Source: Prevotella sp. (GTDB lineage Bacteria; Bacteroidota; Bacteroidia; Bacteroidales; Bacteroidaceae). From it: a stretch of DNA of 64,000 nucleotides. Every line of letters begins with the position of its first letter. Position 1 is the stretch's first letter. The translations under genes and the position numbers were made by a program. The notes beneath the pieces were generated by a model. It saw only the letters and a list, made by a program, of their open reading frames with translations, had not been told where the DNA came from and made no database searches. Positions 1-64,000 of the stretch are shown here, piece by piece. Location: positions 1 to 64,000 of the forward strand of contig JAGAYI010000008.1 in assembly GCA_017940545.1 (NCBI GenBank). The letters run 5' to 3'.

Positions 1-20
1 GTTTCTTTCGTTATTGCCAT
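1..20 (-). CDS. possible 5' end of a gene leaving the window
   Basis: Seen: an ATG read on the minus strand at base 20 stays open to the window edge (MAITKE...), and a good Bacteroidetes-type promoter lies 34 bases upstream. Only six codons are visible, so no product can be named. An alternative ATG at base 27 opens a different frame. Inference: a minus-strand gene starts here and continues outside the window. Confidence 0.25.
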
Positions 21-53
21 GATGCATTTGTATTGAAAATATGAAAACGTGGG

Positions 54-85
54 CAAAGATAATACTTTTATTTGATGCCAGCAAA
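54..85 (-). promoter_or_regulatory. promoter of the gene leaving the window
   Basis: Read on the minus strand, a -33 box TTTG (82-85) is followed by 20 bases and a -7 box TATCTTTG (54-61). This fits the Bacteroidetes housekeeping promoter pattern. The -33 box lies inside the first of two near-identical 16 bp direct repeats (74-89 and 107-122), so a regulator may bind over this promoter. Confidence 0.55.
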
Positions 86-122
86 CAAAAAAAGTGATTT
101 TTGTTCGATGTCAGCAAACAAA
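74..122. repeat. pair of 16 bp direct repeats, candidate operator
   Basis: GATGCCAGCAAACAAA at 74-89 and GATGTCAGCAAACAAA at 107-122 match at 15 of 16 bases. Their starts are 33 bp apart, about three helical turns. One copy covers the -33 box of the promoter at 54-85. The Crp/Fnr-type regulator encoded next door is a plausible but unproven binder. Confidence 0.45.
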
Positions 123-173
123 GCGCAATAACAGGCATGTAAATTGATCATTGTTGTTTTGTAAAATCTGTGG

Positions 174-749
174 CTAAACCTTGCCGAAAGTGATATCCTT
201 TCGGATCATGCTGATGGTCTTGGGAGTGACGTTCAGGAACGAGGCGATGTCCTGTAAGTCAAGATGTTCAACAATGCCGGGACAACGCTGCAGCAGCAAC
301 TCATAGCGTTCGCGGGCTGTGGCGCGGTGAAAGTCCAAGTAGCGGGCCCGAGCCTGACTAAGCAGATGCTCAGCTATGATACTGCGCAACTCCATCTTTT
401 CAGCGTCTTGACGGAAAAAGTCTATCAGCTGTTCGCCGCTCACACGGAGCATGCGGCTGGGCACCATCGCCTCGATCGTGGTCTGCGATGGACGACCGTC
501 GAGGCAGGCGGGATAGTCGCCCGCAAACTCACCCTCGAACGAGAACCATGTGATATGCTCCCTGTCATCACTGATGCCATACGTTACATACTTGAAGCAC
601 CCCTCGGTGACGAAGCCGAACCACCGTGCGGGGTCGCCCTCACGCTCCAACTGGTCGCCCTTGCGGTAAGCGATTTCTTCACCCTCCCGTTCGCAGAACT
701 CCCGAAGTATCTGCAAATCCAAGCGATTATTGTTGAATTTCTGTTCCAT
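174..749 (-). CDS. Crp/Fnr family transcriptional regulator
   Basis: A 191-residue protein of the Crp/Fnr type. Residues about 20-115 resemble the cyclic-nucleotide-binding fold (RKGDQLEREGDPARWFGFV, then the EFAGDYPACLDG turn and a long dimerisation helix). The C-terminal 40 residues hold a helix-turn-helix (LQDIASFLNVTPKTISMIRK). No cysteine cluster typical of Fnr is present, so an Fe-S sensor is unlikely. The frame stays open to an ATG at 770, but the -7 box at 768-775 would overlap that codon, so the ATG at 749 is chosen. It is a single gene facing the partial gene at the window edge. The ligand is unknown; many Bacteroidetes members of this family have none known. Confidence 0.85.
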   Translation of the reverse strand: MEQKFNNNRLDLQILREFCEREGEEIAYRKGDQLEREGDPARWFGFVTEGCFKYVTYGISDDREHITWFSFEGEFAGDYPACLDGRPSQTTIEAMVPSRMLRVSGEQLIDFFRQDAEKMELRSIIAEHLLSQARARYLDFHRATARERYELLLQRCPGIVEHLDLQDIASFLNVTPKTISMIRKDITFGKV

Positions 750-767
750 TGTCGTCGAATTTGTTGG

Positions 768-775
768 CAAAGGTA
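768..775 (-). promoter_or_regulatory. -7 box of the Crp/Fnr-type gene
   Basis: TACCTTTG on the minus strand, 18 bases upstream of the chosen ATG at 749. No clear TTG-type -33 box is seen at the usual distance. The box decides the start codon, because the upstream ATG at 770 would fall inside it. Confidence 0.45.
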
Positions 776-810
776 ATGAATTTTACCAAGAAATCGTTTC
801 TTTTTGTTGT

Positions 811-906
811 AGTAGCCTTACCTCCGTCACCATCGGTAGTGGAGTGAAATGCATATTTAATTATGCTTTTGCTGACTGCTCCCCTGGAGAAGGTTTGGGA
901 CTATAG
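811..906 (+). pseudogene. relic of a BspA-type leucine-rich repeat protein
   Basis: A 31-codon open stretch ending in TAG reads SSLTSVTIGSGVKCIFNYAF..., which matches the pattern of BspA-like LRR_5 repeats (LTSVTIG..V..I...AF..C). There is no start codon and no surrounding gene. It looks like the leftover of a surface protein gene lost by deletion. The 130 bases after it show no further feature until the terminator. Confidence 0.5.
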
Positions 907-972
907 TCGGTCTATCTGACACCCAAGTGCGCCACCTTCACCGAAACGACGCCTGCCACAGCCATTGAAAAA

Positions 973-1005
973 AGTGCACACGGGGTCGGTTCCGGTGTGC
1001 ACTTG
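973..1005 (-). terminator. intrinsic terminator after abfA
   Basis: A perfect 10 bp stem, AAGTGCACAC (973-982) with GTGTGCACTT (996-1005). Read on the minus strand it is followed by a run of T. It sits 31 bases beyond the stop codon of the arabinofuranosidase gene. Confidence 0.8.
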
Positions 1006-1035
1006 AAAAAATGGATTCAGGCCAAACACTTCTTG

Positions 1036-2625
1036 TTACTTCAGCGTCAGCACCACCAGACTCTTGGCCGGCACCTTGACGGTCAGCTGGTTCTTCTTCA
1101 GCTTGGCATCCTTGAAGTCGGCAGGTGCCACCTTGTTGGGGTTCTGGAAGTCGTTGTAGTCGTCAACACGCTTGGAGGTGAGTATGCGGCCGCTGACGCT
1201 CTTGGCCGAGAAGCCCTTGATGTTCAGGTCTATGGTCTTGTCGGCATCAAGACTGACGTTGGTTAGTGCTATGACAATGCTGCCGTCCTTGGTCTTGGCT
1301 GCCGAGGCCGAGAGGAGTGGGAGCGGACGGTAGCCGGCATTCTCTTCGTCAGCCTTGTCAGGGAAGTAGGCTTTGCTGACGGCCATGATGTCGCTCTGCA
1401 GGTCGATGGGCAGATAGGTGGCCTCCTGGAACGGGGTGTACATCTCGAACACGTGGTAGGTTGGGGTGAGCACCATGTGGCCCGTGCCCTGCTGGTCGGT
1501 CAGAATCATGGACTGCAGCACGTTGACCACCTGTGCGATGTTGGCCATCTTCACGCGGTCGGTATGGCGGTGAAAGACGTTGAGCGAGAGGGCTGCCACG
1601 AAGGCGTCGCGCAACGCGTTCTGCTGGTAGAGGTGTCCGGGAATGGTGCCGGGCTCCTCGTCCCACCAGGTGCCCCACTCATCGACGAGCAGTCCTATCT
1701 TGCCCTCGGGGTCTTTCTCGTCCATGATGGCCTTGTGTTTTTTGATGACGTCCTCAATCTCTAAGCATTTTGCCAGCGCCCAGTAGTACTGGTTGGTGTC
1801 AAACTGCGTGGCGGAGCCCTTTGAGCCGGTCCAGCCGGAGCAGGTGTAGTAGTGCAGGCTGACGCCGTTCATGAGCTTGCCTATGCGGTCCATGAGTACC
1901 TCGGTCCAGGTGTAGTCGTAGTCGCTGGCACCCGATGCAATCTTGTAGAGGCGGTTGCTGTCGTAGTTGCGGCAATAGGTGCTGTAACGGCGGTAGAGGT
2001 CGCTGTAGTACTCGGGGCGCATGTTGCCGCCGCAGCCCCACGACTCGTTGCCCACGCCTAAGTATTTCACCTTCCACGGTTTCTCGCGGCCGTTCTGCTT
2101 GCGCAGGTTAGCCATTGGAGTGCCCTCTTCTGACGTCATGTACTCAACCCACTTGGCCAGTTCCTCGACCGTTCCGGAGCCTACGTTTCCGCTGATGTAT
2201 GGTTCGCAGCCCAGCATTTCGCAGAGGTTCAGAAACTCGTGAGTACCGAAAGAGTTGTCTTCGATGGTTCCGCCCCAGTTGTTGTTCTTCATGGACGGAC
2301 GCTGGGAGCGCGGGCCGATGCCGTCGCGCCAGTGGTACTCGTCGGCAAAGCATCCGCCCGGCCAGCGCAGCACGGGAACCTTCAGTGCCTTCAGCGCGTC
2401 GAACACATCTTTGCGATAGCCCTGAATGTTGGGGATGGGGGAGTCTTCGCCTACCCACAGTCCGCCGTAGATGCAGGAGCCGAGGTGCTCGGCAAACTGG
2501 CCGTAAATCTCTTTGTTGATGGTAGATTTGCCTTGGTCGGCATGCAGCGTGGCAGTCACGTTCTGTGCGGTGGCAGATACGGTTGTTGCCAAAGTAATAA
2601 CAGCTGATAACAGTAATTTTTTCAT
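1036..2625 (-). CDS. abfA: secreted alpha-L-arabinofuranosidase, GH51
   Basis: A 529-residue GH51 enzyme that releases terminal L-arabinofuranose from arabinan or arabinoxylan fragments. It starts with a signal peptide (residues 1-21, ending SATAQ), so it acts in the periplasm or at the surface. The (beta/alpha)8 domain shows the acid/base Glu in GNESWG (E194) and the nucleophile Glu in VDEWGTW (E316). The last 100 residues form the beta-sandwich usual in the family, and length is normal. It is the last gene of the arabinose locus, supplying the sugar that araA, araB and araD then use. A six-copy heptamer repeat lies directly upstream. The symbol follows common use for GH51. Confidence 0.93.
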
Positions 2626-2631
2626 CTTGTT

Positions 2632-2673
2632 AATCTTTAATCTTTAATGTTTAATGTTTAATGTTTAATCTTT
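2632..2673. repeat. heptamer tandem repeat upstream of abfA
   Basis: Six perfectly phased 7 bp units, aatcttt or aatgttt, fill nearly the whole 53 bp gap between abfA and the DUF4421 gene. They would form the untranslated leader of abfA. Slippage would change the leader length, not the reading frame. Confidence 0.8.
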
Positions 2674-2678
2674 CATCT

Positions 2679-3842
2679 TCACAGCCTGATGCCCAGCGAG
2701 GCGTTGACAAACCAGTCAGTCAGTCTGACGCGGTTGTTGTCAATGCTGTTCTTGAAGTTGTTGAGCTGTCCATAGACGTTCAGGAAGTAGCGGTCGATGT
2801 TGTAGGTGACGGACAGACGTGCGTCGATGTTTACCGAGACATTTGCATGGCGGACTGAGGTGCCCACTTCGCGGAGGGTGATGTCCTGCATCCACGATTT
2901 GTCGTCGGGGACGGCCTTCTTGCCGGTGGGCGACGTCTGCCCCTCGTCGAGGAACAGGTCGTAGTTTGACTCGTAGAGGCGGACTTTCGCGCGGTTATAG
3001 ACGGCCAGCATCGGCATGGCAGTCACGTTGACGAGCAGGTTTCTGGTGGGCACCCAGTTGAAGGCGTAGCCAACGCCGATGCTGCCTTCCTGAATGCTGG
3101 TGCGCCCGACGTCGCCCAGCGCCTGGATGAGCAGGGCGTTGTAGGGTTCGACGTAATCGAGCGAGGTGCTGTACCACATGACGCCCAGCATGAGCGAGCC
3201 GGCAGAACGTCGCTGAATGACCGACTGGTCGTAGGCGGCAGCATAGGAGAACCGTTTGCCGTTCAGCATGTAGTAGGCATCGAAGATGGTTGACCTGATG
3301 GTGACTGGCTCATAGAGTTCGAGCATGTCGTTCAGTTCGAATGGTCCGTTGTCGTCGTGGCCCCATAGCCGGACGTCCATCTCGCTGGTGTTAAACTTGC
3401 GCGTCCTGAGGTTGATGCCGAAGTTTGAACCTGTGGCACCAATGGTGAAGTTGCGGCCGGTGTTGTTAGAGATGGAAAGGCTGTAGCCCAGTCCGTAGCC
3501 CCGGTAGCCTACCCAAAGACCCATGTTGGTAGAGGCGTGCGGCCTGACGCGGGCTTCCCAGTTGAGCTCGCCGTCAATTCCTCTTTTGGCAAACTGCTCT
3601 TTGCTGATGAGGGTGTAGGACTTCAGGTCCATGTCGTTCACGTTGAAGCGCAGCATGACCTGCCAAGGTTTCTTGGGAACCTCGATGTAGCGCTGGTCTA
3701 TGCCCCTGGCAGACAGGCTGTCAATGAACGTGCCGATGTTTGACAACGTCCGCGAGAGCCAGGGCTTCCGCTCCTGTGCTGTCAGGCTGGTGCAGATGAG
3801 TGTGAGCGAAATGAATGCTGCGAGTGTCCGTCTTCCCGTCAT
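2679..3842 (-). CDS. DUF4421 domain protein, probable outer-membrane barrel
   Basis: A 387-residue protein with a signal peptide (residues 1-22, ending SLTAQ). The segment YIEVPKKPWQVMLRFN and the following alternating aromatic/glycine strands (GLWVGYRGYGLGYSLSI) match my memory of the DUF4421 family in Bacteroidetes. The tail ends in alternating hydrophobic residues with a final R-L, as in beta-barrels of the outer membrane. Function is unknown. It lies between a terminator after araB and the abfA gene, so it is probably co-transcribed with abfA. A role in arabinan uptake or surface structure is only a guess from position. Confidence 0.75.
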   Translation of the reverse strand: MTGRRTLAAFISLTLICTSLTAQERKPWLSRTLSNIGTFIDSLSARGIDQRYIEVPKKPWQVMLRFNVNDMDLKSYTLISKEQFAKRGIDGELNWEARVRPHASTNMGLWVGYRGYGLGYSLSISNNTGRNFTIGATGSNFGINLRTRKFNTSEMDVRLWGHDDNGPFELNDMLELYEPVTIRSTIFDAYYMLNGKRFSYAAAYDQSVIQRRSAGSLMLGVMWYSTSLDYVEPYNALLIQALGDVGRTSIQEGSIGVGYAFNWVPTRNLLVNVTAMPMLAVYNRAKVRLYESNYDLFLDEGQTSPTGKKAVPDDKSWMQDITLREVGTSVRHANVSVNIDARLSVTYNIDRYFLNVYGQLNNFKNSIDNNRVRLTDWFVNASLGIRL

Positions 3843-3862
3843 TTCCGTCTTTGTAATAAAAA

Positions 3863-3917
3863 AGCCCCCTCCGAAATCCCCATGGGTGCTTGACCTTAGG
3901 GGGGATAGGAAGGGGCT
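3863..3917 (-). terminator. intrinsic terminator between araB and the DUF4421 gene
   Basis: A two-part stem: AGCCCCCTCC (3863-3872) with GGAAGGGGCT (3908-3917, one mismatch), and inside it ATCCCC (3876-3881) with GGGGAT (3901-3906). Read on the minus strand the stem is followed by TTTTTT. It lies 9 bases past the araB stop. It should end or reduce transcription before the DUF4421 and abfA genes. Confidence 0.8.
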
Positions 3918-3925
3918 CTTCAGGA

Positions 3926-5515
3926 TTATTTCTTATATTCTACAGCACTTTGCTCAATGGGCAGGCATTGCTTGTAGTTGGCAATGTACTTCTCGAAACC
4001 GGCAACGTCCTCCGGCGTCGGGGCGATGCTGACGCCCGTGTTGCCTGCGAAGACCACGTCCTCCAGATAGTCGGCCAGCGACTTGCCGTTCTTGTTGATC
4101 AGGTAGCCGGCCAGCAGGGCGATGCCCCATGCGCCGCCTTCGCCTGCCGTCTCCATGACGGAGATGGGGCTGTTGAGGGCTGCTGCCAGCATGCGCTGAC
4201 CGACGCCGGCAGTCTTGAAGTAACCACCGTGACCGGTAATGCGGTCCACCTTGATCTGCTCTTCCTTGAACAGGATGTCGTTGCCTATCTTCAGCACGCC
4301 GATGGCTCCGTAGAGGTGGCTGCGCATGAAGTTGGCGAGGTTGAAGCGGTCGTTGGCAGAGCGGATGAACATGGGACGGCCTTCTGCCAGTCCGGTCACA
4401 GGCTCGCCGCTCACGTAGTTGTAGGCCATCAGGCCGCCGCAGTCGGCGTCGCCCTCCAGAGCCTTGTTAAACAGCTTTCCGTAGAGTTCGTTCATATCGA
4501 CGGGTATGCCCAGCAGCTGCTGGTACTCCTTGAACAGACCGACCCAGGCGTTGATGTCGCTGGTGCAGTTGTTGCAATGTACCATAGCCACGAGACTGCC
4601 GTCGGGCGTGGTCACCATGTCAATCATCTCGTAGGGCTTCGACAGCGGTTTCTCCAGCACAATCATCGAGAAGCTGCTGGTGCCGGCCGACACGTTACCC
4701 GTGCGCTGCTTGACGGCGTTGGTGGCTACCATGCCCGTACCGGCGTCGCCCTCGGGAGGACAGACGGGGATGCCTGCCTTCAGGTGGCCTGAGACGTCGA
4801 GGCGCTTGGCACCATCGGGAGTCAGGAAACCGGCATTTTCGCCTGCGTTGAGCGACTTGGGCAGTATGTCGAGCAGCTTCCACGAGAAGCCCTTGGAAGC
4901 AATGAGCTCGTCGAACTTCCTGACCATTTCGGCATCGTAGGTCTTCGTGGCGGGGTCAACGGGAATCATGCCCGAGGCGTCGCCCACGCCCAGCACGAAC
5001 TGGCCTGTCACCTGCCAATGGACATAGCCGGCAAGGGTGGTCAGGTACTTGATGTCGCCGACGTGTTCCTCGTTGTCAAGAATGGCCTCGTAGAGGTGGC
5101 TGATGCTCCAGCGCAGGGGGATGTTGTAGTTGAAGAGCTTGGAGAGCTCAGCAGCTGCCTTGCCCGTATTGGTGTTGCGCCAGGTGCGGAAGGGCACCAG
5201 AATCTGCTGCTGCTCGTTGAAGGCCATGTAGCCGTGCATCATGGCCGAGAAACCGATGGCAGCCAGGCTCTCAATCTCGCAGTCGTATTGCTTCAGCACG
5301 TCCTTGCGCAGTTCGGCATAGCAGTCCTGCAGACCGTACCAGATGGCCTCGGTGCTGTAGGTCCACAGACCGTCAACTAACTGATTCTCCCATTCGTGGG
5401 AGCCTTGTGCTATAGGCTTGTTCTCCTCGTCGATGAGGACGGCCTTGATGCGGGTGGAACCGAACTCAATACCAAGGATGGCCTTGCCAGCCTCTATTGT
5501 CTGTTTTGCGTTCAT
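3926..5515 (-). CDS. araB: L-ribulokinase, FGGY family
   Basis: A 529-residue FGGY-type sugar kinase. The N-terminal ATPase fold carries GIEFGSTRIKAVLID, and the C-terminal lobe carries ITGHGGYFKTAGVGQRMLA and the closing GEGGAWGIALLAGY loop. Similar FGGY proteins include xylulokinases, but this gene sits 3 bp after araA, with araD and araR upstream, so ATP-dependent phosphorylation of L-ribulose is the best reading. It is the last gene of the galM-araP-araR-araD-araA-araB run and is followed by a terminator. A true xylulokinase candidate is found elsewhere (34554-36044). Confidence 0.88.
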   Translation of the reverse strand: MNAKQTIEAGKAILGIEFGSTRIKAVLIDEENKPIAQGSHEWENQLVDGLWTYSTEAIWYGLQDCYAELRKDVLKQYDCEIESLAAIGFSAMMHGYMAFNEQQQILVPFRTWRNTNTGKAAAELSKLFNYNIPLRWSISHLYEAILDNEEHVGDIKYLTTLAGYVHWQVTGQFVLGVGDASGMIPVDPATKTYDAEMVRKFDELIASKGFSWKLLDILPKSLNAGENAGFLTPDGAKRLDVSGHLKAGIPVCPPEGDAGTGMVATNAVKQRTGNVSAGTSSFSMIVLEKPLSKPYEMIDMVTTPDGSLVAMVHCNNCTSDINAWVGLFKEYQQLLGIPVDMNELYGKLFNKALEGDADCGGLMAYNYVSGEPVTGLAEGRPMFIRSANDRFNLANFMRSHLYGAIGVLKIGNDILFKEEQIKVDRITGHGGYFKTAGVGQRMLAAALNSPISVMETAGEGGAWGIALLAGYLINKNGKSLADYLEDVVFAGNTGVSIAPTPEDVAGFEKYIANYKQCLPIEQSAVEYKK

Positions 5516-5518
5516 AAT

Positions 5519-7060
5519 TTATCTCAATGCTTTGTTCAACATAAAGTACATCTCATTGTTCTGCAGCTGCTGCTTGAACTCGTAGGTCTTCGTGTCCTTG
5601 TTAATCTTGACATACTCGATGCCCAGCATCTCGGCGAAGTCCTCCCAATACTCCTCGGTGATGTCATAGGAGAAGGCAGAGTGGTGCGTGCCGCCAGCCA
5701 GAATCCAGGCTCCGGCGCCAATCTCGAACGTAGGCTGCGGAACCCACAGGGCGCTGGCAACAGGCAGGTTGGGCATGGGCTTCGGCTCGATGCACTCCAC
5801 TTCCTGAGAGATGAGACGGAAGCGGTTGCCCAGGTCAACGACGGTAGCCTTGATGCCGCGGCCGGTCTTTGACGTGAACACGAGACGGGCGGTTTGCTGC
5901 TTGCGGATGCCGATGCCAAGGAAGTGCACTTCGAGCTTGGGCTTGTCGGTGGCTATGAGCGGGCAGACCTCCAGCATATGGCTCTGCAGGCATGACGACT
6001 GGCTTCCGGCGAAGTTCAGCGTGTAGTCCTCCAGGAACGAGCAGCCGGTAGGCAGGCCCTGCTGGATGACCCATAGCGTGCGGTAGAGACAGGCGGTTTT
6101 CCAGTCGCCCTCGGCTCCAAAGCCGATGCCCTCGGCCATCAGGCGCTGCGAGGCAAGACCGGGAATCTGGTCGAAGCCGCAGAAGTTCGGGTCGTTGATG
6201 TCGGCATCGCCCAGGTCGTCGAAGTTGGTGGTGAAGGCTGTGGCACCCTCGTCCTTCAGTACGCGGCGCAGGGCTATCTCGGCTTTGGCGGCGTTCTTCA
6301 CCTTCTCCCAATAGACGGCCTCGCCGCTCTCGTCAATCTTGATGGTGTAAGCCTGCTTGTACTCCTCGACGAGCGCATCGGCCTCGGCGTCGGTTACCTT
6401 CTTGAAGTACTCCATCAGGGAGCTGACGGGATAGTAGTCCACATGGTAGCCCAGGCGCTGCTCGAACTCCACGCGGTCGCCGTCGGTAACGGCTACGTTG
6501 TTCATGTTCATGCCGAACATCAGGCAACGCACCTGACGGGCATCGGCAACACCGGCTGCCACACGTGCCCAGACAGCAATCTTCTGCTGAACGGCCTCGT
6601 CCTTCCAGTAGCCGCAAACCACCTTGCGAGCTATGCGCATGCGGGTGCAGATGTGGCCGAACTCTATGTCACCGTGGGCACTCTGGTTCAGGTTCATGAA
6701 GTCCATGTCGATGCTGTCCCAGGGTATCTCTGCGTTGTACTGGGTGTGGAAGTGGAGCAGCGGCTTCTGAAGCGCCTGCAGGCCCTTGATCCACATCTTG
6801 GCGGGTGAGAAGGTGTGCATCCAGGTGATGATACCCACGCACTTCGCGTCGTTGTTGGCGGCCTTCATTACGTCCTCGACTTCCTTCGAGCTGTTAGCCG
6901 TTCCTTTATATACAACCTTGATGGGAATAATGCCGCTGTTGTTCAGGCCTTCTACCATTTCCTTGGAGTGGCCGTCAACGGCTACAACGGCATCACCTCC
7001 GTAGAGAAGCTGTGCTCCGGTTACCCACCATACTTCTAAATTTTCAAATGTCTTTGTCAT
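5519..7060 (-). CDS. araA: L-arabinose isomerase
   Basis: A 513-residue protein of the usual AraA length. It converts L-arabinose to L-ribulose in the cytoplasm with a divalent metal. Recognisable family segments are VWWVTGAQLLYG at the N-terminus, GIITWMHTFSPAKMWI, FHTQYNAEIPWD, the GFGAEGDWKTACL loop with its metal-binding Glu, and HMLEVCP. It is separated from araD by 65 bases with no sign of a terminator and from araB by 3 bases, so the three are one transcription unit. Confidence 0.97.
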   Translation of the reverse strand: MTKTFENLEVWWVTGAQLLYGGDAVVAVDGHSKEMVEGLNNSGIIPIKVVYKGTANSSKEVEDVMKAANNDAKCVGIITWMHTFSPAKMWIKGLQALQKPLLHFHTQYNAEIPWDSIDMDFMNLNQSAHGDIEFGHICTRMRIARKVVCGYWKDEAVQQKIAVWARVAAGVADARQVRCLMFGMNMNNVAVTDGDRVEFEQRLGYHVDYYPVSSLMEYFKKVTDAEADALVEEYKQAYTIKIDESGEAVYWEKVKNAAKAEIALRRVLKDEGATAFTTNFDDLGDADINDPNFCGFDQIPGLASQRLMAEGIGFGAEGDWKTACLYRTLWVIQQGLPTGCSFLEDYTLNFAGSQSSCLQSHMLEVCPLIATDKPKLEVHFLGIGIRKQQTARLVFTSKTGRGIKATVVDLGNRFRLISQEVECIEPKPMPNLPVASALWVPQPTFEIGAGAWILAGGTHHSAFSYDITEEYWEDFAEMLGIEYVKINKDTKTYEFKQQLQNNEMYFMLNKALR

Positions 7061-7125
7061 GTTAGTGTTGTTCTAAATTAATTGTAATTAATAGTTTGTA
7101 CGTTTGTTTCTCACACACTTCGGGA

Positions 7126-7836
7126 TTAGTGCTTCTGACCCTTCTGTCCGTAGTAGGCGTTCGGACCGTGCTTGCGCATGTAGTGCTTCTCGATGAGCAG
7201 GGGGTTCATAGTAAGTTCCGGATTGACCGAGAAGGCCACGAAGGCCATCTTGGCACATTGCTCCATGACCTTGGCGTTATAGACGGCATTGTCGGGCGAC
7301 GTTCCCCATGAGAACGGACCGTGGTTCTTCACCAGGACGGCCGGTGTGTGGTCGGGGTTAATTTTGCGGATGTTCAGGATTTCATCGACGATGACGTTAC
7401 CCGTCTCCAGCTCATACTGTCCCTTGACCTCTGCCTCCGTCATGTCGCGGGTGCAGGGAATGTCCTTGTAGAAGTAGTCGGCATGGGTAGTGCCGATGTT
7501 GGGGATGTCACGGCCGGCCTGGGCAAAGGCTGTGGCATAGGTGCTGTGGGTGTGGACAACACCCTGGATGTTGGGGAATGCCTTGTAGAGCACAAGGTGT
7601 GTGGGGGTGTCGCTCGAGGGGTTCAGGTCGCCTTCCACCACCTTGCCCGTCTCCAGGTCAACGACAACCATGTCGCTGGCCTTCATCTCGTCGTAGCTGA
7701 CGCCGCTGGGCTTGATGACCACCAGTCCTTTTTCGCGGTCGATACCGCTGACATTACCCCAAGTAAAAATAACCAGGCCCTGTTTTACAAGGTCGAGGTT
7801 AGCCTTGAATACTTTTTGTTTAAGTTCTTCTAACAT
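7126..7836 (-). CDS. araD: L-ribulose-5-phosphate 4-epimerase
   Basis: A 236-residue class II aldolase-fold epimerase that makes D-xylulose 5-phosphate for the pentose phosphate pathway. The segments [36 protein letters not shown] and [15 protein letters not shown] with its zinc-binding histidines fit the AraD/SgbE/UlaF group. The paired His of [14 protein letters not shown] closes the active site. Its place between araR and araA makes arabinose the substrate route. Confidence 0.96.
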
Positions 7837-7842
7837 AAGTCG

Positions 7843-8520
7843 TTATAGTTTAAAGTTCGGGTCTTCATAGTATGTGTTGCTATTGAAGCGGTAAAGGTAT
7901 GCACCACGTTTCGACCCTGTTTTGTCAATAAGTTCTGTTTTTTCTATGAATTCCATCTCCTTGACTCGTTTGCGGAAGTTACGCTTGTCAACTTCCTCAC
8001 CGTTGACAGCTTCATATAGTCGTTGCAGCTGAGTGAGTGTGAAGAGCGAAGGCAACAACCGGAAACTGATGGGTTCTGTCTTGATTTTTTCCTGCATCAT
8101 CTTGCGTGCCCTGCGAATCATGTCACGATGGTCTGAATACATGGGTGGCAGGTCTTTGATATTCACCCATTCCACTCCATGGTGTTTTCGTAACTCGTCG
8201 TCGTAGTCCTTGACATTGATAAGTGCATAGTATGCAATGGAGACGACGCGTTCACCCGGGTCGCGGTCGATGCTGCCGAAGGCACCCACTTGACGCATGT
8301 AGAGATTGCGGAGGCCTGTCAGCTCAAACAAGGTTCGGTTGGCAGCGTCATCTATGCTTTCGTTTGTCCCTACAAACCCGCCATATAGTGACCATTCGCC
8401 CCGCCCGGGGTCCAGCTGACGCTTGCCAATCAGCACGCGTAGCTGGCCCTCGTCGAAGCCGAAGATGATGCAATCTACTGACACATAGACCTTCGAGTAC
8501 TCACTATAATAAGTTGTCAT
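7843..8520 (-). CDS. araR: NUDIX-type arabinose regulator AraR
   Basis: A 225-residue transcription factor: a NUDIX-fold N-terminal domain (residues about 10-150) and a winged helix C-terminal part (residues 155-225, SLFTLTQLQRLYEAV). The Nudix box is degenerate (GGFVGTNESIDDAANRTLFEL lacks the catalytic REXXEE), as expected for a ligand sensor instead of a hydrolase. Established knowledge: a NUDIX AraR of this type controls arabinose genes in Bacteroides thetaiotaomicron and binds arabinose. Here it is inside the operon it would control, 6 bp before araD and 24 bp after araP. A candidate operator lies at 11787-11798. Confidence 0.9.
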   Translation of the reverse strand: MTTYYSEYSKVYVSVDCIIFGFDEGQLRVLIGKRQLDPGRGEWSLYGGFVGTNESIDDAANRTLFELTGLRNLYMRQVGAFGSIDRDPGERVVSIAYYALINVKDYDDELRKHHGVEWVNIKDLPPMYSDHRDMIRRARKMMQEKIKTEPISFRLLPSLFTLTQLQRLYEAVNGEEVDKRNFRKRVKEMEFIEKTELIDKTGSKRGAYLYRFNSNTYYEDPNFKL

Positions 8521-8544
8521 AGCTTATATATTTTTTTTATAATA

Positions 8545-10512
8545 TTACCACAGCAGAATGTAGAGCAGCATGGTAATCAAACAGATTCCGAGAGCACCCC
8601 ATGTGTATGCGCGTGACGTGTGGAAAAGGTCAAGACGGATGGGCAGTGCCTTCGGGTCCTTGATGCCGTCGCGGGCATTACTTCTCAGCCAGATGGCATT
8701 CACACCCACCAGTACACCGAAGAAGATGAAGGCCGATACGCCAATGTCGCCCATGTAGTCAGCAAAGTTCTCGTCGGGCATGTCAACGCCGTTGGTAGAG
8801 TCAACAATCATCAGCGCTCCGGCCATGAACATGAAGAACAGGCCGACGATGCCCAATACGCGTGACCACCAGTACATCTGCATCTTGTCCTTTTTGCTTA
8901 CTTCCTCAGCCTTTACGTAGTTCCTGTCGTAGTAGCTCATGTAGATGAAGAATGTTACCAGGATGATGAAGATGTAGCCGGCACGGAACTGGAACGGAAC
9001 CTCGGGGAAGAACACCTTGAACAGCACACCCATGGGGATGGTGAGAATGGCTGTCCAGACGGCTGCCCTCGACGATGCACGCTTCCACAGCAGGCCAAGG
9101 CCGAAGACGGTGATGATACCCGGATAGATAAAGCCGGAGTACTCCTGAATGTACTGGAATGCCTGGTCAAGACCGCCTAACAAAGGCTTCACGGCGATGA
9201 GGGCAATAACGAGTGCGCAGACAGAGGTCAGACGACCGACGTTCACCAGTTGCTTGTCGTTGGCATTCTTGTTGATGTACTTCTTGTAGATATCCATCGT
9301 GAAGAGGGTAGAAGTAGAGTTGAACATCGAAGCCAGCGAACTGATGATGGCTGCCGTCAGGGCGGCGAAGCTCAGACCTTTGATACCGGTAGGAGTAAAG
9401 TTACGGATGAGCCAGGGGTATGCGTCGTCGGCTACATTAATGTCGCCGGCCAGATTCATAGAGTGGAAGGTGTCCTGATTACCCATGATGTAGTAGGCGC
9501 AGATGCCAGGCAGCACGACGATGAAGGGAATCAAAATCTTCAGGAAACCGGCGAAGATAAGACCCTTCTGGGCTTCCTCGGTGCTCTTGGCAGCCAGACC
9601 CTTCTGGATGATGTACTGGTTGAAGCCCCAGTAACCTAAGTTGGTCAGCCACACACCGCCTACCACTGCTGCTATGCCGGGCACGTTGCTGTAGGCATCG
9701 GCATTATGACTCTGCTGAATAATCAGATGGAAGTGTACGTCTTGTGCATTCTCGCCTGTCGTCAGGTCGGTAAATACCTTTGTGAAGGCTCCAAGAGCAT
9801 CGGTGCCTAATACCTTACCCATCTCGCTCAGGGCTACATAGGCTGTAATCAGACCGCCACCCACGAGGAATGTCACCTGCATAACGTCTGTCCATGCCAC
9901 AGAAGCCAGACCTCCGTAAATGGAATACACGCCGGCTACGACGAACAGAGCCAGGATGATAACCATACGCATGGAAACTTCCCAGCCGCCAATGTTCAGC
10001 ATAGCACCCTGCAGACCCAGAATCTGCTCAATGGCCAGGGCACCCAGCCATGCTACTGACGTCAGGTTGACGAACACGTAGAGGAACAGCCAAAGAATAG
10101 AGAATGCCAGTCCTACACCGTCGTTGTAACGCTCGCGAAGGAACTGCGGAATAGTAAAAATCTTACGGTCGAGCATGACTGGCAGAAGGAATTTACCGAT
10201 AACAACCAGCGTTACGGCGGCCATCACCTCGTAGGCGGCAATGGCAATACCGTCGCGGAAACCGGTTCCCGACATGCCGATGAACTGCTCGGCAGAAATG
10301 TTGGCGGCAATGAGTGAGGCACCCACAGCCCACCAAGTCAGCGTGTTACCGGCGAGGAAGTAGTCGTTGGCACTCTTCTCCTTGCCGTCCTTGTTGCGGC
10401 TCAGGAACAGTCCTAAGCTGACCAGCAGGATGAGATAGAAGACAAGAATGATAAAGTCAATGGATTCGAAACCCGAACTGGTGATTCTCTCCCAAATAGA
10501 TAGTGATTCCAT
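8545..10512 (-). CDS. araP: sodium/sugar symporter (SSS family), probable arabinose importer
   Basis: A 655-residue inner-membrane transporter of the sodium:solute symporter family with about 14-15 membrane helices. Family marks include DYFLAGNTLTWWAVGASLIAANISAEQFIG near the N-terminus (read in part), the IYGGLASVAWTDVMQ segment and LTAAIISSLASMFNSTSTL, which bears the serine/threonine sodium site. It is longer than the simplest members because of an extra C-terminal helix set. Its position between galM and araR and the known Bacteroides araP arrangement support L-arabinose as substrate. Confidence 0.9.
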   Translation of the reverse strand: MESLSIWERITSSGFESIDFIILVFYLILLVSLGLFLSRNKDGKEKSANDYFLAGNTLTWWAVGASLIAANISAEQFIGMSGTGFRDGIAIAAYEVMAAVTLVVIGKFLLPVMLDRKIFTIPQFLRERYNDGVGLAFSILWLFLYVFVNLTSVAWLGALAIEQILGLQGAMLNIGGWEVSMRMVIILALFVVAGVYSIYGGLASVAWTDVMQVTFLVGGGLITAYVALSEMGKVLGTDALGAFTKVFTDLTTGENAQDVHFHLIIQQSHNADAYSNVPGIAAVVGGVWLTNLGYWGFNQYIIQKGLAAKSTEEAQKGLIFAGFLKILIPFIVVLPGICAYYIMGNQDTFHSMNLAGDINVADDAYPWLIRNFTPTGIKGLSFAALTAAIISSLASMFNSTSTLFTMDIYKKYINKNANDKQLVNVGRLTSVCALVIALIAVKPLLGGLDQAFQYIQEYSGFIYPGIITVFGLGLLWKRASSRAAVWTAILTIPMGVLFKVFFPEVPFQFRAGYIFIILVTFFIYMSYYDRNYVKAEEVSKKDKMQMYWWSRVLGIVGLFFMFMAGALMIVDSTNGVDMPDENFADYMGDIGVSAFIFFGVLVGVNAIWLRSNARDGIKDPKALPIRLDLFHTSRAYTWGALGICLITMLLYILLW

Positions 10513-10545
10513 GTTTTACTTTTTATTATCTTAATTATGTTATTG

Positions 10546-11739
10546 TTACTTCACAGAGAACTTGTATGCCACGTGGCTGTGATAGGTCTCACCGGGCTTG
10601 ACGATGGCAGTCGGCCATTCGGGCTTGTTGGGCGTGTCGGGATATTTCTGGCTTTCCAGACAAACACTGACGTGCTTGGGGTACTTCAGTCCTCCCTTGC
10701 GAATGATGTCGGCATCACGTCCTACACCTTGGAAGTTTCCGCTATATACCTGTACGCCTGGCTCGTTGGTAAACATCTCAAGGAAAATGCCCGACTCGGG
10801 AGAGTAGAGTGAAGCACATACCTGCGTGTCATCACCCTTGCCGTCCTTATAAGTGTTCAGGCACCAGTTGTGGTCAAAGCCTGTAGCGTTCTTTATCTGG
10901 TCAAATTCCTGGTTGTTGATGTTCAGGCTGAGTGGGGTGGGGACGCGGAAGTCCATCGGTGTGCCCTCAACGGGCTTAATCTCGCCAGTTGTCATGTAAG
11001 TGGAGTCGCTGGGAGTGTAGTTGTCGGCATTCACCATGAGTATCATGTTGTCGCCCTCTTTTGACGGATTACCATTCAGGTTGAAGTATGAATGGTTGGT
11101 CATGTTGATTACTGTTTCTTTGTCGGTTGTTGCCTCCATCACGATGTCAATCGTGTTGTCTGGCAGAATGGTGAACATTGCCTTGGCGTGAACCTCTCCG
11201 GGGAATCCGTTGTCACCATCGGGGCTGACCAAAGTCAGTACCAGTGTAGTGTCGTTCAGCTGGTCGGCATCATAAACCTGGTGCATCCATCCTGTGTTGC
11301 CACCGCCATGCAGGCAATGCTTGGCACCGTTGCCCGTATCGTTCTGACGTAATTGGATGGTGTCACCGTTAATGACTATCTTACCGTCGTTAATGCGGTT
11401 GGCGTAGCGGCCTACCGTAGAACCATAGTCACTCGGAGAGTTCAGCGTGTCAGCATACTGGCGAATGTTGTCGAAACCCAGCACGACGTCAGTCGGCTTA
11501 CCGTCTTTGTCGGGCACTACCAGCGACACGATACGGCCGCCATAGTTGGTAATGCATACCTCCATGCCGTTCTTGTTTTTCAAAATGAATAACGCGGTCT
11601 TTTTGCCGTTGATTGTAGAATCGAAAGCGGCAGGATTCAGACCTGATACTGTGGTTGCCTGCTTGTCAGCAGACGAACATGCGGTCAGCATTGCAGCGGC
11701 AACACCAACCCCCATCATAAATCCTTTTAGGTTCTTCAT
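10546..11739 (-). CDS. galM: aldose 1-epimerase, lipoprotein form
   Basis: A 397-residue mutarotase with a lipoprotein signal (AAMLTACSS, Cys at about residue 21), so it is probably periplasmic and lipid-anchored. Family motifs: GGRIVSLVVPDKDGK, GYANRI-type YGSTVGRYANRI, MTNHSYFNLNG with its catalytic His, and FTNEPGVQVYSGNF with the catalytic Glu. It interconverts sugar anomers before uptake. It is the first gene of the arabinose operon, matching araM of Bacteroides. A second, cytoplasmic mutarotase lies in the galactose operon of this window. Confidence 0.92.
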   Translation of the reverse strand: MKNLKGFMMGVGVAAAMLTACSSADKQATTVSGLNPAAFDSTINGKKTALFILKNKNGMEVCITNYGGRIVSLVVPDKDGKPTDVVLGFDNIRQYADTLNSPSDYGSTVGRYANRINDGKIVINGDTIQLRQNDTGNGAKHCLHGGGNTGWMHQVYDADQLNDTTLVLTLVSPDGDNGFPGEVHAKAMFTILPDNTIDIVMEATTDKETVINMTNHSYFNLNGNPSKEGDNMILMVNADNYTPSDSTYMTTGEIKPVEGTPMDFRVPTPLSLNINNQEFDQIKNATGFDHNWCLNTYKDGKGDDTQVCASLYSPESGIFLEMFTNEPGVQVYSGNFQGVGRDADIIRKGGLKYPKHVSVCLESQKYPDTPNKPEWPTAIVKPGETYHSHVAYKFSVK

Positions 11740-11786
11740 TAGTTAGAATTGTTTTAGTTGTAATATCTGTGTATTTAAAATTTGGG

Positions 11787-11798
11787 TGTAAATTTACA
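11787..11798. promoter_or_regulatory. candidate AraR operator, perfect palindrome
   Basis: TGTAAATTTACA is a perfect 12 bp palindrome 48 bases upstream of the first gene of the arabinose operon, with further partial symmetry outside it (TTG...TAA). NUDIX regulators bind such sites. A convincing -7/-33 pair was not found in this 125 bp gap, so its relation to the start of transcription is not known. Confidence 0.45.
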
Positions 11799-11864
11799 AC
11801 TAATTTTCGAAATGACCATAAAAAAAGTCAATTATTTTTATCTGGTGTGTGCTTTTTACACTCT

Positions 11865-12602
11865 TTAACGGTCGAAGTGCTGGTAATCCTTATGGGAAGT
11901 CCAATCTCCTCCCCACCGGAAACCGTGCTTCTTAAACAGTTTATACGCTAAGTCGTTCTTGTCGATTTTGTAAGGAAAGTTTGCGGCCCTGTTGATGTAT
12001 TGAGAGGCGTTGCTTGGTTGTATGAACAAGGTGCCGTTTTTGCGGCGTCTGACATATGGGTTATATAGCGTGTTTAAATCGACGGCCATGCCTAATGCAT
12101 GTTTGGATAATGTTTTGCTTCCGGCAATGGGGCGGTAGCAAAAACACGATGAATTATTTGCTTGCATCTGACGTTCGTCGTCAGCGTCGTATTCATCCGG
12201 CAACACCATTCGCTGAATCGGATATCTTGCTTCGTAAAGTGCTTTAAAGATTTCTACTAAGTCGTTGGAAATATCTTTGTTACAGACCATCTCGCCAATG
12301 TGTATCTTCTGGTCGTAATCCCAATGTAATGTGCGAATGTGCCGCAGGTCACTACGTCCGATATGTGGATTCTCCTTATAGGTTTTTCCTTGCATTCGCA
12401 GCCATACCCTGTCGGGTATTTCTTCTGCCATGAAACAGCTGTCAATGCCAAATGCCCTGACTTCTTCTGTTGTTACAACTTGTCCTGCCTCCCAGTTCTT
12501 TAATGCTTGCAGACCTTGCGCCGTGATGGCCAGGGGAGTGCCGGTGAGCAATCCATACAAGATAAAAACTGATAATACTGTCTTTCTGACTGAATACCTC
12601 AT
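11865..12602 (-). CDS. secreted M15-family D-Ala-D-Ala carboxypeptidase-like protein
   Basis: A 245-residue protein with an N-terminal signal (residues 1-29, ending AITAQ). The C-terminal half has the M15 zinc site: SKHALGMAVDLN (His and Asp ligands) and, near the end, HKDYQHFD (third His). The WGGDW segment before it also fits. It probably trims peptidoglycan stem peptides or endolysin-like targets in the periplasm. The upstream half (residues 30-110) is not recognised. The next gene upstream ends 13 bases before its start, so the two may be one unit. Confidence 0.85.
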   Translation of the reverse strand: MRYSVRKTVLSVFILYGLLTGTPLAITAQGLQALKNWEAGQVVTTEEVRAFGIDSCFMAEEIPDRVWLRMQGKTYKENPHIGRSDLRHIRTLHWDYDQKIHIGEMVCNKDISNDLVEIFKALYEARYPIQRMVLPDEYDADDERQMQANNSSCFCYRPIAGSKTLSKHALGMAVDLNTLYNPYVRRRKNGTLFIQPSNASQYINRAANFPYKIDKNDLAYKLFKKHGFRWGGDWTSHKDYQHFDR

Positions 12603-12615
12603 GCCTTACTACCGG

Positions 12616-13083
12616 TTATTGCTTGTCAGCATGTTGTTCGGCCCATTGTTGCAAGGCATTGATGTATTTCTCTGCACGTTCATCGTACAGTCGTTTTTCG
12701 CGCTGGCGTACTATGAGCTTATATATGAGCCAAATGACGATGCATGGCGCAAGACCGACGAGGAAACTGAGCCAGAACAGGGTGTCGTTGTCGGGGTTCT
12801 GCCATGTAATGAGTACTGGCGGTATGCAGAAAATGATGACCAGCCATAAAGGACCGCGTCGTTTCATGTCCTTTTGCCATTCCAAGAGATCTTGTTTACG
12901 GTCAATGTAGTCTTCAAATTCTTCATCGGCCATTCCGAATTGTTCGACATGGGGTAATGTCCGGTCGTTCTTATACTTGGACCTGATGGTGAAGAGACGG
13001 CTCTGCAGGGTCTCCTCAAACTGTGGTGCATCAATATAGCTGCGGTCAATGTTAAACATGCTTCTCTTTTTGGTAATAATCAT
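12616..13083 (-). CDS. hypothetical membrane protein with two helices
   Basis: A 155-residue protein not assigned to a family. Residues 1-75 are charged and likely cytosolic with helical pattern; two hydrophobic stretches follow (WLVIIFCIPPVLITW and LFWLSFLVGLAPCIVIWLIY), then a basic helical tail (RQREKRLYDERAEKY). An internal ATG at 13059 (MFNIDRS) is an equally good start. It precedes the M15 peptidase by 13 bases. A small hairpin (GCCTT/AAGGC) lies just upstream at 13090-13109. Confidence 0.7.
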   Translation of the reverse strand: MIITKKRSMFNIDRSYIDAPQFEETLQSRLFTIRSKYKNDRTLPHVEQFGMADEEFEDYIDRKQDLLEWQKDMKRRGPLWLVIIFCIPPVLITWQNPDNDTLFWLSFLVGLAPCIVIWLIYKLIVRQREKRLYDERAEKYINALQQWAEQHADKQ

Positions 13084-13124
13084 TGAGGCCTTCGTTATAA
13101 AAAAGGCTTTTACTTAATAAATAA

Positions 13125-13202
13125 GTTTGAAGCTTGAGACTGGGGGATGAGATTTGTGTAGCTCACACACAATTCCCATGCCTCATTTCTCAAGCCTCAA
13201 AC
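13125..13202 (-). terminator. long inverted repeat ending the galactose operon
   Basis: Arms gtttgaagcttgaga (13125-13139) and tctcaagcctcaaac (13188-13202) pair at 14 of 15 positions. Inside, TTGTGT and ACACAA can form a second stem. It begins 9 bases after the galK stop on the minus strand and is followed by an A/T-rich stretch. It likely ends transcription, although the long loop is unusual for a simple terminator. Confidence 0.55.
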
Positions 13203-13211
13203 CGTTAGCTG

Positions 13212-14378
13212 TTAGCAGAGTTTACGCGAGCCGTCACCTATGACTACGTCATAAACCTTTGGCTCGTGACCATATTTCTCGTTGAAACGCTTCTTGGCAT
13301 CAGAGATGAACTGGCGATACAGGTCGTTGCGTACCAGATTGATGGTGCATCCGCCAAAGCCGCCGCCCATGATGCGACTGCCTGTCACGCCGTTTTCCTT
13401 GGCAATGTCGTTCAAGAAGTCAAGTTCTTCGCAGCTGACCTCATAGTCCTTTGAGAGTCCTTCATGCGTCTGATACATCAGCTCGCCCACCTTCTCGTAG
13501 TCACCTTCGTTAAGTGCGTCGCACACTGCCAGTACGCGGTCTTTCTCGCCTAACACAAACTTGGCACGCTTGTAGTCTTCTTCGCCAACCTCAGCGCGAA
13601 CCTCGTCTAACTGTTCCCATGTGCAGTCGCGAAGAGTCTCAAATTTACCCTCCGGGTGTTTTGCCTGAATGTGCTTCACCACGTTCTCGCACGAGTTGCG
13701 GCGGTCGTTATAGGGCGAACCTGCCAGTTGGTGCTTCACAACGCTGTCAAGCAGTACGAGGCGGTAGCCGTCTGGCTTGAAGGGGAAATACTCGAACTCA
13801 CGACTGCGGCAGTCGAGACGCATCAGACAGCCGGCCTTTCCGAAGACAGAGGCGAACTGATCCATGATGCCGCAGTTGACACCGCAGTAGTTATGTTCCG
13901 TGGCCTGACCTGCAAGCACCATGTCCCATTGTGACACCTTGTTCTCGCCAAAGAGGTCGTTCAAACCACAGGCGAAGCAGCTTTCCATAGCGGCTGACGA
14001 TGACATGCCTGCCCCGAGGGGTACGTCGCCTGCAAAGGCAATGTTGAAACCTTTGACGGGTACGCCCAATTTCATCATCTCCAGTGAAATGCCATAGATG
14101 TAGCGTGCCCATGAAGCACGGGGGCCGTCGGGGTCGCTGAGTTTAAAGTCAACGCGATCTTTCAGGTCAATGGCGTATGCCATTACCGTGTCCTCTGTTC
14201 CGTTGGGGCGCATTTCGGCAATGATGCCTTTGTCAACAGCTCCAGGGAATACGAAGCCGCCGTTGTAGTCGGTATGTTCGCCAATGAGGTTAATACGACC
14301 GGGTGATGCATATACGTTACCCGTTTTTCCATCAAAATGCTTGATGAAACGGCTTCTTACAAATTCAATGTCCATCAT
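13212..14378 (-). CDS. galK: galactokinase
   Basis: A 388-residue GHMP-family kinase that makes galactose 1-phosphate from galactose and ATP. Motifs: the galactokinase signature GRINLIGEHTDYNGGFVFP (residues about 27-45), the phosphate loop PLGAGMSSSAAME, and the third GHMP motif SRIMGGGFGGCTINLV near the C-terminus. Either of two adjacent ATG codons (14378 or 14375) could start it. It is the last gene of galM-gluP-galK. galT and galE are not in this window. Confidence 0.97.
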   Translation of the reverse strand: MMDIEFVRSRFIKHFDGKTGNVYASPGRINLIGEHTDYNGGFVFPGAVDKGIIAEMRPNGTEDTVMAYAIDLKDRVDFKLSDPDGPRASWARYIYGISLEMMKLGVPVKGFNIAFAGDVPLGAGMSSSAAMESCFACGLNDLFGENKVSQWDMVLAGQATEHNYCGVNCGIMDQFASVFGKAGCLMRLDCRSREFEYFPFKPDGYRLVLLDSVVKHQLAGSPYNDRRNSCENVVKHIQAKHPEGKFETLRDCTWEQLDEVRAEVGEEDYKRAKFVLGEKDRVLAVCDALNEGDYEKVGELMYQTHEGLSKDYEVSCEELDFLNDIAKENGVTGSRIMGGGFGGCTINLVRNDLYRQFISDAKKRFNEKYGHEPKVYDVVIGDGSRKLC

Positions 14379-14421
14379 ATTTGATTCTCGTTTTTTTATT
14401 ACCTGTTTTCTTATTTGTTTT

Positions 14422-15732
14422 TTACTCTACGGGTATGTCGGTATTTACGTTCTTCGAACCGAACATGGCGTAATAGAACATGTATGCCATAGAGAGCAGG
14501 GGAATGATGTAGCTTACCATGTAGCCCACGTTGTCAGCAATAAAGTTTTGAACGAGTGGCATGACACCACCGCCAACCACCATCATCATGAAGATGCCGG
14601 AAGCCTGTGCGGTATATTTGCCCAGCCCTTCAGTGGCAAGGTTGAAGATGGAAGCCCACATGATGGAGGTACACAGGCCGCAAAGAACCAGTAGCATGGC
14701 ACTTACGGGAACTTGAGTCATTTCGAAGGACTTGCCCGTGAAGAGCGGCATGCTGGTCATTACCTCCTTAGGAATGAAGATTGCCAGCAGAATGAGCAGC
14801 ATGCCAATTCCGTTAGTGGCAATCATCATTTGTTTTGAGGACACCTTGCCGGCAATGAACGTGGAGCACAGACGGCCCACAAGCATCAGGAGCCAGTATG
14901 TACCGGCCACGAAACCGCCGATGGCGGCGGCGTTAGCCAGAAGGCCAGCACCTTTCTCGGTGGTGTCGGCAATGTAGAAGTTCAGCGTGCCGGGAATGCC
15001 CACTTCAACGCCCACATAGAGGAAGATGGCGATAACGCCCAGCGTACAGTGGCGGAACGACCAGGGTGAGTGTTCGAACTTGGTGCTTGATGTTACGCGT
15101 CCCAGCTCGGGATCTCTGATGGGGATGAACACCAGGGCGATGAAGGCTGCTGCGAAGACTGCCATGGCGATGTAGAGTACGAGGTTGATTTCTACGAAGT
15201 CGGTGCTCTTGGTTACCTCGCCGATGAGTGCACCTACCAGCATGGGTGTGAGTGTGCCGGCCAGCGAGTTCAGCGTACCGCCGATGAGGTTCAGCTGGTT
15301 ACCGCGGTTACCGCCTCCGCCGATGAGGTTCAGCATGGGGTTAACCACCGTGTTGAGCAGACATACTGAGATACCAGAGACAAAGGCTCCTAACAGGTAG
15401 ATGGCATTGTCGCTATAGCCTTCCAAGGCCTCGAAACCGGAAATCCACTGTACCATAACGCCGATGAAACCCACCATAATGCCCAGCAGGGCCGTCTTCT
15501 TGTAGCCGATGCGGGTCAGCATCTTTCCCGCAGGGATTCCCATAAACAGATATGCAAAGAAGTTCATGAAGTTACCCAGCATGGCCAGCATGTTGGAACC
15601 GCCGACTTCGGGGTCGTTCTTCATGACTACACCGATAGGAGCTGCCAGGTTTGTGACGAAGGCAATCATAGCATATAGGAACATCATGGTGATGATGGCT
15701 ATAATGCTACCATTCTTTTGTTGATTACTCAT
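14422..15732 (-). CDS. gluP: MFS glucose/galactose transporter
   Basis: A 436-residue transporter with 12 predicted membrane helices, of the FucP/GluP branch of the major facilitator superfamily. The loop GIPAGKMLTRIGYKKTALLG between helices 2 and 3 and the conserved NTVVNPMLNLIGGG segment support that branch. It sits between galK (43 bases away) and a cytosolic mutarotase (38 bases away), so galactose or glucose is the likely substrate. The symbol is by family and context. Confidence 0.85.
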   Translation of the reverse strand: MSNQQKNGSIIAIITMMFLYAMIAFVTNLAAPIGVVMKNDPEVGGSNMLAMLGNFMNFFAYLFMGIPAGKMLTRIGYKKTALLGIMVGFIGVMVQWISGFEALEGYSDNAIYLLGAFVSGISVCLLNTVVNPMLNLIGGGGNRGNQLNLIGGTLNSLAGTLTPMLVGALIGEVTKSTDFVEINLVLYIAMAVFAAAFIALVFIPIRDPELGRVTSSTKFEHSPWSFRHCTLGVIAIFLYVGVEVGIPGTLNFYIADTTEKGAGLLANAAAIGGFVAGTYWLLMLVGRLCSTFIAGKVSSKQMMIATNGIGMLLILLAIFIPKEVMTSMPLFTGKSFEMTQVPVSAMLLVLCGLCTSIMWASIFNLATEGLGKYTAQASGIFMMMVVGGGVMPLVQNFIADNVGYMVSYIIPLLSMAYMFYYAMFGSKNVNTDIPVE

Positions 15733-15770
15733 TTTTTTGTAAATATTAGTCAGTTATTGTTCTTGTGTCC

Positions 15771-16862
15771 TTATTTTTCTACCCCAAATCTGTAGATGGT
15801 CTTCTGCTTGTAGCGCTGACCAGGATTCAGCACGACGCTGGGGAAATAGGGGCGGTTTGGCGTGTCGGGGAAGTGCTGGCACTCCAAGCATACGGCTGAA
15901 CGGCGTGGGAATGTGGCGCCGTTGGCACCTTTGTAACCGTTTGCGTAGTTTGCCGTATAGAGCTGCATGCCCGGTTCGGTAGTGTAGCATTCCAGCGTCC
16001 GTCCGCTCTTTGGGTCTGTCACCTTGGCGGCGAAGCTCAGCTCGCCCTCTTCCTTCTTGTTGAGCACATAGTTGTGGTCGTAACCCTTGCCAAACTTGAT
16101 TTGCTCGTGGTCGGCGTCAATCTCCTTTCCAAAAGCTTTGGGGGTACGGAAGTCAAACGGGGTGCCTTCAACCTTCAGTATCTCACCAGTAGGAATGGCT
16201 GTGGCATCGGTCGGCAGATAGAAGTCGGCATTGATTTCGCAAATCTGGTCTTCAATAGTCGGGGTGGGGTCGGCGGTACCTGCCAAGCTGAAGAAAGCAT
16301 GGTGTGTCAGGTTGACAATGGTTTTCTTGTTGGTTGTTGCCAGATATTCCATGACCAGTTCGTTCTGGTCGGTGAATGTGAATTCTACGGTAACATCCAG
16401 TTCTCCGGTGAACCCTTCTTCGCCGTATGACGAAATGCGGTGCAAGGCAAGCGAGCGGGGCCCCATCTGGCGTGCATCCCAAACCTTGCAGTGGAATCCG
16501 GTAGGTCCGCCGTGCAGGTGGTTGGGGCCGTCGTTGAGGGCCAGCTGGTAGTCTTTTCCGTTCAGGGTGAACTGTCCTTTGCAGATGCGGTTACCCCAAC
16601 GGCCAATCAGTGTGGACAGGAAGGGCTCCTCTCCGCTCATCAGCTGCTGAATGTTGGCATGGCCTTGAATAACGTTAGCTACTTTACCGTCTTTGTCAGG
16701 AACCATGATGGCGACGATGGCTCCGCCGTAGTTAGAGATGGCTACTTCGAAACCGAGACGGTTCTTCAAGATGTATAAATCTGTTTTTTTACCATTAATG
16801 GTGGTCTGAAAGTCCTTGCGGTTCAAACCACACAAGGGCGCTGTTTCTGTAGTGTTTGTCAT
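15771..16862 (-). CDS. galM: aldose 1-epimerase, cytosolic form
   Basis: A 363-residue mutarotase without a signal peptide. Motifs: GGAIVAIMVPDKDGK, LIGRWGNRICKG, NLTHHAFFSLAG with the catalytic His, and YTTEPGMQLYTANY with the catalytic Glu. It supplies alpha-galactose to GalK. It is clearly related to the lipoprotein mutarotase at 10546-11739, but has its own promoter (16895-16926) and leads the galactose operon. Confidence 0.93.
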   Translation of the reverse strand: MTNTTETAPLCGLNRKDFQTTINGKKTDLYILKNRLGFEVAISNYGGAIVAIMVPDKDGKVANVIQGHANIQQLMSGEEPFLSTLIGRWGNRICKGQFTLNGKDYQLALNDGPNHLHGGPTGFHCKVWDARQMGPRSLALHRISSYGEEGFTGELDVTVEFTFTDQNELVMEYLATTNKKTIVNLTHHAFFSLAGTADPTPTIEDQICEINADFYLPTDATAIPTGEILKVEGTPFDFRTPKAFGKEIDADHEQIKFGKGYDHNYVLNKKEEGELSFAAKVTDPKSGRTLECYTTEPGMQLYTANYANGYKGANGATFPRRSAVCLECQHFPDTPNRPYFPSVVLNPGQRYKQKTIYRFGVEK

Positions 16863-16894
16863 AATTTAATGTCTTTAGTTACAGTTGTTGTTTG

Positions 16895-16926
16895 CAAAGT
16901 AACTGAAAAAAGTCGAGATGAACAAA
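16895..16926 (-). promoter_or_regulatory. promoter of the galactose operon
   Basis: On the minus strand, TTTG (16923-16926), a 20 base spacer, and TTACTTTG (16895-16902), one base away from the TAnnTTTG consensus. It lies 33 bases before the galM start. A small inverted repeat, GTGTT...AACAC at 16954-16966, lies upstream and could be an operator. Confidence 0.6.
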
Positions 16927-16967
16927 CTTAACGCCCTAAAAAACGTTCAATGGAGTGTTAAAAACAC

Positions 16968-18284
16968 CTAAATGCAATTTTTAAGGAAGTCGGCAACCAC
17001 ATAACTGCTGCCTCCAACGAACACGAAATCATCGCCTGAGGCTGTATTCATGACCATTTTGTAGGCTGTCGGAACGGTGGGTACGGCCCTACCGTCAAGT
17101 CCTGCCTGTGTGCCCTTCTTCAGGAGTATTTCTTCGGGAATGGCCCGTTTGTTGTTTGCTTTGGTAAAATAATAGGTGGCATTGGTTGGAAGCAGTTTCA
17201 TGACTCCGTCAATGTCTTTGTCGTCCACCATGCCGAAGACGATGTACATGTGCCGGCACTTCACGTTCTTCAGTTGTCGGCTCAGGTATTCCCACCCTGC
17301 AAGGTTGTGCCCCGTGTCGCAAACCACGTGCGGAACAATCTTCACTGTTTGCCACCGGCCTTGCAATCCGGTGAGCTCGCAGACATGCATGATTCCGTTT
17401 TCTATTTCCTTCCGGCATTTCTCTTGGTCCTCGGGCTTTGAGCATTTGCACATGATGCCCATTTCCTCCAGTTTGCTGACAGCACATAGCACGGTGTTGG
17501 TGTTTTTCTCTTGGTATATTCCTCCCAGTTCGCCGTTCAGCTCGCCATAGCTTCTGGTCAGGTAGTGCATGGTGCCGTCGTTTTGCGGCTTGGCACCCAG
17601 TACCTCCTGCTGCTCTTCTGCAAACGTGATGGGGGCCTGTTCTTCCCGTGCCTTTGCTTCGAACACGGGGCGTGTCTCCTTGGTCGTTTCGCCTATGACG
17701 ACAGGAATGCCTTTCTTGATGATGCCTGCTTTTTCGGCTGCTATCTTGGCCAGCGTGTCTCCAAGAAATTTAACATGGTCGAAACTGATGTTGGTTATCA
17801 CCGAGAGCACTGGGGTAATGATATTCGTACAATCCAGTCGTCCTCCCAGTCCTACCTCGACGACAGCAATATCAACTTTCATGTCGCTGAAATACTTGAA
17901 TGCCATGGCGGTAGCCAGCTCAAAGAATGAGGGTTTCAGGGGTTCGAAGAAGTTGCGTTCTTTCTCGACAAACTCCACCACGTATTCCTCGCTGATGCAT
18001 TGCCCGTTGATTCTGATGCGCTCGCGGAAGTCCACCAGGTGCGGCGAAGTGTAGAGTCCTACCTTGTATCCGCAGGTTTGCAGAATGGCTGCCAATGTGT
18101 GCGAGCAGGACCCCTTGCCGTTGGTTCCTGCCACGTGAATGGTTTGGAAGTTCCGGTGCGGGTGCCCCAGGTGCTCGTCAAGTGCCAGCGTGTTGCGCAG
18201 TCCTTCGTGGAAACCAGTTGAGCCGTCTTTTTCAAATTGCGGCAACTGGCTGAACAGGTATTGGGTTGTTTCCTGGTAGGTCAT
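16968..18284 (-). CDS. folC: folylpolyglutamate/dihydrofolate synthase
   Basis: A 438-residue Mur-ligase-like enzyme that adds glutamate to folates. Visible motifs: the P-loop VAGTNGKGSCSH, TSPHLVDFRERIRI, EVGLGGRLDCTN and CDTGHNLAG in the C-terminal domain. The ATG at 18284 (MTYQETTQYL) is preferred because it gives the usual N-terminus; the frame stays open to 18317. It follows dnaJ by about 40 bases and is probably co-transcribed. Confidence 0.94.
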   Translation of the reverse strand: MTYQETTQYLFSQLPQFEKDGSTGFHEGLRNTLALDEHLGHPHRNFQTIHVAGTNGKGSCSHTLAAILQTCGYKVGLYTSPHLVDFRERIRINGQCISEEYVVEFVEKERNFFEPLKPSFFELATAMAFKYFSDMKVDIAVVEVGLGGRLDCTNIITPVLSVITNISFDHVKFLGDTLAKIAAEKAGIIKKGIPVVIGETTKETRPVFEAKAREEQAPITFAEEQQEVLGAKPQNDGTMHYLTRSYGELNGELGGIYQEKNTNTVLCAVSKLEEMGIMCKCSKPEDQEKCRKEIENGIMHVCELTGLQGRWQTVKIVPHVVCDTGHNLAGWEYLSRQLKNVKCRHMYIVFGMVDDKDIDGVMKLLPTNATYYFTKANNKRAIPEEILLKKGTQAGLDGRAVPTVPTAYKMVMNTASGDDFVFVGGSSYVVADFLKNCI

Positions 18285-18322
18285 GGGGTGGGGGAGTTTT
18301 TTGAATGTTAAGATCAAGCGCT

Positions 18323-19477
18323 TTAATTAAAGTAGTTCTTGAACTTCTGGAAGATTGACTGCTTGGTGGCGGTGTCGCCCTTGAAGTTGTCGCTTTGCCT
18401 GAACTTTTCAAGTGTCTCTTTTTCCTCTCTGTTTAAAGTTTTTGGAACATAAACACTTACGTTTACCACTAAATCGCCTCTTCCTCTGCCGTAGCCTTGT
18501 ACGGCGGGTAGTCCTTTACCGCGCAGTCGCAGCGTCTTTCCCGGCTGCGTTCCGCTTTCCATCTTGATTTTCAGTTTGGTGCCCTCAATGGTCGGAATCT
18601 CCACTTCGCCGCCGAGTGCTGCCGTGGGGAAGTCAAGCAGCAGGTTGTATATCAGGTCGTTCTCGTCGCGAATGAAGGTGTCGTTTTCTTCTTCCTCAAT
18701 AAACACCTGGATGTCGCCGTTGATGCCGTTGTTATGACCTGCGTTTCCCTTGCCGGGCACGTTGACCACCATTCCTTCGGCTACACCTGCCGGGATATTT
18801 ATTTCCACGACCTCTTCACCCTTTTCGACGCCTGTTCCGCCGCAGTGCTTGCATTTGTTCTTGATGACGTGTCCCGTTCCGTTGCAGGTGGGGCAGGTGC
18901 CCTGTGTCTGCATCATGCCGAAGATGCTTTGGGTGGTGTGGGTGATGACTCCCGAGCCGTGACACGTCGGACATATTTCGTCGGTGCTGCCAGCTTCTGC
19001 ACCTGAGCCGTGACAGTGAGAGCAGGCAATGTCCTTGCGCACCTTGAATTTCTTGGTGACGCCTTGCGAGATTTCGTTCAGCGACAGGCGCACCTTCAGG
19101 CGCAGGTCGCTGCCGCGATGTTTCTGCGGGCGGCGTGATGCGCCGCCGAAGCCGCCGAAGCCTGCGTGTCCGCCGAAGATGTCGCCAAACATGGAGAAGA
19201 TGTCGTCCATGTTCATGCTGGCACCGCCGAAGCCGCCGAAGCCGCCGCCCATGGGGCCGTCGAATCCGAACTGGTCGTACTGCTGTCTCTTCTGTGGGTC
19301 GTGCAGCACGTCGTAAGCCTCGGCAGCCTCCTTGAATCTCTCTTCGGCCTCTTTGTTGCCGGGGTTACGGTCGGGGTGATACTTGATGGCGATGGTGCGG
19401 TATGCCTTTTTTATCTCGTCTTCGGTAGCGCCTTTGCTGACGCCCAGCACCTCGTAGTAGTCTCTTTTCTGTGCCAT
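18323..19477 (-). CDS. dnaJ: chaperone DnaJ
   Basis: A 384-residue type I J-protein. It has the J domain with HPD ([10 protein letters not shown]), a Gly/Phe-rich stretch (residues about 75-115), four CxxCxGxG zinc repeats ([32 protein letters not shown]) and the C-terminal substrate-binding domains. It stimulates DnaK ATPase. The gene starts 1 base after grpE, so the two are coupled. Confidence 0.98.
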
Positions 19478-19478
19478 A

Positions 19479-20051
19479 TTATTGTCCTACAGCCACTTTG
19501 GCGTGGCGGATTACCTTGTCGTTCATTTTGTAGCCTTGCTGCAGGCAGTCAATAACCTTGCCCTTCTTGTCGTCACCCATGCCGGGCACCATAGCAACGG
19601 CTTCGTGAATATCGACGTCAAAGTCTGCATCCTCTGTCTCTATCTTTTTCACGCCGAGGCCTTCCAGTACTTTCTGGAACTTCTGGTAAATCAGTTCCAT
19701 GCCTTCGCGCAGCACCTGCGGGTCTTCGGTTTTTGAACCGTTCTCAATAGCCCGCTCCATGTCGTCGAGCACGGGCAGTATGGCCTTGATGGCGTTGGCA
19801 CCGCCGTTCAGAATCAGCTCTGCCTTCTCCTTGGTGGTACGCTTGCGGTAGTTGTCAAACTCTGCTACCGAGCGGAGGTACTTGTCCCTTAGCTGTTCAA
19901 TTTCTTCCTGTGCAGCCTCCATGGGGTCTTTCTCCTCGGCTTGCGTGGGGTTTTCCTGATTTTGGTTGTCGTCAGTTTGCTGTTCTGAGTTCACTTCTTC
20001 CTCTTTCAGAGTTTCTTCCTCTTCCAGGTTTTTCTTTTCTTCTTCTTTCAT
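19479..20051 (-). CDS. grpE: nucleotide exchange factor GrpE
   Basis: A 190-residue protein. Residues 1-45 are rich in Glu, Gln and Asn; a long coiled coil follows ([24 protein letters not shown]), then the beta domain ending [20 protein letters not shown]...[18 protein letters not shown] (read in part). It releases ADP from DnaK. DnaK itself is not in the window. Together with dnaJ it forms a heat-shock pair. Confidence 0.97.
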
Positions 20052-20092
20052 AGCAATTGGTGTTTTTTCCTGCTGTACTGCAAAAAGTGTGC

Positions 20093-23448
<3,356 letters not shown>

Positions 23449-23453
23449 ATTTT

Positions 23454-24671
23454 TTACTGGTGTGGTTTCAGGGGTTCCAAGGCGTTGAAGAACTGCTGCG
23501 CATACTGGTTTTTGTCGTATTGTAGCGATGCCGCGAGGGCTGCCGCCCCCATGCGCTTGCAGATGTCGGGGTGGTGCTGCAGGTTGAGGATGGCCGATGC
23601 CAGCTGTGCGACGAAGTCTTCTTCTTTGTCGCCGCCATGTGCAGGCAGCAGTATGGCGTACTCGTCGTGCAGCACTTCGGGTATGCCGCCGCGCCGGCTG
23701 GCTATGATGGGTCTGCCTGCCGCCATGGCCTCCAGGCAGGTAAGCCCAAAGGGCTCCTCCCACTGTGAGGGTATGATGGCGGCATCAGCCAGGCGGAGGT
23801 AGGCGGGTATGCGGTGGTAGGGCACGAAGCCGGTGAACGTGATGCGCCCCTCTAACTGTGCTGCCTGCTGCTTCAGCCGGCTGATGAAGGGGTCGTCGCT
23901 CACGTTGTCGCCGAAGAACGAGCCGCCCATGACCAGCAGCTTGACGTCGCGTGCGTCCTTGATGAGCGTCATGGCCTGAACGAGCTGGGCAATGCCTTTC
24001 TCCGCGTTGATGCGCCCGCTGTATGCCAGCACGAAGTCGGTGGGCAGCAGCCCCAGGTCCTGACGCGTGGGGCCGTCGGCCGTCGGGTTTGTGAAGGCTT
24101 CGCGGTTAATGGCGTTCTTGACGGTCACGCACTTCGTGCCGCCGCCCGTCTCCAGCGTTCTCACGCGGCTGGCAATGAAGTCGGACACGGTGATGACGCG
24201 GCTCAGCGCGTTGTATATGGGCAGCGCTTCGGGGGTGTCGGCATTCAGGAAGTCGTTGTGCAGGTGGCAGACGAGTCTCGCCCTGGTGCGCCCGGCCACC
24301 TTCAGGCTGTAGGCGGGTCGGTTTTCCAGAATGACTACGTCGTAGTTCTTGCGCGCGATGTCGCTGAGCGCCCGTTCCAGGTAGTACTCAATGGTGTAGT
24401 GGAAGTACTGCTGCTGCGGGTGGCTCCATTTGTAGATGCGCTTGCGAATCTTCGCCCACGGGCTCCATATCTCTATGTAACGGTAGTGGTTCACCTCCGA
24501 CTGCAGTGCCTGGTGGCCGGCGGTCAGCTTGTCGCCCACGCTATAGACGGTAATGTCGTGCAGCCGGTGCCGCTCGTTGTACTCCAGATAGAAGTCGATG
24601 AGGTTTTCGACGGCTCCGCCCTTCACGGCCGGTATAGGCAGTATGCCTGATGTCAGTACGGCTATTTTCAT
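23454..24671 (-). CDS. glycosyltransferase family 4
   Basis: A 405-residue GT-B glycosyltransferase. The N-terminal glycine loop is ILPIPAVKGGAVENL, and the donor site has YSGRINAEKGIAQLVQAM and the EX7E motif EEPFGLTCLEAMAAGRPIIA followed by GGIPEVL. It likely adds one sugar to the repeat unit on the cytosolic face. Spacing to its neighbours is 5 and 20 bases. Confidence 0.92.
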   Translation of the reverse strand: MKIAVLTSGILPIPAVKGGAVENLIDFYLEYNERHRLHDITVYSVGDKLTAGHQALQSEVNHYRYIEIWSPWAKIRKRIYKWSHPQQQYFHYTIEYYLERALSDIARKNYDVVILENRPAYSLKVAGRTRARLVCHLHNDFLNADTPEALPIYNALSRVITVSDFIASRVRTLETGGGTKCVTVKNAINREAFTNPTADGPTRQDLGLLPTDFVLAYSGRINAEKGIAQLVQAMTLIKDARDVKLLVMGGSFFGDNVSDDPFISRLKQQAAQLEGRITFTGFVPYHRIPAYLRLADAAIIPSQWEEPFGLTCLEAMAAGRPIIASRRGGIPEVLHDEYAILLPAHGGDKEEDFVAQLASAILNLQHHPDICKRMGAAALAASLQYDKNQYAQQFFNALEPLKPHQ

Positions 24672-24691
24672 GTTTCTTTCCCTCTTCCTCT

Positions 24692-25891
24692 TTACTTGTT
24701 GTGCGTGGTGTGAATGAAGTCGCGGCTGTTCTTGTCAATGTGTGCTACGTTGCTCACCATGCGCCACACAAGTCTGGGCAGCATGCCCACGCGGCTGAAC
24801 ACCGCCCGGGTGCGCAGTTGGCGGGGAATGGCCAGGAGCAGCGCCAGGCAGAAACAGCCCGTCAACAGCCACCACTTGAGGCCCCATACGGGAACCAGCA
24901 GCGTGACCAGCAGCGACAGCAGCGGCAGCAGAGCCAGCAAGATGCTGCGCGGCAGCAGTGCCTGCTGAATGGTCTTGTCGATGAAGTTGACGTTGCCCGT
25001 GGCGATGGCCTTAGGCAGCGACGGCAGCATGAGCAGCAGCGTCTGCACCTGTCCCGTCATCCAGCGCAGTCGTTGTCGCTGGAAGTTGTCGCTGCTGCTG
25101 ACCTTCTCGTCATAGACGGGAATGTGGTCTTCGAACCTGACGAAGACGCGCTCCTTCATGAGCATGGCTTCCAGTTCACGGTCTTCGACGGCCGAGTAGA
25201 GCTGACCCACGTGCGTGCAGAACCACTGGTACGAGAAACACATGCCCGAGCCGATGAGTGCCGACGAGAGCCCCACCACGTTGTGGGCGCGTCGGAACAG
25301 CGTGTTGTTGATTTCCTCGCTGACACCGTCGAGCACCGCAATGTCGTTGTCAGAATTCTTGGCGCAGCGGTGACACTGTATGGCCCTGTGGCCCTGGGCG
25401 CACGAACGGTTCAGCTGGTGCAGGAAATCGGGACGCACCACGTTGTCGGCATCCAGTATCACCACGTAGTCGAAGGCTCTTTCGTCCTTCCCCGAAAAGT
25501 TCTGAACGGCGAACTGCAGCGCCTTGGCTTTCGAGCTTTTCTCGAACACCGGCTGCAGCAGCGTGATGGGCAGTTCAGCCAGTTGCCGGTTGGTGTCAGG
25601 CTCCATGTGGTCGGAAATGACGGCCACGTGGTACTTCTCCTCAGGGTAGTCAGACAGCAGGAACTGGCGCACGGAGTTGACGATGACCGCGTCTTCGTGG
25701 TAGGCAGGGTAAAGCACGAGGAAGGAAGCCTTCCTGACAGGCTCTTCCTCTCTTGTCCCCGTCACTCCTCTCTTGTCTTCTCTCTTAGAGAACAGCGAAG
25801 CCAGCGCGAAGGAAACCACGTAGCCGACGGAACCCGCCAGGGTGAGCCACAGCAGCCAGTCGGTAATATGTAGAATTGTCCAAAGTATCAT
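24692..25891 (-). CDS. glycosyltransferase family 2, membrane-bound (complete motifs)
   Basis: A 399-residue protein with an N-terminal helix, a GT-A domain (residues about 45-290) and two or three C-terminal helices. Motifs seen: VVILDADNVV (D-x-D), ...EEINNTLFRRAHNVVGLSSALIGSG (read in part) and QRLRWMTGQ, the QxxRW of processive-type GT2 enzymes. It is a tandem paralogue of the next gene upstream. Processive or single addition cannot be told from sequence. Confidence 0.9.
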   Translation of the reverse strand: MILWTILHITDWLLWLTLAGSVGYVVSFALASLFSKREDKRGVTGTREEEPVRKASFLVLYPAYHEDAVIVNSVRQFLLSDYPEEKYHVAVISDHMEPDTNRQLAELPITLLQPVFEKSSKAKALQFAVQNFSGKDERAFDYVVILDADNVVRPDFLHQLNRSCAQGHRAIQCHRCAKNSDNDIAVLDGVSEEINNTLFRRAHNVVGLSSALIGSGMCFSYQWFCTHVGQLYSAVEDRELEAMLMKERVFVRFEDHIPVYDEKVSSSDNFQRQRLRWMTGQVQTLLLMLPSLPKAIATGNVNFIDKTIQQALLPRSILLALLPLLSLLVTLLVPVWGLKWWLLTGCFCLALLLAIPRQLRTRAVFSRVGMLPRLVWRMVSNVAHIDKNSRDFIHTTHNK

Positions 25892-25892
25892 G

Positions 25893-27074
25893 TCATTGTT
25901 TCTTTTTCGGTTTTGCGTAAGTCAGTTTTTCTGCCTCCGTCTGCACCGCCTTGGCAGGGCTGAACAGTGAGCCCAGCATGATGAACGGTGCTTTGGCGAA
26001 CGACTTGTTCCACTTCTTGTCAACCAGATAGTCGGGCGTAGCCAGGGCGAAGATGAACATGACGAAGGCGAACAGCAGCCACCACTTGATGGCCAGTGTG
26101 AGATAGATGAACGGCATGAAGAGGCTCATGAAGGTGATGAGGCTCACCATGATGGTGCGAGGCATGAGCAGCCACTGCAGCAGCTTGTCAATCCAGCCGT
26201 AGTATCGGTTCAGAACGGCCGTGGGCAGGTAGCGCAGGTTCTTCACGGCAACATGGAACTGAGCCGAGAACCAACGGGCATGGCGGTCGTTGAACTCGCC
26301 GACGGTGCGCGACTTCTCGTCGTACACCAGTATGTCGTCGAAGTAGTCAATGAAGACGTGCTGGCGCAGCAGCAGCGCTTCGAGCTCCTTCTCGCAGTAA
26401 GGCGTGTTGACCTTAAAGATGTTCTCGCGGAACCACCTGTAGCTGAACGCGTTGCCCGAGCTGGTCAGGGCGGCGGGCAGGCCGATGGCAATGTGCCCGC
26501 GGCGGAAGATGGTGTTGTTGATTTCTTCGAAAACGGCATCCATGTGCGCTATTTCCGTCTCGCGGCTCTTCGACAGCCGGTGTGCCTGTATGGCCTTCGT
26601 GCCCGCCACCTCGTAGGCATCGTTCATCTCCTGCAGAAAGTTCTGGTCAACAATGGTTCCCGCATCTAATATGACCACCAGATCGTAAATCTTGAATTGT
26701 GGAAGGTTGCTCACGGCATATTGCAGTGCGCGCGCTTTGGTGTAGGTCGTAAAGTTGGGAGTCAGCAGCGTGATGGGCATCTGTGCAAGTCTGAAGTTGG
26801 TCATCTCGCTCTGCTCGTCGGAAATGACAATGACGTCAAAGAACCGCTGCGGGTACGTCTGCGACAGCACCGACATGACGGTTTCTGCCACCACCTTGTC
26901 GCGCCTGTAGGCAGGAATCAGCACAATGAAGCTGTTGTGGCGGTTAGCTCTGGGCACGGCAGGGTGGCTGCTGAACATGCCCGCAACGGCATAGAAGGCC
27001 AGGTAGAAAACCGTGTAGCCGACAATGCCGAAGAGCACCCAGTCGATGCCGTATATGATTTGCCAGAAATCCAT
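25893..27074 (-). CDS. glycosyltransferase family 2, membrane-bound (altered motifs)
   Basis: A 393-residue paralogue of the preceding entry with the same layout of helices and segments (EEINNTIFRRGHIAIGLPAAL). Two catalytic motifs differ: D-x-D reads LDAGT where the paralogue has LDADN, and QxxRW reads DRHARW, lacking the Gln. It may be inactive, or bind donor differently, or form a heteromer with its paralogue. The two genes are 1 base apart. Confidence 0.88.
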   Translation of the reverse strand: MDFWQIIYGIDWVLFGIVGYTVFYLAFYAVAGMFSSHPAVPRANRHNSFIVLIPAYRRDKVVAETVMSVLSQTYPQRFFDVIVISDEQSEMTNFRLAQMPITLLTPNFTTYTKARALQYAVSNLPQFKIYDLVVILDAGTIVDQNFLQEMNDAYEVAGTKAIQAHRLSKSRETEIAHMDAVFEEINNTIFRRGHIAIGLPAALTSSGNAFSYRWFRENIFKVNTPYCEKELEALLLRQHVFIDYFDDILVYDEKSRTVGEFNDRHARWFSAQFHVAVKNLRYLPTAVLNRYYGWIDKLLQWLLMPRTIMVSLITFMSLFMPFIYLTLAIKWWLLFAFVMFIFALATPDYLVDKKWNKSFAKAPFIMLGSLFSPAKAVQTEAEKLTYAKPKKKQ

Positions 27075-27077
27075 GTC

Positions 27078-27986
27078 CTACTGTTGTTTGAAGAATTGAA
27101 TCACCCCGCGCACGACGGCTTTTGCCAGTGCCACGTCGCCGTGGAGCAGGTGTTTTGCCACGTCCTTGGTGCCTACTATGCCAATGAGGTAAAGGTAGTT
27201 GAGCAGTTTCTGCGGGTACTGCACGTTGCGCTGCACAAAGCGTAGCCGGTTGCGCGTAATGTAATAGGTGCGCAAGGGGCTGTTCTTGCCCGTGCTCATG
27301 CTCTCCTTGTGGAAGATGGTGGAGGCCGGCTCGTACCATATCTCGTAGCCGGCGCGGCGTATCATCAGCGACCAGTCGAGCTCTTCGTAGTAAAGGAAAA
27401 ACGCCTCAGGCATCATGCCAGCACGGTCAACTGCCTCGCGCTTCACCATCATGGCGGCACCGTGAGCGTAGGGAGTGGGGTGGGGCGTGTCGTACTGCCC
27501 GTGGTCGGCTTCGCCAAAGCCTATGGAGCGGTTGCGCAGCGTGAAGGCCGACAGCGGTGTATAGCCGGCAAACTGAATGGGAGCATCGTCCCAGGCAAAA
27601 CGAATCTTGGGGCACACCATGCCAATGTTGTCAGACGACTCCAGGCGCCTGATGAGCGGCTCGAGAAGCAGCTGTGCGCTCCCCTCAGGCTTCGCGGGGC
27701 CCCTGTAGCACAGCGTGTCGTTGTTGATGAAGAACAGGTAGCGCCCACGGGCGACCCTGATGCCTAAGTTGTTGCCGCCGGCAAAGCCTAAGTTCTTCTC
27801 GCTGCGCAGGGTCTTCACACGCGGAAAACGCTTGCGGATTTCAGCTGCCTCGTCGGTTCTTGAAGCATTGTCAACCACGATGACCTCGAGCGTCGGGTCC
27901 TCTAAGGGCAACGTCTTCAGCAACTCGCAGGTGTCTGACAACCCGTTGTAGTTGACGGTGATGATGGTTACTTCTATGATATTCAA
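27078..27986 (-). CDS. glycosyltransferase family 2 (rhamnosyltransferase-like)
   Basis: A 302-residue soluble GT2 enzyme. Motifs: TIITVNYNGLSDTCELL, VIVVDNASRTDE, SEKNLGFAGGNNLGIR, FINNDT (D-x-D equivalent) and FFLYYEELDWSLMIRRAGY with the catalytic ED. It fits the WcaA/RfbF group. The sugar is unknown. It is 3 bases from the next gene in the operon. Confidence 0.93.
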   Translation of the reverse strand: MNIIEVTIITVNYNGLSDTCELLKTLPLEDPTLEVIVVDNASRTDEAAEIRKRFPRVKTLRSEKNLGFAGGNNLGIRVARGRYLFFINNDTLCYRGPAKPEGSAQLLLEPLIRRLESSDNIGMVCPKIRFAWDDAPIQFAGYTPLSAFTLRNRSIGFGEADHGQYDTPHPTPYAHGAAMMVKREAVDRAGMMPEAFFLYYEELDWSLMIRRAGYEIWYEPASTIFHKESMSTGKNSPLRTYYITRNRLRFVQRNVQYPQKLLNYLYLIGIVGTKDVAKHLLHGDVALAKAVVRGVIQFFKQQ

Positions 27987-27992
27987 TGTATT

Positions 27993-29531
27993 CTAATGTT
28001 TAAATCCTAATCTCTGAACACTCTTACGCTTTCTGGCCTTCAGCCGCCTCTTGGCTTCCTGACGTGTCAACAGCTGTTCCTCGTAGGCTGTCCACTCGCC
28101 TTCAAGGTAGGGCAGCACATAGACAATGGTTAACCCGCCGTAGAAGAGAAGACAGTTGGGAAACTGCATGAGCACCTGGTTGCCGTAGCCGCCGAACTGC
28201 TGCGAAATCATGGCGCAGCAGAACCCTGCACCTATTCCACGCAGCGACGGGCTGCGCAGCCGGAAAAGCACTATCCAGCAGGCACCGATGAGCATGATGG
28301 CCGTGCAGACGAGGAAGACGGTAATGCCGATGACGCCCGTATGAATCCAAATGAACACATACTCGGAGTCGGGCGCCACGGTGGCCATAAACGTGTATTT
28401 GTTGTTGGCTGGCACATTCTTGTAACCCACGCCCATGCCGATGCCCCATGGTGCCTCGGCCAGGTATTTCTTCATGGCTGCCTGATTGATGCTGCGCACG
28501 TTGGCCGAGGCGTCATCCTTGTTGAACGCACTGCGCATGCGGCGTATCTGCTGGTTGCTGTTGCCGATGGTGGTAAACATCAGTATGAAGGCAAACAGGC
28601 CGAATAAGATGGTGACGGGAATGGCTATCCTGAACGACTTGGACAAAAAGACGTATGCCATGATGCCACCCATCAGGCAGGCAATGGCTGTACGGGTGCC
28701 GGAGGGGAAGATGGCCCACGCGCAAGCCAAGCCCGTCAGCAGAAAAAACACCTTGTGAGCCCTGATTCTGCTGGTGATGCTGAATATGAGAAACGCAACG
28801 GCCGTCGAGGCTATGCCTATGCCGAAGTTGGCTGCATCGTTGTAGAACGAAAAATAGCGTATCAGCGTGCCGCCCTGCAGTACGTGCGTCTCGCGGCCAC
28901 GGCTCATGAGCCACGCGTTCTCGGCATCCATGAAACCGATGTTCTTCTGTTTCCACACCCAGAACACGGCGAAGAGCGACAGTGCGCCCCACACGTACAG
29001 GTACTTGATGAGCACCTTGGGCTCAGAGATATAAAGCGTAAACACCAGGAAGATGTACATGAGCTGGAAGGCTAAGGAACGCGCCGTGGTAAACCATGCC
29101 AGCACGTCGATGCCCACGCCGCAGGTGTCGTTGAGCACCTCCAGAATGCAGAACAGGCACCATACAATCAGCGCCAGGAACATGACGTTGCCGCAGCGTT
29201 CGTACCGGGTGTTCTTCGTGTCGATGACGGCTAAGGCCAGCAGCACAATCTCCAGCAGCTCGTTGGGCACCGAGGTGGGGACGGGCAGCTGCGGCATGCC
29301 GTGCCACATAACGAAGAAGTTGACCACCATGAGCACCCAGAACGTCAGCATGGTGTGTCTGAAGCCTGCCAGAACCACCAGCAGCATGATGGGAATCACG
29401 CTCACCAGCGCCATGCCGGTGATGCCCATGGAGTAGAACAGGTATAACGCAAGCAAAAACAGGAGAAAGAGTAACAAGACTCTTCCTCCGTGATCTTGTA
29501 TGAAACGCTTATAACCTGTTGCTATACTCAT
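27993..29531 (-). CDS. O-antigen ligase/polymerase-like membrane protein, Wzy-like
   Basis: A 512-residue protein with about 10-12 helices and a large periplasmic loop near residues 320-385 (the region with AEAPWGIGMGVGYKNVPANN). This loop pattern is that of the Wzy_C / O-antigen ligase superfamily. In this operon it most likely polymerises repeat units. The C-terminal tail is strongly basic (RQEAKRRLKARKRKSVQR). Confidence 0.85.
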   Translation of the reverse strand: MSIATGYKRFIQDHGGRVLLLFLLFLLALYLFYSMGITGMALVSVIPIMLLVVLAGFRHTMLTFWVLMVVNFFVMWHGMPQLPVPTSVPNELLEIVLLALAVIDTKNTRYERCGNVMFLALIVWCLFCILEVLNDTCGVGIDVLAWFTTARSLAFQLMYIFLVFTLYISEPKVLIKYLYVWGALSLFAVFWVWKQKNIGFMDAENAWLMSRGRETHVLQGGTLIRYFSFYNDAANFGIGIASTAVAFLIFSITSRIRAHKVFFLLTGLACAWAIFPSGTRTAIACLMGGIMAYVFLSKSFRIAIPVTILFGLFAFILMFTTIGNSNQQIRRMRSAFNKDDASANVRSINQAAMKKYLAEAPWGIGMGVGYKNVPANNKYTFMATVAPDSEYVFIWIHTGVIGITVFLVCTAIMLIGACWIVLFRLRSPSLRGIGAGFCCAMISQQFGGYGNQVLMQFPNCLLFYGGLTIVYVLPYLEGEWTAYEEQLLTRQEAKRRLKARKRKSVQRLGFKH

Positions 29532-29533
29532 GT

Positions 29534-31714
29534 TTACTGCGCATGGCTGGTTTCTGTTGCGGTGAGGCCTAACTGTGAGATACGATAGACATAGTTCTTG
29601 AATTTGGTGTAGGGAGGAAGCTGACCCGTAAACTCCTCGACAGCAGCGCGGCTGGCCTCTGTCAGATACATGAACAGGGTGTGCTTGTGCTCCTCGTCGA
29701 GCATGGCCTCTATTTCGTTCAGCGCCTTCTGGTCAACATCCTTCCACGTGCGGTTGGCACGGGTTACCATCAGGTTGACGGTGCCCATGTTCAGCAATGA
29801 CGGCGAGATGGAGTTCTCGTTCAGGTTGGGGTATTCCACAATGGCTATCTCGTCGGGCATGATGTCGGAGCAGAGGTCCCTGATGTCCCTGGCCATGATG
29901 AACTTGCTGTCTTCTGCCAGGAAGTCTTCGTCGTACGTCAGGCGGCGCACCTGAAGACCGATGGAGATCCAGTAGTCTTCCAGTTCCTGGGCAAGATAGC
30001 TCTTGCCGTTCTGGGCATCGGTCGAAATCAGGTTGAGCACGTTCTGCTGGCCTTCTTTGAAATAGGGCAGCAGCGACTTGCTCAGCTGTCGCAGGGCCAT
30101 GTCGGAAATGGTTTTGTTGTAGCGGCGGTAGCGCAGATTGCTCTCCTTCGGGAAACAGCCGAGCACGGGCAGCTTCGTGATACGCTCGGAGCGCATGCGG
30201 TCGCGCAGCGTGCGGTCGAGCAGCTCGATGATAAAGAAGTAGATGGCCGTCATGATGAAGGTCAGCATGAAGGCACCCAGCAGTATCATCATGCGGTTCG
30301 TCGGCTGAGCGTTCAGGGGGAACATGGGTGGGTTGAGCACGCGCAGCGAGGCAGTCGTCATCTGCAGGTTACGCTGGCGCAGGCGTGCTGCATTCAGCGC
30401 CTTCAGCATTTCCATGTAGTTGCTTTCCAGAAAGCCGATGTGGCGGTCTTTACGGTCAATGGTAGCGCCGATGGGGGCGTAGAACATGTACTGCTGATCC
30501 AGCTTCTGTTGCATAATGTCCTGCGCACTGGCCATGGCCTTTGCTTTCTCTAAGGCCAGCACCTGGTCGAGCCAGTTGTCAAGCATCTTGTTGGCTTTTA
30601 CGCCCGTTTCGGTGTTGTAGGTGGCTGCCTCAATGTCGCGCGTCAGCGTCTTCACACGTCCCGTAGCCTCCTGCAGGTCGCGCTGGGCCTTGGCCAGTTC
30701 CTGCTGCGCCTCGGCGTCGGCACCGCCGTTCTCGCTGCTCATAATCTGGAGGTTCGAGATGCGCGACTGGATGCGTGAAATGTCGCGCACGCTGTTGGTG
30801 AACTCACGGTTTGAGCGAATGACCTGGGCACGATTGCCTAACTGGCGCTCTAAGTAATCCATCAGCGCCTTCGTCGTCGTATATGACATGAGCTGGTCGT
30901 TGACCGCCATCTGCTGCTGTGCCTCAAGCACGGTGAGCTGTTTGGTTTGTTCTTCGTAGTTAATGATGCGCTTGGAAATGTTGTAGCGTATCAGGTCGTC
31001 TTCGGCATTGGTCAGGTAGCGCAGCAGCTTGATGACTTCCTTTTCGTAGAACTTGATGACGTTGGTTGTCTCGCCAAACCTGATTTGCTCGTATTGCTTC
31101 TTGAACACGGAGTTCAGAATGTCAAGCGTGTTGTAGGCGATGCCGGCATCGTTGGCAGAGTAAGACACGTCGATGATGTCACTATTGTTGAGCTGCAGCA
31201 CCTTGATGCGGCTGGTAATGTTGTTGATGCCAAAATAGGGGTGGTAATTCAGAAGACCGAAGATGTAGTTGCCCTGTATGGGTTTCTCGTAGGCTTTCAG
31301 GTTGGCATAGGTCTGCGCCTCGCTGTTGTGCTTGATCAGGGCTTTCACGTCGGCCGGCACGTGGGCGTTCAGCTGCCGGAAGTGTTCGGCCGAAATATAG
31401 TTGTTGTCCTTGTTGGGATTACCGTACATCATGCAGCGGGCAAAAAGGCGGAGGGCCACTTCGTGAATGGTATTGTCGGTGGTGATGATCAGCATGAGGT
31501 TGGTGATGTTTATCTGGGAGTTGCCGCCCACGGTTCCCGTACCCTCCATGTTGTAACCCGTAATCATACCCGTGTAGATGGTCGTGTTCGTGTCATACAC
31601 ACGCTCCATGTCGCGTGTCAGAAACCATGCGACTATCAGGGCAATGAGTGGCAGTATGACAAGATACCAGCGTATTTTGTATAAGAAGCGGATTAAGTAT
31701 CTAAATGTATCCAT
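29534..31714 (-). CDS. Wzz/Wzc-like chain-length and export protein
   Basis: A 726-residue inner-membrane protein: helix near residue 20, a large periplasmic coiled-coil region (to about 465), a second helix (MMILLGAFMLTFIMTAIYFF), then a cytosolic ATPase-like domain. The Walker A region reads STDAQNGKSYLA, keeping GKS. A clear Walker B was not found, and the C-terminus (about 20 residues) holds no tyrosine cluster. It may therefore be a co-polymerase without BY-kinase autophosphorylation. It overlaps closely with the polymerase and TolC-like genes (2 and 14 bases). Confidence 0.86.
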   Translation of the reverse strand: MDTFRYLIRFLYKIRWYLVILPLIALIVAWFLTRDMERVYDTNTTIYTGMITGYNMEGTGTVGGNSQINITNLMLIITTDNTIHEVALRLFARCMMYGNPNKDNNYISAEHFRQLNAHVPADVKALIKHNSEAQTYANLKAYEKPIQGNYIFGLLNYHPYFGINNITSRIKVLQLNNSDIIDVSYSANDAGIAYNTLDILNSVFKKQYEQIRFGETTNVIKFYEKEVIKLLRYLTNAEDDLIRYNISKRIINYEEQTKQLTVLEAQQQMAVNDQLMSYTTTKALMDYLERQLGNRAQVIRSNREFTNSVRDISRIQSRISNLQIMSSENGGADAEAQQELAKAQRDLQEATGRVKTLTRDIEAATYNTETGVKANKMLDNWLDQVLALEKAKAMASAQDIMQQKLDQQYMFYAPIGATIDRKDRHIGFLESNYMEMLKALNAARLRQRNLQMTTASLRVLNPPMFPLNAQPTNRMMILLGAFMLTFIMTAIYFFIIELLDRTLRDRMRSERITKLPVLGCFPKESNLRYRRYNKTISDMALRQLSKSLLPYFKEGQQNVLNLISTDAQNGKSYLAQELEDYWISIGLQVRRLTYDEDFLAEDSKFIMARDIRDLCSDIMPDEIAIVEYPNLNENSISPSLLNMGTVNLMVTRANRTWKDVDQKALNEIEAMLDEEHKHTLFMYLTEASRAAVEEFTGQLPPYTKFKNYVYRISQLGLTATETSHAQ

Positions 31715-31728
31715 AGTCAGGCTTTTGT

Positions 31729-32685
31729 TTATTTCTTTTTTTTCTTGGCATCCTTCTCGGCTTTCCGTTTGGCCTCTTTCGCCTCCTTTTCAAGTTTCTC
31801 TATCTTCTTCTGCTCTTCGGCATTCTCTTTCCTGATTCTCTTTTCGAGTGCCTTCTTCTCTCTTTCCAGCTGGCGCTGGCTCTTCGTTATCTTACCGTCG
31901 AGCGTTATCTCCGTCGTCGTGTTGGTCATGATGGGCGTGTGGGTGATGATCTCCAGCGTAATGATGTCTGTCAGTATCTGGGTTTGAAGACTCTGGTACT
32001 GGTTGACCACCTGTACTTCGCGCAGTTTTGTGTAGGCAAAGTCCTCAATGTTCATTTCGCCCTGGTGAAACTGCTCCTGGTTCAGCTGGCCGGCACCCTG
32101 ATAGATGGCGGCTGCCTCGCCGTTCGTCTTCAGGGCAACAAGGTTGTTGGTGATGCGGGCATAGAGTGACCCTATCTGTAGCTTCAGGTCGTCGTAGGCC
32201 TGGTCTCTCTTGTAGCGTGCCTGTTCAGCTTCCAGCCGTTTGCGCTTCACGGCGGCTGTCAGGTCCAAAATGTCTTCCAACGGTACGGCCAGGTTCACAC
32301 CCACGTTCCAGTAGCTCTGCTCGCTGCCCTGAAATTGGTACACCATGGTGTTGTAGGCCGTAGAGTTGTTGCCCCACATGTCGGCCTTGCCGTAGCTGTA
32401 GCTGGCGTGTCCGGTAATGTATGAGAATATGTGCCGTTTCTGCTTGGCCACTTCCGCCTGAGCCAGTTCGCGCACTTTCTCTGCTTCTAATATTTTCGGG
32501 TTTTCCTTGGCGTTTTCGTAGAGTACGCCAAGTGGTGGCAAATGAAATGAAGAGAAGTTGATAGTGCTGTTTTCGCTGGAGTCAAAGAAACCAGCGGTGA
32601 TACCACTATTTTCGTATTGTGCATAGGCAGACGTGGTAGTTACAATAGCAATCAATGTACATAAAGAGAGTCTTACCCTGTTCAT
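31729..32685 (-). CDS. short TolC-family protein with a lysine-rich tail
   Basis: A 318-residue protein with a signal peptide (ending SAYAQ). The middle resembles one TolC repeat: coiled-coil helices with the NLAVPLEDILDL strand. The end (residues about 265-318) is a charged helix, KKEKKALEKRIRKENAEEQ-like and closing with six lysines (described, not copied in full). Usual TolC proteins have 430-480 residues, so this is a half-length or divergent member. It sits where an exopolysaccharide operon normally has a Wza-type export lipoprotein, so it may be the outer-membrane exit or a helper. Confidence 0.75.
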   Translation of the reverse strand: MNRVRLSLCTLIAIVTTTSAYAQYENSGITAGFFDSSENSTINFSSFHLPPLGVLYENAKENPKILEAEKVRELAQAEVAKQKRHIFSYITGHASYSYGKADMWGNNSTAYNTMVYQFQGSEQSYWNVGVNLAVPLEDILDLTAAVKRKRLEAEQARYKRDQAYDDLKLQIGSLYARITNNLVALKTNGEAAAIYQGAGQLNQEQFHQGEMNIEDFAYTKLREVQVVNQYQSLQTQILTDIITLEIITHTPIMTNTTTEITLDGKITKSQRQLEREKKALEKRIRKENAEEQKKIEKLEKEAKEAKRKAEKDAKKKKK

Positions 32686-32721
32686 CCTTCTTTGTTCTTA
32701 TGGTTACGCCTTGTATATGTT

Positions 32722-33939
32722 CTATACGTTTTCTTTTTGTATAAAAGCGGTTAATGTGCGGAAAATAATCTTCATGTCAAGCGCAAAGTTGTATGTCTGA
32801 CCATAGATGATGTCCAGTTGCTTCCGCTCTTCGGCCGACATGTTGCCGCCCTTTCCGCGTTCCTCCACTTGCCAAAGCCCGGTAAGACCGGCAGGAGCCA
32901 TAAAGCGGTCAATGCTCGTGTCGGCAGTCAGTTTCTCTGCTTCGTAGAGAGGCAGCGGACGGTTGCCTACAATGGACATGTCTCCCTTCAGGATGTTGAA
33001 AAGCTGCGGCAACTCGTCGATACTGTATTTCCTGATGAATTTACCTACCTTGGTAATGCGCGGGTCGTTTTCTATCTTGACAAAAGCATTGTTGTTCTCG
33101 GCTTCCTTTTGTTTCGTGAATTCACTTTCTGCTACTACAAAATCATCGCCCACAAGCATGATTTCTTCATCGCTGATCATCATTCCTGACTCCAACCCCT
33201 TGTCAAACATCTGTTGTTCGGCTTCGTCACCCAACGGAGAAGTGATGACGCTCTTCTCGTCCTCATCATCGTCTTCATCTTCTTCACTTTCAGCATATTG
33301 GTTGTGTTCCTTGCTGATTTCCTTCAACCGCTTCTCGGCATCAACATACATGCTTCTGAATTTCAGGAAGTCGAAAATCGTGTAGTTGGTTCCCACGCGC
33401 TTTGACTTGAAGATGATGGGACCCTTGCTCTCCAGGCGGATGGCAATGGCCGTCAGCAGGAATATGGGTGACAGAAAGAGAATGGCAAGCCCGGAGAACA
33501 CAATGTCAAACGCTCTCTTCCAAAGAGGAATCTTAAACTTCAGAATCTTGTATTTTGCATCCTGGTCGTTGAACAGAATGTTCTCGCGGCTTGAAATGAA
33601 CTGAATCTTCTTGTTCAGCTCAGTAATAGACGCTTGACGTTCAATGGTGTCGTTAATGCCACTCTTCAGGTACATCTTACGCTCTTCCTCGGTCAGAGGG
33701 TCAGTCATCAGTATGATGTACACACTGGGGCAATTCTTGTGGATGTAGGTAATAGCCGTCACATCCTCGTTCTGAATGTTTTTTTCAAAAAACAGAATGA
33801 AGTGTTCGTTAGGAATGCGCGGCGTGCATACAGATGCTGCTTCCTTATAGGTAGTCGTCGGCTTGATGGACTGACCGGGAATATATTTAAGTCGTTCTTT
33901 TGACTGAGGGCTATTACCTAAATATACAACATCTATCAT
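32722..33939 (-). CDS. receiver-fused priming phosphoglycosyl transferase
   Basis: A 405-residue protein. Residues 1-120 look like a response-regulator receiver fold (MIDVVYLGNSPQ..., VYIILMTDPLTEEE), without a clear phospho-Asp. Residues about 140-405 are a bacterial sugar transferase (Bac_transf): a membrane helix WKRAFDIVFSGLAILFLSP, FKSKRVG, FDFLKFRSMY, PRITKVGKFIRKYSIDELPQ, GNRPLP. Between FRSMY and PRITK is an insertion of roughly 85 residues with a strongly acidic stretch. It should start repeat-unit assembly by moving sugar phosphate to undecaprenyl phosphate. Most relatives carry a different N-terminus. Confidence 0.88.
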   Translation of the reverse strand: MIDVVYLGNSPQSKERLKYIPGQSIKPTTTYKEAASVCTPRIPNEHFILFFEKNIQNEDVTAITYIHKNCPSVYIILMTDPLTEEERKMYLKSGINDTIERQASITELNKKIQFISSRENILFNDQDAKYKILKFKIPLWKRAFDIVFSGLAILFLSPIFLLTAIAIRLESKGPIIFKSKRVGTNYTIFDFLKFRSMYVDAEKRLKEISKEHNQYAESEEDEDDDEDEKSVITSPLGDEAEQQMFDKGLESGMMISDEEIMLVGDDFVVAESEFTKQKEAENNNAFVKIENDPRITKVGKFIRKYSIDELPQLFNILKGDMSIVGNRPLPLYEAEKLTADTSIDRFMAPAGLTGLWQVEERGKGGNMSAEERKQLDIIYGQTYNFALDMKIIFRTLTAFIQKENV

Positions 33940-33957
33940 AGCGGTGAAATTATTTTG

Positions 33958-34326
33958 TTAATTGGGAAGTATCTTCTTAACTCTTATTTTGAGCTCCATG
34001 GGGTTAAAAGGCTTGACAATATAGTCAACGGCACCAATCTCCAGCAGGCGGATGCGCTCGCTCGTCGAGTCTTCACTACTCAGCATGATGACCGGAATAT
34101 GTCGGAACAGCTCGTTCTGCTTAATCCATTCAAGAAAGTCGTCACCACGCATGCCCGGCATGCGAATGTCTGAGATAATCAGGTCGGGAGTGTTGCCTGC
34201 CTGCAACCATTTCACCCCTTGAAGACCGTCGGGCAGCCATTGTACGTCATAGTCAGTCATCAGATAGATAGAGAGCACTTTCGCTATGGTCTCCTTGTCG
34301 TCCAAAATCAAAATTTTCTTTTTCAT
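33958..34326 (-). CDS. stand-alone response regulator receiver
   Basis: A 122-residue single-domain receiver: MKKKILILDDKETI (acid pocket DD), LIISDIRMPGMRG (phospho-Asp), MLSSEDS (Ser/Thr), and DYIVKPF (Lys). No output domain. The ATG at 34326 is chosen; the frame continues to 34350. It is the first gene of the exopolysaccharide operon, right before a transferase that itself has a receiver-like domain, so a signalling link is plausible. The partner kinase is not in the window. Confidence 0.93.
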   Translation of the reverse strand: MKKKILILDDKETIAKVLSIYLMTDYDVQWLPDGLQGVKWLQAGNTPDLIISDIRMPGMRGDDFLEWIKQNELFRHIPVIMLSSEDSTSERIRLLEIGAVDYIVKPFNPMELKIRVKKILPN

Positions 34327-34410
34327 ATACGTATATTCTGTAATTTCCAAAGCTTAGACACGTGTTCTTTTACGGCAATTTTCCTCATGTGGAGTATGTA
34401 AACACCTTTG

Positions 34411-34444
34411 CAAAGGTAAAAAAAAGTTTTTAATTGTGTTCAAA
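34411..34444 (-). promoter_or_regulatory. probable promoter of the exopolysaccharide operon
   Basis: On the minus strand, TTTG (34441-34444), 22 bases, then TACCTTTG (34411-34418), slightly long spacing. The -7 box is half of a perfect 14 bp palindrome ACCTTTGCAAAGGT (34404-34417), which could bind a regulator or just reflect the box. It lies about 85 bases upstream of the response regulator start. Confidence 0.5.
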
Positions 34445-34493
34445 TAATGGTAAAAAAATATGCAAAACTGCAAAAATAGTTGTTTTTTAAAAA

Positions 34494-34501
34494 TATTTTT
34501 G
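34494..34501 (+). promoter_or_regulatory. possible -7 box of xylB
   Basis: TATTTTTG fits TAnnTTTG and lies 52 bases before the xylB ATG, but no TTG-type -33 box is found 19-22 bases upstream. The surrounding sequence is very A/T rich, so the match may be chance. Confidence 0.3.
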
Positions 34502-34553
34502 GGAATTTTGTAGTGCTAATCGTATTATATAAAACGAAAAACATTAATTTGTT

Positions 34554-36044
34554 ATGGCAAACAGATATTTATTAGGTTTCGATGTAGGCAGCTCTTCTGT
34601 CAAGGCATCATTGGTAAATGCCGATTCAGGCAGGTGTGTGGCAACGGCTTTCTATCCCGAGAAGGAGGCTCCTATCATGGCCGTGAAGGCCGGGTGGGCA
34701 GAGCAAGACCCGCAAATGTGGTGGGATAATGCAAAGCTTGCGTTAAAGAAGATTATGGCTGAAGCCGGTGCAACAGCCGAAGATGTGAAGGCGATAGGCA
34801 TCTCTTACCAGATGCACGGCTTGGTGTGTGTCGATAAGAACCTGAAGGCCTTGCGACCCTCCATTATCTGGTGCGACTCTCGTGCTGTGCCTTATGGTGA
34901 GAAGGCGTTTAACGATTTGGGTGCTGACCAGTGTCTGAGCCATCTGCTGAATTCGCCCGGAAACTTCACGGCGGCTAAGCTGGCATGGGTAAAAGAGAAC
35001 GAACCGGAAATCTACGAGAAAATCTACAAGATTATGCTCCCCGGCGACTATATTGCCATGCGCCTTAGCGGTACGCCAAACACGACCGTGAGCGGTCTTT
35101 CGGAGGGTATGTTCTGGGACTTCAAGAACAATCAGGTGGCCGATTTCCTGATGAAATACTATGGCTTTGATGCTTCACTCATCAGCGACATCGTGCCCAC
35201 GTTCTCCGTGCAGAGCGAGGTGTGTGCCGAGGCCGCTGCCGAGTTGGGGCTGAAGGCAGGCACCCCGATAACATATCGTGGTGGAGACCAGCCGAATAAC
35301 GCCCTTTCGCTAAACGTTTTTAATCCTGGCGAAATTGCTTCTACGGCAGGCACCAGCGGTGTGGTTTATGGCGTGTTAGGCGATGTGAATTACGACCAGA
35401 AGTCACGTGTAAACACTTTTGCGCATGTTAACCACAGTGCCGGGCAAGTGCGCCTGGGCGTACTGCTTTGCATCAATGGCACCGGCATTCTTAATGCGTG
35501 GGTGCACCGGAACATCACGCCCGACATTTCATATGCCGACATGAACGACCTGGCAGCCACCGTGCCCATTGGCAGCGAGGGCGTGTCCATCGTGCCGTTT
35601 GGAAACGGTGCGGAGCGCGTGCTGGAGAACCGGGAGATCGGTTGTTCCGTGAATGGCATCAACTTCAACAAGCACTCTAAGGCCCATGTGGTGCGTGCTG
35701 CGCAGGAAGGTATCGTGTTCTCCTTCTGCTACGGTATGGAGATTATGCAGCAAATGGGTATGGACATCAGGAAGATTCATGCCGGAAAGGCAAACATGTT
35801 CCTTTCGCCGCTCTTCCGCGACACGTTGGCCAGCGTCAGCGGAGCCACGATAGAGCTTTACGACACTGACGGCTCGGTGGGTGCTGCCAAAGGCGCAGGT
35901 ATCGGTGCCGGCATCTACAAGGATCACGACGAGGCGTTTGCCACGTTGGAGAAGCTGCAGGTCATTACACCCGACGAGGCTCACAGGGCCGATTACCTGT
36001 CTGCTTATGCCCGCTGGAAGGAAGTACTGTCAAGGCAGATATAG
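34554..36044 (+). CDS. xylB: xylulokinase
   Basis: A 496-residue FGGY kinase. Motifs: LLGFDVGSSSVKASLVN at the N-terminus, the xylulokinase signature ISYQMHGLVCVD, GGDQPNNAL, STAGTSGVVYG, and GKANMFLSPLFRDTLASVSG near the end. It phosphorylates D-xylulose. It is a single plus-strand gene; no xylA is beside it. It differs from the FGGY gene in the arabinose operon, which supports the separate naming of the two. Confidence 0.92.
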   Translation: MANRYLLGFDVGSSSVKASLVNADSGRCVATAFYPEKEAPIMAVKAGWAEQDPQMWWDNAKLALKKIMAEAGATAEDVKAIGISYQMHGLVCVDKNLKALRPSIIWCDSRAVPYGEKAFNDLGADQCLSHLLNSPGNFTAAKLAWVKENEPEIYEKIYKIMLPGDYIAMRLSGTPNTTVSGLSEGMFWDFKNNQVADFLMKYYGFDASLISDIVPTFSVQSEVCAEAAAELGLKAGTPITYRGGDQPNNALSLNVFNPGEIASTAGTSGVVYGVLGDVNYDQKSRVNTFAHVNHSAGQVRLGVLLCINGTGILNAWVHRNITPDISYADMNDLAATVPIGSEGVSIVPFGNGAERVLENREIGCSVNGINFNKHSKAHVVRAAQEGIVFSFCYGMEIMQQMGMDIRKIHAGKANMFLSPLFRDTLASVSGATIELYDTDGSVGAAKGAGIGAGIYKDHDEAFATLEKLQVITPDEAHRADYLSAYARWKEVLSRQI

Positions 36045-36103
36045 TTTCCCTTCCCCCGTGTCAGACTTCATTAATGATAAAGTTTAAATAGTTGAACAAA
36101 AGT

Positions 36104-36141
36104 GTAGGGGCGTGTCATCCTGAATGGTGGCGCGCCCCTAC
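36104..36141 (-). terminator. hairpin between xylB and the ccs gene
   Basis: GTAGGGGCG (36104-36112) pairs perfectly with CGCCCCTAC (36133-36141). On the minus strand it starts 4 bases after the ccs stop and is followed by CTTTTGTT. It lies between convergent genes and may serve both directions. Confidence 0.65.
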
Positions 36142-36145
36142 GGCA

Positions 36146-38284
36146 TTATGCGTAGGAGTGCATTCCTCCCAGGAAATAGTTGACACCGAAGTAGGTCATG
36201 AGAATGGTAAGGAATGCAATAGTCATGAAAATGTGGAAGGTTTTGGGACGCTGTAGAGCCGGAAATGATTGCGTGTGCACTGCAATGGCATAGATCATGA
36301 AGGTGATGAGCGCCCATACCTCCTTTGGGTCCCAGCTCCAGTATGTTCCCCACGAAATGTTCGCCCAGATGGCACCAAGGAAGATGCCGATGCCCAGCGT
36401 GGTGAGGGCAGGGTAGAGCATCAGCTGCGAGAGCAGCATGAGCTGTTCTGCCTGTTTTTTGACGATGAGGCCCGTCAGTCCGCAGATGAAGGTGAGCGAC
36501 AGCAGGGCGTAGGCCATCATGATGATGCTGACGTGCAGCGAGAGCAGTGGTGACTGCAGGACGGGCATCATGTGGGACATTTGCGGGTCCATCAGCGAGA
36601 TATGGCTCACCAGCAGGAAGAAGCCCGACATGAGCAGTCCGAAGGTCAGCATGATGGGGAAACGCCGCATGGCCAGGAAGGTGAGCAGCTGTAGGAACCA
36701 CGCCAGCACGAGCATTGTTTCGTAGCCGTTGGACATGGGCACATGGTCAACGATGATCCAGCGCAGGATGAGACATAGTGTCAGCGCAAGGAATGCCGCC
36801 GTCAGTACCACCGTAGCAGCCATGCGGATGTAGCGCCACTTCATGAACGACAGGAAGCCGAACGTGAGGCATACCATGAACAGGATGGTGGCAAAGGGAA
36901 TCTGGTTATAGAGTCGTTCTGCCTTTAGTTTCGTGGTGTCGGGCACCGAACGTCCTCCAAAGCTTTGTTGGTATTTCAGCATCTTGTCCAGGTAGGCATT
37001 GGCACGTGTCCATTTGCCTGCCTGCACCTCACCGTTGAGCAGCGTGAACACCTCACGCATGTATTTCTGGTGCTCACTGTCCATTGACTCCGGCAGCTTG
37101 TCGGTGGGTGAATACCATGTGGTAGTAGCCTTTTGGGTGTAGGGGAACAGCTTCAGTGGTGTTCCCTGGTGCAGTTCCATGACGAGCGAGAGTTTCTCGT
37201 CAGCCTTGGCCACTTGTTTGTAGAACGCGTCCTGCTCTCCCTGGTAGTATTGTCTGGCGTATGGTCCCAGCACGTAGCCGTTCTGGTTGAAGAACTGGTT
37301 GACGCTGGCGTAGGCAGGCAGTTGCAGGCGTTCCTGCAGTTCGCTGCCTTTCACTTTGATGACGGGTTCCCTGCACCAGTCGTCGTAGAAGAAGATGAAC
37401 CCCGTCAGCACCTGTGTGGCAGTAAAGTCCTTATAGGATCGCTTGCCGTACAGTTTCTTGGTGAAGTCGAGGGCGTAGGTTTCCATCGGACATACCCGGT
37501 CGTTATAGACCACCATGAGGTTGGCAAAGCGGTCAGCCGTCTCGGTGGGCAGCACCTTCTGCGCCTTTGCGGGACTGAACGGCAGCCAGCCTATGATGAC
37601 CATTAGGCTTAGTTTCCGTAGCAACTGCCTGTAGCTGCCTTTCGGGTCCAGGAGCATCCAGACGAGTGCCAGGAAGAGTAGCGCATAGCCGGTATAGGTG
37701 ACGGGAATGCCCCAGGGGTCGCTGTTCACGGAGAGCAGGCTCCCGCGCCCGTCCTCGTCGAAGCTGCTTTGGTACAGGCGTATGGACCGGTGGCTCACAA
37801 TGTTGTTCATCGATACCACTTCGCGGTGCTCAACGTCGTCCATGACAGTCAGAAACGACTGGTAGTCAGAGGCTGCCATCGTTCCTTCGTGGAACACCGT
37901 CTTGAACGAGTCCAGCCGTAGCGTGAAAGGCAACTGGTGCTCTTCCCAGAGACCATTGTCTGCTTGTGCGATGTATTGGTTGGTGCTTTCGCCGTTGCGC
38001 AGGTGTATCATGCCCTGGCGTGCTGTCAGGTGCGTGAGCAGCGCTCCGAGCAGAATCAGCAGGAACGAGACATGCAGCACTACGGTGGAAACCCGTTTCA
38101 CGCGTCTCTTCAGGAAATAGAAAATGCCGAATGCGGCCAGTAGTGCCCACAGCAGCGAGAACCACCACGCCCCGTAGATATGGGAACTGACGTATGCTGA
38201 CCCCTGATATTTTTCGACAATGGTGGCGGCAGCCATGACGACTACCACCACCGCATATAAAGCTATGACCGTTTTCTTCAGCAT
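36146..38284 (-). CDS. cytochrome c maturation protein, ResB/CcsA fusion
   Basis: A 712-residue membrane protein. The N-terminal part (residues about 1-230) resembles ResB/Ccs1 with helices and a periplasmic domain; the C-terminal part is CcsA-like with multiple helices and the haem-handling motif WGTYWSWDPKEVWAL. It attaches haem to c-type cytochromes outside the membrane (system II). It sits 7 bases after the two-haem cytochrome gene in the same operon, suggesting it serves that protein. A general role for all c-type cytochromes of the cell is possible too. Confidence 0.9.
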   Translation of the reverse strand: MLKKTVIALYAVVVVVMAAATIVEKYQGSAYVSSHIYGAWWFSLLWALLAAFGIFYFLKRRVKRVSTVVLHVSFLLILLGALLTHLTARQGMIHLRNGESTNQYIAQADNGLWEEHQLPFTLRLDSFKTVFHEGTMAASDYQSFLTVMDDVEHREVVSMNNIVSHRSIRLYQSSFDEDGRGSLLSVNSDPWGIPVTYTGYALLFLALVWMLLDPKGSYRQLLRKLSLMVIIGWLPFSPAKAQKVLPTETADRFANLMVVYNDRVCPMETYALDFTKKLYGKRSYKDFTATQVLTGFIFFYDDWCREPVIKVKGSELQERLQLPAYASVNQFFNQNGYVLGPYARQYYQGEQDAFYKQVAKADEKLSLVMELHQGTPLKLFPYTQKATTTWYSPTDKLPESMDSEHQKYMREVFTLLNGEVQAGKWTRANAYLDKMLKYQQSFGGRSVPDTTKLKAERLYNQIPFATILFMVCLTFGFLSFMKWRYIRMAATVVLTAAFLALTLCLILRWIIVDHVPMSNGYETMLVLAWFLQLLTFLAMRRFPIMLTFGLLMSGFFLLVSHISLMDPQMSHMMPVLQSPLLSLHVSIIMMAYALLSLTFICGLTGLIVKKQAEQLMLLSQLMLYPALTTLGIGIFLGAIWANISWGTYWSWDPKEVWALITFMIYAIAVHTQSFPALQRPKTFHIFMTIAFLTILMTYFGVNYFLGGMHSYA

Positions 38285-38291
38285 AATTTGT

Positions 38292-40067
38292 TTAGATCGC
38301 CCTGAGGAATTTCACCACGGCGTCGCGGTCTTTCTTGGGCAGGTTATAGAATTTGAGTGCACTGTCATAGGCATCCGACTTCTTGGAGTAGCCATGCCAG
38401 ATGATGGCCTCAATCTCGTTGCGTGCACGGCAGTCGTGCAGGCGGTCTTCGGCACCCGTGTTGATGAGTGACAGTCCGCGTCCCCAGAGTGGGGTGGTGC
38501 GGCACCATGAGCCGTGAATGCCGTTCTTCATGTACAGCCGGTGCTGTATCATGTCGGTGTAGGGCCAGATGGTCTGGTTCTGGTAGCGTGGCAGCTGCAG
38601 GTTCTGTGCAGCAATGATCTGCGGGTTCCAGTAGTTGTCCTCCTTGGTTTTCCACGACGGGCGGTGACAGGTGGCACAGCCAATTTGGTTGAACACCTCC
38701 TTGCCGCGCTGCACGTCGGGGTCTTGCAGGTTACGGGCACGTGGAATGGCCAGTCCTCGGTGCCATACCTGGAAGGCCCAGAAGTTATTGTCGCTCATTT
38801 CCGGCTCGAAGTTGTGCCATTTGTTGTCAAACTGGTTGGTCGATGGCAGCAGCAGGTTATAGACAGCCTCCTTGATGCCTTCGTCCGTACCGTCGGCATG
38901 GTAGGGTGACGTCGGGTCGGCCTTGATGGCAGCTATCACCTTCTGGTTCTCGCTCATGGCCTTGGCCCACGGCTCGGTGGTGTAGAGCTTCGGACGGTCA
39001 GAGCGTGACACGTTGGTGATGTTCCAGATGGCATTGGCCCCGGCACCGTCCTGCAGCGAGCCGCGCGTCATGGCATAAGTGAACTTCTTGATGCGGTTCA
39101 CCTGCTCCACGCCGCTGGAGGCATTCACGTACATGGCCGTTGCCGCCCAGTCGTTGGCAGCAGCATCCCAGAAGGCGGGGTTCAGCTTCTCGCTGACCTC
39201 GATGTTGTTCTTTGCCCACCAGGCAGCCTGCCGCTGGTACTCCAGCTTGATGCTGTCGTCGGGAATAGCGTCCAGCAGTCCCGTGCCAATGATGCCGATG
39301 GTGCTCTCCAGTCGGAAGGCCACGGCACCGTTGCCCGTCTCCCAGGGGGTGGGGCTGGTGTTGAAAGCCGAGCGGTCAATGCTCAGCTCGGGGTAGATGA
39401 GCTGATAGCGCTCACCGTCGGGGAACTGGGTGGCAGAAATCTCGCTGCCGTCAGCCATGGTGCTGACGGTGAGCCAGTCCAGGTGAATGCCGCTCTCGTC
39501 GATGGGGGGCAGGAACGGACTGACGGCACGTGTCTGCGGCATGCCCGTCACCTCACTGACGTAGGGACCGTCGTCACTGTTCTGTCCGTCAGCCGGGTGA
39601 TAGACCACCAGCAGGTAGCCGTTGCCCCACTCAGCAGTGTATTTCGTTACGCGCTTGCCGTGACCGTAGGCCGGATGGCAGTCCAGACACGACTTGCGGA
39701 CGTAGGCCGGTCCCAGTCCGTTGAACGGTGCCTGGAACTCCGTGACGTTACGTTCAAAGAACTGCTCACCGCGATTGAAGGCCTCCGACAGCCCCATCTC
39801 GGTCACAGCAGGTGTCTCGTCCTCGTAGCAGCCCTGCGTCACGTTCATCGTCGTACCCTTCTCGCCGCCGACGAACCATTCCTCGGCAGTGAAGTTTCCG
39901 ACGGCCTTGCCAATGTAACTCTCATCATCGTTGGACGTGGTTTCCTCTGGCGTCTGGTCGTCTGCCAGTTTGTCATCGTCCTTACAACCAGTCAAGGCAG
40001 CCCCCGCAAAGAGAGCTGCCATGACCAGATAGTTCATCCGTTTGTTTAGTATGTTCATAAAGTTCAT
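38292..40067 (-). CDS. two-haem c-type cytochrome lipoprotein (DUF1111 type)
   Basis: A 591-residue lipoprotein (AALFAGAALTGC, lipid Cys). It has two CxxCH motifs, CLDCH and CATCH, and resembles the di-haem putative peroxidase/thiol oxidoreductase family. Such genes are often next to imelysin genes. Substrate is unknown. The start is uncertain: ATGs at 40094, 40067 and 40037 are all in frame; 40067 gives a normal signal. It is followed 7 bases later by its likely maturation protein. Confidence 0.88.
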   Translation of the reverse strand: MNFMNILNKRMNYLVMAALFAGAALTGCKDDDKLADDQTPEETTSNDDESYIGKAVGNFTAEEWFVGGEKGTTMNVTQGCYEDETPAVTEMGLSEAFNRGEQFFERNVTEFQAPFNGLGPAYVRKSCLDCHPAYGHGKRVTKYTAEWGNGYLLVVYHPADGQNSDDGPYVSEVTGMPQTRAVSPFLPPIDESGIHLDWLTVSTMADGSEISATQFPDGERYQLIYPELSIDRSAFNTSPTPWETGNGAVAFRLESTIGIIGTGLLDAIPDDSIKLEYQRQAAWWAKNNIEVSEKLNPAFWDAAANDWAATAMYVNASSGVEQVNRIKKFTYAMTRGSLQDGAGANAIWNITNVSRSDRPKLYTTEPWAKAMSENQKVIAAIKADPTSPYHADGTDEGIKEAVYNLLLPSTNQFDNKWHNFEPEMSDNNFWAFQVWHRGLAIPRARNLQDPDVQRGKEVFNQIGCATCHRPSWKTKEDNYWNPQIIAAQNLQLPRYQNQTIWPYTDMIQHRLYMKNGIHGSWCRTTPLWGRGLSLINTGAEDRLHDCRARNEIEAIIWHGYSKKSDAYDSALKFYNLPKKDRDAVVKFLRAI

Positions 40068-40142
40068 AATTAGGGATTTCAAGTTTTGCAGCACAGAAAG
40101 CCTCCCCCTCGGGTGAGGGCGGAGGTGAGAGGGGGCTCCTCT

Positions 40143-41405
40143 TTAGTTGGCTGCTATCCAGGTAGCTGCCTCGTTAATGACTTCGTCCAGCGCATTGATG
40201 GCGTCCATAGCCTCTTTGGCGTTGCTGCTGTGCGGGTCAATCACGAACGGCGTGCCTTTCTTCGCTTTGTCAAGTGCATCCAGTGCTGCATTCAAACGTG
40301 CCTGCAAACCCTGTGCCAAAGTTGCGTTATACTTCTGCAGGTATGACATGATGGAGTTAGCCTGTGCCACGTCAGCGTCGGCACCGTTCAGCGAGTTGCG
40401 GATGCTCAGGATGTTGTCATAGAAGTCATAGTACGAGCGCTGGCTGTAGGGCGACTCAATGTAGTCGGGGTCAGCACCGGTGTAGGCCTGTCCGATCTTC
40501 TGTCCGGCCACCTCAGCACAGATGTTGCTGCAGCCAGCCACGAGGATGGTGCTCATCACCTTGCGCCAGGTAGCCAGCGTGCTGCCAGCCTTGGTGGCGT
40601 TCAGCATGTTCTCACCGTACGAGCTGTCGCTGCCTGCCAGTGTGGTGGGGAACTCACATTCCTCAACGCGCTCAATATGGGCAGCAGGGGCTTCGTCGCC
40701 CAGCCAGCTCACTTCCAGCTGGAAGCACTTGTCGCGCAGGTCGCCTGCCACGGCAGCAGCGAAGATCAGTTCCTGCTCGCCGCTGATGTTACGGCCGGCG
40801 AAGGCCTCGTCGTCCTCGACACCTTTCAGGGCTGCCAGCGTACGGTTCTGACCGTTACGGAAGATGATGAACTCAATGCCGTGGAAGCCGAGCTGCTGTT
40901 CACCAACCAGTGCGCGGGCATTGTCGATGCCGCCGTCCTCCAGGTCGTCCAGGTCCTCAATAATCTCTGCCGAGCTCAGGGCCTTGGCCAGTGCGGTGCG
41001 GTCCAGCGGCCAGGTGTCAATGTGTGGGTCAATGCCGAAGTCGGTAGCGGCACCATAGAGGAAGGACTCGCTTCTCTCCCATGCAGAACGTGCGTCGATA
41101 AACGTAGAACAGATTTCGTCGATGTCGCTCTGTGTCAGCGTACCTTCGCGCAGCTTCGACTTGGCATCCACCAGTTCGTCGTAGAGCTCGGCGGTCAGGG
41201 TGGCCAGTGCCTTGTACGTTGGGAAAATGACGTTGTTCACATACTGACCGGTTAGGGCCTTCATGGCTGCTTCCTTCTCTGCATTGACAGTTGCAGTGGG
41301 GTCAGTGGGTGTTACTGGTGAACTCGAATCGTCGTCGTCACCGCAAGCGGTGAATGTCAGGGCGCTCATGAGAACAGCCACTGACAGGATAAAATACTTT
41401 TTCAT
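40143..41405 (-). CDS. imelysin family lipoprotein
   Basis: A 420-residue lipoprotein (TFTACGDDDDSS; lipid Cys near residue 21). It has the imelysin motif GFHGIEFIIF (GxHxxE) near residue 170, and four-helix bundle pattern throughout, as in IrpA/imelysin-like iron-regulated proteins. These are thought to bind iron or haem outside the membrane. It lies between the porin and the two-haem cytochrome in one operon. Confidence 0.92.
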   Translation of the reverse strand: MKKYFILSVAVLMSALTFTACGDDDDSSSPVTPTDPTATVNAEKEAAMKALTGQYVNNVIFPTYKALATLTAELYDELVDAKSKLREGTLTQSDIDEICSTFIDARSAWERSESFLYGAATDFGIDPHIDTWPLDRTALAKALSSAEIIEDLDDLEDGGIDNARALVGEQQLGFHGIEFIIFRNGQNRTLAALKGVEDDEAFAGRNISGEQELIFAAAVAGDLRDKCFQLEVSWLGDEAPAAHIERVEECEFPTTLAGSDSSYGENMLNATKAGSTLATWRKVMSTILVAGCSNICAEVAGQKIGQAYTGADPDYIESPYSQRSYYDFYDNILSIRNSLNGADADVAQANSIMSYLQKYNATLAQGLQARLNAALDALDKAKKGTPFVIDPHSSNAKEAMDAINALDEVINEAATWIAAN

Positions 41406-41426
41406 TGTGTTTGTTTGATATAATGT

Positions 41427-42737
41427 TTACAGAAAGAATCCCTCATACGCCACGCCCAGGTTCAGGCTTGGCTCATTGTTGTACGTGCTCTTCAGCAGAC
41501 GGGTGCTGTAGTCGGCCTTAATGACAATCTGGGGCAGGGGATGATAGTTCACGCCGACGGCCACGCGGTGGACGTTCGTGTAGTCGAACATCTCCTTGTT
41601 GCCCGTAGGAATGTAGCTGTCGTAGTACTCAAAGCGTCCGAAGACGTACAGTTTCTGGTTGGTGCGGCGCAGTTTCTCAATCTGCGAGAACACGTTGTAG
41701 CCAGCCTCCAGGCCTACGCTGATGGCGTTCTTGCCTATCATGGCACTCTTCACGGGCGAGTTCGAGGCGTGCGCCTTTGCATCCTTGATGGTGTTCAGCT
41801 TGTCCGTCTCGCCCACGTAGCCGTAGTCGGCCTGTCCGCGCACAATCCAGTTCCAGCGCTTCAGCGTCATATCCACCGAGCCGAGTGCCACCGTGCCCTT
41901 CACCTTGTCGTAAGGCTTGCCGTCGCCCTTCAGGTCGTTGGGGAACGTGTTGTGGGCAGAGTTGCCGTAGAATCCGCTCACGCCGACGCGCAGTCCGGGC
42001 ATGACGTGGTAGTCCAGCCGTCCGGCAAAGCCAAGCTGTGTGGCGGGCTTGAACTCGAAGGGCGAGCCTGCCCCGTGGTGAATCCACTTGTCGCGGTTGA
42101 ACAGCATGGCGTTCAGACCAGCCACCACCTGCACCTCATACTTGAACTTCCCGGCACGTCCCCAGAACGATACGCCCGTGTCGTGCCACGTCGAGGGCAG
42201 GATGGTGTTCTCACCCTCCGGGCGATAGACCGTAAAGTAGTTCAGCGGCTCGTGGTGTGCATTGTTCAGTCCCACGGGCACCACGAAGTGGCCTATCTTC
42301 AGGTTGGCAGCAGGCGTGAATTCCTTGTTGATCCAGAGCTGCTCCAGCTCCACCTCGCCGCCTTTCTCCTGTTCGCGCTCCCATTCGGCAGCCTCGTCGG
42401 CCTCGTTCTCGATGGTCGAGCCCGTACCCGTGTGCTCAAACTCAATCTCCGTGCCCAGCGTCCAGCCTTTTCCGAAGTCGTAGCCTAAGTAGATGACGGC
42501 ATGCGGAATGTCGAACCGCCCGTGGCTGGGGTCGTTCTTGTAGTTCTCGGGACTGCTGTAGCGGTTCACGTGGTCACTGTAGAAGTTTCGCGCGAAGGCC
42601 ACCTCGCCATATCCGCCAATGCTCAGGCGGCTCCTCGTATGTGCGAATACGCTGTCGCCGGCGTTGGTCTGTGCTGCCGCCATGCTGCTGCATGACAGTG
42701 CAACAGTAAATAGTACTAATTTCAGTTTGTTCTTCAT
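41427..42737 (-). CDS. outer-membrane porin, phosphate-selective porin O/P-like
   Basis: A 436-residue protein with a signal peptide (residues 1-21, ending SMAAAQ) and alternating beta strands to a C-terminal aromatic residue (AYEGFFL). The start at 42737 (MKNKLKLVLF) is chosen; the frame runs on to 42824, but the promoter -7 box at 42771 excludes that. The family forms trimeric pores. As first gene of the operon it is likely the uptake pore for whatever the imelysin/cytochrome pair handles. The ion is unknown. Confidence 0.85.
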   Translation of the reverse strand: MKNKLKLVLFTVALSCSSMAAAQTNAGDSVFAHTRSRLSIGGYGEVAFARNFYSDHVNRYSSPENYKNDPSHGRFDIPHAVIYLGYDFGKGWTLGTEIEFEHTGTGSTIENEADEAAEWEREQEKGGEVELEQLWINKEFTPAANLKIGHFVVPVGLNNAHHEPLNYFTVYRPEGENTILPSTWHDTGVSFWGRAGKFKYEVQVVAGLNAMLFNRDKWIHHGAGSPFEFKPATQLGFAGRLDYHVMPGLRVGVSGFYGNSAHNTFPNDLKGDGKPYDKVKGTVALGSVDMTLKRWNWIVRGQADYGYVGETDKLNTIKDAKAHASNSPVKSAMIGKNAISVGLEAGYNVFSQIEKLRRTNQKLYVFGRFEYYDSYIPTGNKEMFDYTNVHRVAVGVNYHPLPQIVIKADYSTRLLKSTYNNEPSLNLGVAYEGFFL

Positions 42738-42770
42738 CGTGTGTCTTGATGTTATTTTTTTTTTGCGGTG

Positions 42771-42801
42771 CAAAGGTACCTGTTTCACCTCAAGTATGCA
42801 A
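42771..42801 (-). promoter_or_regulatory. promoter of the porin/imelysin/cytochrome operon
   Basis: On the minus strand, TTG (42799-42801), 20 bases, then TACCTTTG (42771-42778). It lies 33 bases before the porin start. Its -33 box is inside ATTGCATAC, nearly the same word found at the -33 box of the divergent promoter. Confidence 0.75.
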
Positions 42802-42845
42802 TACCCAAAAATAAGTAAAAACAATAAAATACCTATTAATAATGA

Positions 42846-42876
42846 TTGCGTATCTTAAAAATAATGTGTATTTTTG
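42846..42876 (+). promoter_or_regulatory. promoter of the di-iron LuxR regulator
   Basis: TTG (42846-42848), 20 bases, TATTTTTG (42869-42876). The start of transcription would be near 42883, leaving a leader of about 15 bases before the ATG at 42898. Its -33 box lies in ATTGCGTAT (42845-42853), an inverted copy (7 of 9) of GTATGCAAT (42794-42802) at the divergent promoter. Confidence 0.75.
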
Positions 42877-42897
42877 CAGAAACTTGAAAAAACAATT

Positions 42898-43857
42898 ATG
42901 AAGCAGATGAAACTCTATGAGGCAGGCGACAAGATGATCACACTCATCAAGGACAACTACAACCTTCTGCAGTCGCTCGGCTCCTTTGGCATCAACCTTG
43001 GCTTCGGTGACAAGACTGTGCGCGAAACATGCGAAATGAACAGGGTTGACACCTACACCTTCCTCGCGGTGGTCAACTTCACCATAAATGGGTATAGCCA
43101 TTTCGAGGAAGACCAGCAGCTCAACGTGCCGACACTCATGCACTACCTGGAGGCCAGCCACCAGTATTTCCTCGACTTCCAGCTGCCCTTCATCAGGCGC
43201 GAACTCGAGGAAAGCATCGACGGCGACGACCATGTGGGACGGCTCATACTGAAGTTCTACGACGAGTATGCACACGAGATACGCCGACACATGAAGTACG
43301 AAGAGAAAACGCTCTTCCCCTACGTGCAGTCGCTCATCGTTGGCGAACCACTGGGCAACTACAGCATCGACACCTTCTCCAAGCACCATGAGAGTGCCGA
43401 CAAGAAACTGCACGAGCTGAAACTCATGATTATCAAGTACCTGCCGGCCAATGCACACCTCAACAACAAACTCACGGCCACACTCTACGACATCTACAAC
43501 AACGAGGAGTGGCTGCGACTGCACGCACAGGTGGAAGACAGCATCTTCGTGCCTGCCATACGGCGGCTGGAGCAGGAAATGAAACAGAACGACCTGACGA
43601 AGAACATCTCGTCGATGGTGTTCAAGGGTGGCTCCGACAGCAGCGAGTCGCTCAGCGAGCGCGAGCGCGACGTCATCATAGGCGTCGTGCAGGGCATGCA
43701 GAACAAGGAGATTGCCGACCACCTCTGCATCTCGGTCAACACCGTCATCACCCACCGGCGCAACATCGCACGAAAACTGCAAATTCACTCGCCGGCCGGA
43801 CTCACCATCTATGCCATCGTCAACGGACTGGTAGATATTAGCAGCGTAAAACTATGA
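42898..43857 (+). CDS. hemerythrin/RIC-like di-iron sensor fused to LuxR HTH
   Basis: A 319-residue regulator. Residues about 75-225 are a helical bundle with a full set of hemerythrin/RIC-type ligands: His88 (ASHQY), His131 and Glu135 (HMKYE), His163 or 164 (KHHES), His209 and Glu213 (HAQVE). Residues 252-310 are a LuxR/GerE helix-turn-helix (SERERDVIIGVVQGMQNKEIAD). Such a domain can bind two irons and respond to NO, oxygen or peroxide; that the protein does so is an inference. The ATG at 42898 is chosen because the promoter ends at 42876. It is divergent from the haem/imelysin operon and 3 bases before the VanX-like gene. Confidence 0.9.
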   Translation: MKQMKLYEAGDKMITLIKDNYNLLQSLGSFGINLGFGDKTVRETCEMNRVDTYTFLAVVNFTINGYSHFEEDQQLNVPTLMHYLEASHQYFLDFQLPFIRRELEESIDGDDHVGRLILKFYDEYAHEIRRHMKYEEKTLFPYVQSLIVGEPLGNYSIDTFSKHHESADKKLHELKLMIIKYLPANAHLNNKLTATLYDIYNNEEWLRLHAQVEDSIFVPAIRRLEQEMKQNDLTKNISSMVFKGGSDSSESLSERERDVIIGVVQGMQNKEIADHLCISVNTVITHRRNIARKLQIHSPAGLTIYAIVNGLVDISSVKL

Positions 43858-43860
43858 ACA

Positions 43861-44682
43861 ATGAAAATAATGAACTGTAAATCATTCCTCCTCCTGTTCT
43901 TCCTGAACGTACTGACCGCTACGGCCACTGCCCAGTGCGCCTGCTGCGGCCACCACACCACCGCAGCCGCCGTCAGCCCTGCCGACGACAGCAGCCAGTT
44001 TGTCAACCTCGCCGACGTCGTGCCCGACGCCATCCTGGAGATACGCTATTTCGGCACCTACAACTTCGTGGGACGACGTGTTGACGGATACCTGCAGCCC
44101 ACAGCACTGCTCACACGACAGGCCGCCGAGGCGCTCAAGGCCGTCAGCGACGACGTGAAGGCCAAGGGCTACCGGCTGAAGATTTACGACGCCTACCGTC
44201 CGCAGTGCGCCGTTGACCACTTCGTGCGGTGGGCATCTGACCAGCAGGACACGCTGATGAAGCCCTACTTCTATCCCGACCTCGACAAGTCGGTGCTCTT
44301 CAAACTCGACTACATTGCCGAGAAAAGCGGACACACCCGAGGCAGCACCCTCGACTTGACCCTGTTCGACATGCAGACCGAGAAGGAACTCGACATGGGC
44401 GGAACCTTCGACTGGTTCGGACCTGAGAGCCACCCCGACTTCTGCGGAAACCCCGAGACAGGCGAATATACGGGCGACCGCCACCAGTCGCCTGCCGGAC
44501 GCACCATCACCGCACGGCAGTTCAGCAACCGCATGCTCCTGCGACGTGCCATGATGGCTCACGGCTTCAAGCCCTACGACTCTGAGTGGTGGCACTTCAC
44601 GCTGCGCGAAGAGCCCTTCCCTGACACCTATTTCACCTTCCCCGTCAGGCAGCTTACTCCAAACGCCCACACACATAAATAA
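43861..44682 (+). CDS. D-alanyl-D-alanine dipeptidase, VanX-like (M15D)
   Basis: A 273-residue zinc peptidase with signal peptide (ending TATAQ), so periplasmic. Motifs: YNFVGRRVDGYLQP, YDAYRPQCAVDHF, the zinc site GHTRGSTLDLTL (His and Asp) and SEWWHFTLREEP (catalytic Glu and His). It cleaves D-Ala-D-Ala, in nutrient recycling here and not necessarily in vancomycin resistance; no vanH or vanA is near. A second in-frame ATG is at 43870. It starts 3 bases after the regulator stop, so both share a transcript. Confidence 0.92.
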   Translation: MKIMNCKSFLLLFFLNVLTATATAQCACCGHHTTAAAVSPADDSSQFVNLADVVPDAILEIRYFGTYNFVGRRVDGYLQPTALLTRQAAEALKAVSDDVKAKGYRLKIYDAYRPQCAVDHFVRWASDQQDTLMKPYFYPDLDKSVLFKLDYIAEKSGHTRGSTLDLTLFDMQTEKELDMGGTFDWFGPESHPDFCGNPETGEYTGDRHQSPAGRTITARQFSNRMLLRRAMMAHGFKPYDSEWWHFTLREEPFPDTYFTFPVRQLTPNAHTHK

Positions 44683-44779
44683 CCACACAACAAAGTTCAC
44701 CAACAACCTGGTCAGCCACAGTGTCCGACCGTTCAATACGGGGAATGACTCTCGCCGTCAGGCGTATAGTTTTTTGTTT

Positions 44780-44818
44780 GTTGTTGGTGCCGCCTATATA
44801 TATAGCGGCACCAACAAC
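44780..44818. terminator. strong hairpin after the VanX-like gene
   Basis: GTTGTTGGTGCCGC (44780-44793) pairs perfectly with GCGGCACCAACAAC (44805-44818), 14 bp around an 11 base loop CTATATATATA. It is 97 bases past the stop. A T run precedes it (TTTTTT at 44770-44775) but none follows, so the terminator call is not certain. Confidence 0.55.
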
Positions 44819-44887
44819 GAACGAAAAACAGCCAGACTAAACAATTTTTTTCTGACACTTTTTCAACAATGAACAGTGTGACTTACT

Positions 44888-45058
44888 AAAGTGCCGCCTT
44901 CTGCCCCAGAAAACGGCACTTTCACTGTGTGTAAACGGCACTTGCAACCTGTAAAAGTGCCGTTTACACAACGTCTAAGTGCCGTTTACACAACGTCTAA
45001 GCGCCGTTTGCACAACTTCTAAGCGCCGTTTGCACTAAGCGGCGTTTGCAGCCAGTCA
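44888..45058. repeat. array of GTGCCGTTT-type repeats, 22 bp period
   Basis: Direct units start at 44955, 44977, 44999 and 45021 (first two identical, aagtgccgtttacacaacgt plus ct), then 45037. Before them are inverted copies: AAAGTGCCG (44888-44896) with CGGCACTTT (44914-44922), and TGTGTAAACGGCACTT (44928-44943) with AAGTGCCGTTTACACA (44955-44970), a perfect 16 bp hairpin. No spacers, so not a CRISPR array. No open frame. It shares the 11-mer CGCCGTTTGCA with the array at 61212-61341. Confidence 0.85.
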
Positions 45059-45145
45059 AGTAACCGTAAAAAATAGATTGTTACTATTATAATTTCTGAT
45101 TATTTTCTGGCACTTTCTTTCCATTCAAAAAAATCAAGCATATCC

Positions 45146-45177
45146 TTTTGCGTTTCCGTTTTTTCTTCGTATCTTTG
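45146..45177 (+). promoter_or_regulatory. promoter of structured RNA A
   Basis: TTTTG (45146-45150), 19 bases, TATCTTTG (45170-45177): an exact match to the Bacteroidetes pattern with no coding gene on the plus strand within the next kilobase. Confidence 0.75.
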
Positions 45178-45183
45178 CAACAC

Positions 45184-45405
45184 CGTATATTGTGGGTAGT
45201 GGCCTGCAGCGCGGCAACTTATCGGTAAAATGAAGCGTTGTGCTTCTGTCTTGTGTGTTGAAACCTGAGAAATTTCAAGAATAGTCAAGATGGAGTGACA
45301 ATGGTTCACGCTTTAGGCGTGGCCTGTTATTTCTATGTCTTCCTATTCGGGTTTTCTCAGGACCTCAACACTGGGATGTGGAGCGTATCAGTTCCACGCT
45401 TCTGA
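45184..45405 (+). ncRNA. candidate structured RNA, copy A
   Basis: Expected start near 45184. Core rod: GTGTTGA (45255-45261)/TCAACAC (45365-45371), CCTGAGAAA (45264-45272)/TTTCTCAGG (45353-45361), GAATAG (45279-45284)/CTATTC (45343-45348), tip CACGC-tttag-GCGTG (45307-45321). A side hairpin GAAGC/GCTTC is at 45232-45246. An ATG follows the rod at 45376 (nine codons). The end of the RNA is not defined. The same plan recurs at 63196-63422. I know no matching family with certainty; 6S RNA and the Bacteroidales-1 RNA should be excluded. From 45406 to 45557 nothing else is seen. Confidence 0.6.
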
Positions 45406-45557
45406 CGTATTAACTGGTTTCGAGGGATTGGAAGCCGTCTTATTTCTATAGTTTAGGAAGAATCCCCTTGCTGACATCGAAGACGAAGAAGAGGAATAGA
45501 ATCATAACAACAACAATATTATATACATTAAGGTAGTTACTCTGTTTCAAGCGGAAA

Positions 45558-45607
45558 CAACACAATCGCCCGGCTGGCCGTGAGGCCCGCCGGGCGGACG
45601 TGTGTTG
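45558..45607 (-). terminator. terminator after the LuxR/STAS/SpoIIE operon
   Basis: Outer arms CAACACA (45558-45564)/TGTGTTG (45601-45607) and inner arms CGCCCGGC (45567-45574)/GCCGGGCG (45589-45596). It lies 22 bases past the LuxR gene stop on the minus strand; the trailing T content is modest. Confidence 0.65.
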
Positions 45608-45628
45608 CATAGCCGTGCCGTTGCTGCA

Positions 45629-46225
45629 CTATATCTTGTTGATATCCACGTAGCCGTGCATGACGGCATAGATGGTGAGGGCCGACACACTCTTGAAGCC
45701 CAGCTTGTCCATGATGTTTTTGCGGTGGGTGACCACGGTGGCAAGGCTGATGCAGAGGCGCTCGGCTATCTCCTTGTTGATGAAGCCCTGCACAATGAGC
45801 GACATGACCTCTATCTCGCGGTCGGTGAGCAGCTTCTGCTCCAGCACCGGTGGCATGGGGGGCAGGTTGCGTCCGCCGCCGTGGGCGTGCTGAACCATCA
45901 TGAGCAGCTGGCGCACCAACTGCTTCTCGGGCTGGTTGATGCAGAGCGCGTGGAACTCGCTGAGCTGCGAGGTGTCGCCCAGCGAGAGTGTCAGCACAAT
46001 GGTCTTCCGGCGGTGCTCAGAGAAGAACGCCCGCTGCTGCAGCACAATGTTCATGGACACGAAGTAGTGGACGAAACGCTCGGGGGCGTCCGCCTGGAAC
46101 TCGCCGAAGGAGCCGTAGGTCTCGACGGTCATGATGGGCATGACGTGCTGCAGCATCTGCTTCAGGCCTACTGCTGCCAGGGTGTTGGCATCGACGATGG
46201 CTATGAGTGGCCGGCTGTAGTGCAT
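45629..46225 (-). CDS. LuxR-family regulator with a pseudo-receiver
   Basis: A 198-residue protein. Residues 1-115 resemble a receiver (PLIAIVDANTLAAVGLKQML) but the strand where the phospho-Asp belongs reads HYFVSMNI, so phosphorylation is unlikely. Residues 130-195 are a LuxR/GerE helix-turn-helix (LTDREIEVMSLIVQGFINKEIA). It is the last gene after SpoIIE and STAS and may be an output of that switch or of protein contact. Its HTH resembles that of the di-iron regulator at 42898-43857. Confidence 0.88.
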   Translation of the reverse strand: MHYSRPLIAIVDANTLAAVGLKQMLQHVMPIMTVETYGSFGEFQADAPERFVHYFVSMNIVLQQRAFFSEHRRKTIVLTLSLGDTSQLSEFHALCINQPEKQLVRQLLMMVQHAHGGGRNLPPMPPVLEQKLLTDREIEVMSLIVQGFINKEIAERLCISLATVVTHRKNIMDKLGFKSVSALTIYAVMHGYVDINKI

Positions 46226-46232
46226 GGTGCTG

Positions 46233-46535
46233 TCACTTGATGTCGAAGAGGTTGAAGAAGCCCGTCATCATGAACACCTTGCGTATTTCTTCGTTGATGT
46301 TTTCAATGATGACCTTTCCGTTTTTCAACTGTGCCTCCTTGCGCACGGCGAGGAACAGGCGGAGTCCGGAACTGCTGATGTATTCCAGATGGGTGCAGTC
46401 GAGAACAATGGTTTTGTCAGCATTCTCAATGAGGGGCTGAAAGTCTTTCTGTGCGCTGACTGCCGCGGGGGTGTCGAGTCGGCCGACAAGGCTGGCAGTA
46501 AGTCCGTTGCTGTTGTTTTGAATATTAATTTCCAT
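46233..46535 (-). CDS. STAS-domain anti-sigma factor antagonist
   Basis: A 100-residue single STAS domain. The phosphorylation loop is LEYISSSGLRLFLAVRK with the usual serine. In partner switching it is phosphorylated by a HATPase kinase and dephosphorylated by a PP2C phosphatase; both activities are predicted in the gene just upstream. It ends 7 bases before the LuxR gene starts. Confidence 0.93.
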   Translation of the reverse strand: MEINIQNNSNGLTASLVGRLDTPAAVSAQKDFQPLIENADKTIVLDCTHLEYISSSGLRLFLAVRKEAQLKNGKVIIENINEEIRKVFMMTGFFNLFDIK

Positions 46536-46590
46536 ATTATATTAGTTTAAAATGTTGTTTGTCCGTCATGTGATGGGGGTTGGGGCGGGG

Positions 46591-48996
46591 CTACGCCTGC
46601 TGCTGCGGTGTGGTGAGGTTCTTGATGAGTGTCAGCGTGTTGACGTCGTTGATGCGCTCGTAGTTGACGGCATCCATGATTTTGCGCACCAGGAATATTC
46701 CCAGTCCGCCAATGGGTCGCTCCTTGACACCTAAGGTGATGTCGGCCTCCTCCTGTGCGGTGGGGTCGAAGGGCTGTCCCTCGTCGGTAATGATGAACTT
46801 CAGCTGTTGGTCGGTCAGCAGTGCGTCAATGCTGACGTGCCCCTCGCTGCCGTTGGGGTAGGCGTAGAGGATGACGTTGGTGACTGCTTCTTCGACGGCC
46901 AGGTTGAGGCTCATGGTTAGTGACATGTCGAGGCCTGCCTCGTCTCCTATTTCTTCCAAAAAGGCAGCGAGCTTGGAAATCTCTTCTACTTGATTGAGTA
47001 AGGTCAGTTTCTTTTCCATCTTTATCTCGTGTTGGGGACTACAATATTTGACAATGAGCATGGTGAGGTCGTCGCTTTGCTCGGCGCCGCCGGCATGCTG
47101 GCTGACGACGTTCTCCATGAATTCTATTTGTTGCCTGGGCGATGCATGGCGCACCTCCCTGAGTTTCTCAAGCACCTGCTCGTCGCCCAGCTCCTGGTGG
47201 TCGGCGTCCTCGGCCTCGTTGAGCCCGTCGGTAAAAAGGAAGATGCTTGCATTGGGCGACATCACGGTTTCCTGCCCCTCGTATTTGCTGTCTTCAAAGG
47301 CTCCGATGGGCAGGTTGGGGCGCACCTCAATGTAGTGCACGTCGTCGCCGTTGATGGCGATGGGGGCGTTGTGGCCTCCGTTGCAGAAGCGGAGCCGTCC
47401 TGTGGGCAGGTCGAGCACTCCGACAAAGAGTGTGACGAACATGCATGAGTCGTTGTCGTGGCTCATGGTCTCGTTGATGTGGGTGATGATTCTGGCGGGG
47501 TTGCTCTCGTGGGTGGAGAGTGTGCGGAACATGGCTCTGGTGAAGGCCATGAGCAGCGAGGCGGGTATGCCCTTTCCGCTGACGTCGCCGATGCAGAAGA
47601 AGAGCTTTTCGTCGCGGATGTAGTAGTCGTACAGGTCGCCGCCCACCTCCTTGGCAGGCGACAGCCAGGCGTAGATGTCGATGTCGTCGCGCTCGGGGAA
47701 GGGCGGGAAGCGCTTTGGCAGCATGGACATCTGAATCCTGTGGGCCGTGAGCAGTTCACCCTCTATGCGGCCCTTGGCTTCGTTGACGGTCTTCAGCTCC
47801 TCGATGTGCGACGTCAGTGACTTCTGCATGGCGGTGAACGAGTCGTGCAGAAGGCGCATCTCGTCCTTCGACATGATGTAGGGCAGCGGGGTCTTGAAGT
47901 TGCCGCGGGCTATCTCGTCGGCCGACCGTGCGAACAGCCTGAGGGGCTTGGTGGTTCTGTGGATGGCGACGTGGCACACAAAGGCCACGATGATGAGACC
48001 GAGTACAATGATGATTGCGAAGGTAAGAATCAGCGCATTGATGACGCCCGTGAAGTCGTCGAAGGGCGTGATGACGGCTATCGCCCAGTTGGTGTTCCTG
48101 ACGGGGCTGTGGTGAACAAACTGTATCTGGTTGTTTTGCTTGAAGGTGGAAAAACCATCCTGGGCGCTGAGAATGTTGGCCACGACGGTGGTGTCGTTGC
48201 TGCCATCGCAGGTACGGCGGATGTAGTCGAAGATGGTTTTGTCATTGGCGGTCTGTTTGGTGTCAGAGGCAATGAAGTTGCCCTTCTGTGTGATGATGAA
48301 ACTGTGAGAGTTTCCATGAGTAAACGTTGGCATGGCACCTTTGTTGTTGAAGATGCTGTCCATCTGCGAGCGTAGCTCTGACAGCCAGTCGAGCGAGATG
48401 TCGGCCGTCAGGGTGGCATACTGCCTGCCCTGTTTGTCGAAGAGGGGTGGGGAGTAGGTGACCATTCCCATGTTGCCTCCGCCGGTGTCTATGTAAGGTT
48501 CGCTCCAGTAGCCCTGGCCCTTTTCCTTTGCCTGCAGGTACCATTCGCGGTGAAGGTAGTCGTAATCGGGCGTGCCCAACTGCTTGGTGTGTACACCGGT
48601 GCTGTCGTTATAGGCGTAAGGAGCGAACGTGGCGCCCTTTTGTGGAAAATAGTTCGGCTCGAAGGCCACGGCCGAGCCGGTGATGTAGGGGTTCAGCGTG
48701 ACGATGTTTTCGACGACGGAGTAAAGGGCGTCAGGGTTCGATAGGCGCTCCTCCACCTCGGGAACATAGTTCTGCAGGGTTATTTCAACGGCCGTGAGCG
48801 GCTGGCTGATGCGCTCCTCGGCCACGTCTAAGTTGGTCTGGAAGAAGATGGCAAGCATGGCGGTTCCCGTTGACCACAGGAGGCCCAAAATGACAGCGAT
48901 AATGACGTCCATAATGATGAACACCGTCAGCGTGACACGCCAGGTAAGACGGGTGGATATGGAGCGTGAGGGTCTGAAGTAATTAAGAATCTTCAT
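46591..48996 (-). CDS. SpoIIE-type phosphatase with sensor and fused HATPase kinase domain
   Basis: An 801-residue membrane protein: helix (about 20-45), periplasmic Cache-like sensor (46-310, with AFEPNYFPQKGATFAPYAY and YLQAKEKGQGYWSEPYIDTGGG read in part), second helix (about 315-340), HAMP, PP2C/SpoIIE domain (about 430-640, AWLSPAKEVGGDLYDYY and CIGDVSGKGIPASLLMA with metal Asp residues), then a RsbW-like HATPase (about 665-800, NLAVEEAVTNVILYAY, ITDEGQPFDP, GGLGIFLVRKIMD). It combines both opposing enzymes for the STAS partner. The signal is unknown; the Cache fold often binds small molecules. Confidence 0.92.
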   Translation of the reverse strand: MKILNYFRPSRSISTRLTWRVTLTVFIIMDVIIAVILGLLWSTGTAMLAIFFQTNLDVAEERISQPLTAVEITLQNYVPEVEERLSNPDALYSVVENIVTLNPYITGSAVAFEPNYFPQKGATFAPYAYNDSTGVHTKQLGTPDYDYLHREWYLQAKEKGQGYWSEPYIDTGGGNMGMVTYSPPLFDKQGRQYATLTADISLDWLSELRSQMDSIFNNKGAMPTFTHGNSHSFIITQKGNFIASDTKQTANDKTIFDYIRRTCDGSNDTTVVANILSAQDGFSTFKQNNQIQFVHHSPVRNTNWAIAVITPFDDFTGVINALILTFAIIIVLGLIIVAFVCHVAIHRTTKPLRLFARSADEIARGNFKTPLPYIMSKDEMRLLHDSFTAMQKSLTSHIEELKTVNEAKGRIEGELLTAHRIQMSMLPKRFPPFPERDDIDIYAWLSPAKEVGGDLYDYYIRDEKLFFCIGDVSGKGIPASLLMAFTRAMFRTLSTHESNPARIITHINETMSHDNDSCMFVTLFVGVLDLPTGRLRFCNGGHNAPIAINGDDVHYIEVRPNLPIGAFEDSKYEGQETVMSPNASIFLFTDGLNEAEDADHQELGDEQVLEKLREVRHASPRQQIEFMENVVSQHAGGAEQSDDLTMLIVKYCSPQHEIKMEKKLTLLNQVEEISKLAAFLEEIGDEAGLDMSLTMSLNLAVEEAVTNVILYAYPNGSEGHVSIDALLTDQQLKFIITDEGQPFDPTAQEEADITLGVKERPIGGLGIFLVRKIMDAVNYERINDVNTLTLIKNLTTPQQQA

Positions 48997-49018
48997 GTTT
49001 TCTCTGACATTTTGCTTG

Positions 49019-49051
49019 CAAAGATACGATTAAGTGAGCAAAGTACAAAAA
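49019..49051 (-). promoter_or_regulatory. promoter of the SpoIIE operon
   Basis: On the minus strand, TTTTTG (49046-49051), 19 bases, TATCTTTG (49019-49026). It lies 23 bases before the start codon, inside the left arm of a palindrome and inside one copy of a 39 bp direct repeat. Confidence 0.75.
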
Positions 49052-49146
49052 GAAAAAGCATTTTTCTTTTTTACTTTCGAACAAAAGTATCTTCGACCGT
49101 AGGTCAGAGATACGATTAAGTGAGCAAAGTACAAAAAGAAAAAGCA
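49022..49146. repeat. promoter palindrome copy 2 and 39 bp direct repeat
   Basis: A perfect 39 bp direct repeat: 49022-49060 and 49108-49146, 86 bp apart. Between them, right arms complete a palindrome with the first copy: AGATAC (49022-49027)/GTATCT (49087-49092), and AAGTAcAAAAAGAAAAA (49041-49057)/TTTTTCTTTTTTACTT (49061-49076). The plan matches the element at 21743-21802. Confidence 0.8.
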
Positions 49147-49152
49147 ATATGA

Positions 49153-49186
49153 AAAGAACGCACAGTAGTGAAACTGCGCGTTCTTT
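49153..49186 (-). terminator. terminator after oadB
   Basis: AAAGAACGC (49153-49161) pairs with GCGTTCTTT (49178-49186), with an inner CAGT/ACTG stem. It is 33 bases past the oadB stop on the minus strand, followed by TTTTCAT. Confidence 0.75.
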
Positions 49187-49219
49187 CCATGTCTTGATGA
49201 CGTTAAGGGTTGAAGTGCG

Positions 49220-50377
49220 TCAGGTCAGGAATCCCAACAGTGCTCCGGCAGCGACGGCCGAGCCGATGACACCGGCCACGTTCGGTCCCATGGCGTGCAT
49301 GAGCAGGAAATTGTGACGGTCGTACTCCAGTCCGAGGTTGTTCGATATGCGGGCTGCCATGGGCACGGCGCTCACTCCGGCATTGCCGATGAGCGGGTTG
49401 AGCTTCTTGTCCTTCGGCAGGAAGAGGTTCATCAGCTTCACAAACAGCACGCCGCTCATGGTTGCCACGATGAAGGCGCAGGCACCGATGAAGAAGATGA
49501 AGATGGTATTCAACGTCAGGAACTCTGAAGCCTGCGTGGAGCAGCCTACGGTAAGGCCGAGCAGCATCACCACGATGTCGTTGAGCGCCGAACCGGCAGT
49601 CTTGGCCAGACGGGTGGTCTTGCCGCTTTCCTTCAGCAGGTTGCCGAAGAACAGCATGCCGAGCAGCGGCAGGCCGCTGGGTACGATGAACGTGGTGAGC
49701 AGCAAGCCGATGATGGGGAACAGGATGCGCTCCGTCTGGCTCACCTCGCGGGCGGGCTTCATCTTGATGACGCGCTCCTTCTTGGTGGTGAGCAGACGCA
49801 TCAATGGCGGCTGAATGAGCGGCACCAGAGCCATGTAGCTGTAGGCACAGACGGCAATGGCTCCCATGAGGTTCGGCGAGAGCTTCGAGCTGAGGAAGAT
49901 GGCCGTGGGGCCGTCGGCACCGCCAATGATGGCAATGCCTGCTGCCTGATTCGGCTCAAAGCCTAAAGCCAGGGCCGTCATGTAGGCACCGAAGATGCCA
50001 AACTGCGCTGCGGCTCCTATGAGCACCAGCTTGGGGTTGGCTATCAGGGCCGAGAAGTCGGTCATGGCACCTATGCCGAGGAAGACCAGCGGCGGATACC
50101 AGCCCAGCTTTACTCCCTGGTAAAAAAAGTTCAGCACGGAATTGTCCTCGTAGAGTCCTATCTCCAGACCGGCATCAGCGCGGAAGGGAATGTTGCCAAG
50201 AATGATGCCCAGTCCGATGGGGACAAGGAGCAGCGGCTCAAAGTCCTTCTTGATGGCCAGATAGATGAGGATGGCACCGACGACAATCATGATGAGGTTA
50301 CCTGCCGTGGCGTTGGCAAAGCCCGTATAGGTCAGGAACTCATTGAAATTTTCTGCTATGAAGTTTGTAAATCCCAT
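49220..50377 (-). CDS. oadB: sodium-pumping decarboxylase beta subunit
   Basis: A 385-residue protein with about 9-11 helices, of the OadB/MmdB/GcdB family. Family segments: GIGAMTDFSALIANPK, IIGGADGPTAIFLSSKL (with the Asp of the sodium path), GNLLKESG and NAGVSAVPMAAR. It decarboxylates carboxybiotin and moves Na+ outward. With mutA/mutB close by, the substrate complex is more likely methylmalonyl-CoA decarboxylase than oxaloacetate decarboxylase. The alpha (carboxyltransferase) subunit is not in the window. Confidence 0.94.
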   Translation of the reverse strand: MGFTNFIAENFNEFLTYTGFANATAGNLIMIVVGAILIYLAIKKDFEPLLLVPIGLGIILGNIPFRADAGLEIGLYEDNSVLNFFYQGVKLGWYPPLVFLGIGAMTDFSALIANPKLVLIGAAAQFGIFGAYMTALALGFEPNQAAGIAIIGGADGPTAIFLSSKLSPNLMGAIAVCAYSYMALVPLIQPPLMRLLTTKKERVIKMKPAREVSQTERILFPIIGLLLTTFIVPSGLPLLGMLFFGNLLKESGKTTRLAKTAGSALNDIVVMLLGLTVGCSTQASEFLTLNTIFIFFIGACAFIVATMSGVLFVKLMNLFLPKDKKLNPLIGNAGVSAVPMAARISNNLGLEYDRHNFLLMHAMGPNVAGVIGSAVAAGALLGFLT

Positions 50378-50409
50378 AGTTCTGTCTTTATTATTTTACG
50401 GTTCTACCT

Positions 50410-50880
50410 TTACCCGATGGTCAGGAGTACGGCACCCTCCATGACGGAGTCACCATTGCTGACGTTGATGCTCTTGACGGTTCCGGCATATTCGGCCTCG
50501 ATGTTGTTCTGCATCTTCATGGCCTCTAACACAACGACCGTGTCGCCAACGTTTACCTGCTGGCCTACGCTGACGCAGATGTTCGTGATGGTGCCGGGCA
50601 GGGGAGCCTTCACGGCATTGCCACCGCCGGCATTGGCAGCAACACCTGCTGCTGCAGCAGCGGGGGCAGCAGAGGCTGCCGGTGCAGCACTCTCGGCAGC
50701 CGGCTGTGGAGCACTCACCTTGGGCTTCACAATGGTAGGATGCTTGGCAGCATTGATGGGCTGCTGCAGTTCCACCTCGAACGGAATGCCGTTCACGTTT
50801 ACTTTGGCGATGTTGCCTTCTACTTCCTCGATTTCTACTTCGTAGTCAACACCTTGTACTTTATATTGATACTTGCTCAT
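50410..50880 (-). CDS. biotin carboxyl carrier protein
   Basis: A 156-residue protein: N-terminal part YKVQGVDYEVEIEEVEGN, an Ala/Pro-rich flexible linker (residues about 55-88), and a C-terminal biotinyl domain with EAMKMQN (biotin Lys). It shuttles CO2 from the alpha subunit to OadB. Spacing to neighbours is 32 and 36 bases. Confidence 0.95.
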   Translation of the reverse strand: MSKYQYKVQGVDYEVEIEEVEGNIAKVNVNGIPFEVELQQPINAAKHPTIVKPKVSAPQPAAESAAPAASAAPAAAAAGVAANAGGGNAVKAPLPGTITNICVSVGQQVNVGDTVVVLEAMKMQNNIEAEYAGTVKSINVSNGDSVMEGAVLLTIG

Positions 50881-50916
50881 AACTCTCTTTATTCTTTAAT
50901 CTTTGTTCTTTTATTT

Positions 50917-51957
50917 TTATCGCATCTCGGGCCCCGTGGGAATCTTCGGGGCAGTGTGGGCTGTGGGAATAATCGGGTCGTGGAACTGGGTCATCTGTGA
51001 GTACTCGTCGTCCCAGCCGGTATCCTTCGACTTGATGGTAATGACACCACTCTCCACGTCGTGGACATCGTCCTGATACTGTTTCAGTGCCATGCCGATG
51101 ACAGCCATATATACTTCCAGGTCAACACCCTTGGTCTTCAGACCGTCATGCAGGATGTTACCCGTAATGTGGCCCACCTCCATCGTCTTCTCGACGGTCT
51201 TGGTAATGGGCTTGATGGGTTGTTTGTTGACTACCTTCTTGGCCGTCTCTTGGTGTTTCATAATGACTCCGAAGATGGTAAAGAAGAGCCACAGCAAGGC
51301 CAGGCAGAAGAACACGATGCCCATGGCCATGACCGTCATGGCCAGGCCGTAGGGGTCTTCACGCTTGAACTTGTCAATCTTCGACTCGCTGACGGTCGTG
51401 TTGTTCGAGATGCCCGGAGTCACGCGGTCGGCCGACTTCACTTCCCAGTCGGCAGCATTTCCGTTGTTGGCAATGCGGGCAAACGACTGGTCAGCCTGCA
51501 TGGCGGGAACCCGGACGGAGTCGATGAGCTGTGTGGCATTGCCGTTGTAGAGACCAATCCATACGGGCTCACCCGGTGAAACGTTGGTGGCGAGGTGCAG
51601 GGAACCCAGATGGGGCTTACTGTTTAGAAAGAGTACCAAGTGTTTCCGTCCGGTAAGGTTGGTGCGCTCATCGCCGTTAGGGATGATGCTCATTCGCTTG
51701 ATGCGTTCGGGAACACTCATGTGTGGGTCAAGTACGGAACGGTCGGTGGTAACATACATACCACGGATGTTGTAGGTGGAATAGGAGATGTTTTCAATCT
51801 CTAACCATGCCTTGTGCTCTCCGTACTCGTCCTGCAGGCTGTTGCTGTTGTCCGTCATCACTTCGTTCAGCTTGATGCTGGCGTCCATCTGGGCGTGCAT
51901 CGCTGAAGTGCCGGCAAACAGCAAGGTGCCGATTAGAAAGCAGAATTTTTTAGTCAT
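50917..51957 (-). CDS. OadG-family gamma subunit with a lamin-tail-like domain
   Basis: A 346-residue protein. It has a signal-like N-terminus (residues 1-22, SAMHAQ), then a lamin-tail-like domain (residues about 28-165: IKLNEVMTDN, EYGEHKAWLEIEN, the HLVLFLN strand), then a membrane helix (AMTVMAMGIVFFCLALLWLFF) typical of OadG, and a cytosolic tail of about 115 residues. Normal OadG is under 100 residues. The gamma subunit anchors the complex; the extra outer domain may bind partners outside the membrane. Confidence 0.88.
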   Translation of the reverse strand: MTKKFCFLIGTLLFAGTSAMHAQMDASIKLNEVMTDNSNSLQDEYGEHKAWLEIENISYSTYNIRGMYVTTDRSVLDPHMSVPERIKRMSIIPNGDERTNLTGRKHLVLFLNSKPHLGSLHLATNVSPGEPVWIGLYNGNATQLIDSVRVPAMQADQSFARIANNGNAADWEVKSADRVTPGISNNTTVSESKIDKFKREDPYGLAMTVMAMGIVFFCLALLWLFFTIFGVIMKHQETAKKVVNKQPIKPITKTVEKTMEVGHITGNILHDGLKTKGVDLEVYMAVIGMALKQYQDDVHDVESGVITIKSKDTGWDDEYSQMTQFHDPIIPTAHTAPKIPTGPEMR

Positions 51958-51996
51958 ATTATTTTTAGTACCTGTATTATTATATTCTTGTGTATC

Positions 51997-53703
51997 TTAT
52001 CCGCAGAAGAACAGCACGATGAGCTGTGCTGTCAGGATGCGCAGGAACATTGACAACGGATAAACCGTTGAGTAGCCTACGGCAGGAGCCTCCTTTGAGC
52101 AGATGCTGTTGGAGTATGCCAGTGCGGGGGGGTCGGTATAGGTGCCGGCTATCATGCCTGCAATGGTGAAGTAGTTGAACTTCAGGTGGCGGGCAACCGG
52201 GCCTATTATTATAATAGGTATAAAGGTAATGAGGAAGCCGGTCAGCACGTAGAGCAGCCCGTCGCCTTGCATCACCGTCTCAAAGAATCCTGAACCGGGA
52301 ATGGCGGGGTTGCCGGCGCCGGCCTTGATTCCCACAGAGGCAAGGAAGAGCACGAGACCTATTTCGCGTAGCATCATGTTGGCCGATGTGGTGGTGTAGG
52401 TCACCAGCTTAATCTTGTAGCCATAGCGGCCGATGAGGATGGCAATGATGAGCGGACCGCCGGCAATGCCGAGCTTCATGAGTGGCATGCCCGGAATGAA
52501 GGGCAGCGAACCGAAGATGATGCCCAGGAAGATGCCCACGAAGATGGTGGCAATGTTGGGAGCATCGAGACGCTTGATGGAGTTACCCATTTTGGAGGCC
52601 ACGCGATCGACGGCATCCTGCGGTCCCACCACCATGATGCGGTCGCCCACCTGCAGGGGCAGGCTGGCAGAGGCGAAGAGGTCCATGCCGTGACGGGTTA
52701 CCCGGGTGACGTTGACACCGTACATGCTGGAGAAGTGCATGCCGCCGAGGGTCTTGCCGTTAATCTTCGGGTTGGTAACGAGGATGCGCTTCGAGACGAG
52801 CGGCTGGTCTGACTGCTCAAAGTCAATGTCTAACTTCGGACCGATAAAGGCCATGATGGCTTCCTGGTCGGCCTCTGCGCAGACAATGAGCATCTGGTCT
52901 CCCACGTGGAAGATGGTGTTTCGGTTGGGAATGGACAGCTCGCCGTTATGAACCAGTCGGGAGACCACAAAGTCGCGGTTCAGGAAGTCGTGAACCTGCA
53001 GCAAGGTCTTGCCCTCCAGGTATTTGTTGCTTACTTCCAGGTGCATCTTGTAAGGCTTCTGGTTGGCCTTTGCACCCTCTTGCGACTCGAGCTGTTGCTC
53101 TTCGTTCTCCATCTTGATGCGGCAGATGTAGCGTATGAGGATAATGGCCCCGATAATGCCGAGCACACCGAGGGGGTAGGCACAGGCGTATGCAGAGGCA
53201 ATGGGAGGTGCCTGGTCGCCCATCAGCGAACTGAGGGCTTCGTTGGCAGCACCAAGACCCGGCGTGTTGGTGACGGCACCATAGAGGGTACCCACCATCA
53301 TGGGCAGCGTGGTCTTGTCGTTAGTGTCGAAGAAGATAAAGTAGCAGGCGAACATGACGATGATGTTCAGCAGAATGGCAGCTACCGCCAGTCCGTTCAG
53401 CTTGATGCCGGCCTTGCCGAAACTCTCGAAGAAGCCAGGACCCACCTGCAGACCAATCATGAAGACAAACAGAATGAGTCCGAAGTCCTGAATGAACGTC
53501 AGAATGGGCGTGGGGGCTACGAAACCCAGTGCTCCTGCCACGATGCCGGCGAAGAGCACGAATGTTACTCCTAAGGAAATGCCACAGATTTTAATCTTGC
53601 CGAGATAGACACCCACAGCAATGACAACAGCATACAGCAAGGCTATGTGAGCTACCGATTCGGTGTTCGTAAATAGGCTTTCAAGCCAGGTAAATGAATT
53701 CAT
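51997..53703 (-). CDS. AspT/YidE-family transporter
   Basis: A 568-residue membrane protein: two sets of about 5-6 helices flanking a cytosolic region with two TrkA_C (RCK_C) domains (residues about 210-380). The repeats [22 protein letters not shown] and [19 protein letters not shown] (read in part) mark the duplicated transporter halves of the aspartate:alanine exchanger family. Substrate is unknown; a dicarboxylate/amino acid antiporter would fit the fermentation genes beside it. It lies directly upstream of oadG, in the place where a carboxyltransferase gene might be expected. Confidence 0.88.
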
Positions 53704-53740
53704 AATTAATAATACTAACGCTTATTTTAAAAAACGGTTG

Positions 53741-53772
53741 CAAAATTACACAATTTCCGTCTTTTTGCGCAA
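53741..53772 (-). promoter_or_regulatory. promoter of the transporter/decarboxylase operon
   Basis: On the minus strand, TTG (53770-53772), 21 bases, TAATTTTG (53741-53748), 38 bases before the transporter start. It is divergent from the mutA promoter. Confidence 0.65.
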
Positions 53773-53892
53773 TTTTTATTCAACTTTTTTACGTGGCGGC
53801 CACCACTTTTATGTTATTTTACATTTTCAGGATTTCCCTGAGTTCAAAAAAGGCATACGTGTGTCAGTATAAATATAAAATATTTATTAAAA

Positions 53893-53926
53893 TTTGCGGC
53901 AGTTCGAAAATAAGTTGTTACCTTTG
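53893..53926 (+). promoter_or_regulatory. promoter of mutAB
   Basis: TTTG (53893-53896), 22 bases (slightly long), TACCTTTG (53919-53926). The leader would be about 60 bases. The box lies upstream of the ATG at 53992 but close to another in-frame start at 53935. Confidence 0.6.
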
Positions 53927-53991
53927 CAGGACTTTTGCAAACTGTAAAACGACAGTATTACTTATATAATAATATTTCAAAACGTAAAACT

Positions 53992-55839
53992 ATGGCAAAC
54001 AAAGAAAAACTCTTTACCGAGTTTCAGGCACCCACGACTCAAGAATGGCTCGACAAGATTGAGGTCGATTTGAAGGGCGCAGACTTTCAGAAACGTCTGG
54101 TATGGAGAACCAATGAAGGTTTTAATGTGCAGCCTTTTTACCGCCGCGAGGACCTGAAGGACTTGAAGACTCCTGACGCTCTGCCGGGAGAGTTCCCCTT
54201 CGTGCGTGGCAACAAAAAGGACTCTAACCAGTGGTATGTCCGTCAGAACCTGGCTGTCAACGACCCTGCCGAGGCCAACAAGAAGGCGCTCGACATTCTG
54301 AACAAGGGTATTGACTCGTTGGGATTCCGCATTCCAAAAGACCTGGTGACTGCTGAGACTCTTGACACGTTGCTTGAAGGCATCTACTGTGAAGTTATTG
54401 ATCTGAATTTCCGTACCTGTCCGTGTCACGCCCTGAAACTGGCAGAACTCGTTGATGCCTACTTCACCAAGAAAGGCTTTGACAAGGAGAAGCTTTCGTT
54501 CACTGTAGGCTTCGACCCCATCGAGAAGATGCTTACCAAAGGCAAGGACGTGACGGCACGGCTGGCTGACGGTCCGAAAATCGTGGAGTTGCTGAAGGAT
54601 TACCCGAAGGCTCATGTGATGACTGTCCACACCGAAACGCTGAACAATGCCGGTGCATACATCGTGCAGGAATTGGGCTATGCGCTGGCCTGGGGTAACG
54701 AGTATCTGCAGCAGTTGGTAGATGCCGGTATTGATGTAGATTTGGCTGCCCGTCAGATGAAATTCTACATGGGCGTCAGCGAAAACTACTTCATGGAGAT
54801 AGCTAAGTTCCGTGCGGCTCGCCTGCTGTGGGCACAGATTGTCAAGCAGTATGAACCCAAGTGCGACTGCGCTTGTAAGATGACGATAAATGCCACAACG
54901 TCAACGTATAACCAGACACTGTTCGACTCTTATGTGAACCTGCTGCGCTCGCAGACAGAGGCTATGTCGGCAGCACTGGGAGGTGTACACTCAATGGTGG
55001 TGACACCGTTTGATGCTCCTTACGAGAAGGCAACTGACTTCTCAGAGCGTATTGCCCGCAACCAGCAACTGCTCATCAAGGAAGAGAGTCACTTCGACCG
55101 CATCGTTGACCCATCGGCCGGTTCTTACTACATAGAACACCTGACCGATGCCCTGGCTCAGGAGGCTTGGAAAATCTTCCTGAAGATAGAAGACGAGGGC
55201 GGTTTCTTGGAGGCTGTCAAGAAAGGTATCGTCCAGGACGACATCAACGCTACGAATGTGAAACGTCACGGCGATGCTGCCAAGCGTAAGGAGTTCCTGC
55301 TGGGTACCAACCAGTTCCCCAACTTCACCGAGAAGAGCGACGGCAAGCGTCCTGTGGCTGCCACTTGCTGCTGCGCTGCCAATGAAGAGGCTCCCTTCAA
55401 GAAACTGGAGACCACCCGTCTGGCAGCCGACTTCGAGGACCTGCGCATCCATACGGAGGAGACAAAGGTTCCTACAGCCTTCATGCTGACCATCGGCAAC
55501 CTGGCCATGCGTCAGGCCCGTGCCCAGTTCTCGTGCAACTTCCTGGCTTGTGCCGGCTACAAGGTGATTGACAATCTCGGCTTTAAGACCGTTGAGGAAG
55601 GTGTTGACGCAGCACTTGAAGCTAAGGCAGACATTGTAGTGCTCTGCTCGAGCGACGATGAGTATGCCGAGTATGCTATCCCTGCCTTCAAGTATCTGGA
55701 TGGCCGTGCCATGTTCGTGGTGGCCGGTGCTCCTGCCTGCATGGACGACCTGAAGGCTGCCGGCATTGAGAATTTCATCCACGTACGTTGCAATGTGCTT
55801 GATACATTGAAAGAATATAATCAGAAACTTGGTATTTAA
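53992..55839 (+). CDS. mutA: methylmalonyl-CoA mutase small subunit
   Basis: A 615-residue protein, alpha-type subunit that pairs with MutB. It keeps the TIM-barrel fold (WRTNEGFNVQPFYRRED, VTPFDAPYEKATDFSERIARNQQ in part, DPSAGSYYIEHLTD) and a C-terminal B12-like domain, but lacks the DxHxxG cobalamin motif (ANEEAPF region), as expected for the non-catalytic subunit. The ATG at 53992 is preferred; the frame extends to 53935. mutB starts 19 bases later. Role: succinyl-CoA to methylmalonyl-CoA in propionate formation. Confidence 0.95.
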   Translation: MANKEKLFTEFQAPTTQEWLDKIEVDLKGADFQKRLVWRTNEGFNVQPFYRREDLKDLKTPDALPGEFPFVRGNKKDSNQWYVRQNLAVNDPAEANKKALDILNKGIDSLGFRIPKDLVTAETLDTLLEGIYCEVIDLNFRTCPCHALKLAELVDAYFTKKGFDKEKLSFTVGFDPIEKMLTKGKDVTARLADGPKIVELLKDYPKAHVMTVHTETLNNAGAYIVQELGYALAWGNEYLQQLVDAGIDVDLAARQMKFYMGVSENYFMEIAKFRAARLLWAQIVKQYEPKCDCACKMTINATTSTYNQTLFDSYVNLLRSQTEAMSAALGGVHSMVVTPFDAPYEKATDFSERIARNQQLLIKEESHFDRIVDPSAGSYYIEHLTDALAQEAWKIFLKIEDEGGFLEAVKKGIVQDDINATNVKRHGDAAKRKEFLLGTNQFPNFTEKSDGKRPVAATCCCAANEEAPFKKLETTRLAADFEDLRIHTEETKVPTAFMLTIGNLAMRQARAQFSCNFLACAGYKVIDNLGFKTVEEGVDAALEAKADIVVLCSSDDEYAEYAIPAFKYLDGRAMFVVAGAPACMDDLKAAGIENFIHVRCNVLDTLKEYNQKLGI

Positions 55840-55858
55840 AGAATAGGAGACTTGAATT

Positions 55859-58024
55859 ATGCGTAAACAATTTAAAGATATTGATATCTATGCAGGCATC
55901 AAGGCTCAGGATGGTGCCAAGTGGATTAAAGAAAATGGTATTGTAGAGAACTGGAAAACCCCCGAGCACATTGAGGTTCGCCCAGTCTATACCAAAGAAG
56001 ACCTGGAGGGCATGGAGCACCTCGACTTTACGGCCGGCATTCCCCCTTACCTGCGCGGTCCGTACTCCATGATGTACCCCTTCCGCCCGTGGACCATCCG
56101 CCAGTATGCCGGATTCTCAACGGCTGAGGAGTCAAATGCTTTCTATCGTCGTAACCTTGCCTCGGGCCAGAAAGGTCTTTCCGTGGCCTTCGACCTGCCG
56201 ACACACCGCGGATACGACCCCGACAACGCCCGCGTCGTCGGCGACGTAGGTAAGGCTGGCGTAAGCATCTGCAACGAGGAGAACATGAAGGTGCTCTTCT
56301 CGGGCATTCCCTTGAACAAGATGTCCGTGTCGATGACCATGAACGGTGCCGTGCTGCCCATCCTGGCATTCTACATCGTGGCTGGTCTGGAGCAGGGTGC
56401 ACAGCTTGAGGAGATGGCTGGAACCATCCAGAACGACATTCTCAAGGAGTTCATGGTGCGTAATACCTATATCTATCCGCCCGCATTCTCGATGAAGATT
56501 ATTGCCGACATCTTCGAATATACTTCCCAGAAGATGCCGAAGTTCAACTCTATCTCTATCTCGGGTTACCACATGCAGGAGGCTGGTGCTACGGCTGACA
56601 TCGAGTTGGCTTATACGCTGGCTGACGGTATGGACTACCTGCGTACGGGTGTCAACGCCGGTATCGACGTCGATGCCTTCGCACCGCGTCTCAGCTTCTT
56701 CTGGGCCATCGGCATGAACCACTTTATGGAGATTGCCAAGATGCGTGCAGGCCGTCTGTTGTGGGCCAAGATTGTGAAGTCGTTCGGTGCCAAGAACCCG
56801 AAGTCGCTGGCCCTGCGTACCCACTCGCAGACCTCCGGCTGGTCGCTCACCGAGCAGGATCCCTTCAACAACGTGGGACGTACCTGTATCGAGGCCATGG
56901 CCGCCGTGCTGGGTCACACCCAGTCGCTGCACACCAACGCCCTCGACGAGGCCATCGCCCTGCCTACCGACTTCTCGGCACGTATTGCCCGTAACACCCA
57001 GATCTACATACAGAACGAGACCAAGGTCTGCAAGCAGATTGACCCGTGGGCCGGCAGCTACTATGTGGAGACACTGACCAACGAGCTCGTTCACAAGGCT
57101 TGGGAGCACATTCAGGAGATTGAGAAGCTGGGTGGTATGGCCAAGGCCATCGAGACCGGTCTGCCCAAGATGCGTATTGAGGAAGCCGCTGCCCGCACAC
57201 AGGCCCGTATCGACTCAGGTGTGCAGACCATTGTCGGCATCAACAAGTACCGTCTGGAGCACGAAGACCCCATCGATATCCTTGAGGTGGATAACACCGC
57301 CGTGCGCCAGCAGCAGGAGGAAAGCCTGAAGCAGGTTCGCGCTACTCGTGACGAAGCCGCTTGTCAGGCCGCCCTGAAGGCCATCACCGACTGCGTGCGT
57401 GACTTCAACGAGGGCCGCAAGAGCGAGAACAACCTGCTCGACCTGGCCGTCAAGGCTGCCCAGCTGCGTTGTACCTTGGGTGAGATAAGTGATGCCTGCG
57501 AAGAAATCGTAGGACGTTATAAAGCAGTAATCAGAACAATTTCAGGCGTGTATAGTTCAGAATCAAAGAACGACAGCGACTTCGAGGAGGCCAAGCGCCT
57601 TACCGACGAGTTTGCCAAGCGTGAGGGTCGCCGTCCCCGCATCTTCGTTGCCAAGATGGGTCAGGACGGTCACGACCGTGGTGCAAAGGTAGTGGCAACG
57701 GGATATGCCGACTGTGGCTTCGACGTGGATATGGGCCCGCTGTTCCAGACTCCTGAGGAGGCTGCCCGCATGGCGGTAGAGAACGACGTCCACATTGTGG
57801 GAGCATCGTCGCTGGCTGCCGGTCACAAGACGCTTATTCCGCAGCTCATTGAGGAGTTGAAGAAGCTGGGCCGTGAGGACATCATGGTGACCGCCGGCGG
57901 TGTGATACCCGCTCAGGACTACGACTTCCTCTACAAGGCAGGCGTAGCAGCCATCTTCGGTCCTGGCACCCCGATTCCGTACTCTGCCATTCAGATGATG
58001 AAGATTCTGCTCGACGAAAATTAA
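55859..58024 (+). CDS. mutB: methylmalonyl-CoA mutase large subunit
   Basis: A 721-residue catalytic subunit. The barrel has [21 protein letters not shown] (in part), [24 protein letters not shown], and [21 protein letters not shown] (in part). The C-terminal cobalamin domain has the lower-ligand motif [10 protein letters not shown] (DGHDRG; His) and [10 protein letters not shown], ...[14 protein letters not shown]. With the Na+-pumping decarboxylase subunits on the opposite strand it links succinate to propionyl-CoA. Confidence 0.98.
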
Positions 58025-58054
58025 TTCGCTTGATGAGTGTGAATGACTGATAAT

Positions 58055-58088
58055 AAAAGAGCATCCTGCACGCGCAGGATGCTCTTTT
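58055..58088. terminator. bidirectional terminator after mutB
   Basis: AAAAGAGCATCCTGC (58055-58069) pairs perfectly with GCAGGATGCTCTTTT (58074-58088), loop ACGC. T runs occur on both strands, between convergent genes. Confidence 0.9.
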
Positions 58089-58108
58089 ATTTTATACCTT
58101 CACAGAAC

Positions 58109-60238
58109 TTACATGTTTAACAAGTCGGCAATGTCTTTGCTGATGTTCTCCATAGGTTCTGTCGGTTCGTAGCGCTTAATTACCTGACCCTCACGGTTTA
58201 CAAGGAATTTGGTGAAGTTCCATTTAATGCTGGCTTTCTTGTCGTAGTCGGCATCTTGCTTGCGCATCATCTCGTCTAACAGTTTTCCTAACCTGTCGTT
58301 CAGGTTGAAGCCGCCAAAGCCCTTCTGGCTTTTCAGGTAAGTGTAGAGTGGGGCTTCGTGTTCACCGTTCACGTCAATTTTGTCAAATTGCGGGAACTCA
58401 ATGTCGAAGTTGGCTGTACAGAACTGGTGAATCTCCTTGATGCTTCCCGGAGCCTGTTGCCCGAACTGGTTGCAGGGGAAGTCCAATATTTCCAGGCCCT
58501 GTTGCCGATACTGCGTATAGAGCGCCTGCAAATCCTTGTACTGTGGAGTGAATCCGCATTTTGTTGCCGTGTTGACAATCAGCAATACCTTGCCCTTGTA
58601 CTTGCTCAGCCTGACGTTTTCGCCATCGTCGTTCACCACCTGAAAGTCATAAATGCTCGTCTCGGTTGCTGCGGCAGTTGTCGTGGGACAGATGGACTGA
58701 AGCCAGCTGAACAGCTCGTCCAAGGCGTAGTCACCACTGTGGGGTCGGTTCCATGCTAAGAGGAAGTTCACGTTCTTCCCTGCATTCTGCAGTTTGGTAG
58801 CCAGATTGACGGGTATGGGGAATGCCGTGTCGCGGTCTCTTGCGCCATGTCGGATGTACCAGTGGGGTGCAACGGTTGTAGCGGCATCGCCAATAAAACT
58901 CATGGGGTTCATCAGACGCACGTTCTGACGTACTGCATCAGTGACGACCGTATGGTTTTTCTGGGCCGTGAAGTCGGTGAAATTTACGCTGCTGCCCGTC
59001 GCATCTCCGAACTCCTCGTTCTCTCCGCTGCCTTCATTCACGTTCTCTATCCAACTGTCGAAGGCAGGAACACCCTTCAGGGCCTGTGTGGAAACCACGT
59101 AGTTCAGGTATTTCTGCATGTCGAGTGCCGTAATGTATTCACCCACTTGTCGGCCTCCCGTGGCGTTGCCGCGTTTGGGACGCTTCACCTTGTAGCCTAT
59201 TGGCGGCCGTCCGCCGGCAGGCAGCATGGGTTTCATGACGCCGTTGGCACCTCCGTTGACGGGTGCTGCAAACATGCCTCCTGCAGAGTTGCTGAACGAG
59301 AACCCAATGTTGTCAGGAATGTCAGCGCCGGCATTTTTTGCTATTTTTGCCGAACGTATGATTTCACTCATGATGTAGTCCATATAATTCTCTGCCGTGA
59401 GCGGTGTGCCGTCGGGCTTGCGCAGGTTCAGGCTGTTGATGTAGGCCGGAAACATGTCTGCCAGTTCCGCAGTGTAGGCCTTGTGTGTCTCGTCGAGTGC
59501 CTGCCGTGAGTCGGTCTGCCGGAACAGCCATTCGTATGCCATGTCGGCATGTTCGAGGTCGATGATGGGACAGTAGCAGACGGCGGCGAACACGTCGTCG
59601 CGTTCGTCGGCTGCCCCCATTGCTTTTAGCAGTTCGGCATATTCCGGCCGGTTGCCCGTGGCTCCTAACAGTGCCGACATGGCCCCGCCGGCGCTGGTCC
59701 CGTCGGTCACGATGTGTTCTGCATCGCCCAACATCTCCTTGTCGAAGTGGCGCAGGTATCTGACAGCCGCCTTCAGGTCAAGAATGGCTTTCGGGGCACG
59801 TCCGGTGTAGATGGTCTGTCCTTTCTTCACGCCTTTGTGCTTTTTGGCGTATGCCCGGTCGGCCGTAATCGTGGCGTTTCGCCCGCGCGTTCCCGGAATA
59901 ACCACTACATATCCTTCCTTCAAGGCTCTTCCTGTGGCGTCGCCGGCCTGTGGCTGGGCAGCAGGTGAAGCCATATAGCCGCCGACGTAGGTGCGCAGGA
60001 ATATCGGGGTCTGCTGGGTAGCGCCCTCGGGAACATAGACGTTCAGGAATTGATAGGTGGAGTCTTCCACGTTCGTTACATAGTAAAGCTGTTCGTAGGC
60101 AGTATAAGCCACCGCTGTACCGTCGTGTAGCTCAATGGTTTCGCGGTGTCCTGCTGAAGCGTCGAACTTCAGCGATACCTGTGCCGTCGTTCCCATGGCG
60201 AAGCAGGCACCAATAAGTAATAGTTTTAATTTTTTCAT
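58109..60238 (-). CDS. tannase-like esterase fused to glutathione peroxidase
   Basis: A 709-residue secreted fusion (signal peptide residues 1-20, ending GTTAQ). Residues about 20-520 resemble subtype B tannase/feruloyl esterase alpha/beta hydrolases, with the nucleophile elbow TDGTSAGGAMSALLGATGN and a catalytic His in RPHSGDYALDEL. Residues about 545-709 are a glutathione peroxidase: VNTATKCGFTPQ (Cys), FPCNQFGQQAPG (Gln) and WNFTKFLVN (Trp, Asn). The start at 60238 gives a proper signal; the frame runs on to 60271. It is followed upstream by a free peroxidase gene 29 bases away, similar to its own second domain. The ester substrate is not known. Confidence 0.88.
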   Translation of the reverse strand: MKKLKLLLIGACFAMGTTAQVSLKFDASAGHRETIELHDGTAVAYTAYEQLYYVTNVEDSTYQFLNVYVPEGATQQTPIFLRTYVGGYMASPAAQPQAGDATGRALKEGYVVVIPGTRGRNATITADRAYAKKHKGVKKGQTIYTGRAPKAILDLKAAVRYLRHFDKEMLGDAEHIVTDGTSAGGAMSALLGATGNRPEYAELLKAMGAADERDDVFAAVCYCPIIDLEHADMAYEWLFRQTDSRQALDETHKAYTAELADMFPAYINSLNLRKPDGTPLTAENYMDYIMSEIIRSAKIAKNAGADIPDNIGFSFSNSAGGMFAAPVNGGANGVMKPMLPAGGRPPIGYKVKRPKRGNATGGRQVGEYITALDMQKYLNYVVSTQALKGVPAFDSWIENVNEGSGENEEFGDATGSSVNFTDFTAQKNHTVVTDAVRQNVRLMNPMSFIGDAATTVAPHWYIRHGARDRDTAFPIPVNLATKLQNAGKNVNFLLAWNRPHSGDYALDELFSWLQSICPTTTAAATETSIYDFQVVNDDGENVRLSKYKGKVLLIVNTATKCGFTPQYKDLQALYTQYRQQGLEILDFPCNQFGQQAPGSIKEIHQFCTANFDIEFPQFDKIDVNGEHEAPLYTYLKSQKGFGGFNLNDRLGKLLDEMMRKQDADYDKKASIKWNFTKFLVNREGQVIKRYEPTEPMENISKDIADLLNM

Positions 60239-60267
60239 ATAGACGACTCTCCCTGACGCTGTTCTAC

Positions 60268-60810
60268 TCAAAGCATAGCCTCAATATCTTTCTCAAAGTC
60301 CTTCGGCTCTGTGGTTGGGGCATAGCGCTTAATGGTTTCACCGTCTTTCGAGATGAGGAATTTGGTGAAGTTCCACATGATGTCACTCTCTTTCTCAACA
60401 CTCTTGCTAAGCTTCTTCAGCAGGGCGTGAGTGGCTTTGGCCTTCAGTCCGAGATACTCTTCGGTGGGAGCCTGCGACTTCAGGTACTCGAAGATGGGTT
60501 CCGCATCAGCACCGTTCACGTCGGTTTTCTTCATGATCTGGAATGTCACGCCGTAGTTCAGCTGGCAGAACTCTTCAATCTGTGCATCGTTGCCGGGGTC
60601 CTGCTCCTTGAACTGATTGCAGGGGAAACCGATAATTATCAGTCCCTTGTCCTTGTACTTCTGGTTCAACGCCTCTAACCCTGCAAATTGGGGGGTGAAT
60701 CCACACTTGCTGGCCGTGTTGACAATCAGCAGTACCTTACCTTGAAACGCAGAGAAGTCTATCTCCTTGCCTTTGCTCGTGAGAGCCTTGAAATCATAAA
60801 TCTTTTGCAT
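60268..60810 (-). CDS. glutathione peroxidase (Cys type)
   Basis: A 180-residue peroxidase of the thioredoxin-fold GPx family: VNTASKCGFTPQ (catalytic Cys), GFPCNQFKEQDPG and MWNFTKFLIS complete the site. Its active residue is Cys, so it likely uses thioredoxin, not glutathione. No signal peptide: cytosolic. It is the first gene of the pair with the esterase fusion. The two GPx domains likely arose by duplication. Confidence 0.96.
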   Translation of the reverse strand: MQKIYDFKALTSKGKEIDFSAFQGKVLLIVNTASKCGFTPQFAGLEALNQKYKDKGLIIIGFPCNQFKEQDPGNDAQIEEFCQLNYGVTFQIMKKTDVNGADAEPIFEYLKSQAPTEEYLGLKAKATHALLKKLSKSVEKESDIMWNFTKFLISKDGETIKRYAPTTEPKDFEKDIEAML

Positions 60811-60851
60811 ACCTTATCAGTTTTAAATCGTTATTTATATCGTTCACGATG

Positions 60852-60881
60852 CAAATATATTAACAAACATTTGTATAGCAA
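60852..60881 (-). promoter_or_regulatory. promoter of the peroxidase operon
   Basis: On the minus strand, TTG (60879-60881), 19 bases, TATATTTG (60852-60859), 42 bases before the gpx start. Confidence 0.7.
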
Positions 60882-60964
60882 GCGATTTGACTAAAACTTT
60901 AATATCCTTTAACGATATGTCGCGGACGATATAATCTTGCGGAAACGGCATCAGAAGTGGTCGT

Positions 60965-61000
60965 AACGTTGTTTTGAACGTTGTTATAACGTCGTTTTAA
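60965..61000. repeat. 12 bp tandem repeat with AACGTTGTT core
   Basis: Units aacgttgttttg (60965-60976), aacgttgttata (60977-60988) and a shifted acgtcgtttta follow each other in the gap between gpx and the long inverted repeat. No open frame uses it. Confidence 0.6.
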
Positions 61001-61057
61001 CGAACTCACGGAGAATGTGACTTCACGGTGTCCTTCACTAACAATAAAAGCGAAAAA

Positions 61058-61539
61058 TCCTGCATTTCCTGCACCCGATACTGATTATCAGCATGTTGCA
61101 AAGATTTTTCTGCACCCAAACCTGCACCTAAATCACCATTTCTTGCACCTGACCGCTGTTTTGATATACGTTAACGTCAGTACCAGATTTTATCCAATAT
61201 TTTGGTACGGACAGTACCACGCGCATGTACAAGCAGTACCAGTCCCATGTATAACGGCTACCACGCCGCTGAACAAGCAGTACAACGCCGTTTGCAACTG
61301 CGTAAACGCCGTTCAAGATTGCTTAAACGCCGTTCATAAAGACTGCGGCAACCAGTGAAACTTAAAATAATACCCATGATTCCAATTCCTTTCAAGAAAA
61401 TGTCGGTGTCATTCTGGTGCTTAAGGGCGTTTGTTTCCTTGTCGGCAGGTGCAGGAAATGGGGATTTAGGTGCAGGTTTAGGTGCAGGAAAATCTTTGCA
61501 ACATGCTGATAATCAGTATCGGGTGCAGGAAATGCAGGA
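61058..61539. repeat. 482 bp element bounded by 94 bp inverted repeats
   Basis: Arms 61058-61151 and 61446-61539 match at about 90 of 94 bases in inverted orientation. The arms carry several CCTGCACC words and the near palindrome CTGATTATCAG. The inside (61152-61445) has no convincing gene and holds a degenerate 21-22 bp array. No clear target duplication was seen at the borders. It could be a miniature transposable element, a replication or partition site, or a regulatory RNA source. Confidence 0.85.
61212..61341. repeat. degenerate 21-22 bp tandem array inside the inverted repeat
   Basis: Six units start at 61212, 61234, 61256, 61278, 61300 and 61321. The first four share CAGTACC (or GGCTACC, CAGTACA) and the last four share ACGCC; AACGCCGTT is exact at 61284, 61305 and 61326. 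It shares CGCCGTTTGCA with the array at 44888-45058. Confidence 0.7.
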
Positions 61540-61658
61540 AATTTGGGAGAAACCGTGTGTTACTTGCGAAAGAGCTTTGAACAACCAATTAGGATAAATA
61601 CGGGAAACACGCATCAAACAGTCTGTCTGTTTATAAAAGACAGTCCACATCAACAATT

Positions 61659-61871
61659 TCAGATTATTCCGAAAAGCCAGTTGGAAAATTGTTTTAGCAA
61701 CGGACCACAGGACTTTAGGACTATTTCACACACCATGCATAAAAGTCTTTCAAGTCCTGTATTCCGTTGCAAATACACAGCCGTATTTTCGGGTAGAATC
61801 ATCATTTCTTGAAGAACCTCATTGCCGCAATCGGAGCATATTGTTGTCTTTGACAACAAACCAGAGGTCAT
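61659..61871 (-). CDS. possible small zinc-ribbon-like protein
   Basis: A 70-codon open frame with two CxxC pairs (ICSDCG and LCMVCE, 31 residues between them), which could bind zinc. No promoter box or known relative is seen, and the region looks otherwise empty, so it may be chance or a gene remnant. The rest of 61540-62083 shows no other feature. Confidence 0.25.
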   Translation of the reverse strand: MTSGLLSKTTICSDCGNEVLQEMMILPENTAVYLQRNTGLERLLCMVCEIVLKSCGPLLKQFSNWLFGII

Positions 61872-62083
61872 TCAAGGATATCGTATTAAAGGCACTAAAT
61901 AAAATGCGCAAGTTTACTGCCGATTGTATTCACAATAAAGTTGTTCCATATTGGAATCTTCTTTTTGAATAGCATATTTAAAATTGAGAGGCTCTATTGC
62001 TAAAAATCCTTCCAAATGGATTTCCTTTTACCAGTTCCATTGGACTGCTTGAAGTTGCCACTACCTTCACAAAGAATTTCATA

Positions 62084-63121
62084 TCAATAGATAGGAACCT
62101 TTTTAGTTTCCCATTCAGATTGAGGTATCATGATTCCGGCTTTCCTTGCTTTATTCCGCCATTTCGCCATCTCTTTTTGTGCGTTACGAAGGAGTTCCAT
62201 ATTTTTTTGATATGTTACAGTTCCACCGCTATGTCCTGCAAGAGAATTATATACATTCTGGGCTTGTTTCTCCCATTTTCGATACATCGTTTCGTAATTG
62301 CCGCCAGAAGATGAATTGCTACCACTGCTATAAGACGAAGAGCCATAATAACCTGAGCTATAATTCTGATTTGCCTCTACTGCACTTGACCATGCGCTGG
62401 CTGCAGCACCGCCAACCGTTACAATTGTCAGAAGCGTTGCCCCGACATATCTCCATGCACTTGACTTGAAACGAATGCCAAGCGTGGCCATTACTACGGG
62501 TTTGTTTTCGTCTTTATATCCTTTATAGAAACAAGGTATATTGTAAGTTGCACCAAGACTTAAGCATTTCCAGTTGATGGCAACAGAGGGTTCTAAACCA
62601 ACTTGTAGCTGGTCACCCCATTTCGAATCACTCCAGCCATTATTCGTGTTGTTTTCATTTCGATAAAATCTCCAACTGCCGTCAGGTATAAAAGACATGT
62701 ATGGGCCAACTCCGACATGAAGTGAAAAGTCTTTACCAAGTGGTTGCTTATATGTCAGGCGTAATGGCAATTCTATAAGGCTCTTGGCTTCGAATTGTCT
62801 GTTCTCTGTTTGTGTATAAGAACTGCCAACTGTTTTTATCGTGTATTCATTCTCTACAAATGAATGGTGCCTCTTATAACGCAGTCCTGTTTCCAGATTC
62901 AACTTGTCATTAAGCGGAATTTCTATTCCCAAGCCCGCCATCCATTCCTGGAAATTTTCCTTCTCCCTGTTGTCGCTACTATGGGTATCATAGAAGTACG
63001 CTTCACGGGACATCCAACCACCTTTCAAGTTCCACATTACCTGCGACTTAGCCGTAGCGAACAACACCATAAAGAGGATTGCAAAGGTTCCTCGTTTTCT
63101 AAAAAATCCATCATTCTTCAT
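62084..63121 (-). CDS. outer-membrane beta-barrel protein with Ser-rich linker and C-terminal helices
   Basis: A 345-residue protein with a signal (residues 1-27, ending ATAKSQ). Residues about 28-215 show alternating barrel strands (WNLKGGWMSREAYFY, GLGIEIPLNDKLNLETGLRY) as in outer-membrane beta-barrel families of Bacteroidetes. Then comes a hydrophobic stretch (YVGATLLTIVTVGGAAASAW), a Ser/Tyr/Gly linker, and a charged helical tail. A membrane helix after a barrel is unusual. The start at 63121 is chosen; the frame extends to 63199. A short leader frame overlaps its ATG (ATGA) and a structured RNA lies upstream. Function unknown. Confidence 0.8.
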   Translation of the reverse strand: MKNDGFFRKRGTFAILFMVLFATAKSQVMWNLKGGWMSREAYFYDTHSSDNREKENFQEWMAGLGIEIPLNDKLNLETGLRYKRHHSFVENEYTIKTVGSSYTQTENRQFEAKSLIELPLRLTYKQPLGKDFSLHVGVGPYMSFIPDGSWRFYRNENNTNNGWSDSKWGDQLQVGLEPSVAINWKCLSLGATYNIPCFYKGYKDENKPVVMATLGIRFKSSAWRYVGATLLTIVTVGGAAASAWSSAVEANQNYSSGYYGSSSYSSGSNSSSGGNYETMYRKWEKQAQNVYNSLAGHSGGTVTYQKNMELLRNAQKEMAKWRNKARKAGIMIPQSEWETKKVPIY

Positions 63122-63189
63122 AATTGTGTATTTTTGGTTAATAATAAAAAGAGTAGCAGAAGTAAGGGCAGAAAGAATGGCGTGGTCAT
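63118..63189 (-). CDS. possible 23-residue leader peptide
   Basis: ATG at 63189, 6 bases beyond the foot of RNA B, with AAGG just before it, reads MTTPFFLPLLLLLFLL and ends in a TGA that overlaps the next gene's ATG (ATGA). It is very hydrophobic. The overlap suggests translational coupling, but 24 codons can be open by chance. Confidence 0.35.
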   Translation of the reverse strand: MTTPFFLPLLLLLFLLLTKNTQL

Positions 63190-63195
63190 CCTTAT

Positions 63196-63422
63196 GCACT
63201 AAACCTTAGAGGCGAGCCTAGGAAAATTGGAACCCCTACTATCTAATAAGAATGCTCCACGCCATAAGCGTGTGCATAGCATATACAGATAGTCAGGTAT
63301 GCCCTTCCTCAGGCTTTCCCCTTGCTTCGTCTTTCGACCATTCCAAATTAAGTTTCCTAGGCTTCTTCGGTTTAGTGCGAAATAAAAGCTAATGCATCTC
63401 TGACTCGGGATTTCTCCCCAAA
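63196..63422 (-). ncRNA. candidate structured RNA, copy B, leader of the barrel gene
   Basis: Transcript expected to start near 63422 with hairpin GGGA-GAAA-TCCC (63407-63418, read on minus). Nested stems (plus coordinates): 63196-63205/63369-63378 (10 bp, perfect), 63217-63225/63353-63361 (9 bp), 63227-63232/63341-63346 (6 bp), 63238-63244/63287-63293 (7 bp), tip 63252-63277 (ATGC, CACGC-cataa-GCGTG, GCAT). A GTC-GAAA-GAC hairpin lies in the 5' side. It shares the stem words and order with RNA A. Confidence 0.6.
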
Positions 63423-63428
63423 TCGCTA

Positions 63429-63461
63429 CAAAGATAGTGAAAAAATTTCAAACAACTGCAA
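63429..63461 (-). promoter_or_regulatory. promoter of RNA B and the barrel gene
   Basis: On the minus strand, TTG (63459-63461), 22 bases (long), TATCTTTG (63429-63436), the same -7 word as RNA A's promoter. Confidence 0.5.
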
Positions 63462-63569
63462 TTTCGTTAGGAAATTTGTAAAAAAATATGTCAATTCGGG
63501 AAATATGCCAAAATCAGTACACATTACTGTCAAAAGAATTAGAGAGTGCCGTGGAAACCGGGAGAAAGC

Positions 63570-63648
63570 TATCAACTTTTGCCCACCGTGGTATCAACTT
63601 TTGTTTGCCGCAGTACCAACTTCGTCGGCATTTTGTGATACCACGGTG
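63570..63648. repeat. 22 bp period repeat and 13 bp inverted repeat
   Basis: TATCAACTTTTG at 63570 and 63592 and TACCAACTT at 63614 repeat with a period of exactly 22 bp. Overlapping them, CACCGTGGTATCA (63584-63596) and TGATACCACGGTG (63636-63648) form a perfect inverted repeat. The surrounding 63462-63784 holds no convincing gene. Confidence 0.7.
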
Positions 63649-63790
63649 CATGAAAGTACACATTATCTTCAACAAAAGATTATACCATCTCGGGCAAAAG
63701 TAGATGCGAAATCAAATAATAGTAGGAAAAACGCCAGTCAAGGTTCAAGGACATCGTGTTGAAGATGCAAGCTGAAACAACTGAAAAGAA

Positions 63791-63846
63791 AACCTCACTT
63801 GGCGAAGAAACTTCTTGCAAAGCTTTCTTGATTGCCAAATGAGGTT
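63791..63846 (-). terminator. terminator of the gene at the window end
   Basis: AACCTCACTTGGC (63791-63803) and GCCAAATGAGGTT (63834-63846) pair at 12 of 13 positions; on the minus strand TTTTCTTTTC follows. It is 48 bases past the stop of the partial gene. Confidence 0.65.
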
Positions 63847-63893
63847 GTGATATGTTCTTGAAAATCAATCAAGAACGTGAAGTCATTGACGTA

Positions 63894-64000
63894 TTAGTTA
63901 GGCCATTTGTTGTAACTGGACTTGGTGTAGCTGAACTTGTACTTGAAGTCAGTCTTTTCAAACCAGTAGCCGGAGAAGCTGTTTCCGTTGATGACCAGCT
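63894..64000 (-). CDS. C-terminal end of a gene leaving the window
   Basis: The last 35 residues of a protein, ending TKSSYNKWPN before TAA at 63894-63896. The preceding visible part (NGNSFSGYWFEKTDFKY) has alternating polar and aromatic residues as in beta-rich secreted proteins. It is too short to name. A terminator follows it. Confidence 0.6.
   Translation of the reverse strand, partial: LVINGNSFSGYWFEKTDFKYKFSYTKSSYNKWPN

Follow-up and report, generated by a model that had tools for sequence, protein, structure and literature searches.

c-di-GMP riboswitches are signal-sensing RNAs that serve many unrelated target genes. Structured RNAs are also described from the Bacteroidota, among them the Bacteroidales-1, Flavo-1 and 6S RNAs. 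As portrayed in the available part of PMC11697453, FopS is a multi-copy sRNA family of the Bacteroidaceae with its own promoters, which is built of a single-stranded 5' stretch and a terminator and acts in trans on susC-like mRNAs; the same part presents RbpB as a global RNA binder in Bacteroides thetaiotaomicron. In this species the roc mRNA leader controls its gene independently of the promoter (PMC10294740, available part). Fremin and Bhatt (2021) reported thousands of candidate RNAs from bacteria of the human microbiome, Bacteroidetes included (PMC8040213, available part).

The window analysed here, i.e. the whole stretch of 64,000 nucleotides of a Prevotella sp. contig, holds at 45229-45403 on the plus strand the core of an RNA that we call locus A, and its relatives are referred to as family A. 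Like Bacteroidales-1, Flavo-1 and 6S RNA it is a structured RNA of Bacteroidota, but it has no model match with any of them. A scan of the whole window and 16 loci against Rfam 15 at gathering scores returned, besides chance-level matches, only a tRNA in one of the loci (L293). With open E-values, chance-level matches were all that was obtained for A, for two relatives and for B, a second locus of the window. The first-pass annotation had named an Rfam match, 6S RNA and Bacteroidales-1 included, as what would speak against a new RNA; no such match was found for A, so novelty is not refuted. Bacteroidales-1 and Flavo-1 were rejected as identities since their model match is absent in A and in the relatives scanned. 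Family A is not described in the literature searched, as far as the available main-text passages go (including PMC7366714, PMC2864571, PMC7160235 and PMC10994844), and a term search of PMC11109978 found no mention. Relative to Rfam 15 and to these passages, family A is new as far as was seen. Overlap with the candidates of Fremin and Bhatt is possible, their models being kept in supplements (PMC8040213, available part). By description, rather than by sequence, family A resembles roc in being an mRNA leader (PMC10294740, available part).

Locus A was recognized with a covariance model, R1, whose seed consists of 11 BLAST relatives and excludes A itself. The match covers model positions 1-171 with an E-value of 4.4e-28 and 112 bits, and in folding the locus is more stable than all of 200 shuffles (z -3.4). 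Clearly, locus A is a real RNA, beyond chance. A promoter had been noticed ahead of it in the first-pass annotation, and it is indeed present at 45147-45177, where TTTG (45147-45150) is followed after 19 nt by TATCTTTG (45170-45177). Immediately 5' of this promoter, tandem units resembling AAGTGCCGTTTACACAACGTCT occupy 44930-45060. Between promoter and core the transcript carries a variable 5' hairpin (45182-45226, outer pairing ACCGTATA / TATCGGT). Some relatives have, by eye, comparable hairpins of different sequence upstream of the RNA.

The core is a rod of nested stems, which had been pointed out from the letters together with their tip and which are present as proposed. P1 pairs GAAGC (45232-45236) with 45398-45402, P2 pairs TGTGTTG (45254-45260) with CAACACT (45366-45372, including one U-U), P3 pairs CCTGAGAAA (45264-45272) with TTTCTCAGG (45353-45361) and P4 pairs GAATAG (45279-45284) with CTATTC (45343-45348); P5 (TGACA / TGTTA) and the P6 tip CACGC-TTTAG-GCGTG (tip 45307-45321) fill 45296-45329. 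Just before P2 lies CTTG (45250-45253), the 5' strand of a pseudoknot, PK1, with its partner CAAG at 45286-45289. Near the 3' end a heptamer, CAGTTCC (45389-45395), can pair with the loop GGGATTG (45424-45430) of a downstream hairpin, P8 (GGTTTC-(GA)GGGATTG-GAAGCC, 45416-45436), to form PK8, or partly with the P7 strand GTGGA (45378-45382). Covariation backs P1 to P6 (for P1 together with the sequence, for P5 and P6 with the fold), partner permutation backs PK1, and pairing counts back the heptamer and, with the sequence, P8. An ATG behind the rod had been noted as well. In A it falls in GATGTGG (ATG at 45376-45378), a stretch that relatives have as GACGTGG, GAAGTGG or similar; it does not hold as a start, and a leader peptide beginning at 45376 was rejected because the ATG is not conserved among the relatives.

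There is strong support for the proposal that A is a member of an RNA family whose pairing is under selection, as covariation lies far above shuffles and column permutations. In an alignment of 100 members, from which 24 antisense shadow matches were excluded, 93.0% of 4422 cells are standard pairs against 74.5% in shuffles, and two-sided changes amount to 865 cells against 261. The covariation score is 0.555, compared to 0.197 in shuffles and at most 0.100 in slid versions. Two-sided changes are seen in 37 of the 45 model pairs; for the P1 helix they occur in 5 of 6 pairs, with 87.7% of cells paired. The R1 structure is partly hand-set and the alignment is fitted to the model, which biases these pair counts. 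Nevertheless, the controls fall well short of the observed effect. In an unconstrained scan of all column pairs, all 15 top scores are model pairs, the best one reaching 138.7 against maxima of 14 to 19 in five column-permuted sets. The fold of family A, comprising P1 to P6 and pseudoknots, is massively covarying.

The pairing also bears on the nature of the molecule. Copies of family A are numerous, dispersed and near-palindromic, leading to weak matches on the other strand, as would be expected of a DNA element such as a recombination site or palindromic repeat. On the sense strand, however, there are 421 G-U cells against 102 C-A cells, an excess indicating that it is the sense strand that pairs, as RNA. 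Moreover, sense scores are far above antisense scores, and promoter and gene mostly stand in a fixed orientation to the RNA. A DNA element is thus hardly credible, and we treat family A as RNA in what follows.

The pseudoknots lie outside the R1 model. For PK1, which joins CTTG before P2 to CAAG after P4, none of 500 partner permutations reaches the observed score. Pairing at four bases is also seen for 93 of 99 permuted partners, and at five bases for 78 against 93 observed; since the common form CTTG/CAAG is so frequent, the support for PK1 comes from variants such as CTTGC/GCAAG and CTGT/ACAG. A second pairing, PK2 (J5/4 with J2/7), is supported only moderately: one of 500 permutations reaches the observed score at four bases and none at five, but a reversed-strand control pairs nearly as often (47 versus 53) and the best pair of the window copy is weak. 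A second switch, formed by a helix of J1/2 with J2/7, was rejected because 380 of 500 permutations reach the observed score. The P3 strands can each occupy the loop of a small hairpin (Ha, GAAA..TTTC; Hb, GGT..ACC); columns 31-45 and 30-46 of Ha covary to some degree, and Hb was judged by eye.

Family A is widespread in Bacteroidota. With A as BLAST query, relatives were recovered from its own genome and from 15 of 60 genus genomes, the longer matches being about 70-79% identical. In the own genome, which is 70%-complete, an R1 search (E up to 1) gives ten rows: two are antisense shadows, and the others are A and seven further sense-strand copies, two of them seed members. R1 matches are present in 105 of 150 genus genomes (E up to 0.01; some of these supplied the seed). 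At E up to 1e-4 they are found in 142 of 201 genomes of the family (24 of 30 genera), in 87 of 295 genomes of the order (59 of 184 genera) and in 21 of 345 phylum-drawn genomes, 19 of which lie outside the genome and family of the window; elsewhere in the class, further families have sparse matches. When named genomes were scanned by pattern, at least 117 stretches with family A were obtained. Paraprevotella xylaniphila YIT 11841 and Mediterranea massiliensis Marseille-P2645 are two of the carriers, and the genera and families among the matches listed are Prevotella, Paraprevotella, Bacteroides, Mediterranea, Parabacteroides, Muribaculaceae, Paludibacteraceae and Butyricimonas. A few listed matches are titled as other phyla (one Firmicutes bin and one Saccharibacteria bin) and may be mis-binned contigs. 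All 124 loci found by pattern only match R1 as well (E 1.1e-7 or better). Family A was also found on plasmids (seven records), on one phage record and on seven viral contigs. One locus (L258) holds two family A RNAs in tandem (254-406 and 458-631) before one gene, like tandem riboswitches.

The positions of promoters and genes are equally regular. A TAnnTTTG box, described in the available part of PMC9723704 as the -7 box of the main sigma factor of the phylum Bacteroidota, occurs at most 160 nt upstream in 127 of 144 distinct members, at a median of 42 nt before the RNA. Ten dinucleotide shuffles give a mean of 15.9 and a maximum of 24, and the reverse-strand control gives 27. Downstream, an ORF is present at 182 of 194 loci; in 168 cases its start lies 0-120 nt beyond the RNA, with a median of 54 and quartiles of 48-65. 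Among the 194 loci are exact doubles, which are either identical copies or a contig that two collections share; once these are removed, an ORF stands behind 163 of 175 loci, with 150 at 0-120 nt and again a median of 54. The missing protein gene that had been taken as a mark of A does therefore not apply to the family in general. Under a strict rule (at least 100 aa, 0-120 nt, doubles removed) the same strand scores 131 of 165 loci and the opposite strand, counted from the other end of the RNA, 7 of 158, or 147 of 182 and 8 of 174 with duplicates. Promoter box and ORF position together place family A in the 5' leader, behind a predicted promoter of its own; judged by these positions it is a 5' leader module. 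Since 131 of 165 distinct loci are followed by an ORF of 100 aa or more, it is not a stand-alone gene, and on this ground, besides the absence of an Rfam match, 6S RNA was rejected.

Locus A itself lies behind a promoter but is not followed by an ORF, and the strong inverted repeat CGCCCGGC / GCCGGGCG (45567-45596, between A and a convergent luxR-type gene), which is perhaps the end of the transcript, could terminate a free RNA. These properties would suit a small RNA acting in trans. The same-strand ORFs right behind most relatives argue against such a role for the family, and so does the fact that A retains P8 and PK8, the parts that face the start codon in relatives, so that we regard it as quite improbable. 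FopS in particular was rejected, as the single-stranded seed and terminator hairpin of its description (PMC11697453, available part) are not what the fold of A displays.

The genes behind family A leaders are unrelated: sorting the 182 downstream proteins by shared words gives 132 groups. Pfam was run on 125 proteins (the 7 shortest of the 132 groups omitted, proteins cut at 380 aa) and matched 82 families; among the best 25 of these, BspA-type LRR (13), other leucine-rich repeats (10) and Big_2 (8) lead. Single cases among the Pfam matches are DNA methylases, DUF6088, SNF2 and beta-lactamase. PADLOC gave 143 families, with one member each among the best 25. Ribosomal proteins are absent from the best 25 of the 82 Pfam families in these 125 proteins, and a ribosomal-protein leader was rejected given the 132 unrelated groups. 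What the genes have in common is mainly their predicted destination: a signal peptide or early membrane segment is seen in 70 of 103 downstream proteins against 117 of 486 neighbours (24%; Fisher p 6e-17), using a home-made, crude rule that counts membrane segments too. By eye, the seven ORFs behind 8 of nine distant members all have a hydrophobic signal-like start. The gene set does not match any metabolite.

Some of these genes deserve a separate mention. Of the 182 downstream genes, 22 form one family with the start MDFKDSI.QLAERV (L002, L013, L016, L018, L107 and others), spread over several species and in some loci followed by a membrane-protein gene. On plasmid pBUN1 of Bacteroides uniformis a family A leader (L231:3001-3170) lies 49 nt before the beta-lactamase gene MUN-1.

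If family A is such a shared leader switch, promoter, leader and gene may travel together in Bacteroidota, plasmids and viral contigs included. The presence on plasmids and viral contigs would also agree with a passive leader, i.e. a mobile cassette of promoter and leader that gives constant mRNA protection or a translation boost, as would the 132 unrelated groups, the narrow ORF distance and the leader's own promoter. Compensated pseudoknots, one of which is located beside the start codon, exceed the needs of a stabiliser, however, and we consider a purely passive role rather unlikely.

The pseudoknot beside the start codon is PK8. The heptamer, which precedes ACGCTTCT, is CAGTTCC both in the consensus and in A, and it is complementary to the loop of the P8 hairpin, which lies about 24 nt downstream of it, some 30 nt ahead of the start codon. 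In this the arrangement resembles an expression platform. For counting, 12 of the 194 loci were removed for having no ORF, 25 for an ORF outside 20-130 nt and 20 for lacking the anchor, which leaves 137 loci plus the window, 126 of them distinct. All seven bases pair in 66 of the 126, against a mean of 2.5 and a maximum of 7 in 200 letter-shuffled downstream stretches. In the other 60 the full pairing is absent, and P8 is seemingly missing in some (e.g. L109, L156 and L203). Among 57 loci with a variant heptamer, 16 pair all seven bases, compared to 4 when the consensus heptamer is substituted, and none of 1000 permutations of the heptamers among these loci reaches the observed mean. Compensatory pairs are CTGTTCC/GGAACAG (L165) and CAGCTCC/GGAGCTG (L145), and in L148, L208 and L219 the pairing is shorter on both sides. 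In most of 8 (of nine) distant loci PK8 is kept by eye in other letters, such as TAGTTCC/GGAACTA in L295, and in the window copy it is intact. The PK8 pairing is well supported. A P7 stem competing for the heptamer is weakly supported: two-sided changes occur in 0 to 3 of 100 sequences per pair, and the stem is broken in several members. As the heptamer shares three bases with the P7 stem, P7 and PK8 would exclude each other.

Two hallmarks of riboswitches are thus present in family A, namely a position in the 5' leader of an mRNA, according to the DNA positions, and a conserved, covarying, aptamer-like fold. We see it as an evenly balanced call that family A is a riboswitch-like translational leader. 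A signal would bind the pseudoknotted rod, and its binding would shift CAGUUCC between the P8 loop (PK8) and the leader's own stem (P7). The pairing of CAGUUCC with P8 just upstream of the start codon would then set translation initiation, up or down. P7 and PK8 would have to alternate in the cell, and the heptamer exchange would be what controls initiation. Since the genes share no pathway, the input would be a broadly used small signalling molecule and not the metabolite of a pathway.

Alternatively the leader may be bound by a protein, for example an RNA-binding protein of the phylum, which would set translation or stability of the mRNA. One leader for many unrelated genes is what a post-transcriptional regulon would look like, the internal-loop sequences are conserved within an otherwise variable rod, and RbpB of Bacteroides thetaiotaomicron (PMC11697453, available part) is a global RNA binder. 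The same source, in its available part, names FopS and other sRNAs but no comparable leader family, and we hold the protein-bound leader to be possible, though doubtful.

Under the riboswitch-like reading, as under any reading as a leader, the window copy is peculiar. As first noted, it stands without a protein gene: on the plus strand between the rod and the convergent luxR-type gene no ORF is longer than 22 aa, with the exception of a GTG-started frame of 212 aa (45602-46240) that runs antisense over that gene. The latter (45629-46225, minus strand) encodes a LuxR-type regulator with a GerE domain and is not the gene of A; next to this region lies, on the minus strand at 46591-48996, a SpoIIE-type phosphatase that carries both a sensor domain and an anti-sigma-like kinase domain (regulator and phosphatase assigned by domain match). 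The luxR-type gene is present in 50 of 60 genus genomes. Family A RNA was found beside it in none of 19 relatives (20 loci were returned, one being that of the window), of which 17 had the full 1500 nt per side, L285 slightly less and L282 only 316 nt downstream. Joint conservation of A with the luxR-type gene was therefore rejected. Because A keeps the core, P8 and PK8 without a gene behind them, we consider it a probable leader whose gene has been lost; the likeliest course is that the leader was inserted or moved here and the gene was lost since. Possibly, the window copy is a free RNA. Only a few other family A loci share the gene-less state of this copy. At L050, in the same genome (C18), nothing but an ORF of 32 codons follows the family A leader; it has a signal-like start and is perhaps a decayed gene, akin to the state of A.

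The second locus, B, had been put forward as another member of the RNA family of A on the plus strand, likewise with an ATG behind its rod. That a structured locus is present was correct, as B folds well (z -3.55, minus strand), but strand and family have to be revised. Promoter box (TATCTTTG, 63429-63436), homologues and gene are all on the minus strand, which places the proposed ATG on the wrong one. R1 does not list B in the own genome (E up to 1), and B has its own model, R2 (63192-63379, minus strand; E 1.5e-40, the copy being in the R2 seed). A single family was therefore rejected; there are two with a similar plan. The gene under the B leader (62084-63121, minus strand) starts with an ATG 70 nt after the RNA and encodes an outer-membrane beta-barrel protein of 345 aa (OMP_b-brl, E 1.4e-7).

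R2, with a seed of 13 sequences of which some come from the searched genus genomes, finds 2 copies in the own genome and has matches in 56 of the 150 genomes of the genus. Bounds were lacking for four of 18 B relatives, and L040 was omitted as wrongly bounded. In the 13 sequences, two-sided changes occur in 12 of 34 pairs, in P1 and other stems. Behind 27 distinct B leaders there are 12 proteins with a signal-like start, a few ORF choices being doubtful; other proteins include three EcoRI-type methylases and one HsdM-type methylase. As an EcoRI-type methylase follows a family A leader too (L122), one kind of target is common to both families. Family B is a leader family in its own right, analogous to family A.

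A bolder reading, which we hold to be less likely than not, is that A, across the phylum, and B are a pair of large pseudoknotted leader-switch RNAs. They would place unrelated surface, secreted, restriction-modification and resistance genes under one shared signal, read by a riboswitch for an unrecognised signal molecule, and so form a post-transcriptional global regulon for the cell surface and newly acquired genes. If the riboswitch-like role of family A is true, many exported-protein genes of gut, rumen and oral Bacteroidota would have one RNA switch in common. The control of such genes is otherwise mostly obscure, and the switch would offer a handle on how these bacteria alter their surface. 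The 7-base partner by the start codon makes compensatory-mutation tests simple.

Compared to the described systems, family A is like FopS a multi-copy RNA family with its own promoters in the same bacterial group, and differs from it in being pseudoknotted, about 170 nt long and located in leaders (FopS according to the available part of PMC11697453). Unlike orphan or c-di-GMP-like riboswitches, it has no Rfam match, and the genes behind it encode mostly predicted exported proteins of many families. Like these riboswitches, it combines a position as 5' leader with a conserved pseudoknotted core, covarying helices and unrelated genes, and a further likeness is the downstream hairpin close to the start codon.
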